This document shows positions 1-39,178 of a stretch of 39,178 bases of DNA, piece after piece. The first letter of the stretch is position 1, and each line of letters begins with the position of its first letter. The position numbers and the translations under genes were made by a program. The stretch is from assembly GCA_016788215.1 (NCBI GenBank), contig JAEUSJ010000004.1:20410-59587 (forward strand), in the 5' to 3' direction. The notes below the pieces were generated by a model. That model saw only the letters and a list, made by a program, of their open reading frames with translations. It ran no database searches and was not told where the DNA came from. This DNA comes from a bacterium. GTDB taxonomy: Bacteria > CLD3 > SB21.

Positions 1-1
1 T

Positions 2-1612
2 GGCGAAAATTCTACGATCATTCGGTACCGTGTAATTAAATCAGAACAGCCGGTAACTTTGACCGTTCGCCCCCTGTGCGCTTTTCGCGATTATCATAGT
101 TTGTCACATGAGAACTCTGCTTTGAATCACAACATTCAAGAAAACCAAAACGGTTTCTCAATTCACCCGTATCTTGATCTACCGGCGATACATGTTGTTC
201 ACAATAAGGGGCAACTTGATCCGAAATTTTTTTGGTATAAGAACACCGAATACCGAAAAGAACAAGAACGCGGGTTGGAATTTGCTGAAGACGTTTTTAG
301 TCCGGTTTTGTTGAATGCTCAGCTATGTGCCGGCGAATCGCTGGATATGCTGGTCACAACGGATGAAAAACGGCTGGAGACGCAGCCATCAGCGATCGGC
401 GATCTGTTTGATCAGGAAATCCTTCGCCGGGTAGAACTCATTAAGACCATGCCGTTGAAAGACAAACTAGCAAAATCGCTGGCATTGGCAGCCGATTCAT
501 TTATAGTGCAAAAACAAGATAATGCACATACGGTCATTGCAGGGTATCATTGGTTCAGCGACTGGGGCCGTGATACCATGATCTCATTAACAGGACTGAC
601 CCTGAGTTGCGGGAAATACGATATTGCAAAAAGTATTTTGCGAACCTTTTCAAACTATATTTCTGAGGGCATGCTGCCAAATCGATTTCCTGACCTGGAT
701 GAATCGCCTGAATACAATAACGTGGACGGCACATTGTGGTACTTCATTGCTATATATAATTATGTGAACTATACCAAGGATTTGGAATTTGTCCAAAAAG
801 AGCTTTACGTTAAATTGAAAGACATTATCGATTGGCATCTCCGCGGAACGCGATACCATATTAAGATGGACAGTGACGGACTCCTGTTTGCAGGAGCGGG
901 CGGAATTCAACTTACGTGGATGGATGCAAAAGTGGGTGATTGGGTGGTCACGCCCCGAACAGGCAAACCCGTTGAGATAAATGCATTGTGGTACAATGTA
1001 CTTTGCATCATGCGAGAATTGGCTAAACAGTTGAATCAGCCGCGGGATTCTGAGTCGTACGCTGCACTTGCGGACAAAACTAAAAAGAGTTTTAACGAAC
1101 AATTTTGGAATGCCGACAAATCCTGTCTATATGATTTTATAAATGGCGATTTTAAAAACGAGGACGTTCGTCCCAATCAGATATTCGCCGTCAGTCTGCC
1201 CTTTGAAATTCTAGATAAGGTAAAACAAAAAGACCTGGTGTCGGTGGTAGAAAGAGAACTTCTCACTTGTTGCGGACTGCGCAGTTTATCGGCCTTGAAC
1301 GATCAATTTATCGGGACCTACGCTGGAGATCCTTATCACCGGGACGGAGCCTATCATCAGGGAACCGTCTGGCCATGGCTCATTGGCGCCTATCTTGAAG
1401 CCTATCTCAAAGTACATGAGTACTCTTCCGATTCAAAAATGTATGGTGAAAAAATCATAAGACAGTTTGAGCAACAGTTGACCGACGGCGGCATAGGTAC
1501 CATTTCAGAGATTGTCGATGGCGCTGAACCGCATTTACCGAAAGGTTGTATTTCTCAGGCGTGGAGCGTGGCGGAAATCCTGCGTATTTTGGAAATCCTG
1601 GAAAAGAACTAA
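2..1612 (+). CDS. Glycogen debranching enzyme, C-terminal part (5' end outside window)
   Basis: Hydrolyses alpha-1,6 branch stubs of glycogen (amylo-alpha-1,6-glucosidase, GH133 type) in the cytoplasm. The reading frame is open from base 2 with no stop, so the start lies upstream of the window; the TTG at 59 is an internal codon rather than a plausible start. The first part is the tail of the N-terminal beta domain. The (alpha/alpha)-barrel catalytic domain follows, with family-typical stretches FSDWGRDTMISL, DGTLWYFIAIYNY, LTWMDAKVGDWVVTPR, RPNQIFAVSLPF and YHQGTVWPWLIGAYLEA. The C-terminus looks complete. It is followed after one base by a Nudix gene, so the two are probably cotranscribed. 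Identification is by motif recognition and is strong; substrate preference cannot be judged here. Confidence 0.92.
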   Translation, partial: GENSTIIRYRVIKSEQPVTLTVRPLCAFRDYHSLSHENSALNHNIQENQNGFSIHPYLDLPAIHVVHNKGQLDPKFFWYKNTEYRKEQERGLEFAEDVFSPVLLNAQLCAGESLDMLVTTDEKRLETQPSAIGDLFDQEILRRVELIKTMPLKDKLAKSLALAADSFIVQKQDNAHTVIAGYHWFSDWGRDTMISLTGLTLSCGKYDIAKSILRTFSNYISEGMLPNRFPDLDESPEYNNVDGTLWYFIAIYNYVNYTKDLEFVQKELYVKLKDIIDWHLRGTRYHIKMDSDGLLFAGAGGIQLTWMDAKVGDWVVTPRTGKPVEINALWYNVLCIMRELAKQLNQPRDSESYAALADKTKKSFNEQFWNADKSCLYDFINGDFKNEDVRPNQIFAVSLPFEILDKVKQKDLVSVVERELLTCCGLRSLSALNDQFIGTYAGDPYHRDGAYHQGTVWPWLIGAYLEAYLKVHEYSSDSKMYGEKIIRQFEQQLTDGGIGTISEIVDGAEPHLPKGCISQAWSVAEILRILEILEKN

Positions 1613-1613
1613 C

Positions 1614-2201
1614 ATGGATGATCTCAACAACCTCGAGGTGTGTCGAAACTTAATTCGCTCGATTTATGAAAAACATGACAAACGTAGGATTGAATTAGGT
1701 TCACAGATTCCGGCTTCCGTACTCATTCCCTTTTTTGAAAAGGACGGACAGACGTTTATTCTCTTTGCCAAACGTACGCACACCGTTCGCCATCATAAAG
1801 GACAAATTTCTTTTCCAGGCGGCGCTTTGGACCGGGTCGACAAAGATCTGCAGCATGCAGCTCTTCGGGAAACTGAAGAGGAAATTGGAATCAAAAAAGA
1901 GAATGTGGACATTATAGCAGAATTGGATGATATGGTGACACCGACTAATTTTCACGTTACGCCGTTCGTCGGTATCATTCCTTACCCGTATGAATTCAAC
2001 TTAAATCCTCTAGAAACTGCGGCATTAATTGAAATCCCTCTCTTACATCTTTTGAATGAGCAGTATCACCGTCTTGGTTACCGACGCTTTTTGAACAGAA
2101 CATTTGAAGTACATTACTTTGATTATCAGGAACACAGCGTATGGGGTGTCACCGGATTTATTCTTTTTGAACTGCTTCAAAAATTGAAAACTGCATTGTA
2201 A
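1614..2201 (+). CDS. Nudix hydrolase, CoA pyrophosphatase-like
   Basis: Predicted to cleave coenzyme A or its derivatives to phosphopantetheine and adenosine 3',5'-bisphosphate. The 195-residue product has the CoA-Nudix signature KRTHTVRHHKGQISFPGG directly before a Nudix box ending AALRETEEEIGI. The box has one extra residue between the glycine and the RE pair, as is usual in the NudL/YeaB group, and Glu residues positioned for metal binding. I start at ATG 1614, one base after the debranching enzyme stop; the frame stays open upstream to 1512, but that part overlaps the preceding gene. Translation is probably coupled. Substrate is inferred from the signature; another nucleoside diphosphate derivative is possible. 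Confidence 0.88.
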   Translation: MDDLNNLEVCRNLIRSIYEKHDKRRIELGSQIPASVLIPFFEKDGQTFILFAKRTHTVRHHKGQISFPGGALDRVDKDLQHAALRETEEEIGIKKENVDIIAELDDMVTPTNFHVTPFVGIIPYPYEFNLNPLETAALIEIPLLHLLNEQYHRLGYRRFLNRTFEVHYFDYQEHSVWGVTGFILFELLQKLKTAL

Positions 2202-2272
2202 GAATTACTTCGCCGGCAACCAAATATTCGACTTCACGTGCAACTTTTTTTACTCACTTTACGTAAGAATTC

Positions 2273-4768
2273 ATGCGTTTCAACCAACAGAAATCTCTCC
2301 AAAAAAGGCCGTCGATCATGGTAAAGAAATACAGCAAACGGATTCCATCATCTCGTATGTTGAGGTTTATGAAAAACCCCCTACTTATCTCAATAATGAC
2401 CTTTGCGTTTTTTTTGAAGCCAATGAACATGGACGCTTTTGCCAAGGTGCAAAATACTGCGGTTGCAGAAAACTCCAAGAATAGCTTATCCGGCTCCGGC
2501 GATTTTAAACCGAATCCAATTATGACACTCACTCTACAGCCAACCCCGGTGAGCTTTGTGATTGACGGTGAGATTGAGGAAGGATGGCTGACTGCGGAGC
2601 GTTTTGAGAATTTTGTTGAAAATTGGCCGAATGAAGGTAATAAACCCAAGGTTGTGACCGATGGATACGTAACTCACGACGACAAAAATTTTTATGTAGC
2701 CTTTGTTTGTTATGATCCGGAAATGAAAAAACTGCGCGCATCGCTGAGTGATAGGGACCGCGTGTACCAGGATGATTTTGTCGGGATTAATGTGGATCCA
2801 TTCGGCGCACAGGTTAACGGATTTGAATTCTTTGTGAACCCGTTGGGCATTCAGGCCGATTTGACCGTAGACGTCAGCGGCAATGAAGATGACAGTTTCG
2901 ACGCCGTTTGGGAATCGGCGGCAAAAATATATGACGATAGGTGGACCGTTGAAATGAAGATTCCTTTTCAAAGCCTTCGTTTCCCAGGCACGCCCGAACA
3001 AGATTGGTTGATCCACTTTTGGCGTATTTATCCGCGTGAACAGCGATATCTGTATTCATGGATGCCGAGGTCACGGGATGTCAGCAATCAATACTCGGAA
3101 GCCGGACATCTCAAAATGACTTTGAATGACACTCCGAGCAAGACTTTTGAATTACTTCCGTACATTGTTGGTTCCACTGAGCGATCACTTGAAGATAAAG
3201 ATCCTGCCGGAATCAACGGAAAATGGGGTAAGTCTCAATTTGACAACAATGTGGGATTCAATTTGAAATACGGTTTGTCGTCCAACGTAACACTTGACAT
3301 GGCCTATAATCCCGATTTCAGCCAAATCGAAGCGGATGAAGGACAAATCAGTGTAAACAACACATTTGCATTATTCTTCAATGAAAAACGCCCTTTCTTT
3401 TTAGAAGGCCGGGATATTTTTGACGTTGACCGGGACATTAATTTATTTTACACACGTACGATCAATAACCCGCTGCTTGCGGGCAAGCTTTCAGGTAAAG
3501 CGGGGAAGTTTAGTTTTGGCTATATTGCAAGTTATGACGAAGATACGCCGTATATCATGCCGTTTGAAGAAAAAAGCGTGACTTTGTCTACAAAGCAGAA
3601 TTCGACAACCAACATTCTTCGCTCAAAATATGAATTGGCAAAGGGGACTTACATTGGGTTTATAGGCACAGACCGACGGTTTTCAGACGGGTCGAATACC
3701 GTGGGAACATTAGATGCGAAGATCCGATTGAATTCAAAATATACTTTGTCCGCACTGGCCGGGCTGAGCCATACGGACGAGCCAAATGATTCGGTATTGT
3801 CTGAAGACGATATAAGTGACGTGACTTTCAAAACACAAGGTAAATCATACAACAGCGATTTTAACGGTGAAAATTTTGACGGCTGGTTTACGCGTGTGAC
3901 TTTGGATCGGACTGCGCGTTACTGGGGATTCTTTGCTTGGTATAACGATCTATCGCCCGGATTCCGAACTGAGAACGGGTTTATTCGAAGCAATAATATT
4001 CGCGAGGTCGGCGCTTTTAATCGTTATACATTCTATGTCAATGAATCCCACCCTTTATTGGTCAGAATAGAACCACGCGTTCAGTTTAATCGTAAATACA
4101 ATTACGACGGCCAATTGAAAGACTGGTGGATAAATCCGCAATTGTTTATCCAATTCAAGAAGCAGACCTATGTTTGGATGAGCCTCGCGGCACTTAATAA
4201 TGAAAATTATCGAGGACGACAATTCAACCATATACACCGTGTAAATTTTGAAACCGGCAGCCAGGCTTTAAAAATAATCAACGGCGGATTTTGGACCGAG
4301 ACGGGAAATTACATTAACCGGGGAGGCGAGGAAAACGACCCTCGAAATCCGCTTGCCAAAGCAAAAGGTTTTGGTTTTCAAACGTGGTTGACATTTAAAC
4401 CTACGAGCCGGCTCTCCGATGAGTTTAACTATCGTCAGTTTAACCTATGGACACATTATGGAGGCGACTTAATTTTGTCGCAGAAAATATACCGTAATGC
4501 GGTTTCGTATCAATTCACTAAACAGCTTTTTCTACGCCTGATCGGCGAATTGGTAAAAATCGACGAATACGATTCTGACGATCAAAAAATGGCTCATTCC
4601 AAATATTTCAGTATTAACCCGCTTTTAAGCTATAAAATCAATCCGTTCACCGTATTTTTCTTAGGCGCCAATATGGGCGGCGAGAATAAGCCCTATGAAA
4701 ATTACGATGGATTGACAACGACCAACCGGAGCGTGTTTGTAAAATTTCAATATTTTATGAGGATCTAG
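2273..4768 (+). CDS. DUF5916 outer-membrane protein with CBM9-like N-terminal domain
   Basis: Family of large secreted or outer-membrane proteins common in FCB-group bacteria; biochemical role unknown. The N-terminus carries a signal peptide whose hydrophobic core is around residues 37-50, ending near MDAFA. Next comes a carbohydrate-binding family 9-like beta-sandwich (about residues 85-270, including FYVAFVCYDPEMKK and WTVEMKIPFQSLRFP). The remainder, with alternating aromatic/polar strands and a terminal FVKFQYFMRI, resembles an outer-membrane beta-barrel with a C-terminal aromatic-containing strand. Start is uncertain: 2273 gives a long basic leader, while ATGs at 2318, 2357 and 2369 would place the signal peptide nearer the N-terminus. 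No clear Shine-Dalgarno decides between them. It is transcribed alone and converges on the PPIase operon with 12 bases between stops. Confidence 0.85.
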   Translation: MRFNQQKSLQKRPSIMVKKYSKRIPSSRMLRFMKNPLLISIMTFAFFLKPMNMDAFAKVQNTAVAENSKNSLSGSGDFKPNPIMTLTLQPTPVSFVIDGEIEEGWLTAERFENFVENWPNEGNKPKVVTDGYVTHDDKNFYVAFVCYDPEMKKLRASLSDRDRVYQDDFVGINVDPFGAQVNGFEFFVNPLGIQADLTVDVSGNEDDSFDAVWESAAKIYDDRWTVEMKIPFQSLRFPGTPEQDWLIHFWRIYPREQRYLYSWMPRSRDVSNQYSEAGHLKMTLNDTPSKTFELLPYIVGSTERSLEDKDPAGINGKWGKSQFDNNVGFNLKYGLSSNVTLDMAYNPDFSQIEADEGQISVNNTFALFFNEKRPFFLEGRDIFDVDRDINLFYTRTINNPLLAGKLSGKAGKFSFGYIASYDEDTPYIMPFEEKSVTLSTKQNSTTNILRSKYELAKGTYIGFIGTDRRFSDGSNTVGTLDAKIRLNSKYTLSALAGLSHTDEPNDSVLSEDDISDVTFKTQGKSYNSDFNGENFDGWFTRVTLDRTARYWGFFAWYNDLSPGFRTENGFIRSNNIREVGAFNRYTFYVNESHPLLVRIEPRVQFNRKYNYDGQLKDWWINPQLFIQFKKQTYVWMSLAALNNENYRGRQFNHIHRVNFETGSQALKIINGGFWTETGNYINRGGEENDPRNPLAKAKGFGFQTWLTFKPTSRLSDEFNYRQFNLWTHYGGDLILSQKIYRNAVSYQFTKQLFLRLIGELVKIDEYDSDDQKMAHSKYFSINPLLSYKINPFTVFFLGANMGGENKPYENYDGLTTTNRSVFVKFQYFMRI

Positions 4769-4788
4769 CAGGAGCTTAGATTATTTTT
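4763..4788. terminator. Possible bidirectional terminator between convergent genes
   Basis: ATCTAGC and GCTTAGAT can pair around an AGGA loop with one bulged base, followed by a T-rich stretch on the + strand and preceded by an A/T-rich run for the - strand. The hairpin overlaps both stop codons of the convergent DUF5916 and PPIase genes. The stem is short, so this is only a candidate. Confidence 0.3.
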
Positions 4789-5626
4789 GACGGGACGATT
4801 CGCCATGGCGATATTCAATATTCATTTCTTGGCGGGTCTTATCCATCAATTCTTTAGTTTTCTGTTTTCGTTTAATCACTTTCAGCCGAGATTCAATTTC
4901 TAATGATACTTCACTAAAAGGTTTATAGGTTCCTTTTGGGCGAATCTCAACCACATACCAGAACGAATAATAGCCGTGTCTCGTTAAGATAGGCCCGATG
5001 ATCTCATCGGTTGCATTCTTTAGGAAAACCTGTTTAGCTACCCTATCTTCAAATTTATTACGTGTCTGAAAATCCGTAGCGCCCACGATATCGCTGTCAG
5101 CTGCCGCCTGTGAAACGAGTTCCATAAAATCCTTTTTTCTAAGGCGTGACATCGAAAGAAATTCAGACGCCATTTTCTTTGACCTTAATTTATCCAAAGT
5201 TAGAAAATACTGGACTTTGACGTGGTCTTCCGGATAGACAAATGAATTTCTATTTTGAGCGTAATAATCCTCCGATTCTTTCGGAGTGATCGTCACGTTT
5301 TTTTCGATTTCGTTTTCGATAAACGATTGGATAAGCAATTCACGCCGCATGTTTTCAACCTGGCGTTGATACGAAGGATCCTTGTCATAACCTTCACGAA
5401 TTGCTTTCTGATAAAGGGACTCTGAGTTGATCCAGTTTTGAATATAATCCTGTCGGGCTTCCTCCTGCAAACGTATGTCCGTCCGCAGTGCGCTGTCGAC
5501 CACTGTTTCTGTCAATTCGGCGTTACCGATTTTTGCAATGAATTTATTTTCAGGCGCGTTGCACGCAATATTAACAACCGCGCTGCTGAAAATGAGTAAC
5601 AAATATGACGTAATTTGAAATTTCAT
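4781..5626 (-). CDS. SurA/PpiC-like peptidyl-prolyl isomerase family protein, short paralogue
   Basis: Predicted periplasmic chaperone/isomerase for outer-membrane protein folding. The N-terminal hydrophobic segment ends at a cysteine near residue 22 (VNIAC), a weak lipobox, so the protein may be lipid-anchored or simply exported. Residues about 30-125 form a SurA-type helical chaperone region (many Q, E, R; IQNWINSESLYQKAIREGYD). Residues about 135-240 resemble a parvulin domain (VQYFLTLDKLRS through HGYYSFWYVVEI), but the usual GG/LG and F/H active-site landmarks are poorly preserved, so isomerase activity is doubtful. It starts seven bases after the stop of the larger PPIase and is probably the last gene of the TerC-PPIase-PPIase operon. 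Confidence 0.75.
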   Translation of the reverse strand: MKFQITSYLLLIFSSAVVNIACNAPENKFIAKIGNAELTETVVDSALRTDIRLQEEARQDYIQNWINSESLYQKAIREGYDKDPSYQRQVENMRRELLIQSFIENEIEKNVTITPKESEDYYAQNRNSFVYPEDHVKVQYFLTLDKLRSKKMASEFLSMSRLRKKDFMELVSQAAADSDIVGATDFQTRNKFEDRVAKQVFLKNATDEIIGPILTRHGYYSFWYVVEIRPKGTYKPFSEVSLEIESRLKVIKRKQKTKELMDKTRQEMNIEYRHGESSRQK

Positions 5627-5633
5627 GACTCAA

Positions 5634-7334
5634 TTAAAATGCTTGAAGGTTATTTTCATATATAACGACTTTCCAACGCTTTTTTAGTTCAGCTAGCAGC
5701 GCTATTTCACGATTCATTTTAGCAACTGCAAGATAATCGTTCTCAATTTTTTTTCTAACAGAGTTAAAGCTTAACAACTGCGGTTCCGACCTATTAATAA
5801 TTTTTATAATCGAAAAACTGCTGTCTTTTCGAATAAAAATATCACTGATCTCATTCTTATCCATTTTTAAGGCCCGTGCGGCAAGTTCATTTCTTGTGCG
5901 AAAATTGAATGACACCTTTGGATTGAATTTTATGGCGGTTGGCTTATCTTTTGATTTGATTGTTTCGACTGCTTTTTCGAAGTCTACTCCGGATGAAATG
6001 TTTTCCTGGGTTTTGTGAATCTCCGAAATATCGGGCGACGTTATTTCGGAAACAACGATAGCGCCGTTCGTCCTGTATCGATATCTGTTTCTGGAAAAAA
6101 AAGTATGGAGTTCAGATTCTGTTGGCTCCAAAGACCCCGGCAACAAAGCATCATTTATTTTTTTTACAATCATGTTTTGCCTGGCAAATAAGATGGCAGA
6201 CTTAAATTCTTCAGTTTCTAAGTAACCGCCGTCAATTACCAATTGCTCAACGAGGAGTGTTTTACAAAAGTACTCGACGGCTTGGGTTATAAGATCAGAC
6301 GTAAATTTGACAAATACGCCGGCTGCATAATTTTCAAGAAACCGTTTCACCGTCACTCCCCCGCCTTCAAAACGCGCCAAACTGCGTCCAAGTTCATCTA
6401 CCGTAAATTGATTTACTGAAGCCCTAACGTTTACACAATCCTTAAGCCTTGCGGCTAACATCAATATGTTCTCCTCCGAAATTTCTGTCTTAGCAGACAA
6501 ATACAGAGAATCAAGAAGTGTTATGTGAAATGGACGAATCATAAATTGATCCATATCATCAAATTTTGACTTCATGAATTTCGCAATTTCAGCCTTTTCC
6601 AAATTACGTATCGTAGACGTATCCTTTGACACCAGATGAATTATCACAAAAGCGCCGGGAACTTCAACTGGGCTTGAGATACCGTTTGGTTTCATACTAA
6701 GCACTGCTTTTTCATAAGTATACGGTACCTGACCAATAATTAACTTATCCAATACAGTATTCCCTTTTTGAGTTGCCGGGTTCTTAAAGTCAGAAAACTT
6801 TTCAGCCATAGCATCATAATTTCTTGGACTAATCACAGCATAAATCGAGTCGGCTTTCCTTTTTGCTTCTTCCTTGGATAAAGTCGCAGGGGACTCTCGG
6901 CGATCGTTGAACCTAACGATTAGATTTTGCGAATTAATAGTCATGCCAAGGCTTTTTTGGTATTCCTCCACATTAGCATCGGTGATAAAATGATTTAAAA
7001 TGTATTGATCGCGGGCTTTATTTAAAAGAATACTATGTCTGGCCGATTCCATATCTAACGCAATATCCTGATCATATCCTTTCTCTATCCCATACGCCCA
7101 TTTGAGCCTGTCATTAATAATCAAATCCAAATATTCTCTCTTTTCAGAAAAAGTCAGCTTTGATGCGTCTTGTCCGAATTTCTTTTCAAGAAAAATATTG
7201 AAGTCGTTTACTGTAATCGCTTCTTTCCCATCGATCGTAGCTAAAACATGATCTTTGCTTTTTTGACAACCGATAATAAAAAAAATACCGACAATGACAA
7301 GCGACCGTACACTTGCACTAATGCACTTTAACAT
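5634..7334 (-). CDS. Lipoprotein SurA-like peptidyl-prolyl cis-trans isomerase with two parvulin-like regions
   Basis: The 566-residue protein is predicted to act as a periplasmic folding factor. The signal peptide ends in a good lipobox (FIIGC, Cys at about 23). A SurA N-terminal helical region follows (about 30-130). A parvulin-like domain spans about 135-240 (NLIVRFNDRRESPATLSKEE, KGNTVLDKLIIGQVPY, GAFVIIHLV). A long helical middle follows (about 245-420). A second, more diverged parvulin-like part lies near the C-terminus (about 425-530, ending SSFSIIKIIN). An AGGGAG ribosome-binding site sits six bases before the ATG and overlaps the stop of TerC two bases upstream, so the genes are tightly coupled. 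Domain calls are by pattern; whether either domain is catalytic is not settled. Confidence 0.82.
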   Translation of the reverse strand: MLKCISASVRSLVIVGIFFIIGCQKSKDHVLATIDGKEAITVNDFNIFLEKKFGQDASKLTFSEKREYLDLIINDRLKWAYGIEKGYDQDIALDMESARHSILLNKARDQYILNHFITDANVEEYQKSLGMTINSQNLIVRFNDRRESPATLSKEEAKRKADSIYAVISPRNYDAMAEKFSDFKNPATQKGNTVLDKLIIGQVPYTYEKAVLSMKPNGISSPVEVPGAFVIIHLVSKDTSTIRNLEKAEIAKFMKSKFDDMDQFMIRPFHITLLDSLYLSAKTEISEENILMLAARLKDCVNVRASVNQFTVDELGRSLARFEGGGVTVKRFLENYAAGVFVKFTSDLITQAVEYFCKTLLVEQLVIDGGYLETEEFKSAILFARQNMIVKKINDALLPGSLEPTESELHTFFSRNRYRYRTNGAIVVSEITSPDISEIHKTQENISSGVDFEKAVETIKSKDKPTAIKFNPKVSFNFRTRNELAARALKMDKNEISDIFIRKDSSFSIIKIINRSEPQLLSFNSVRKKIENDYLAVAKMNREIALLAELKKRWKVVIYENNLQAF

Positions 7335-7336
7335 AT

Positions 7337-8020
7337 TTAACTCCCTGCTTTCTCGATTTTGCGTTTTTCATACATTGAAGCCAGAATACTTATTAAGAAA
7401 AGAATGCCTATCACGGAAAAGGTGATCCACTTGGATAAATGAAAATTAAAATACTCAGCAAATAATTTACTCCCGATGAAAAAAACAATAATATAGGCGC
7501 CGTCAACCAATTTAGGAAATCGTTTGATAACGGTCAAAAAAGCTCCGGCAACCATCCGCATGGTAATAATGCCAATGATGCCGCCCGTAATAACTACCCA
7601 CTGTTTATTTGACAAAGCAACTGCCGCCAGTATCGAATCAACTGAAAACACAATGTCCGTCAATTCTACCGCAACAACTGTACTCCAGAAAGCCGACAAA
7701 CCCAGAAACATTTTAGGAGCCGGTATTTTCTTTTCGGGTTCCTTTTCCTTTCGGACAAAATGGTCAATGGCCAGGTAACATAAATAAATTCCTCCCGCTA
7801 TCTTGACTGCCGGCATATTGATCAGATAAACGGCCAAAAGAACGGCGATCGTTCTGAAGATAAATGCCCCGATAATTCCATACTTTAATGCTTTTTTCTG
7901 CTGGTCCTCCGGCAGCGGCATTACTTGCACAGCAAGAACAATGGCATTATCGGCGCTTAACAACCCTTCCAGTAAAACCAGCAAAGCAATCGTGATCAGA
8001 TCCGATGATTCAAAACTCAT
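7337..8020 (-). CDS. TerC/Alx family integral membrane protein
   Basis: Inner-membrane protein of the TerC family, members of which are linked to metal (manganese) export and tellurite resistance. The 227 residues contain about seven hydrophobic segments. The two family motifs are present: EGLLSADNAIVLA near residues 18-30 and ELTDIVFSVDSILA near residues 119-132, with the conserved acidic residues in the membrane. An AAGGAAGAT ribosome-binding site precedes ATG. It heads an operon with two periplasmic isomerases, an arrangement that fits the proposal that TerC proteins supply metal to the exported-protein space; that functional link is inference. No yybP-ykoY manganese riboswitch is apparent in the 146 bases upstream. 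Confidence 0.9.
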   Translation of the reverse strand: MSFESSDLITIALLVLLEGLLSADNAIVLAVQVMPLPEDQQKKALKYGIIGAFIFRTIAVLLAVYLINMPAVKIAGGIYLCYLAIDHFVRKEKEPEKKIPAPKMFLGLSAFWSTVVAVELTDIVFSVDSILAAVALSNKQWVVITGGIIGIITMRMVAGAFLTVIKRFPKLVDGAYIIVFFIGSKLFAEYFNFHLSKWITFSVIGILFLISILASMYEKRKIEKAGS

Positions 8021-8166
8021 ATCTTCCTTTTTTTAAAAGCGTGTGAATATAGACCGGAGAACAGCACTTAATCAAGAAAAAATCTGGCGCTTTACCACAT
8101 AAAATTATTCTGAAATTATTAAAATTAATCGTAAATTGTTCTGTTGAGTTAACAGGACGTACGCGT

Positions 8167-9552
8167 ATGACAGAGCAGAAAGAAAAATTTATTTCAATTC
8201 TTGAAAAGAACAGAGTATCGGATCGAAGCGAAGATCTTCTTGAATACGGGCGGGATTGGACACGCAAGCATACTCCGGATCCGTGCATAATCCTATTTCC
8301 TAAAACTGCTGACGAAGTGCAACAAATTGTTTCCTATTGCTACGAACATAATATTAAAATCGTTCCCTCGGGCGGACGAACGGGTTTGGCTGCAGCAGCG
8401 GTGGCAAGGAATAAAGAAGTTGTCGTTTCTTTTAAAAAAATGGATCAAATTAGATCTATCGATATCGAATCGGGAAGCGTTGTCGTAGAAGCCGGAGCTA
8501 TATTGGAAAACGTTCAAAAAGCGGTATCAGATAACGGCATGTTCTTTCCTATGGATTTCGCTGCACGTGGAAGTTGCCAGATCGGCGGATGTATCTCAAC
8601 CAATGCCGGCGGACTTAAAGTGATTAAATACGGCATGATGCGCGACCTCGTTCTCGGCCTTGAAGTTGTAACGCCTACAGGCAATAGGCTCCGCTTGAAT
8701 TCAAATGTACACAAAAATAACTCCGGCTATGATCTAAAACAATTTTTCATCGGTGCGGAAGGAACGCTTGGTCTGATCACAGAGGCAACGCTTAAGATCG
8801 TTCCGAAACCAAAAAATCTGCAGATAGCGCTATTGGCAACTGACAATTTCACAACTATTTTAGAAATCCTGAAATCTGCGAAATTAAAATCGCTTGACAT
8901 CACCGCCTTTGAGTTTTTTACAAAACCTTGTTTACAGGCCGTTTTAGATCATGTCCATCATTGCCGCAATCCTTTTGCAGAAATCTATCCGCTGTATGTG
9001 ATGCTTGAGATCGATTGCGGAGATCGAGCGGAAGATCTACAATATTTTGTAGAATCCGTTGAGCACTTGATCCTTGATGGCACTTTATCCCTAAACCATC
9101 AAACGTTTAAGGAGTTGTGGGCTTACAGGGAAAATATTCCTGAGACCATACTAAAACTCGGCCAAATTCACAAAAATGATATCGCCGTTCCAATCTCATC
9201 CATGCCTTCGTTCATCATGAAGCTGGAGAAGATGATTTTCGAAAAATACTCGGCCTTTCAGGTTTTGCTTTTTGGCCATATCGGCGACGGCAATATTCAT
9301 GTGAATATTATTGATACAACCCGAATGCCGATGGAGGCGTTCACAAAAATAACCGATGAATTGGATATGGAAATGTGCCGATTAATAAAATCCTATCATG
9401 GAAGTATCAGTGCGGAACACGGCATCGGATTATTGAAAAAAAAGTTGATGCACCTGTACAGAAATCCGGAGGAAATTCAAATGATGAAAAATATCAAGTC
9501 GGTTTTTGATCCAACAAATATTTGTAATCCAGGAAAAATAATTGACATTTAG
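8167..9552 (+). CDS. FAD-binding oxidase of the GlcD/D-lactate dehydrogenase family
   Basis: Predicted to oxidise a D-2-hydroxyacid (glycolate, D-lactate or D-2-hydroxyglutarate) using FAD. The 461 residues show the PCMH-type FAD-binding domain (SGGRTGLAAAAVA near residue 62, GGCISTNAGGLKVIKYG near 140, GAEGTLGLITEATLKIVPKP near 197). They also show the C-terminal FAD-oxidase cap with HIGDGNIHVNI, SAEHGIGLLKKK and a closing FDPTNICNPGKI. Length is normal for a single-chain enzyme. There is no Fe-S (GlcF) partner next to it. The stop overlaps by four bases the stop end of the convergent DUF5686 gene. Substrate cannot be decided from sequence alone. Confidence 0.9.
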   Translation: MTEQKEKFISILEKNRVSDRSEDLLEYGRDWTRKHTPDPCIILFPKTADEVQQIVSYCYEHNIKIVPSGGRTGLAAAAVARNKEVVVSFKKMDQIRSIDIESGSVVVEAGAILENVQKAVSDNGMFFPMDFAARGSCQIGGCISTNAGGLKVIKYGMMRDLVLGLEVVTPTGNRLRLNSNVHKNNSGYDLKQFFIGAEGTLGLITEATLKIVPKPKNLQIALLATDNFTTILEILKSAKLKSLDITAFEFFTKPCLQAVLDHVHHCRNPFAEIYPLYVMLEIDCGDRAEDLQYFVESVEHLILDGTLSLNHQTFKELWAYRENIPETILKLGQIHKNDIAVPISSMPSFIMKLEKMIFEKYSAFQVLLFGHIGDGNIHVNIIDTTRMPMEAFTKITDELDMEMCRLIKSYHGSISAEHGIGLLKKKLMHLYRNPEEIQMMKNIKSVFDPTNICNPGKIIDI

Positions 9553-11936
9553 AACACTCTTGCGAAACTTCCGCCGACATAAAACCCTTTCTTGTCCAGC
9601 CTTTGCGCCGTGTCAATTCTGAAAAAACCAAACAAACCGCTCAGAGACAATCCGATTTCATGATGAAATTGATCCGTGTAACCCGGCGGGTACGCCAGCG
9701 TTCCCAGCCTGTCTTTAGAAATCCATGTCCGGCCCGATGCGCCATGCGCTATCACTCCAATGCCTTTTTTTGCAATGGATTGAAGCCCGATGAGCTCGAA
9801 CGGAATGGTTCGAAAATTATGTTCCCAAAATATCGCCGTGTATTTCTCTCCTTCGTACGGTTTCCCACGTAAGGTCTTAAATACACCAAACGGCGTGAAT
9901 GCCTGTAACGAACCGTCAATTGCCGAGAGCCGCTGAAGCGGTAAGTGCCCGGTGTATGTTCCGCCAATCCATCTTATATCCAGCACATTAGGCAAAAATC
10001 TTCGTGAAAAAAAAGTTTTGAAACGCCAGTCGACCGAAGCCCTATAGGTCGTAAAATCAAAATCGCTCGATAGCCATTGACTAGAGCTGTGTTCTATTTT
10101 AACTTCCGCGCGTTCCTGCCCAACAAAACCAAATGGAACATAGTCGTCTCCGTAAACCACAGACATGTGAACGGAACGCATCGTGCCCTCATCAATTTTT
10201 GGATTCGGCCTTTGAACATTACTGCGACCCAAAATATCAAAGTCTGTTGTTTTCAGAAGAGAAGTTTGAATTTCATTGCTCCAGCCAAACCTGAGACTCA
10301 AATCAATCTTACGAAATTCATATCCTGTGCTAATTTGTATTTTCTTATTCTTATAAAAATCAAAATAGTCACGAAACCCAAACAGCGCCGGCCCGCTTGC
10401 TACCAAAACGGAATAATTATCTGAAGGATATCGTTCCATAGTCCCGAGATAATAATTCGCTTCAAGAAATCCCCGTCTTTTTTCACCCCAATCATATCTG
10501 GCTGCGCCGCCGTAAAACCACTGCTTCAGGCTGGTAGAATACCCGCTCAGCACGTTTGCAGAAAATACTCTGGAAAAATCATATGAATATTTTATACCGG
10601 CATGTGCTCCGTCCACGCGATTAAACCAGAACTGAGGCATCAAACCGGCTAAGAAAGTTTTAAAGACGTTTTTCTTTTTTTCGGCTATAACGATGCTGTC
10701 GTTGTATTCATCTTCCATTTTAATCATACGCGACAAGGCGCCGGTCGGCTTAAATGCTTTTGAAAATGAATCTCCTCGTTTGATCATCTTAAAGGCAGAA
10801 TCTTCCCGGTCCGAAAACGGAATTATGATCTCCGTGGAATCGAATTGATTGACTTTTTTGAGAGATGCCGAATCCAGGATAAACGATCGGCTTGACCGGT
10901 ACAGGCTGTCCGGTAAATCTACGTTGATTTGATAATTATTGAGTCCGGCAATGTGGCTATACTTGATGTGAGGAAATTGCAAACCAATCATGCCTAACTT
11001 TATTTTTCCTTCCATTCGCATATCGACAGGTAACCAGTACGCCCGCCCGAAATTACTGAACTGCTGTTTGTAAAAAACTTTCCACTCTTGTATGGGAAGC
11101 GGAAAAATGACAAAATCGTTCGGCCTTAAATCAGCTTCTATCATTACCGAATCCATATCCAGAACGGAAATCTGACCCACGAATGTGGGCTGGAGCTTGC
11201 TTTTTGTTTGAACAGAAATGTCATACACCAATTGATCGTCGCGATAGCGCCGCCCGATAATTTTAAAATCATAATAGTCCATCGCATCAGGATGCGTGGG
11301 CCCGACAAATCGGGATTCCTGAATAAGAATATCGTCATCATATAAATTTACCATTTCTTCATCACCAACTATAATATTATCCTTCGGACTAATATTCTTA
11401 GTGTGACGCTTCGATTTAACGACCGTTCGAAGTCCTCTTTTGCGATCCCAATACGTTTCAGCCAATACTTCCGAAATCATAACGATGCCCGAATCGTTTT
11501 CAATAGCCGATCGCATGTAAGCATCGGCCCGAAAATTTTGTATCATTGCATGCCAGCTTTTTTTCTTTGTTATTACATTGCGCATGATACGCATCCCCGG
11601 ATCCTCACCCAGGACAACCAGCGCTTCCATTTCAATGGGCGAAGGATTCAGTTTTATGTTTTGCTCGCTCTCTGAGGATGCATTAATAAAAACTTTCTTT
11701 GATTCGTATCCGATATAACGAACGATTAGCGTAGCCGGAAATTGCTCTACTTTAATTGAATATTTACCTTCACGGCTGGCAATGACTCCTTTTAAAGTAC
11801 CTTCGATCTGAATATTGGCCGCAGGAAGGCTCTCGCCCGTAACGGAATCTTTAACTGTGCCATAAATGCTTTTTTGTGCAAAAACATAGAAAGGAAAACT
11901 CACGATAAGGATGCACATCAAAAGTAGTCGATACAT
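9549..11936 (-). CDS. Carboxypeptidase-regulatory-like / DUF5686 outer-membrane protein
   Basis: Last gene of the ECF-controlled operon. The 795-residue protein has a signal peptide (hydrophobic to about residue 20, ending VFAQ). A CarboxypepD_reg beta-sandwich follows (about 22-100: IYGTVKDSVTGESLPAANIQ, LIVRYIGYESKKVFI), of the kind found at the N-terminus of TonB-dependent receptors. The rest is the DUF5686 region, whose C-terminal half is rich in amphipathic strands, probably a membrane barrel, ending KGFYVGGSFARVF. No TonB plug is visible, so it is not a standard receptor. An AAAGGAA ribosome-binding site precedes ATG, and the gene starts 25 bases after the M1-fusion gene. Function unknown; location at the outer membrane is inferred. 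Confidence 0.85.
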   Translation of the reverse strand: MYRLLLMCILIVSFPFYVFAQKSIYGTVKDSVTGESLPAANIQIEGTLKGVIASREGKYSIKVEQFPATLIVRYIGYESKKVFINASSESEQNIKLNPSPIEMEALVVLGEDPGMRIMRNVITKKKSWHAMIQNFRADAYMRSAIENDSGIVMISEVLAETYWDRKRGLRTVVKSKRHTKNISPKDNIIVGDEEMVNLYDDDILIQESRFVGPTHPDAMDYYDFKIIGRRYRDDQLVYDISVQTKSKLQPTFVGQISVLDMDSVMIEADLRPNDFVIFPLPIQEWKVFYKQQFSNFGRAYWLPVDMRMEGKIKLGMIGLQFPHIKYSHIAGLNNYQINVDLPDSLYRSSRSFILDSASLKKVNQFDSTEIIIPFSDREDSAFKMIKRGDSFSKAFKPTGALSRMIKMEDEYNDSIVIAEKKKNVFKTFLAGLMPQFWFNRVDGAHAGIKYSYDFSRVFSANVLSGYSTSLKQWFYGGAARYDWGEKRRGFLEANYYLGTMERYPSDNYSVLVASGPALFGFRDYFDFYKNKKIQISTGYEFRKIDLSLRFGWSNEIQTSLLKTTDFDILGRSNVQRPNPKIDEGTMRSVHMSVVYGDDYVPFGFVGQERAEVKIEHSSSQWLSSDFDFTTYRASVDWRFKTFFSRRFLPNVLDIRWIGGTYTGHLPLQRLSAIDGSLQAFTPFGVFKTLRGKPYEGEKYTAIFWEHNFRTIPFELIGLQSIAKKGIGVIAHGASGRTWISKDRLGTLAYPPGYTDQFHHEIGLSLSGLFGFFRIDTAQRLDKKGFYVGGSFARVF

Positions 11937-11961
11937 AACTGATTCCTTTATTCCTTTAATT

Positions 11962-14900
11962 TCATTTTAACCGCTCGCACAGCTTCACGTTGTCCTCGCC
12001 ATTACGATCAATAAGAATTACGAAAGGATCGACCCCTGCCATTTCGGGTATTTCATCTACAACGATATTAAATTGCATTTGTGACTGTACGATCCGATGT
12101 TTACTTAGATACAGTTCCTTTCCGTTTTTCCCGAATACACCAATATCCATAAAATCGTTCAGGGCTACAGAGGTTTCATTACCTTTGCCGTCCGCATTAA
12201 ATTTCTTCACATCAATGTCTAAGTGCACAGAGAATTTTCCGTCGGGTTGAATTTCATACGTGGCGGCCGTCGTTTTGTTTTCATAAATAATAATTTGTTC
12301 AAAAAGATCGGTTATCAAATATTGCAGAGAATCCGGAGTAACCCTGTGGAGTTCGTTGATCAAGTCATGGGTCGTAACGAACGGCGCGCTTTTAAATCCG
12401 AATTTTTCTACAAGACCTTGTAAGGCTGCATTTACCCTGTCTTCGCCCAAAAAATCGCCCAATGCATACATCGCGAGTGTTCCTTTGTCGTAGTTAAGAT
12501 ATGTTTGAAGGCCCGCATTTTTCATCGTTGCTTCAAAGTCCGTTTCACGCGAACGCCGTGATAAATAATCATCCATCTCTTGCCTGCGAAATCTGTGTGT
12601 TTTATTCTCACCAAATTCACGCTCCATACACATTATGCGAACCCACTGCGCCATCGTTTCGGCCATAACCCCGGCTCCCTGTACCGGCGCACCGCGGACG
12701 ATATGCCCCCACCATTGATGAGCCATTTCGTGCGTCGTCGTATTAAAGACGATGTCAATGCAATTGGAGTCCTCCAAATTACTTACAAACCCGCCATGTT
12801 CGCTCCATGTAAATACCGTCGGCTGAGAACGCGCAGTACCGCCACCGCTGTTGTAATCAGGAACTTCAATGATCTTAACGTTAGGGTATGGATAAGGTGA
12901 AAAATTAGATTCACAATAATCCAGCGACTTTTTAACCCCTGTGATCATTCGGTCAATATTGTAAGCGTGATTCACATCAAAAAAAATCTCAATATCTATG
13001 CCTTTGTAAAGTTCCTTCTTTGCTTCATAACGTCCGGACGTGATCACAAAACAGTTATTCATGGGCGTTCGTACACGATAATGATAATAATTCCGATCAT
13101 TGACTGTCCATGATGTATCAAGTAAACCGGTCGCGATCGCTGTCTGGTCTGAACTTGTGCTGACCGTCGCATCAAATGTTACCAGGTCGGCAATTTTTCT
13201 ACTGACCGCATGGCTATCGTCATTTCGCGGGAGGCCTTGCGTTTCGGGCAGTCCGTATTTAGAACGATCATATTTTCCGCGAATCTCCGCATACAGGTTA
13301 TATCCTATCGATGGAAAATATCCATGTTCGGCCTGAAACGGGAAATTATCGATGAAGGTGCCGTTTTCAACCAAATCATCGTTCGGGTTATTCTCGGTGA
13401 ATCCTTTGGGTGCGCAAACGAGATCAAATTCAAGTCGTACTGTATCCTCGGGCGCCAGCGGTTCTTTTAATTTAAAAATATAGACCCCATATTCGGTGTC
13501 CGTGAGTACGCACTTGGAATTTTCACCAACCGTCATTCGGGTTATCTGTGTTCCTTTTCCAGAAGAAAGATCGACAAAAATACTATCAATAAGATTTTGT
13601 GATGTGTTCCTGAGAATATAAAATCCCTTTATATTTAGCATTCGTTCTGCCGGATACATGTCGACATTGAGCTGCACATGGTTGATGTCGGGTTGTATTT
13701 TTTGTTCAAATCGTTTGTACGTCATTTCATAGAAAGCCGCCCTTTCAAAACGATCTGCTCGGGTGAGAAATTTGTTCTCCATGCGCGTATTATAAAAAAT
13801 CCAGCCTCCGCTTGCCAGAAAAACACCGCAAGCCATGAAGACGCTGATTTTATGGGTTGTCGAAAATCGTTGTTTGGCCAAATTCCACCGATGCTTAATA
13901 CTTATCTCGCTGCCTCTGCGCCATAGAAGGTCGCCAGCAATTAGTAGTACAATCGAAAAGGCGCTCCAATATATTTTGTACCATACTAACGGTTCGGCAT
14001 AATTGCCAAACCCATTGACAATTGAATAAGCATAGTCCGGAAAGGTCCCATAACGAAATAAGGCGCTCATATCAAAAGTCTGCAATTCGATAAAGAAGAA
14101 TATACCGCCTGCAATGAAATAGCCAAGGTACTTGTTTCCTGCAATGATCTGGATCAAAAGCGCAAGGATAGCCATCATAAAATAATGGGTCAGGTCGATG
14201 CCGATCAAAGTTTTGGCATAGAGGTCAAGTTCAAAATTAGTGTATCCGAACACGATGCTCTGTGTTCCAATACCGGTCAATATCGTAGCGAAAACAAAAA
14301 ACACCTGCACCGTCCATATCGTTGTCAATTTAGAAAAATAGTAGGACCAGTTAGGTAACGGCATGGCGCCGTAAATCTCGTGGCACTTAAGATCACGCTC
14401 TTTCCAAACAATCAGCCCTGTGAAAAACACCGTAATTGGAATCATGTAGCCGAATAAATCTTTGGATCCGTTATCAATAAACCACCAAGTCAACGGGTAT
14501 ACATTACTGCCGTTCGGCCCTGCATTAGCAACAAAATTTCTGTAAGCCTGCAGCATCGCGATCGCAGTGAGAATCAGGAACGCCGGATGAAAAATCAATC
14601 GTCGTGATTCCGTCCAAGACATCGCCACACTCTTTTTGAAGTCTAAATACCAGGAGAATGTTTGCAAATACGTCTTTGATTTTTTTAAAACATGAATCGG
14701 ATTTGTCTCATCGGAATTATCAGCAAATCTGACCTTTCGCGATTTCTGATTGGAAGCCATTTTAAAACGGTAAAAAGTAAATCCCCAGAGCGCCAAAGCT
14801 ACGCAGAGCCATATCAGGCGATTATAGAGGATCATCGAATCCAGCGGAAGTAGGTCGGCGTTTTTTTGAGCAATGCTCCAATAGCGCGTGACCGACTCTA

Positions 14901-15546
14901 TCGCGCCTATTCCGATCGGATCAAACAAAGCAAGGGAAACCTGAGAGTCATTTTGAGATATATTTCCGAGAACAAAGAGATAGGCAGGAATAAATGCGCA
15001 TCCGGCTACAAATGTGGCGATCATGTTTCGGGACAGCGCCGCCAAAGAAAAAAACAAGCTTGCCATCAGTACCAGATTGGGAATAACGAAAACAACGAGT
15101 GAATAAAAATAAGCCTGCAATCTAAAGGGACCGCTGAAGGAATCTTCAATAGATAAACAACCGCAAATAATTCCGGCAACTGGCGCTAGAAACAATAATA
15201 GATTACTTGCCAAGCCGCCAAAAAAACGACCGCCTAGGTAACCTAACTTACTGACGGGAGAGGAAAAGAAAAATTCGTGCGTGTTATTTTCAAAGTCGCG
15301 CATAACCGAAGTCGCAACAATCACAATCGTAAACAAAAGCCCTACGCCGCTCAGAATCGATAATACGCGTGCAATCGATATCGGCGAATTATGAAACACC
15401 TGCCCGTGAGCAAACAGCATGACGCGATTAGGGTCGGTAATCTGAGTATGCTGGAAAGCGATGACGAACAAGATACCAAAAAACACCCACCATGCGATGC
15501 GTTTTATATTGTAAGCGAGTTCGAATCGGAATACTTCTTTGAACAT
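11962..15546 (-). CDS. ABC-2 type permease fused to M1-family metallopeptidase
   Basis: A 1194-residue fusion. Residues about 1-270 form an ABC-2 permease module with about six membrane spans. A second set of about six spans covers about 310-560 and ends before a single hydrophobic segment near 570-590. The rest is an M1 aminopeptidase-like domain, expected to face the periplasm. The zinc motif HEMAH is at about residues 939-943 with the third ligand Glu at about 963, giving 19 intervening residues rather than the usual 18; I recall the same spacing in permease-peptidase fusions of Bacteroidota. The GAMEN exopeptidase motif is not recognisable; the matching place reads SGGGTARSQPT. The ABC ATPase upstream is the obvious partner. 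Whether it exports peptides, processes them, or acts as a mechanotransmitting device is not known. Confidence 0.9.
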   Translation of the reverse strand: MFKEVFRFELAYNIKRIAWWVFFGILFVIAFQHTQITDPNRVMLFAHGQVFHNSPISIARVLSILSGVGLLFTIVIVATSVMRDFENNTHEFFFSSPVSKLGYLGGRFFGGLASNLLLFLAPVAGIICGCLSIEDSFSGPFRLQAYFYSLVVFVIPNLVLMASLFFSLAALSRNMIATFVAGCAFIPAYLFVLGNISQNDSQVSLALFDPIGIGAIESVTRYWSIAQKNADLLPLDSMILYNRLIWLCVALALWGFTFYRFKMASNQKSRKVRFADNSDETNPIHVLKKSKTYLQTFSWYLDFKKSVAMSWTESRRLIFHPAFLILTAIAMLQAYRNFVANAGPNGSNVYPLTWWFIDNGSKDLFGYMIPITVFFTGLIVWKERDLKCHEIYGAMPLPNWSYYFSKLTTIWTVQVFFVFATILTGIGTQSIVFGYTNFELDLYAKTLIGIDLTHYFMMAILALLIQIIAGNKYLGYFIAGGIFFFIELQTFDMSALFRYGTFPDYAYSIVNGFGNYAEPLVWYKIYWSAFSIVLLIAGDLLWRRGSEISIKHRWNLAKQRFSTTHKISVFMACGVFLASGGWIFYNTRMENKFLTRADRFERAAFYEMTYKRFEQKIQPDINHVQLNVDMYPAERMLNIKGFYILRNTSQNLIDSIFVDLSSGKGTQITRMTVGENSKCVLTDTEYGVYIFKLKEPLAPEDTVRLEFDLVCAPKGFTENNPNDDLVENGTFIDNFPFQAEHGYFPSIGYNLYAEIRGKYDRSKYGLPETQGLPRNDDSHAVSRKIADLVTFDATVSTSSDQTAIATGLLDTSWTVNDRNYYHYRVRTPMNNCFVITSGRYEAKKELYKGIDIEIFFDVNHAYNIDRMITGVKKSLDYCESNFSPYPYPNVKIIEVPDYNSGGGTARSQPTVFTWSEHGGFVSNLEDSNCIDIVFNTTTHEMAHQWWGHIVRGAPVQGAGVMAETMAQWVRIMCMEREFGENKTHRFRRQEMDDYLSRRSRETDFEATMKNAGLQTYLNYDKGTLAMYALGDFLGEDRVNAALQGLVEKFGFKSAPFVTTHDLINELHRVTPDSLQYLITDLFEQIIIYENKTTAATYEIQPDGKFSVHLDIDVKKFNADGKGNETSVALNDFMDIGVFGKNGKELYLSKHRIVQSQMQFNIVVDEIPEMAGVDPFVILIDRNGEDNVKLCERLK

Positions 15547-15616
15547 ATTTGTACGGGTTATAGAGGAAATCCGTGGATATTGTCTTCGCTTAACACAAAT
15601 GCTTCGATAAGAATTT

Positions 15617-16501
15617 TTATGCGGCTTTTTTATTCATTTTTAGCAGCGTTGTGAAATACACATCTTCCAGTTCCGCAGGAGTCATTTCAAATCCAGCTTC
15701 GGGCTGATCTTCGCTAAATACATGGATCACCGTTGCGCCGGCTACCAGCCGCGTTGATATGACGTCAAATTGGTTTTCATACTCCGGTAATCGTTGTTTC
15801 TCGATTTTCTTCTTCCATATTTTGTTTTGCATTTCTTCGATGGATTTTAACGGTTCACCGGTCAGTAAGATCTCGCCTTTATTGATGATCGCCATGCGGC
15901 TGCAAAGATCGGTGACATCGTCTACGATGTGCGTTGACAGGATCACGATAATGTTTTCGCCGATTTCACTGAGCAAATTATGGAACCGGTTACGTTCCGA
16001 CGGATCAAGGCCAGCAGTCGGTTCATCCACAATGATCAGTTTAGGGTTTCCGATCAAAGCCTGTGCGATTCCAAAACGCTGCTTCATACCGCCGGAATAT
16101 TCACCCAGCTTACGTTTTCTTGCATCCCATAAATTAACGCGATTCAACAGCGATCCCACCGCTTCCTTTCTATCCCGGCGATCGGAAATCCCTTTTAAAG
16201 CCGCAAAATGATCAAGCAGTGTAGCGGCATTCATTTTAGGGTAAAAACCGAATTCCTGCGGCAAGTAGCCTAATATTTTTCGAACATCGTCCTTTTGCTT
16301 CAGTAAGTTAATGTCTCCGAGAAATGCGCTGCCCGAGTCCGCCTCCTGCAGCGTCGCCAGCGTTCTCATGAGTGATGATTTGCCTGCTCCGTTCGGTCCA
16401 AGGAGGCCAAACATTCCCGTAGGTATATTGAGCGTAACGTTGTTCAGCGCCCGAACGCCGTTAGCATAAGTTTTGTTAAGGTTCGCTATTTGTAGATTCA
16501 T
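15617..16501 (-). CDS. ABC transporter ATP-binding protein, partner of the permease-peptidase fusion
   Basis: Cytoplasmic ATPase subunit. Walker A GPNGAGKSS is at residues 35-43, the Q-loop PQEFGF near 81-86, the signature SGGMKQR at 136-142, Walker B LIIVDEP at 155-161 and the H-loop histidine in STHIVDD near 190. About 75 residues follow the nucleotide-binding core and may contact the permease. The gene begins five bases after the repeat-protein stop and lies 70 bases before the permease start. It resembles the ATPases of ABC-2 exporters. Identification as an ABC ATPase is certain; the substrate is unknown. Confidence 0.95.
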   Translation of the reverse strand: MNLQIANLNKTYANGVRALNNVTLNIPTGMFGLLGPNGAGKSSLMRTLATLQEADSGSAFLGDINLLKQKDDVRKILGYLPQEFGFYPKMNAATLLDHFAALKGISDRRDRKEAVGSLLNRVNLWDARKRKLGEYSGGMKQRFGIAQALIGNPKLIIVDEPTAGLDPSERNRFHNLLSEIGENIIVILSTHIVDDVTDLCSRMAIINKGEILLTGEPLKSIEEMQNKIWKKKIEKQRLPEYENQFDVISTRLVAGATVIHVFSEDQPEAGFEMTPAELEDVYFTTLLKMNKKAA

Positions 16502-16506
16502 TGTTT

Positions 16507-17802
16507 CTATCTGCCGGGGTTTTTGGTTAGTCGCTCCGTCACTTTATCCGCGATCTTATCACGAACAGCCCGGCTCGAAATTTCTTCATTAGCAAAATTC
16601 AATGTCTGTGTCAAAATAGTCGTACTCACATTTTGCTTGCTTAGCATCGACATAACGGCATACCCTTGTTGGCTTGATGACGATATGTAGGAAACGGCAT
16701 TCAGATAAGCGAAAAGAACCTGGTCATCAGACGGACAAACAGCGGCAACTTCTTCCAGAACATCACCCTGAACGGAACTGGATGAGATATGTTCAATGCT
16801 TTTTAGGATTTTGATGAATGCAGAGCTGCTCATGTCCTTTTTTCTTAATAATGCCTTTAAAGCGGCGCCTTGTTCGGATGATGAACTTATCCATTTAACG
16901 GCATCTACGTAGGCTTCGACAACCTTGTCGTTAGCCGAACTTTTTTGCGCAAGGGATTGAAGCGCAACGCTTTGTGCGGAACTTGACGAAATATTCCTGA
17001 TAACCTTAGTCATCGCCTCGGCCGATTCATCGTTGATCTTACGTAATTCCGAGATCTGAATTAAGACCTCGCTTTGTTTTGAACTGGATGAAATTTCTTT
17101 CGTAGCGCGAATTAAGGATTCTGTCAAAACGCTGTCTTCTTGAAATTTATTGGCAGTGGATATCAAAACGTCGCCTAATTTTGAACTGCTGGATATTTCA
17201 TTGGCAACGGTCTCCACCGCTTTTTCGATTTCCTGTGAATTGAGATCAGGATGATTCAATATGGCTTCAAAGTAGATTTTTTTAGCGTAGTTGCTGTTCA
17301 CCCATCTGATCTCCCGGATGGCCGCCTGTACCCCTTTTTCTGCGAGAATTCTTTTAATGCGCCCTTGCGCGCCCAGCCCCGTTTCTCGAGCTACGTCCTG
17401 CAAAATTAACGACAGCCATGCCTGCGCATCCGCATCAAATTCGTAATCACGTCCTTGTATAGTGTACTTTTTTTCAATTTTTCCGTCGGCTGCTGCAGTC
17501 AATGTGATTGAGCGATACGTAAGCCAATCCCGTTCTTTGATCACGATAAATCCGTCGGGTGAAATACTTTTTATGTCCAAATCGTTTGGTGTCATTTCTA
17601 CCACTCCGCCCGATCTCACCTCCAGGCTTTTTAGCAGCGTATTGGAATAATAGTCAATACCGCCGTTTTCGGTCGAACTATTTTGAAAGCCGATGAGTAT
17701 GCCGCGGCCTTTTCTGTCATCCTGAATCCCGGCATGGCCATTCCACGATACCTCCGCAGTAATATTTAACAGCGTGGCGCAGATGATTGTCAAATAAAAC
17801 AT
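16507..17802 (-). CDS. Secreted protein with 34-residue ISSSS helical repeats
   Basis: Product of unknown function. A short hydrophobic start (FYLTIICATLLNITA) looks like a signal peptide. Residues about 20-165 form a non-repetitive region with beta character. From about residue 169 the chain is built of 34-residue repeats: ISSSS occurs at 203, 237, 271, 305 and 339 and again at 373, each exactly 34 apart. A diverged first copy (NSNYA) sits at 169 and a last one (ISSRA) at 408. Each unit looks like two helices joined at the serine turn. Similar ISSDYE-type repeats occur, as far as I recall, C-terminal to BlaR1/M56 membrane peptidases, which suggests a protein-binding scaffold. AAGGAG precedes the ATG. 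The gene lies between DUF6249 and the ABC ATPase in the ECF-driven operon. Confidence 0.8.
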   Translation of the reverse strand: MFYLTIICATLLNITAEVSWNGHAGIQDDRKGRGILIGFQNSSTENGGIDYYSNTLLKSLEVRSGGVVEMTPNDLDIKSISPDGFIVIKERDWLTYRSITLTAAADGKIEKKYTIQGRDYEFDADAQAWLSLILQDVARETGLGAQGRIKRILAEKGVQAAIREIRWVNSNYAKKIYFEAILNHPDLNSQEIEKAVETVANEISSSSKLGDVLISTANKFQEDSVLTESLIRATKEISSSSKQSEVLIQISELRKINDESAEAMTKVIRNISSSSAQSVALQSLAQKSSANDKVVEAYVDAVKWISSSSEQGAALKALLRKKDMSSSAFIKILKSIEHISSSSVQGDVLEEVAAVCPSDDQVLFAYLNAVSYISSSSQQGYAVMSMLSKQNVSTTILTQTLNFANEEISSRAVRDKIADKVTERLTKNPGR

Positions 17803-17830
17803 GATAGTGCTCCTTATTGCTTACAAAACA

Positions 17831-18169
17831 TTATTCCGCGTTCTTTTGGCTTTTGGCAATAAAATAGTATACGATAAATGCCAAGCCGGCCAATATGGCA
17901 ACAAATCCAAACGAAGCTGGCCCTTCCATGAGCAGAGGAAACAGAGAATTGACAAATAGCGCGATACCAATGGCGATCAATACAATACCCCACTTCAGCG
18001 AAGGCATCGGCTGCATTTCAGTATTCTTCACAAAAAGATACTTCGCGTTTTCGTCTACGACGCCTTTATCAATCAATTTCTGGCGCAAACGATTATCGCT
18101 GAGCGTTTTGATGGTCAAATAGATAATGTAAAACAAGAAAATCGGGATAAGAAATTCCATGTTATTCAT
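17831..18169 (-). CDS. DUF6249 small membrane protein
   Basis: First gene of the - strand operon facing the ECF sigma gene. The 112 residues hold three hydrophobic segments: about 5-21 (FLIPIFLFYIIYLTI), about 60-78 (WGIVLIAIGIALFV) and about 86-105. A basic cytoplasmic loop (DNRLRQKLIDKGVVDE) follows the first. Composition and spacing match DUF6249 proteins, which commonly neighbour ECF sigma factors and ABC transporters. A strong AAGGAGAA ribosome-binding site is present. Two ECF-type promoters sit directly upstream. The function is unknown; a role as membrane partner of the sensor or transporter is inference. Confidence 0.8.
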   Translation of the reverse strand: MNNMEFLIPIFLFYIIYLTIKTLSDNRLRQKLIDKGVVDENAKYLFVKNTEMQPMPSLKWGIVLIAIGIALFVNSLFPLLMEGPASFGFVAILAGLAFIVYYFIAKSQKNAE

Positions 18170-18202
18170 GACAGTTCTCCTTACTTAAGTTGCGTGTTAT
18201 TT

Positions 18203-18235
18203 GAATAGACAGATTAAATTATCAAAAGTTGCAAA
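18203..18235 (-). promoter_or_regulatory. ECF-type promoter, proximal, driving DUF6249 operon
   Basis: Read on the - strand: TTGCAAC (-35), AAC and GTC separated by 17 bases, then GTCTATTC (-10). It lies about 35 bases before the DUF6249 start, giving a short leader. It shares the spacing and GTCTA core with the two other sites in this spacer. Confidence 0.65.
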
Positions 18236-18260
18236 GTGATCGTTCATTACGACCTTAAAT

Positions 18261-18292
18261 GAATAGACAGGTCAACCGGGAAAATGTTGCAC
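18261..18292 (-). promoter_or_regulatory. ECF-type promoter, distal, driving DUF6249 operon
   Basis: Read on the - strand: GTGCAAC (-35), 17 bases between AAC and GTC, GTCTATTC (-10). The eight bases of the -10 region are identical to the proximal promoter. It would give a leader of about 85 bases. Together with the proximal copy it forms a tandem pair. Confidence 0.65.
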
Positions 18293-18300
18293 TTGCAAGT
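18291..18300. promoter_or_regulatory. Palindrome between divergent ECF promoters
   Basis: ACTTGCAAGT is a perfect 10-base palindrome lying between the -35 elements of the distal - strand promoter and the + strand promoter. It could be an operator for a dimeric regulator, but short palindromes arise easily by chance. Confidence 0.25.
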
Positions 18301-18312
18301 TAACAATAATTT

Positions 18313-18343
18313 TTGCAACATTTATCAAAAGCCCATGTCTAAC
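18313..18343 (+). promoter_or_regulatory. ECF-type promoter driving sigma/anti-sigma operon
   Basis: TTTGCAAC (-35), 17 bases between AAC and GTC, then GTCTAACT (-10). A start of transcription near 18346 leaves a leader of under 20 bases that contains the AAGGAG ribosome-binding site at 18356-18361. Matching sites facing both operons imply autoregulation plus control of the five-gene operon by this same sigma factor. Confidence 0.65.
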
Positions 18344-18363
18344 TCAACATAGGAAAAGGAGAC

Positions 18364-18957
18364 ATGGAAGATCGCGCCATCGTTCATAAAATATTATCCG
18401 GTGACCTAAATGCTTTTGAAACAATAGTTAATAGCAATCAAAAGCTGGTGGCGCATGTGGTTTTCAAGATGGTACGCCAGGCGGCCGATCGTGAAGAAGT
18501 TTGTCAGGATGTGTTTATTAAAGTGTATGAAAATCTAAAATCGTTTCAATTCAACTCAAAGTTGTCCACCTGGATTGCACGTATCGCCTATAATTCCTGT
18601 CTCAATTATTTACAAAAGAAAAAACTGCCCTTGTATAATGATGTGCCGACAACTTATGACGAAAACGAACCCATCTCCGACGGTTTTTCAGAAAATATCT
18701 GGGGCAGTTCGCCCGGGCCGGAAGACGCGCTGATGCGGGGGCAAGTATCGGAATACTTAAAGACAGAGATTGGACAGTTGCCGGTGCAATACCGAACGAT
18801 CATAACGCTCTATCATCTGGATGAAATGAATTATCAGGAAATTGGTCAGGTTTTGAATCTGCCCGAAGGCACCGTCAAGAGTTACCTATTCCGTGCGCGA
18901 AAAATGCTGAAAGATAAGTTGTTGGAAAAGTATAAGGAAGAGGAATTAATATCATGA
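18364..18957 (+). CDS. ECF-family RNA polymerase sigma factor
   Basis: Directs RNA polymerase to a small promoter set. The 197 residues contain region 2 (about 10-78, with REEVCQDVFIKVYENLKSF and STWIARIAYNSCLNYLQ) and region 4 (about 137-190, LPVQYRTIITLYHLDEMNY then the helix-turn-helix EIGQVLNLPEGTVKSYLFRAR). A linker rich in D, E, S and P separates them; regions 1.1 and 3 are absent, as expected for ECF factors. The stop overlaps the anti-sigma start (ATGA), so the pair is translationally coupled. The upstream promoter resembles ECF targets, consistent with self-activation. Subgroup resembles the RpoE/SigW-like factors. Confidence 0.95.
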   Translation: MEDRAIVHKILSGDLNAFETIVNSNQKLVAHVVFKMVRQAADREEVCQDVFIKVYENLKSFQFNSKLSTWIARIAYNSCLNYLQKKKLPLYNDVPTTYDENEPISDGFSENIWGSSPGPEDALMRGQVSEYLKTEIGQLPVQYRTIITLYHLDEMNYQEIGQVLNLPEGTVKSYLFRARKMLKDKLLEKYKEEELIS

Positions 18958-19451
18958 ACCACTTAACGGATCGCGAAATACAGTCCCTTGCAGACAAGGC
19001 ATCGGATAATCCGGAGATTCAGGCTCATCTTCAGTCTTGCCCGTCGTGCCGATCGCACGTTGCAGCGTACCGTCAACTTTTCTCAGCATTGAAAAAAGAC
19101 GATGAGTCCGTATTGCCAAATAATTTTGCGCGGATGGTTGTAACGCGAATTGAAGAAAAACAAGAACAGAAAGCCGTTTGGCGTGATTGGATATTGATAG
19201 GCATCGCCGGAATTATGGGTGTCGCGATTTCAATATACTATACCGGCTCATCGCTGACCGGGGACGTCGTTACGGATTCCGTAAAAAATCTACTGCACTC
19301 CCGCGAGTCGGTCGCGTCATCATTCCGCCAGGTTCAAAACTGGTTTGGCGGCGGTTTATCCTACTTGATCTATGGCGCACTCCTGCTTTTGATTTTCAAT
19401 TGGCTCGACGAGAAATTGATTAAGTCCAAGAGATTTTCCGGTCAACATTAG
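18954..19451 (+). CDS. Membrane anti-sigma factor with zinc (ZAS-type) motif
   Basis: Predicted to hold the preceding ECF sigma factor at the inner membrane. The N-terminal domain has the anti-sigma zinc pattern H-x3-C-x2-C (His25, Cys29, Cys32 in HLQSCPSCR). A helical segment follows (about 50-80), then two hydrophobic segments (about 82-100, WILIGIAGIMGVAISIYY, and about 135-151, LSYLIYGALLLLIFNWL), so both ends may be cytoplasmic with only about 35 residues outside. That short external loop makes sensing of a membrane or protein partner more likely than a large ligand domain. Start codon overlaps the sigma stop. Its last codons are repeated 230 bases downstream (see tandem duplication). 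Confidence 0.88.
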   Translation: MNHLTDREIQSLADKASDNPEIQAHLQSCPSCRSHVAAYRQLFSALKKDDESVLPNNFARMVVTRIEEKQEQKAVWRDWILIGIAGIMGVAISIYYTGSSLTGDVVTDSVKNLLHSRESVASSFRQVQNWFGGGLSYLIYGALLLLIFNWLDEKLIKSKRFSGQH

Positions 19452-19645
19452 TATTTTTAGTGATGAATAAACCCTTGCTCAGACAAATAAGTAATACTAC
19501 GAATCGATCTCCCGCAGATTTCGCGGATTTACGCAGAGCTCTTATCTGCGAAAATTTGCGCTATCTGCGGGAAAATGTAGAGAAACTGAGTTGCTACTGC
19601 TTCTGTAATATTGTCCAACCCGGTCCAAAATAAAAACATATTTAA
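19422..19645. repeat. Tandem duplication of convergent gene junction, copy 1
   Basis: This segment begins in the last codons of the anti-sigma gene (AAGTCCAAGAGATTTTCCGG at 19422) and runs through a palindromic spacer. It ends with a non-functional copy of the 3' coding end of the oligopeptidase gene (CCAACCCGGTCCAAAATAAA at 19615-19634). The same order recurs in copy 2. Here the anti-sigma end is the genuine gene end and the peptidase end is a relic. Confidence 0.85.
19510..19572. repeat. Palindromic intergenic repeat (long form)
   Basis: Outer arms TCCCGCAGAT (19510-19519) and ATCTGCGGGA (19563-19572) pair perfectly. Inner arms CGCAGA (19532-19537) and TCTGCG (19545-19550) can form a nested hairpin. 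The element may act as a terminator for both convergent genes, but it has the look of a dispersed intergenic repeat family. Confidence 0.7.
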
Positions 19646-19651
19646 TTGTTC

Positions 19652-19820
19652 AAGTCCAAGAGATTTTCCGGTCAGCATTAGCTTTTTTACTCAGATAGAT
19701 AAGTAATACTGCGAATAGATCTCCCGCAGATTTCGCGGATTTACGCAGAGCTCATATCTGCGGGACCGAAACTTTTATTGCTAAGATTTGCCAACCCGGT
19801 CCAAAATAAAAGCATATTCA
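19652..19820. repeat. Tandem duplication of convergent gene junction, copy 2
   Basis: AAGTCCAAGAGATTTTCCGG recurs at 19652, 230 bases after its first occurrence. Its relic still encodes the anti-sigma C-terminus KSKRFSGQH plus stop, with one synonymous change (CAA to CAG). The peptidase end CCAACCCGGTCCAAAATAAA recurs at 19791-19810 and here is the genuine end of that gene. Copy 2 is about 54 bases shorter internally than copy 1. Confidence 0.85.
19722..19765. repeat. Palindromic intergenic repeat (short form)
   Basis: Arms TCCCGCAGAT (19722-19731) and ATCTGCGGGA (19756-19765) pair perfectly. It corresponds to the long form at 19510 with the second inner part missing. Confidence 0.7.
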
Positions 19821-21820
19821 AAAGCTATTTCTTTGAGGTAATCATAACGCCCTGATGCACCGCCGTGTCCCGCGCCCATATTGGTTTTCAGAAGAAGTAC
19901 ATTTTGATCGGTTTTCATACTGCGCAACTTAGCTACCCACTTTGCAGGCTCCCAATAGGATACTCGCGGATCATGAAGCCCGGCCGTAGCGAGTATGTTC
20001 GGGTAGTCTTTTGCTTCCACCTGTTCATACGGCGCATACGACTGAATATAGTCGTAATAAGCTTTTTCATTCGGGTTGCCCCATTCCTCGTACTCCGTCA
20101 CCGTCAAAGGAAGCGTCGCATCCAGCATGGTATTAGCGACATCGACGAAAGGAACTTTTGCGACAACGGCTTTAAAAAGGTCGGGACGCATATTGGTCAC
20201 TGCTCCCATGAGTAACCCTCCGGCGCTCGCACCCATAATGGCCATTTTATCTTGTGATGTATATTTTTCTTTGGCCAGGTATTCGGCGCATGCGATAAAA
20301 TCGGTAAATGTGTTTTTCTTTTTTAAAAGCTTCCCGTTTTCATACCATGGCCGTCCCAGTTCCTGCCCGCCACGGATATGCGCAATGGCAAAGATAAATC
20401 CGCGATCAAGTAAACTTACGCGCGATGAAGAAAAACCCGGTTCGACCGTAATTCCATAAGAGCCGTAACCGTACAATAACAACGGACTATTTCCGTCTTT
20501 AACCATTCCCCTTTTATATACCATCGACATCGGAATTTGAGCGCCGTCGGTTGCCTCCGCATACAATCTTTCACACGTATATTTTGCCGCGTCATAACCG
20601 ATAACTTCTTCCTGCTTTTTTAACTCCTGCACGCGGGTATTCATATCATAATCAATGGTGCTTGGCGGCGTAATCAATGAACTATATGTAAAGCGCAGGA
20701 TTGACGTGTCGTATTCCGGATTGCCGTTGGGAGACAAAGTATAAACCGGCTCAGGAAGTTCAACATAGTGCTCTGCGTTCATTTGAATATCACGAACGCG
20801 TAAACGCTTCAGCCCCTTCGCACGCTCATAAATCACCAAATAATTTTTGAAGGCGTCGACATCCTCAATTAACACATCTTCCCGGTGAGCAAGAAATTCC
20901 TGCCAATGTATTTTATTCGTCGCATGAACCGGCGTTGTCATCAACATGAAATTGACGGCATGATCGTTTGTCAAAATGTAGAAATTGGCATCCTGATGCT
21001 CTACAAAATATTCCAGTTTCTCCTCCCGGGGATGAAATAACTTGAAGCCGCCTGACGGCCGCTCGGCATCCAAATAACGCACTTCAGTAGAAACTTTGCT
21101 GCCGATGTTCATAAAGATATATTTCTCACTGCGTGACTTGGCTATTTCCAAAAAATACCGCTCGTCATTTTCTTCGTAAATTAATTCATCCCCGGTATGA
21201 TCGCTGCCCAGTTCATGCCGAAACACTCTATAAGGGCGTGATGCGGCGTCAATGGTATTGTAGAAAAAATTACGATTGTCATTAGCCCATTCCATGCCGT
21301 AATACGTATTTGGAATTTCTTCATGCAAATTTTTACCGGAACTCAAATCTTTTATGTGCAGCGTATACTTTTCGGAACCGTTGGTGTCGATGGAATAAGC
21401 CAGGAGCTGATGATCGGGACTAACCTGAAAAACGCCCAGAGAAAAATAGTTTTTTCCTTCTCCAAGTTCATTCGCGTCCAGTAGAATTTCTTCCGGCGCA
21501 TTCAACGATCCTTTTTTTCTGCAATAGATTTCGTATTGCTTGTCTTTTTCCGTTCGGTGGTAATAAAAATAGTCACCCCATTTTTGCGGAACGGAATCAT
21601 CCGTTTCTTTGATCCTGGCAACCATTTCCTGATATAATTTCTCCTGTAATATTTCCGTATGCGCCATCGTCTTCGCCGTATACTTATTCTCTTCCTTCAA
21701 ATACGCTATGACGTCGGGATTATCCTTGTCACGCAGCCAGAAATAATCGTCGGTTCGTGTATCGTTGTGAATTTTAGCGGTTACTCTGTTCTTTTTGGCA
21801 ATCGGGTAATTTATGGGCAT
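19781..21820 (-). CDS. ptrB: Oligopeptidase B-type serine peptidase (family S9)
   Basis: Cuts short peptides after basic residues; usually cytoplasmic, and no signal peptide is seen here. The 679 residues comprise an N-terminal strand, a seven-bladed beta-propeller (about 70-400) and the alpha/beta-hydrolase domain (about 405-679). The catalytic triad reads Ser532 (GASAGG), Asp617 (GLHDPRVSYWEP) and His652 (GAGHGGASGRYD). The oligopeptidase B hallmark YEEWGNP follows the substrate-pocket stretch PFVDVANTMLDATLPLT. Length is normal. The ATG has no clear Shine-Dalgarno. The gene stands alone, converging on the anti-sigma gene across the duplicated junction, where an extra copy of its last codons is left at 19611-19645. 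Confidence 0.93.
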   Translation of the reverse strand: MPINYPIAKKNRVTAKIHNDTRTDDYFWLRDKDNPDVIAYLKEENKYTAKTMAHTEILQEKLYQEMVARIKETDDSVPQKWGDYFYYHRTEKDKQYEIYCRKKGSLNAPEEILLDANELGEGKNYFSLGVFQVSPDHQLLAYSIDTNGSEKYTLHIKDLSSGKNLHEEIPNTYYGMEWANDNRNFFYNTIDAASRPYRVFRHELGSDHTGDELIYEENDERYFLEIAKSRSEKYIFMNIGSKVSTEVRYLDAERPSGGFKLFHPREEKLEYFVEHQDANFYILTNDHAVNFMLMTTPVHATNKIHWQEFLAHREDVLIEDVDAFKNYLVIYERAKGLKRLRVRDIQMNAEHYVELPEPVYTLSPNGNPEYDTSILRFTYSSLITPPSTIDYDMNTRVQELKKQEEVIGYDAAKYTCERLYAEATDGAQIPMSMVYKRGMVKDGNSPLLLYGYGSYGITVEPGFSSSRVSLLDRGFIFAIAHIRGGQELGRPWYENGKLLKKKNTFTDFIACAEYLAKEKYTSQDKMAIMGASAGGLLMGAVTNMRPDLFKAVVAKVPFVDVANTMLDATLPLTVTEYEEWGNPNEKAYYDYIQSYAPYEQVEAKDYPNILATAGLHDPRVSYWEPAKWVAKLRSMKTDQNVLLLKTNMGAGHGGASGRYDYLKEIAFEYAFILDRVGKS

Positions 21821-22300
21821 AGTCTTTTTTATAAATTAGTATGTTTGATCCCGGTTTTGTTCAAGATTTAATGTAATCACAAGAAAAAGTTTTCTTTTAC
21901 GCTGCAATTCCTTATCTTTTTTTGATTTTGCAACATAAGAAAAAAACACGCCTCATGCGACTAAAATTTGTTTCTACTGTTATCATTGTGATACTTACCT
22001 TTTTTTCGTTACCGGCAAATCCACTGAACCAGAGTCATACTCTCTCTCTTTCTCTGCGTTTTCACATCTGATTTTCAAATTTATTCGACACGCTTGCATT
22101 GCGAGCCCGTCCCTCCCCGATGACGAATGCTATAAAATAAATAAATTCAGCTATGGTTTTATTAACATTTTTCTTATGTTTACTCCAGTTTTTCAGCAAA
22201 GCATCAAGATATCCGGCAAGGTTTCGCATTCCTTATGATTTTGATTAACATTTTCTCGATTGTTTTTGCCGTGATCCGGTTGAATTCGGGAGAATATCCA
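21821..22300. other. 480-base spacer with a relic-like short reading frame
   Basis: AT-rich spacer between divergent genes. The only coding-like item is a 38-codon frame at 21955-22071 (+) that begins like a signal peptide (MRLKFVSTVIIVILTFFSLP) and then runs into a CT-rich tract and a stop. It may be the decayed start of a lost exported protein. No RNA gene or convincing promoter was recognised. Confidence 0.35.
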
Positions 22301-22753
22301 ATGAATATTGAAAGCTCCGTTTTTAAAGACAGCGGATGGATTCCAAAAAAATTCACTTGCGACGGCGAAAATGTTTCTCCACCGCTTTTATTTAGCGGTA
22401 TCCCGCTAAATGCAGCCAGCCTTGCCTTGATCTGCGACGATCCCGATGCGCCGGCCGGAACATGGGTCCACTGGGTTGTATTTAACTTACCGCCGAATAT
22501 GAAAGGCCTGCCTGAAAATATTTTATCCGACAAAGCGTTGCCCGGCGGCGCCAAGCAGGGCGTCAACGATTTTCGCAATATCGGTTACGGCGGGCCGTGC
22601 CCTCCAAGCGGTAAGCATAGGTATTATTTTAAACTTTACGCCCTGGACCACATACTAGACCTCGAAGCGGGAGCCACAAAGTGGCAGGTTGTTCAAGCCA
22701 TGAAAGGTCATATTATCGCTGAAGCAAAGCTCATGGGCATATATCAACGGTAA
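22301..22753 (+). CDS. YbhB/YbcL (PEBP, Raf kinase inhibitor-like) family protein
   Basis: Phosphatidylethanolamine-binding-protein fold of about 150 residues; the bacterial members bind small anionic ligands, but their cellular role is unclear. Family landmarks are present: FTCDGENVSPPLLFSGIP near residues 18-35, the ligand-pocket DDPDAPAGTWVHWVVFNLP and GYGGPCPPSGKHRYYFKLYALD. I start at ATG 22301 because GGGAGA lies eight bases upstream and homologues begin at this point. The frame is open to an ATG at 22235, which would add a 22-residue, partly hydrophobic leader that could be a signal anchor. The gene is monocistronic or loosely linked to the SpoIIE phosphatase 63 bases downstream. Confidence 0.9.
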   Translation: MNIESSVFKDSGWIPKKFTCDGENVSPPLLFSGIPLNAASLALICDDPDAPAGTWVHWVVFNLPPNMKGLPENILSDKALPGGAKQGVNDFRNIGYGGPCPPSGKHRYYFKLYALDHILDLEAGATKWQVVQAMKGHIIAEAKLMGIYQR

Positions 22754-22816
22754 CGATTACTTTTTACCGGTACTGTTATTTCACATTTTTGTTATCTACT
22801 TACAGGAGAACGCTTC

Positions 22817-24112
22817 ATGGAATCCGGTTCATCACCCGAACTCACTACGCTGCAGGAAGAAAATATCAGGCTGCGGCGCGCCGTGGAAGAACTTTCTATT
22901 TTAAATGATCTTGCGCGCGTGATCGGCGGCACGATGAATTCTCAGGAGATCATGCAGACGATCATTCACCGCTCACTCCGCGCGGTGCATGCCGAACAAG
23001 GGGTTATCACGCTCGTGGACTCCAGCGCCGACCGATCCATGAAGACATTGGTACGAAGTATGGTCAGTTCCAGCGATCATTCGAAATTTCATTTGACTGA
23101 AAGCATGCTCGGCTGGATGCATTTGAATAAAAAACCCCTGATGGTCAACGATCCGGCGACGGACGAACGTTTCAGAGGTATTACCTGGGATGCTTCGTTT
23201 CGTAATGCCCTCAGCGTTCCGATGACCGTCAAATCAACGCTGATAGGCGTTCTGACCGTCTATAACAAAAAAGAAGGAAAAGCCTTCACCGACGATGAGC
23301 AGCGGCTGCTCGCCATTATTGCAACCCAGTCCGCGCAGGTTGTCGAGAATGCGCGTTTATATGAAAAGGAAAAAGAACTGGTATATATCCAGGAGGAGTT
23401 GCGTCTCGCTGCGCAAATTCAATCCGAACTCCTGCCGACCACTTTTCCAAAGATCAAGGGATACCAACTTTCCGGAAAAAGTATTGCCGCGCAATCGGTT
23501 GGAGGCGACTACTTTGATTTTATTCAGATGAATGAAAACAAATTAGCGGTTTGTCTCGGCGATGTTTCCGGCAAAGGTTTGCCGGCGGCTATGCTCATGG
23601 CCAACCTGCAGGCGACATTACGTGGGCAAACGCTGCTCGCCAATTCCCCCAAGCAATGCATCGAGCGTTCCAACAAACTATTGCATCAGAGCACCGGCGA
23701 CGAAAAATATGCAACCCTGTTTTACGGAATTCTGGACACGGCCACGCATCAGTTCAGCTACACTAACGCCGGGCACAATCCTCCGTTGATCATTTCCAAG
23801 GACGGTTCCATACGATTATTACGAAAAGGCGGGATTGTGGTCGCCATGTTGGAACTATTTCCTTACGAGGAGGAAACGGTAAGCTTTCTTCCCGGCGATA
23901 CGTTGATCATTTATTCAGATGGTATTTCGGAAGCGATGAATGATAAGGAAGAAGAATTCGGCGAAGAAAGACTGGAGGCGCTTCTAAAGAAAACGATGCA
24001 CCGTCCGCCGGATGAAATGATCGCTTCGGTAATCGAAGCAGTCAATAAGCACGCCGGCAATATGCCTCAGATGGACGACATGACGCTGGTCGTATTGAAG
24101 ATGATGGAGTAA
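22817..24112 (+). CDS. GAF-domain SpoIIE/PP2C-type protein serine phosphatase
   Basis: Cytoplasmic regulator of the RsbU type, which dephosphorylates anti-anti-sigma-like partners. The 431 residues comprise a short N-terminal coiled coil (about 8-30), a GAF sensory domain (about 30-190), a linking helix (about 190-215, YEKEKELVYIQEELRLAAQIQ) and a SpoIIE phosphatase domain (about 215-430). Metal-binding aspartates are visible in GGDYFDF, LGDVSGKGLPAAM, IYSDGISEAMND and DDMTLVVLKM. An AGGAGAA ribosome-binding site precedes ATG. No STAS or anti-sigma partner lies next to it, so its target is unknown. The sequence is complete. Confidence 0.92.
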   Translation: MESGSSPELTTLQEENIRLRRAVEELSILNDLARVIGGTMNSQEIMQTIIHRSLRAVHAEQGVITLVDSSADRSMKTLVRSMVSSSDHSKFHLTESMLGWMHLNKKPLMVNDPATDERFRGITWDASFRNALSVPMTVKSTLIGVLTVYNKKEGKAFTDDEQRLLAIIATQSAQVVENARLYEKEKELVYIQEELRLAAQIQSELLPTTFPKIKGYQLSGKSIAAQSVGGDYFDFIQMNENKLAVCLGDVSGKGLPAAMLMANLQATLRGQTLLANSPKQCIERSNKLLHQSTGDEKYATLFYGILDTATHQFSYTNAGHNPPLIISKDGSIRLLRKGGIVVAMLELFPYEEETVSFLPGDTLIIYSDGISEAMNDKEEEFGEERLEALLKKTMHRPPDEMIASVIEAVNKHAGNMPQMDDMTLVVLKMME

Positions 24113-24117
24113 TTTTT

Positions 24118-24211
24118 TAAACCCGTGAGGTTTAGAAGATACCCATACTCATAACAGCGTAACTGCAAATACCACGTGTCTACCGGCGATGAACTAAACC
24201 TCACAGGTTTA
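24118..24211. repeat. REP-like inverted repeat before the restriction-modification gene
   Basis: TAAACCCGTGAGGTTTAG (24118-24135) and CTAAACCTCACAGGTTTA (24194-24211) are inverted copies matching at 17 of 18 bases, 58 bases apart. Each arm is itself a small palindrome (AAACCT and AGGTTT around GTG in the right-hand arm), as expected for paired REP elements. Confidence 0.7.
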
Positions 24212-24297
24212 TATTTTCTTCGCTTGCCAATAAGCAATGCAATCCGTAATTTGCAATCCAGATAGCCGTGACTTCCAATAATTTCATTGTTCTAACC

Positions 24298-27200
24298 ATG
24301 TTCGATTCGTACCTCCAATCGCTTTTCGAAATTACCAAACGCGGCGATGCGCGCGAGGAATCGTATTATTCCACGCTGGAAGACCTGATCCATTCATTGG
24401 CGAAACATTTCGATAAAGCCAAAGTTCAAGTCACCACGCTGCCGAAGAAAACCGAGGCCGGTAATCCCGACTTTCGCGTCTGGGACGGCGCGCTTTCCCA
24501 GATCGGTTATATCGAAGCCAAAACGCCTCAAACGGATCTTCGCGAGATCGAAGAATCGGAACAACTCGAGCGTTATCTCGATACCTTTCCCAATGTGATC
24601 CTGACCAATTTTTACGAATTCCGCCTGTACCGCAAGGGCCAGAAAATCGAGACCGTTCTTCTGGCGCGCCCCATGATCGCGTCCAAACTGAAATCCGTTC
24701 CGCCGGCGGAAAGGCCGGATGAATTGTTGAAACTTTTCGAACGGTTTTTTGAGTTTTCACTTCCCACGACGTTTACGGCCGAAAGTCTTGCGCGTGAACT
24801 CGCCATACGTACGCGTTTTCTGCGCGATCAGGTGATCAAAGAAGAACTTCGCGAAGCGACCACCGGCCATAATCGCATTCTTGGATTTTACGAAGCGTTC
24901 AGTAAACATCTCATCGCGCATCTGAAGCCGGACGAATTTGCCGATCTCTATGCGCAAACCGTGACCTACGGCCTGTTTGCGGCGCGTACACGTTCCGATA
25001 ACGGGTTCAATCGTAAAGTCGCCTACGATCTGATTCCTAAAACCATCGGCATTCTGCGCGATATTTTTCATTTTATTTCTTATGATCCGCCGCGCCAGCT
25101 TGAGGTCATCGTCGACGACATTGCGGAAATTCTCGCCGCCGCCGACGTGCGCAAAATTCTGCACGACTATTCCGGCAAAGGCAAAGGCTCCGATCCGATA
25201 TTTCATTTTTACGAAACGTTTCTTGCCGAGTATAACCCCGTCGAGCGCGAACGCCGCGGCGTGTATTATACGCCGGAACCCGTCGTCTCGTACATCGTCC
25301 GCTCAGTGCATAAAATTCTCAAAGACGAATTCGGCCACGCGGACGGGCTAGCTTCTTCTGCCGTCACGGTGCTCGATCCCGCGGGCGGCACGCTGACCTT
25401 TCTTGCGGAAGCCGCCAAACTGGCCGTCGAGGAGTTTACCGGAAAATTCGGCGATGCCGCCAAAGGCCGCTTTATCGAAGATCACGTGCTCAAACATTTT
25501 TACGCATTCGAACTCATGATGGCGCCGTACGCGGCGGGCCATCTCAAAATGGGCTACCTGCTCGAGGAACTTGGGCACAAACTCAAGGGCGATGAACGTT
25601 TTCAGTTTTATCTCACCAATACGCTCGAGATGGAGGAACTCGCCCAGACTTCCCTGCCCGGAATGGCTTCGCTTTCCGAAGAGTCGCATCTTGCCGGCAA
25701 AGTCAAAAAAGATCAGCCGATTCTCGTCATCATAGGCAATCCGCCGTATTCCGGTATTTCTGCGAATGCGAGTGAAAAAATTGTTCGTGTGGAAAAAGGT
25801 GATAATTACATTTTGAATTATGACATTAAAACTGTCGTTGAAAATGGCAGAACATTTTATAGACTGCTCCCGAAATTCAAGAAAGCAACGAAGAATATCC
25901 AAATAAAACAGAAAACATGGATCGGCGAATTGATCGAGCACTTCAAGATCATCGACGGCGATTGGTTTGGGGAACGAAAGCACTGGCTGCAGGACGACTA
26001 CGTCAAATTCATCCGCTTCGCGCAATGGAAGATCGATCAATGCGGACAGGGTGTCGTCGGACTGATCACCAATCACAGCTATCTTGACAATCCTACTTTT
26101 CGAGGTATGCGTCAGTCGCTGATGAATTCATTCGATGAAATCTACGTCCTCGATCTGCATGGCAATTCGCTGAAAAAGGAAAAATCTCCTGACGGCTCCA
26201 AAGACGTCAATGTTTTCGATATTCAGCAAGGAGTCGCTATTTTGATAATGATTAAGAAAGATCACCGAAAGTCGGAAAATAAAATTTATCATTACGAGCT
26301 TTGGGGCGAGCGTGACGACAAATACAATTTTCTTGCGAAGAAAGATCGTGACAAAACAGAATGGAATTTGCTAAAACCCAATTCCCCCTTTTACTTTTTT
26401 GTGCCGAAAGAAGAAAAACATCGAAACAGATACGACCGGTATCTGCCGGTCTCTGAAATATTTCCAGTCAACGTCACTGGAATCGTTACCGCTCGGGATG
26501 GTTTTGTCATTGACATGGATGAAAGAACTCTTGAACACAGAATAAAGCAATTTCGTGACTTAGACATACACGATAAAATTATTGAGACAACGTACGGATT
26601 GAAAGATACTCGGGGCTGGAAAATGTCTAAGGCAAGAAAAATTCTTGCCAAAGATGAAGAATGGAAACAGCATTTCACAACAATTCTGTATAGACCATTT
26701 GATTTAAGGAATATCTATTACACACCAACTATGGTTGATTGGGGTAGATTTGAACTCATGAAGCACATGATGCAGTACAATCTTGCTTTAATTACACCTA
26801 AACAGTTCAAAGAAGAGTCTGGGGCTTATGTATCACGAGCGATTATTGGACATAAAACCGTTAGCGCTTATGACATAAATTATCTGTTTCCTCTATATTT
26901 GTATGATGACCCGAAAGAAATCGGCGGAGTCTCAGGCGGCACGCGCGGGACGAAGTACCAGATGAGCATGGTATTGGAGCCGGAGCCGAAATATAAAACC
27001 AAAGGCAAGACGACAAATATTTCCGATGCCGTATGGGATGCCGTTACTGACGTTCATGGTAAATTCGCCACGCCGGAAAATATTTTTTATTACATTTATG
27101 CCGTTCTTTATTCTCCGAAGTACCGCAAGAAGTACGCGGAGTTTTTGAAAACCGATTTTCCCCGTGTGCCGTTTACCGCCGATAAGAATACATTCAAGGA

Positions 27201-27579
27201 ATTGGCTGAATTCGGCGAAGCCTTGACCAATCTGCATCTCCTGAAACTTAAGAAACTGAACTCTCCCATCGCCAAATGCGAAGGCAAGGGCGATTTTAAA
27301 GTTGAAAAAATCCGCTACGAAGCGAAAGAAAAACGCGTTTATATCAATGCCGATCAGTATTTTTCCGGCGTCGCGCCCGAAGTCTGGGAGTATCATATCG
27401 GCGGTTACCAGGTTCCGGAAAAATGGCTGAAAGACCGTAAAGGCCGCGCGCTCAGTTCCGACGACATCCGCCACTATTGCCTCGTGATCACCGTTCTGGA
27501 AAAAACCATCGACATCCAATCCGAACTCGACCCGCTTTTTGACGCGGTGGAGAAGGATATTCTCCAGATCCAATGGTGA
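24298..27579 (+). CDS. Single-chain type IIG/ISP-like restriction-modification enzyme (N6-adenine methylase plus nuclease)
   Basis: Predicted to methylate adenine in its own DNA and cleave unmodified foreign DNA. Numbering from ATG 24298. An N-terminal PD-(D/E)xK nuclease-like stretch is present (Asp58 in GNPDFR, Glu73 and Lys75 in YIEAKTP). A helical linker and an N6-adenine methylase follow, with motif I DPAGGTLTF at about 360 and motif IV NPPY at about 481-484. The C-terminal third is likely the target-recognition part. No helicase motifs are seen, unlike full LlaGI-type ISP enzymes. An in-frame GTG at 24268 is an alternative start. Base composition is mosaic: parts of 25770-25920 and 26260-26910 are clearly AT-richer than the rest. 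A transposase starts 13 bases downstream. Confidence 0.88.
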   Translation: MFDSYLQSLFEITKRGDAREESYYSTLEDLIHSLAKHFDKAKVQVTTLPKKTEAGNPDFRVWDGALSQIGYIEAKTPQTDLREIEESEQLERYLDTFPNVILTNFYEFRLYRKGQKIETVLLARPMIASKLKSVPPAERPDELLKLFERFFEFSLPTTFTAESLARELAIRTRFLRDQVIKEELREATTGHNRILGFYEAFSKHLIAHLKPDEFADLYAQTVTYGLFAARTRSDNGFNRKVAYDLIPKTIGILRDIFHFISYDPPRQLEVIVDDIAEILAAADVRKILHDYSGKGKGSDPIFHFYETFLAEYNPVERERRGVYYTPEPVVSYIVRSVHKILKDEFGHADGLASSAVTVLDPAGGTLTFLAEAAKLAVEEFTGKFGDAAKGRFIEDHVLKHFYAFELMMAPYAAGHLKMGYLLEELGHKLKGDERFQFYLTNTLEMEELAQTSLPGMASLSEESHLAGKVKKDQPILVIIGNPPYSGISANASEKIVRVEKGDNYILNYDIKTVVENGRTFYRLLPKFKKATKNIQIKQKTWIGELIEHFKIIDGDWFGERKHWLQDDYVKFIRFAQWKIDQCGQGVVGLITNHSYLDNPTFRGMRQSLMNSFDEIYVLDLHGNSLKKEKSPDGSKDVNVFDIQQGVAILIMIKKDHRKSENKIYHYELWGERDDKYNFLAKKDRDKTEWNLLKPNSPFYFFVPKEEKHRNRYDRYLPVSEIFPVNVTGIVTARDGFVIDMDERTLEHRIKQFRDLDIHDKIIETTYGLKDTRGWKMSKARKILAKDEEWKQHFTTILYRPFDLRNIYYTPTMVDWGRFELMKHMMQYNLALITPKQFKEESGAYVSRAIIGHKTVSAYDINYLFPLYLYDDPKEIGGVSGGTRGTKYQMSMVLEPEPKYKTKGKTTNISDAVWDAVTDVHGKFATPENIFYYIYAVLYSPKYRKKYAEFLKTDFPRVPFTADKNTFKELAEFGEALTNLHLLKLKKLNSPIAKCEGKGDFKVEKIRYEAKEKRVYINADQYFSGVAPEVWEYHIGGYQVPEKWLKDRKGRALSSDDIRHYCLVITVLEKTIDIQSELDPLFDAVEKDILQIQW

Positions 27580-27592
27580 TTGGATTGATCGA

Positions 27593-28312
27593 ATGATCCG
27601 AAACAGAAAATCCATCCGTCTGCCCGGTTACGATTATGCAAAGCCCGGCGCCTATTTCATGACGGTATGCGTGAAAGATCATGCGCATTTATTCGGTTCC
27701 ATCGAAAAAACCGTCATGCGGGAAAACGAATTTGGGAAAATCGTGCGGAAATGTTGGAATGATTTGCCCCGTCATTACCCGTCGGTGAAATTGGACGCAT
27801 TCGTCATCATGCCGAATCATATTCATGGAATTATTATCATCGTGGATGATGATCATGGCGTCGTAGGGGCAGGTTTGAATGTGGACGTCGTAGGGGCAGG
27901 TTTGAATGTGGACGTAGGGGCAGGTTTGAATGTGGACGTAGGGGCAGGTTTGAATGTGGACATAGGGGCAGGTTTGAATGTGGACATAGGGGCAGGTTTG
28001 AATGTGGACGTAGGGGCAGGTTTGAAACCTGCCCCTACGTCGAAAACCAAAAACAACACACCAAAACGTCACGGTTTGTCCGAAATCATCCGTGCGTTGA
28101 AAACGTTTTCCGCCCGCCGTATCAATGAAATCCGAAAATCGCCCGGCATTTCCGTTTGGCAACGAAATTTTTATGAACATATTATCCGGAACGAATCTGC
28201 GTTAAATCAAATCCGCAAATATATCGAAGCCAATCCTGCGAATTGGCAATTGAACAATGAGAATTCCATTTCCGATGAACTCGCCCACGTCAAAACTTTG
28301 TCAGCCGTTTAG
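27593..28312 (+). CDS. REP-associated (IS200-like, Y1) transposase with repeat insertion
   Basis: HUH-type single-strand transposase of the RAYT group, which handles REP palindromes. From ATG 27593 it has 239 residues. The HUH motif is MPNHIHGI (His76, His78), and the catalytic tyrosine is probably Tyr194 in NFYEHIIRNE. Between them, residues about 91-149 are a low-complexity insert of GAGLNVDV units ending GAGLKPAPT, encoded by tandem copies of a REP half-palindrome (see 27863-28038). The insert falls in the linker between the catalytic core and the tyrosine helix and keeps the frame open, so the protein may still be active. The reading frame continues upstream to 27539, but that overlaps the restriction gene. 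Confidence 0.85.
   Translation: MIRNRKSIRLPGYDYAKPGAYFMTVCVKDHAHLFGSIEKTVMRENEFGKIVRKCWNDLPRHYPSVKLDAFVIMPNHIHGIIIIVDDDHGVVGAGLNVDVVGAGLNVDVGAGLNVDVGAGLNVDIGAGLNVDIGAGLNVDVGAGLKPAPTSKTKNNTPKRHGLSEIIRALKTFSARRINEIRKSPGISVWQRNFYEHIIRNESALNQIRKYIEANPANWQLNNENSISDELAHVKTLSAV
27863..28038 (+). repeat. Tandem 24-base repeats derived from a REP palindrome, inside the transposase gene
   Basis: Six units starting GTAGGGGCAGG (or ATAGGGGCAGG) and ending GAATGTGGAC begin at 27863, 27890, 27914, 27938, 27962 and 27986. An extra GTC follows the first. The seventh, at 28010-28038, is a complete palindrome with arms GTAGGGGCAGGTTT and AAACCTGCCCCTAC around one base. All units are multiples of three bases. 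The full palindrome has the form of a dispersed REP element. Confidence 0.93.
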
Positions 28313-28742
28313 AAGTGATACATGCGAGCAGCGGCCCGGCGTTTGAATGTGATATTCTGAACTTTCCCACAAATAATCCCTTGCACAATTCCGCTAAATG
28401 CAGTATATACCTACATATCCAACAAAAAAATTGAGGCTCCCGTCTATAATTATCCAGGGTTTACTCTCTTTTCAAAAAAAAACCTTTTTGAACGTAATTC
28501 CGACCTAATTAAGTTGATCGAAAAAAACTAAAATACGATCAACCCCATTATACATAAATTAGTAAACCATTCTAATTATCCATCTGCAAACCGGCTTCTT
28601 AAGAGCGGTTAAGGAGAAGTGTCTCTCATTGTTATTCGAATCGTGACAATGATTGGATAAACGATAATTTGGCCAGCCTTGGCGGGAAAGGCCGGAAAAG
28701 ACCGCCTTTCCGTCGACACAAAGAAATAAAAAGAAGGTAAGA
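28313..28742. promoter_or_regulatory. 430-base leader of the kinase array with two inverted repeats
   Basis: No gene was recognised. GTTGATCG (28513-28520) and CGATCAAC (28536-28543) form an 8-base inverted repeat around an A-rich centre, a possible operator or transcript hairpin. GGAAAGGC (28685-28692) and GCCTTTCC (28704-28711) form a hairpin about 30 bases before the first kinase start, without a following T run. AAGAAGG before ATG 28743 is the likely ribosome-binding site. No convincing promoter boxes could be assigned. Confidence 0.4.
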
Positions 28743-31406
28743 ATGATCGGAACTATAATTTCCAATTACAAAATCATTGAGAAACTCGGCGAAGGCGGTA
28801 TGGGTATCGTGTATAAAGCGCACGATACTAAACTTGACCGCGAGGTTGCATTGAAATTTCTCCCCCACTACGTCGCATCCAGCGAGACGGAACGGGCGCG
28901 TTTTCTTCAGGAAGCCAAAGCCGCGGCCACGCTGAATCATCCGAATGTGTGCGTGATCTACGATATTCAGGAAGCCGACGATCAGCAATTTATCGTAATG
29001 GAATATGTGGACGGCATGACCGTGAAACAAAAATTTTCCGAATCGCCATTGAAAATCAGCGATGCGATAAGCTATGCTATTCAAATCGGCGAAGCTTTAC
29101 AGGAAGCGCATGCGAAAGGCATCGTTCACCGCGACGTGAAATCCGAGAACATCATGGTTAATACAAAGAACCAGATCAAGGTGATGGATTTCGGGCTAGC
29201 CAAATTACGCGGCTCGGTCAAACTTACCAAATCGTCCAGTACGACGGGAACACTCGCCTACATGGCGCCGGAACAAATTCAGGGACAGGAGATCGACGCG
29301 CGCGCGGATATTTTTTCGTTTGGCGTCGTTCTGTACGAAATGCTGACAGGCAATACGCCGTTTCGCGGCGAACATGAAGCTGCCATGATGTATTCTATCC
29401 TGAATGAAGAACCGCAGCCGATACAAAAATTCCGCGAAGATATTTCCTCCGAACTGCTTCACGTCCTGCATCGCGCGCTCGAGAAAGATCCCGAAGAAAG
29501 ATATCAGACCGTCAAGGATATGACGATCGATCTGCGACGAATGAAAAAGGAGTCGACGAGAGTGGTGCGTACTCAGGACTTCGGTTCATCTGAAAAAAGC
29601 GGGTCAAAAATAAATTCAAAGCCGATGGAACCTGCATTACCGATGTGGTTTTCAAAAAAATATATTACCGGCGCCGGTATTCTTCTTCTTATCGCATTAG
29701 CTTTCGTTTTCAGGGAATATTTTTTTTCAGGTTCGACGGCCAAGAACGAAAAGAAGACCATGGTCGTGCTTCCGTTTGAAAACCTGGGGCCGAATGACAA
29801 AGACTATTTCGTTGACGGCATGACCGATGAGATCACAAGCCGGTTATCCGGTGTGTCCGGGCTCGGGGTTATCGCCAGAACGAGCGCCATGCAATATAAA
29901 GGCACGTCAAAAACGTTCAAACAAATCGGCGAAGAGTTGGGTGTCAATTACATTTTGCAGGGAACGGTTCGCTGGGAGACGCTGAACGGCGAAACGCATG
30001 TTCGTGTAAACCCCACGGTCATTAAAGTTGAAGACGGGACGCAGGCTTGGTCGCAGTCGATGGAGTCTGTTCTCTCGAGCGCTTTCAAATTACAATCCGA
30101 TATCGCCAGTAAGGTTGCGTCGGCCCTGAACGTTGCATTATTAAAATCCGAGAAACAGACACTCGAAACGGCCTTGACACATAATTCAGAAGCTTATGAC
30201 TATTATCTTAAAGCCGTCCAGTATTCCGAACGAAGTAATTCCTTAAATGATATGGAAATCGGTATTCAGCTCTTGAACCGCGCCATTCAGCTTGATCCCT
30301 CCTTCGCGGCGGCCTATGCTAAACTTTCTTATGTACATTCAAACATTTACTGGTTCTATTACGACCGATCGGAAAGCCGCGTTGAGGAATCCAGGATAGC
30401 CGCAGAAAGAGCCATTCAGCTCGCCCCGCAACTTTCAGAAACCCGCGCAGCTATGGCATGGTATTATTACCACGGGAAACTCGACTATGAGAACGCGCTG
30501 GAACAGTTCTCACTTGCCTTGAAGTACCGCCCTAATAATCCGGATGTAGACTACGGTGTTGCGGCCGTTCTCCGCCGTCAGGGAAAAATGAAAGAGTCCG
30601 TTGAAGCCTTCAAACGATCTATCGCCGGCAACCCGCGCGTAGCGGAGATCGTTCGTCAGTTAGGTGAAACGTTGACGCTGACACGTGATTACGAGGAAGC
30701 GGATACCTATTACAGCAAGGCGATTCTTCTTTCTCCGGATAATATCGACGTCTATTATGAAAAAGCCAAGAGCCTGCTTTTGTGGAAATCTGATTTGGCC
30801 GGCGCGCGAAACATCGTTGAAGACGGAAAACATTTGGGAAAAGTTGGAGGAGAAACGGATTACCTTAATTACCTGAAGTTTCTTATCGAATTATCGCAAG
30901 GCAACTTCAATGACGCAGAAGACGCGTTGAAACCGATGTCGTCATCCGGGGGTCTCAGCGATCAATTTCAGTTTTATCCGACATCCTTACTTCGCGCGCA
31001 GTTGGAAACTTTGCGCGGTAATAAACAAATCGCGGCGGTATGGTTTGACAGCGCCAGGATCTTCATTGAACAGCACCTGAAAACTAATCCGTACGATGAG
31101 CGCGGCTTCAGTTCGCTCGGTATAGCGCTTGCCGGATTGAGTCAAAAGGAAAACGCTATCCGTGCCGGCCTGCGAGGAGTTGAATTACTCCCGATAGAAA
31201 AGGAAGCCTGGCGAGGGGCTTTCCGCATTTACGATCTTGCCAAAATCTATGCGCTGACGGGTGAGCAGGATAAAGCCGTGGACGAACTTGAGCGGCTACT
31301 GTCCATTCCGTCTGAAACATCCACCATTTGGCTAAAAGCAGACCCGGCCTTTGTCTCGCTTCGCGGGAATAAAAGGTTTCAGAAATTAGTCAATGGTGAT
31401 CTTTGA
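28743..31406 (+). CDS. Hanks-type Ser/Thr kinase with TolB-N/FlgO-like and TPR sensor region
   Basis: Membrane receptor kinase of 887 residues. The kinase domain (about 9-270) has a glycine loop GEGGMG (16-21), catalytic Lys38, HRD with Asp131, DFG from 149 and APE near 175-177, so it should be active. After a linker comes one membrane span (about 309-327). Outside lies a domain starting TMVVLPFENLGPNDKDYFVDG (about 339-470), like the TolB-N/FlgO-related module found with adenylate cyclases and kinases. TPR repeats then run to the C-terminus (about 490-880; LNRAIQLDPSFAAAYAKLSY, ALKYRPNNPDVDYGVA). First member of a kinase array on the same strand; substrates are unknown. Confidence 0.93.
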   Translation: MIGTIISNYKIIEKLGEGGMGIVYKAHDTKLDREVALKFLPHYVASSETERARFLQEAKAAATLNHPNVCVIYDIQEADDQQFIVMEYVDGMTVKQKFSESPLKISDAISYAIQIGEALQEAHAKGIVHRDVKSENIMVNTKNQIKVMDFGLAKLRGSVKLTKSSSTTGTLAYMAPEQIQGQEIDARADIFSFGVVLYEMLTGNTPFRGEHEAAMMYSILNEEPQPIQKFREDISSELLHVLHRALEKDPEERYQTVKDMTIDLRRMKKESTRVVRTQDFGSSEKSGSKINSKPMEPALPMWFSKKYITGAGILLLIALAFVFREYFFSGSTAKNEKKTMVVLPFENLGPNDKDYFVDGMTDEITSRLSGVSGLGVIARTSAMQYKGTSKTFKQIGEELGVNYILQGTVRWETLNGETHVRVNPTVIKVEDGTQAWSQSMESVLSSAFKLQSDIASKVASALNVALLKSEKQTLETALTHNSEAYDYYLKAVQYSERSNSLNDMEIGIQLLNRAIQLDPSFAAAYAKLSYVHSNIYWFYYDRSESRVEESRIAAERAIQLAPQLSETRAAMAWYYYHGKLDYENALEQFSLALKYRPNNPDVDYGVAAVLRRQGKMKESVEAFKRSIAGNPRVAEIVRQLGETLTLTRDYEEADTYYSKAILLSPDNIDVYYEKAKSLLLWKSDLAGARNIVEDGKHLGKVGGETDYLNYLKFLIELSQGNFNDAEDALKPMSSSGGLSDQFQFYPTSLLRAQLETLRGNKQIAAVWFDSARIFIEQHLKTNPYDERGFSSLGIALAGLSQKENAIRAGLRGVELLPIEKEAWRGAFRIYDLAKIYALTGEQDKAVDELERLLSIPSETSTIWLKADPAFVSLRGNKRFQKLVNGDL

Positions 31407-31421
31407 AAGTTATCCAAATTA

Positions 31422-31448
31422 AGGTAGCCGCAAGCTTTAGCTTGCGAG
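31422..31448 (+). repeat. REP element, left of transposase
   Basis: AGGTAGC followed by a hairpin with arms CGCAAGCT and AGCTTGCG around TT. It is the inverted counterpart of the element at 31951-31977 and lies 17 bases before the transposase start. Confidence 0.75.
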
Positions 31449-31464
31449 CAGGTACAATCGCAAA

Positions 31465-31950
31465 ATGACACAAATCAAAGAAAAAAAACACAGACTCCCG
31501 AGTGATTTTTATGCGGGATTTGCAACGGTTGCAGTCACGGCGTGTATAGAGGACAGATTTCCGGTTTTCGTCAATTCTAATGTTGTAATTCAATTCTCTG
31601 ACACGCTTATTTCCGAAGCAACGGATAACAATTGTGACGCGCTTATTTATCTTTTCATGCCCGATCATCTTCATGTGATTTTGAAAGGAAAAACTGAAAA
31701 TGCTCAACCTCTAAAAGCCATGAATAAATTCAAGCAAAAAACTGGATATTGGTTTTCACAAAACGCAAAACAAATTCAATGGCAGAAGAGTTATTACGAT
31801 CACTTAATCAGAAATGAAGAAGGTGTTATGACGCAAGTCAGATACATTCTTGACAACCCGGTTCGAAAAGGTATTGTTGCCGATTGGTCAGATTATCCGT
31901 TTAAAGGATCAACTGTTTTCAATTTCAATAAGGAATTGATTGATAATTAG
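31465..31950 (+). CDS. REP-associated tyrosine transposase (Y1/IS200-like)
   Basis: Compact 161-residue HUH transposase. HUH motif MPDHLHVIL (His68, His70), catalytic tyrosine probably Tyr111 in SYYDHLIRNEEG, and a C-terminal helix MTQVRYILDNPVRKGIV typical of RAYTs. It is diverged from the transposase at 27593, so the two belong to different subfamilies. It is flanked by inverted REP elements (31422-31448 and 31951-31977), the standard layout of a RAYT with its cognate repeats. It lies between two kinase genes on the same strand, without interrupting either. It appears intact. Confidence 0.88.
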   Translation: MTQIKEKKHRLPSDFYAGFATVAVTACIEDRFPVFVNSNVVIQFSDTLISEATDNNCDALIYLFMPDHLHVILKGKTENAQPLKAMNKFKQKTGYWFSQNAKQIQWQKSYYDHLIRNEEGVMTQVRYILDNPVRKGIVADWSDYPFKGSTVFNFNKELIDN

Positions 31951-31977
31951 TCCGCAGGCTAAAGCCTGCGCCTACCT
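31951..31977 (-). repeat. REP element, right of transposase
   Basis: Hairpin arms CGCAGGCT and AGCCTGCG around AA, followed by GCCTACCT. Its reverse complement starts AGGTAGG and matches the left element in layout, with GGC/GCC in place of AGC/GCT in the arms. It abuts the transposase stop codon. Confidence 0.75.
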
Positions 31978-31994
31978 AAAGAATTAGGTTCAAC

Positions 31995-34961
31995 ATGATC
32001 GGACAAACCATCTCACATTATAAGATCATAGAAAAACTCGGCGAAGGCGGGATGGGTATCGTGTATAAAGCGCATGACACACAACTGGATCGCTTTGTTG
32101 CGCTGAAATTTCTCCCGCATTATCTCAATTCCGATCCTGTTGAAAAAGAACGGTTCTATCACGAAGCCCGCGCTACCTCCGCCCTCAATCACCCGAACAT
32201 TACGACGATTTACGAAATCGCGGAACATGACGGGCAATTGTACATTGCATTGGAATTCGTTGAGGGATCGACGCTGAAACAACTGGTCAAACATGAAATT
32301 CCATCAAACAAAACCATTCTGGACATTGCGATCCAAGCCTGCGACGGCATATCGACCGCCCATGAAAAAAGCATCGTACACCGCGATATCAAATCCGACA
32401 ACATCATGGTCACGCCCAAAGGCCAGGTCAAGGTCATGGATTTCGGTTTAGCAAAAGTGAAGGGCGCGGTAAAATTAACCAATGCCGGTTCCACGGTCGG
32501 CACGGCGGCGTATATGTCTCCTGAACAGGCGCTCGCCGTAGACGTGGACAACCGCTCCGATATTTTTTCTTTCGGCGTCGTACTGTATGAACTGCTCACG
32601 GCCCACCTACCCTTTCGCGGGGAGCATCAGGCCGCAATAACTTATTCGCTGATTCATGAAGCACCGCAGCCTTTAGCGCGTTTTAATCAATCTGTTTCAC
32701 CGGAGATGGAGCGTATCGTTTTGAAAGCGCTTGAAAAAGATAAGACGGAGCGTTATCAGCATATTGAAGACATGCAGGCCGATCTTCGTAAAGAAATGAA
32801 GAACATGGAATATGCACGAACAGGATACGTCAAAGCGGTTGCCGCCTTGCCGGTTGTGAATGCCGATAAGAATCGGAAAGTGCTGAAATATGCGATCCCC
32901 GCCGTCGTTGCGGTCATTATCATCGCGGCTCTTGTTTTTAATCCCTTCAGCGTACAGATCAATACGCAGAAAACCCAAGCCTCAGAAAAGAACTCACTGG
33001 CGGTCATGTACTTTCAAAACATTGCGGACCCTGAAGATAAAAATCATACCGGCGATATGCTGGCCGATCTTTTGATTACTTCCCTTTCTCAGACCAAAGA
33101 TCTCGAGGTTGTCAGCCGTGAACGATTATACGATATTCAAAAAGAATTCAAAGCCGACTCAAGGATCATTGCCCCGGACATGGCAACCAAAGTGGCACAA
33201 CGCGCCGGCGTAACCACGATGCTTCTCGGATCCATTCTGCAGCACGAGCCCACTCTCGCTGTGACCGCACGAATTATTGATGTTCAAAGCGGAAAGATCC
33301 TCAGCTCCGTTCGCGTGATCGGATACTCGTCGAAACAAATTTTTGCGCTGGTCGATACGCTTGCGCTGCTCATAAGAAACGACCTCCGCATCGCCGATGC
33401 ATCGCCCGATGAAAAAAAATCGGTAACAACGGTGACCACCAATTCCATAGAGGCCTACAGGTCGTACATCGAGGGCGTTGATCTCAATGGGAAATTTCTT
33501 AATGAAGAAGCGTATGTTGCCTTTAAAAAGGCGATAGAACTCGACACCAATTTTGCAATGGCGTATTATGCGCTGGCAACTGCCAGAGGAAATGTAAGCA
33601 GCATGGAACGCAGCGCGTCTTTGCAAAAAGCATACGCTCTCAGCGGCAGACTCCCGGAACGCGAACGTCTGATCATTCAGAACACCTATGTGAGTGATAT
33701 TGAAAATAACCCTGCAAAAGCGGCGGTTTTGATGGAGGAATATATTCAGAAATTCCCGCATGAGAAAGGCGCCTATCTTGAACTTGGAACATATTATGGA
33801 CGCACCGGAGAATTGGAAAAAATGGGATTAACCTACCTTAAGGGAATTCAGGTCGACTCCCTCGATAAGAATTTGTGGAATATTCTTGGTTATCACCAGG
33901 CCGGCGTAAATAACAAAAGCAAAGCTTTGGCCGCGATGGAACGCTATATGAGATTGGCGCCAGCGGAGCCCAATCCCTATGACAGCAAAGGCGATATTTA
34001 TTTTATTTTGGGAGAAACAGACTCGGCGCTGGTTTGGTGGAAAACAGCTCTAAAATTCCGCACGGATTTTATGAGCAGCTGGAAAATCGGTTCACAATAT
34101 CTTTTGCGCGATGATTATGCCCATGCAGAAAAATATCTGCTTCAATATGCCTCGGCGCGAGGAGAAGATCACAAATTATATGTTGACGCCGTTCCACCGC
34201 AAATTGCCATGCGTCAGGGAAAAATGAATTTAGCTATTCGACAAATTCTCGAGTTGCTGCCCAGGCACGCTAAGCAAAAACCCCCCGATCTGATATTTTA
34301 TGATTATGCAGACCTGATCTCCCTTTACGATGAAATAGGAGACTTTGACGCCGCAGAAAAGTATGCTCGAATGAATGCATTGGAGTTACAGAAGGACCCG
34401 GCGTATCCTGTAGCCGGCGCAGATCTATTAGCGTACGTCTTTCACAGAAACGGCAAACAAAATTTGTCTGCAGAACTGATGCACGGCCTTCGAAACAACT
34501 ACGATAGGATGGCGCCTGAAGATAAGGCAAATGTCGATTATACGGACGGCGTACTTGCTTTTGAAAAAGGAGATTATGATGCGGCCCTGAAACATTTTCA
34601 AAATGCAACGGCACGCGCCTTTCCGAATCATGCCCCCCAATATCACATGGCTTTGAGTCTTTTAAAGTCCGGACGAACGGGGGATGCTATAAAGGAGTTT
34701 CATCTTCTTACAAGGCGTTCCCCAATGGGCAATATGTTTTTTGACCTCGATTATCTTCCTTTTTGGAATTACGGAAGTGTCTTTTCCGTAAAGGCGCATT
34801 ACTGGCTTGGCGTAGCCTACGAAAAGCAAGGCGAAAAACAAAAAGCCGTTGCCAAGTACGAAACATTTCTACGGATATGGAAAGATGCGGATTTCAAATC
34901 GAATGAAATAGATGATGCAAAGTTAAGGTTAGCAAAACTTAAAGGAGTTACGGCCCCATGA
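31995..34961 (+). CDS. Hanks-type Ser/Thr kinase with CsgG/TolB-like and TPR sensor region
   Basis: 988-residue membrane kinase. The first 45 residues are almost the same as those of the upstream kinase. Kinase landmarks: GEGGMG (16-21), Lys38, HRD with Asp131, DFG near 149 and SPEQ in place of APE. A single membrane span lies at about 295-315. The extracytoplasmic part begins with a CsgG/TolB-like fold (about 330-475; SLAVMYFQNIADPEDKNHTG, DLEVVSRERLYDIQ, MLLGSILQ, ARIIDVQSGKIL) that differs from that of the first kinase. TPR repeats fill about 485-985. Its stop overlaps the next kinase start by four bases (ATGA), so the two kinases are made from one transcript with coupled translation. Confidence 0.93.
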   Translation: MIGQTISHYKIIEKLGEGGMGIVYKAHDTQLDRFVALKFLPHYLNSDPVEKERFYHEARATSALNHPNITTIYEIAEHDGQLYIALEFVEGSTLKQLVKHEIPSNKTILDIAIQACDGISTAHEKSIVHRDIKSDNIMVTPKGQVKVMDFGLAKVKGAVKLTNAGSTVGTAAYMSPEQALAVDVDNRSDIFSFGVVLYELLTAHLPFRGEHQAAITYSLIHEAPQPLARFNQSVSPEMERIVLKALEKDKTERYQHIEDMQADLRKEMKNMEYARTGYVKAVAALPVVNADKNRKVLKYAIPAVVAVIIIAALVFNPFSVQINTQKTQASEKNSLAVMYFQNIADPEDKNHTGDMLADLLITSLSQTKDLEVVSRERLYDIQKEFKADSRIIAPDMATKVAQRAGVTTMLLGSILQHEPTLAVTARIIDVQSGKILSSVRVIGYSSKQIFALVDTLALLIRNDLRIADASPDEKKSVTTVTTNSIEAYRSYIEGVDLNGKFLNEEAYVAFKKAIELDTNFAMAYYALATARGNVSSMERSASLQKAYALSGRLPERERLIIQNTYVSDIENNPAKAAVLMEEYIQKFPHEKGAYLELGTYYGRTGELEKMGLTYLKGIQVDSLDKNLWNILGYHQAGVNNKSKALAAMERYMRLAPAEPNPYDSKGDIYFILGETDSALVWWKTALKFRTDFMSSWKIGSQYLLRDDYAHAEKYLLQYASARGEDHKLYVDAVPPQIAMRQGKMNLAIRQILELLPRHAKQKPPDLIFYDYADLISLYDEIGDFDAAEKYARMNALELQKDPAYPVAGADLLAYVFHRNGKQNLSAELMHGLRNNYDRMAPEDKANVDYTDGVLAFEKGDYDAALKHFQNATARAFPNHAPQYHMALSLLKSGRTGDAIKEFHLLTRRSPMGNMFFDLDYLPFWNYGSVFSVKAHYWLGVAYEKQGEKQKAVAKYETFLRIWKDADFKSNEIDDAKLRLAKLKGVTAP

Positions 34962-37636
34962 TCGGTAAGACGATTCTTCAATACGAAATCCTCGAACAGC
35001 TTGGTGAAGGCGGCATGGGCGTCGTTTACAAAGCCAAAGACACCAAGCTTGATCGCATGGTCGCGCTGAAATTCCTGCCGGCCAACGTTTCCTCTACGGA
35101 TGCCGACCGCCAGCGATTCATGCAGGAAGCCAAATCCGCCGCAACGCTGAGCCATCCGAATATTTGTACCGTCTACGATGTGCAGGAATTTGACGGACAA
35201 CTTTTTATTGCGATGGAATATATCGAAGGAGAAACGCTTCGTGACAGAAAAAATAATATCTCATTTAAACAATCTATTGATATCGGTATTCAGGTAGCAG
35301 AAGCTCTTGCCGCCGCGCATGAGAAAGGAATTATACACCGTGATATCAAACCGGAAAATGTAATGCTCCGCAAGGACGGACGCGCACAGATCATGGATTT
35401 CGGGCTGGCGAAACAGCAAGGCGCTTCGCGGCTGACCAAACAAGGAAGCACCGTCGGCACGATCGGTTACATGTCGCCGGAACAGGTGCAGGGATTTAAT
35501 GTGGATCACCGCACGGATATTTTTTCCTTTGGCGTATTGTTGTATGAACTTGTATCCGGACAGTCGCCCTTCAAAGGTATGCACGAGACCGCAATCATTT
35601 ATGAGATCGTTAATGTGGACGCGGAACCCGTTTCCATTATCAAACCCGATCTACCGACCGACCTCGACGCGATACTGCTTGAGTGTCTCGCCAAAGATCC
35701 AGACGAACGTTACCAGTCTGCCAAAGAAATCGTCAAAGACCTGCGAAAGTTAAAAAGGGAATCCAGCAAACAAACCGCCAGCCGTGTTCTTGCCGTACGT
35801 CAAAGCCAGATTAATTCCGGCATACGCCCGCAGACGGCCGTATTCGAAACCGTGCATGAGAAAAAACCTTTTTCATTTAATATCTGGATGCTCGTTTCCG
35901 CGCTGTCCATTCTGTCGTTGTTGGTTCTGCTAACAACCTATTTTCTTTTTGTAAAAACGGAACCCGAATTAATGAGATTATCCTTTGAATCTCCTGCAGG
36001 TGAATTTTTTAATTCTTCCGTTGGAGGTCATATGGAAATTTCTCCTGATGGAAAAGCGATCGCATTTGTAGCTTCCGATTCGCTGGGTAGGGATCATTTA
36101 TGGGTTCGTCCGATACACTCATCTATGCCGGTTCTCTTGCAAGGAACAGAAAATGCATATTATCCGTTCTGGTCATGGGATAGTAAAATGATCGCCTATT
36201 TTGCTGAAGGCAAACTCAAAAAAATTGACGCCGGAGGTGGCCCTTCCTTCACTATTTGTGAGGCTGGAAGCGGAAGGGGCGGCGCATGGAACCGAGACGG
36301 TATAATTGTATTTGCGCCAGTCAGCGGCGGACCGCTGCATCAGGTTCCATCGGCCGGAGGAACGTCCAGGCAATTAACTTTTTTGGATTCTACAGAATTT
36401 GAAGTAAATCACCGTTGGCCCTGTTTTTTGCCAGACCAAGATCATTTTTTCTATTCTGTTCAAACCACCAAGGCTTCACTTGCTGAGGACGCGGAACATA
36501 TTCGGATCGGCTCATTAAGTGACGCCCAAAACAAGATCATCATCCGCGCATCAAGCAACACAGCTTACAATCATGGTTGGGTTATGTACTACAAACAAAA
36601 CTCACTGTTGGCTCAACGGTTCAGTGAGGGATCATTGGAATTGAAAGGAGAGCCGATACCGATTCTCGAAAACCTTTTGTACGCTCAGGTTCGAAGCAAA
36701 GCGGCGTTTTCGCTATCGCAAAATAATCGTCTGGTTTTTCTTGGAACTTCAAGTGCCGACAATGAAATGGTCGTATATGGCTCTAACGGCGTCATTCAGC
36801 ATATTATCAAATCTAAAGTTGCAGATATAACCGCAGCATTCTCCTATGATGGAAACTATATAGCTACCGATGCATCCGAAACCGGAGGTAAAAACTCGGA
36901 CCTTTGGATTCATGATATCCAACGTAACAGCGACACACGGTTGACTTTTGACAAAGCGGATGAAATAGTGCCGCAGTGGACCCCCGACGGCAGCAAGATC
37001 TATTTTAGTTCAAACCGAACCGGCGTGTATTCTGTGTATGAAAAGAACAGCAACGGAACCGGAGATGAAAAATTAGTTTACGGGTCATCCGCCCCCGCCT
37101 ACATTACGGATGTCTCCTCCGACGGAAAAAAATTAATGCTCTCGCTCAATACACAAGGCGCTCAAAAATGGGATATCGGCTCATATGACCTTGCTGAAAA
37201 TAAATTCACGTCGCTGCTGACTTCTGAATTCAGTGAATGGATTGGAAAATTTTCACCCGACGGAAAATGGTATGCCTATCAATCCAACGAAACGGGGAAA
37301 TACGAAATATATATTCGGCCGACGGACGGATCGCCCAGCAAATGGCAGGTCTCGACTAATGGGGGCACAGGGCCGACCTGGTTGAGCAGCGGGAAAGAAA
37401 TTATTTTCAGTCTCAATGATCAGCAAATTATTTCAGTTCCGGTCTCTGCTGCCGGTAATCAGATTGTCATCGGCCAGTCTAAACTGCTTCTGAAACTCGA
37501 TACCGGGTTTCAGACGGGCGTGCTGAATATATCCAGGGACGGGAAAAAGATATTGGTTCGTCGCTCGTTAAATATCCAAGCCCTAAAAAGCGCCTCGCTT
37601 ATTTTTAATTGGCAGAATTTAGTGGAGAAAAAATAG
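34958..37636 (+). CDS. Hanks-type Ser/Thr kinase with TolB/PD40 beta-propeller sensor
   Basis: 892-residue membrane kinase, third of the array. Active-site residues are complete: GEGGMG (16-21), Lys38, HRDIKPEN with Asp129, DFG near 147 and SPEQ. A membrane span lies at about 308-330. Outside is a beta-propeller with WD40-like/PD40 strands (about 345-885), seen as repeated forms such as ISPDGKAIAFVA, WTPDGSKIYFSS, FSPDGKWYAYQS and ISRDGKKILV. Propellers of this kind bind proteins or glycans, but the ligand is unknown. Translationally coupled to the preceding kinase through ATGA. A composite repeat lies after the stop. Confidence 0.93.
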   Translation: MIGKTILQYEILEQLGEGGMGVVYKAKDTKLDRMVALKFLPANVSSTDADRQRFMQEAKSAATLSHPNICTVYDVQEFDGQLFIAMEYIEGETLRDRKNNISFKQSIDIGIQVAEALAAAHEKGIIHRDIKPENVMLRKDGRAQIMDFGLAKQQGASRLTKQGSTVGTIGYMSPEQVQGFNVDHRTDIFSFGVLLYELVSGQSPFKGMHETAIIYEIVNVDAEPVSIIKPDLPTDLDAILLECLAKDPDERYQSAKEIVKDLRKLKRESSKQTASRVLAVRQSQINSGIRPQTAVFETVHEKKPFSFNIWMLVSALSILSLLVLLTTYFLFVKTEPELMRLSFESPAGEFFNSSVGGHMEISPDGKAIAFVASDSLGRDHLWVRPIHSSMPVLLQGTENAYYPFWSWDSKMIAYFAEGKLKKIDAGGGPSFTICEAGSGRGGAWNRDGIIVFAPVSGGPLHQVPSAGGTSRQLTFLDSTEFEVNHRWPCFLPDQDHFFYSVQTTKASLAEDAEHIRIGSLSDAQNKIIIRASSNTAYNHGWVMYYKQNSLLAQRFSEGSLELKGEPIPILENLLYAQVRSKAAFSLSQNNRLVFLGTSSADNEMVVYGSNGVIQHIIKSKVADITAAFSYDGNYIATDASETGGKNSDLWIHDIQRNSDTRLTFDKADEIVPQWTPDGSKIYFSSNRTGVYSVYEKNSNGTGDEKLVYGSSAPAYITDVSSDGKKLMLSLNTQGAQKWDIGSYDLAENKFTSLLTSEFSEWIGKFSPDGKWYAYQSNETGKYEIYIRPTDGSPSKWQVSTNGGTGPTWLSSGKEIIFSLNDQQIISVPVSAAGNQIVIGQSKLLLKLDTGFQTGVLNISRDGKKILVRRSLNIQALKSASLIFNWQNLVEKK

Positions 37637-37657
37637 CAGCGTATTGGACACTGATCA

Positions 37658-37832
37658 TTGATAAATGTGCTTATCGGGTTTACTCACATACGTCATGGTG
37701 AGCCCTTCGGCGGGGCTCAGGACAGGCTTGTCGAACCATGACCAAGTTTAGTAAAATCAGTCTTCGACTTCGCTCAGACTGAAGTGTTCTCTTCCATTTG
37801 TGAGCCAGCCCGATAAGCACGTTGATAAATGT
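37658..37832. repeat. MITE-like composite repeat with nested palindromes
   Basis: Terminal inverted arms GTGCTTATCGGG (37667-37678) and CCCGATAAGCAC (37809-37820) are perfect over 12 bases. They are bordered by the direct repeat TTGATAAATGT (37658-37668 and 37822-37832), which looks like a target duplication. Inside are two smaller palindromes: TCATGGT and ACCATGA (37693-37741, containing GAGCCC and GGGCTC), and TCAGTCT and AGACTGA (37757-37782). No coding sequence. Confidence 0.65.
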
Positions 37833-37883
37833 TAGTATTCACCGATACCGGAAATATTAATAACTACCATAAAGGATAAAGCA

Positions 37884-38981
37884 ATGGAACTCAACAGCAA
37901 AAAACTTGAACGAACGTCGCGTATTGTTCACTATTCTATTTCAACAATACTTGCATTATTTCTCATTCTTCTTTCCAATCGAATTATTGATGACTTGGAT
38001 ACGGCGGCAACGAGGCCGGAGACCGCGCACTTTGAGGATCACACAAAACTGGCGGATCTTAATAACAAAATTAGTGAAATCAATATTGATATTGAAAATT
38101 TAAGCGCCAAGAAAAGCACCATTGAGCATACCATAGCGGCCGCAAGAGAAAATTACACGAACGAAAAGCAGTCGTTCGATAATTGGGTCCAAACCAGAAA
38201 AACGTTGGGCTCACCGGACAAAGACCAGGAAGTGATAAAACGTGCAAAAAAACTGGACGAATTTTATAAGGTCGAAGAAGATTGGCGTGCACAGCTTAAT
38301 GTAAGACAGCTGGAAATTGACGCCAAATTAAAACAACAAGAGGAAATCCAGAATCTGATTTTTCAAGAAACTCAGGCGGCTGAAAAAGAATACTATAAGG
38401 AACTTAAAAAATACGACCTTAAAGTTTTCCTGATCAGGCTGCTTTTTGTTGGCCCAATTCTAGTGTTGGGCATTTTCTTTTTTGTCCGCTTTAGGCGGCA
38501 TAAATATTCGCCCTTATTTTTTGGTTTTACTTTGTTTTCCTTATATGCTTTTTTCTTCGGACTGGTTCCCTATTTACCAAGTTATGGCGGTTATGTCCGC
38601 TATGCCGTTGGGGTCATACTCTCGATAGGAATTGGTTACTACGCCATTAAAACGATTCGGCAATTTATTGAACAGAAGCAGGCAGAGCTAAAGGTTTCGA
38701 CTGAAGAAAGAGCGAAGAATGTACAAACCGACATAGCTGAAAAGGCATTGGAGAATCATTTCTGCCCTTCCTGCGGCAAGGACTTTTTAATTAAAAAATG
38801 GGAATTCCCTTTTAAGAATGTTGACAACGACTCTTACAAACTTGTAACTGATTTTTGCAGACATTGCGGGCTTGTCCTATTTTCAAACTGCAGTGCGTGC
38901 GGAAATAAGAACTTTGCACATTTACCTTTTTGTTCCTCGTGCGGAGCAAAAACAACCGGAAGCAAATTAGCGGGTAAGTGA
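37884..38981 (+). CDS. Membrane protein with coiled coil and C-terminal zinc ribbons
   Basis: I do not recognise a named family. The 365 residues show a membrane segment near 16-34 (SISTILALFLILLSNRII). A long coiled coil follows (about 55-180, rich in E, K, Q and A). Three further hydrophobic segments lie at about 184-205, 210-230 and 238-255. The C-terminal domain (about 290-360) carries four CxxC pairs: FCPSCGKDF, FCRHCGLVL, NCSACGNKN and FCSSCGAKT, compatible with two zinc ribbons. AAGGAT precedes ATG. With the coiled coil between the first and second spans, it is probably extracytoplasmic and the zinc ribbons cytoplasmic or the reverse, depending on topology. Its place between kinase genes suggests an accessory or substrate, but this is only context. 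Confidence 0.75.
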   Translation: MELNSKKLERTSRIVHYSISTILALFLILLSNRIIDDLDTAATRPETAHFEDHTKLADLNNKISEINIDIENLSAKKSTIEHTIAAARENYTNEKQSFDNWVQTRKTLGSPDKDQEVIKRAKKLDEFYKVEEDWRAQLNVRQLEIDAKLKQQEEIQNLIFQETQAAEKEYYKELKKYDLKVFLIRLLFVGPILVLGIFFFVRFRRHKYSPLFFGFTLFSLYAFFFGLVPYLPSYGGYVRYAVGVILSIGIGYYAIKTIRQFIEQKQAELKVSTEERAKNVQTDIAEKALENHFCPSCGKDFLIKKWEFPFKNVDNDSYKLVTDFCRHCGLVLFSNCSACGNKNFAHLPFCSSCGAKTTGSKLAGK

Positions 38982-39066
38982 AGCCCAGGGCAAAAAAAAG
39001 TAATCAGCGATACCTTGATTCAAAAAATAAATCGAGACCGGCTGCGTTATCAATAGGAATAGACTC

Positions 39067-39178
39067 ATGATCGGACCAACGATTTCTCAAAACAAAATTC
39101 TAAAAAAACTCCCGCTTCCAGCGGGACAGGTCGGTGAAGGCGGACCCGTCCGCCGAAGCACTATAACACAAAGGACAT
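39067..39178 (+). pseudogene. Start of a fourth Hanks-type kinase, altered by hairpin insertions (continues beyond window)
   Basis: The frame starts MIGPTISQNKILKKL, matching the shared N-terminus of the three upstream kinases. Seven extra residues (PLPAGQV) follow before GEGG. The extra 21 bases contain a hairpin (CCCGCT 39111-39116, AGCGGG 39120-39125). A second hairpin (GGCGGAC 39139-39145, GTCCGCC 39148-39154) sits where the conserved MGVVY codons should be, so the third glycine of the nucleotide loop is lost. The following bases still resemble the KAHDTKLD coding region but out of frame. The frame is open to the window end, so it is partial; most likely it is a decayed kinase gene. A re-start or assembly error remains possible. 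Confidence 0.55.

Follow-up and report, generated by a model that had tools for sequence, protein, structure and literature searches.

The window analysed here, a stretch of 39,178 nucleotides of bacterial DNA, carries a RAYT (TnpAREP) gene with an in-frame array of palindrome-derived repeats inside its own coding sequence (Table 1). Directly upstream lies a Type ISP restriction-modification gene (Type_ISP_C, N6_Mtase; 24268-27579, plus strand), of which only the ends seem to be left in one sister species (G002) and which appears to be absent from another (G001), where the RAYT gene adjoins an upstream phosphatase-like gene. Three large Ser/Thr protein kinase genes stand in a row at 28743-37636, the first of them syntenic with the RAYT gene in the sister species. 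A second, different Y1/HUH transposase (31465-31950, plus strand; MPDHLH, WQ, YILDNP; Pfam Y1_Tnp) is located between two of the kinase genes and has a short linker with no palindrome array.

Table 1. Features of the RAYT gene and its repeat array, in window coordinates
Feature	Coordinates	Strand	Basis
RAYT/TnpAREP gene, 239 aa + stop	27593..28312	+	Pfam Y1_Tnp, NCBIfam REP_Tyr_transpos, PDB 4ER8
HUH motif NHIH	27815..27826	+	motif; H76 and H78 invariant in homologue alignment
Linker, residues 84-161, predicted disordered	27842..28075	+	AlphaFold pLDDT
Half-unit 1, 27 nt, extra GTC	27863..27889	+	sequence
Half-unit 2, 24 nt	27890..27913	+	sequence
Half-unit 3, 24 nt	27914..27937	+	sequence
Half-unit 4, 24 nt	27938..27961	+	sequence
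Half-unit 5, 24 nt, ATAG start	27962..27985	+	sequence
Half-unit 6, 24 nt, ATAG start	27986..28009	+	sequence
Complete double-foot REP palindrome GTAGGGGCAGGTTTGAAACCTGCCCCTAC	28010..28038	+	sequence, linker hairpin survey, ssDNA folding
WQ motif, conserved in GTAG-REP-associated subclasses	28157..28162	+	alignment; motif meaning from PMC6006769
Y motif YIEANP with catalytic tyrosine (codon 28220-28222)	28220..28237	+	motif, alignment

The encoded protein is a RAYT by its motifs, its fold and its relatives, and not by the curated cut-off of the family model. It matches Pfam Y1_Tnp above cut-off, which makes it a Y1/HUH transposase. The NCBIfam model REP_Tyr_transpos (NF047646) gave 64.8 bits, under the curated cut-off of 80, and matched in two stretches, likely because the linker splits the match; 52 of 52 homologues match the same model, with E values up to 0.001. 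A phmmer search of the PDB with the single RAYT protein found nothing, and the E. coli TnpAREP structure (PDB 4ER8) was matched by the profile and was also among the top fold matches. The WQ motif is part of WQRN (28157-28168), in which W189 and Q190 are invariant across the homologue alignment. The AlphaFold model, built with 52 aligned homologues, has a confident core (pLDDT mostly >90) in which a strand (residues 76-83) and a helix (162-181) are separated by a stretch predicted to be disordered, with pLDDT of 42-67 in most of residues 84-161. The whole array lies inside this stretch, and its presence is tolerated because the linker is disordered. With a dN/dS of about 0.12-0.14 against the G001 orthologue, the gene is maintained under purifying selection.

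The array comprises six half-palindrome units of 24-27 nt and one complete 29-nt palindrome, all in frame and between the HUH motif and the catalytic tyrosine of the protein. A first-pass annotation of the sequence had described these seven units, and its coordinates of 27863-28038 proved exact; its view that the repeat derives from a REP-type, GTAG-tagged palindrome inside a RAYT gene was also borne out. The complete palindrome reads GTAGGGGCAGGTTT-G-AAACCTGCCCCTAC, with perfect 14-bp arms around one base that grow to 17 bp (28007-28041) when the GAC/GTC ends are counted, and its GTAG...CTAC ends agree with the double-foot REP pattern (GT[AG]G ... C[TC]AC). Each half-unit consists of the left arm and about 10 nt of linker, so that the duplication boundary falls at the palindrome centre, where slippage at a hairpin would be expected to place it. 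The tail GAATGTGGAC is common to all six half-units, and apart from the extra GTC of the first, neighbouring units differ by 0-1 nt. An 11-mer identical to the half-unit junction, GTTTGAATGTG, is found just 3' of the RAYT stop (28341-28351) and is also kept in G002; it may be a chance match or a relic.

Folding of the single-stranded DNA separates the two kinds of unit. The complete palindrome folds at -15.6 kcal/mol (z -8.5), a value as good as which was reached by 0 of 200 shuffles, and the half-units folded alone form no hairpin (z +1.1), which rules them out as separate hairpin substrates. The earlier proposal that the repeat serves as a transposase substrate therefore fails for the half-units and survives, as a conjecture, for the complete palindrome. 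As RNA, the array stretch also folds strongly (z -6.5), and the palindrome, being inside the gene, is always in the transcript. These properties would suit a cis-regulatory hairpin, through binding of the RAYT to its own DNA or mRNA or through an mRNA hairpin that slows translation or protects the transcript. However, the double-foot symmetry and the flanking copies described below suit a DNA substrate at least as well, and we regard such regulation as rather improbable.

Syntenic orthologues of the gene, with a common downstream kinase gene, are present in the two sister species. The G002 orthologue has 92% protein identity to the linker-free query, and the G001 orthologue, in two halves, has 84% and 91%. 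The complete palindrome occupies the same site in G001, G002 and the window, so the suggestion of a recent invasion had to be abandoned. The comparison of unit number that the first-pass annotation proposed gave 0 half-units in G002, where the tail-like GGTGGTGAC is kept, 1 in G001 (GTAGGGGCAGGTTTGGGTGTGGAT) and 6 in the window. The 27-nt palindrome core shows zero four-fold changes; within the genus alone the conservation of the palindrome is only modestly significant (P ~0.01-0.07). The complete palindrome is thus an inherited feature of the genus, and the expansion concerned the half-units alone. G000 pairs most closely with G002 (nucleotide identity 0.946, vs 0.858 and 0.844), and the simplest history is therefore an ancestor with about one half-unit, followed by loss in G002 and expansion in the window lineage.

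The source genome is a draft of 621 contigs, in which short tandem repeats can be mis-sized, and assembly may have only estimated the exact number of units. We nevertheless think it very unlikely that the number is an artefact of assembly, since the units carry distinguishing variants (the GTC insertion and the GTAG or ATAG starts, the latter in two of the six half-units), at about 176 nt the whole array could be spanned, or almost spanned, by reads, and a smaller array built from units of this kind is present in a related species.

Pattern searches for the palindrome and for the tail were used to look for a dispersed source. No second copy of the palindrome was found in the window's genome with up to 3 mismatches allowed, so the window's RAYT has no flanking REPs, and no copy of GAATGTGGAC lies outside the array at 0 or 1 mismatch; the seven matches of the tail at 2 mismatches look like chance. 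A dispersed source for the tail and a dispersed REP family in this genome are both ruled out by these searches. The first-pass annotation had taken the lack of further copies to count against its own reading; what the lack excludes is a currently dispersed family, not the identity of the palindrome as a REP. In all three species, GTAGGGGC..GCCCCTAC palindromes occur only inside RAYT genes, and there is no sign of REP spreading in the genus, the in-gene copies being the only ones of the type. G001 has a second RAYT with its own palindrome.

These observations bear on how the array was made. It is well supported that a block comprising the left arm and some 10 nt of adjoining linker multiplied in tandem from roughly one copy to six, and that the multiplication would have proceeded by slippage or unequal recombination aided by the hairpin, with survival of in-frame products only. 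Of the two routes that the first-pass annotation put forward, tandem slippage that spread a captured REP accounts for both the array and the orthologues that hold 0 and 1 half-units, and the half-units probably arose in this way, by hairpin-assisted slippage or tandem duplication. The other route, in which the seven units would stem from successive REP insertions by the RAYT into its own linker, draws on the fact that the motif is of the RAYT's own type. It is not needed, because the extra units are half-palindromes duplicated together with adjacent linker, and it can be given very little credence: six of the seven units are half-palindromes with an identical non-REP tail, neighbours are nearly identical, the palindrome was already in place in the orthologues with 0 and 1 half-units, and the genome has no other copies.

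Half-REP arrays recur in unrelated RAYTs, and the window exemplifies a process that has happened repeatedly. The right half is repeated four times in 15-nt units in L170 and the left half in 15-nt units in L208 and L250, with the complete palindrome kept in each, and a 27-nt unit is repeated in L248; all of these unit lengths are multiples of three. The linker of L250 (G135:C113) has more than ten left-half 15-nt repeats and two complete hairpin ends, and five copies of the arm at a spacing of about 43 nt lie in its 3' flank. At L195 (G210:C2:2299300-2303100) there are three tandem RAYT genes, two with the in-gene palindrome GTAGGGGCAATTCATGAATTGCCCCTAC and the third with a GGGTTC-type hairpin; GTAGGGGCAATTCATGAATTGCCCCTAC is found again in another RAYT copy, about 160 kb away.

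The complete palindrome is likewise widespread. Among 100 distinct homologues from many lineages, a handful of which were fetched because of a palindrome and introduce a slight bias, 82 contain a perfect hairpin of at least 8 bp in the linker and 40 one of at least 12 bp, compared with 11 and 0 of 500 codon-shuffled linkers. Hairpins of at least 8 bp are found before the HUH motif in 8 of the 100 and after the Tyr-side boundary in 17. A few homologues (L019, L209 and L179) lack a linker hairpin, so not every RAYT depends on one. The palindrome sequences vary (GTAGGGGCAATTC.., GTAGGGGCACGGC.., GTAGGGAACAAAA.. and others), and they are read in phase 0 (n=38) or phase 1 (n=10) and never in phase 2 (n=0), which would read TAG. 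It could be argued that the GAGLNVDV linker units matter as peptide and that this, not the DNA, is why the repeats persist, as the units are in frame in a gene under purifying selection. However, the peptide varies between RAYTs and reading phases while the palindromy of the DNA is kept, the loop is disordered, and the unit number runs from 0 through 1 to 6 among orthologues, all of which makes this explanation scarcely plausible.

The palindrome type follows RAYT phylogeny and matches the REPs that flank the RAYT. With the linker removed, arm distance correlates with RAYT core distance (Mantel r 0.42, 0 of 2000 permutations), and on the core tree, from which a length filter dropped the window's own genus, the palindrome classes need 11 changes vs 28.6 when shuffled. 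The GGTTT class forms one clade (90/93) that includes members from Gemmatimonadota, Bacteroidota and Chloroflexota, and the same arm is kept across phyla at core protein distances above 0.5. The arm of the linker recurs in the RAYT's own flanks in 23 of 63 cases (permuted mean 2, maximum 7), and an intact RAYT gene in G351 has the same palindrome in three places: upstream of the gene, within it and downstream. A truncated RAYT fragment, the C-terminal part only, is also present upstream of that intact gene (L253).

The same association is seen in genome content. Double-foot GTAGGGGC..GCCCCTAC palindromes are present in 29 of 40 genomes with such RAYTs and in 1 of 40 without (Fisher 2e-11), the exception, G011, belonging to the same genus as a RAYT carrier, G298. 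RAYT linkers hold 16 of the 33 such palindromes counted in ten genomes (3/3, 2/2, 2/2 and 1/1 in four of these genomes), and in several genomes the in-gene palindrome is the only copy. Among 20 genomes chosen for GGTTT palindromes dispersed outside RAYTs, a RAYT whose linker holds the complete GGTTT palindrome is present in 7 and one with a half in 1 more, vs about 11 of 386, counted by eye, with a GGTTT linker palindrome RAYT in a general sample (Fisher 4e-7). An HMM survey of GGTTT palindrome loci from a collection scan found 3 of 88 inside RAYT linkers and 82 without a RAYT in the fetched locus, so this type is also dispersed in REP-rich genomes. Dispersed copies are numerous elsewhere (150 in G145, 71 in G056), and the in-gene arrangement is thus found in REP-rich and REP-poor genomes alike.

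Taken together, we consider it probable that the gene is a RAYT of subclass 2.4 that carries its own cognate double-foot GTAG REP in a loop, and that the half-units were added by slippage and tolerated. The loop in question is the disordered one that links the HUH strand to helix alpha-C; it would hold the REP in frame, and there the complete palindrome could act as the hairpin substrate or binding site of its own transposase; its binding, cleavage and mobility are putative. Placement within the gene may keep a REP seed physically tied to that gene, and the half-units would be by-products in a floppy loop. More tentatively, and with somewhat less than even confidence, we suggest that the in-gene REP is a selected part of the gene, in which case enzyme and substrate would be inherited and transferred together and a single copy could persist and re-seed a genome.

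A serious rival is that REPs land near or in their own RAYT gene because the enzyme acts in cis, with the disordered linker as the only place in the gene that can take an in-frame insertion; the embedded REP would then be inert. The predicted disorder fits this, as does the use of two reading phases, which makes more than one acquisition likely, and Quentin et al. favour little impact of the embedded REP on the protein (PMC6006769). On the other hand, the hairpins are perfect in most homologues, the arm follows the RAYT tree over large core distances, and the in-gene copy is the sole copy in several genomes; we regard passive tolerance as somewhat unlikely. It disputes only the functional step and not the anatomy or the history, so our confidence in it overlaps with that in a RAYT carrying its cognate REP. 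If the REP is cognate, the transposase gene also carries the element that its product recognises. The array itself is seen at 0, 1 and 6 half-units across three related species. In-gene REPs of subclass 2.4 had been a published curiosity; the survey derives from them a claim open to testing, namely that the palindrome in the gene is cognate to the enzyme. Were this true, the genes of many uncharacterised RAYTs would themselves reveal the likely substrate, and one could test how REPs remain linked to their transposases.

The gene fits TnpAREP subclass 2.4 (Bertels RAYT group 4). In Quentin et al. (2018; PMC6006769), this subclass is described as having double-foot REPs, in-frame REPs inside tnpAREP between HuH and Y, and short repeats behind its linker heterogeneity. 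The in-gene REP is predominant there, not universal, and flanking REPs accompany a large majority of members, not all, which makes them an association and not a defining feature. The window's gene shares the HUH motif (NHIH, against NH[IFV]H), the WQ motif, the variable insertion between beta3 (the HUH strand) and alpha-C in the AlphaFold model, the double-foot REP, its in-frame position between HuH and Y (also seen in the orthologues) and the short linker repeats. Its Y motif, YIEANP, carries the Y---NP signature of class 2, with A as its fourth residue where the subclass 2.4 motif YIxNNP has N. It also departs from the published description of the subclass in its six-fold left REP half and in an in-gene REP that is the sole copy of its type in the genome.

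The kind of arrangement is therefore already known, and the stutter of half-units is a local example of it. The quantitative coupling of the linker palindrome to enzyme phylogeny, flanks and genome presence is new relative to the available texts of PMC6006769 and PMC3733652, in which we also did not find the one-copy-only-in-gene state or an orthologue series of 0, 1 and 6. Intragenic GTAG REPs in general were described by Di Nocera et al. in 2013 (PMC3733652), and the window resembles them in its GTAG foot, its palindrome, the location within an ORF and the REPtron arrangement. Those intragenic REPs are in many unrelated genes, whereas the REP of the window is in a fixed loop of the family's own transposase. 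Rickettsia palindromic elements, as cited in PMC3733652, are also palindromes in frame in protein genes; these genes are unrelated to the element, in contrast to the window, where the palindrome would be cognate to the enzyme whose gene it interrupts. The E. coli TnpAREP, known from a complex with its REP hairpin (PDB 4ER8), has the same fold and HUH/Tyr core, but belongs to subclass 2.2, is shorter (165 aa) and, according to PMC6006769, is without the beta3-alphaC insertion that holds the array in the window's protein.
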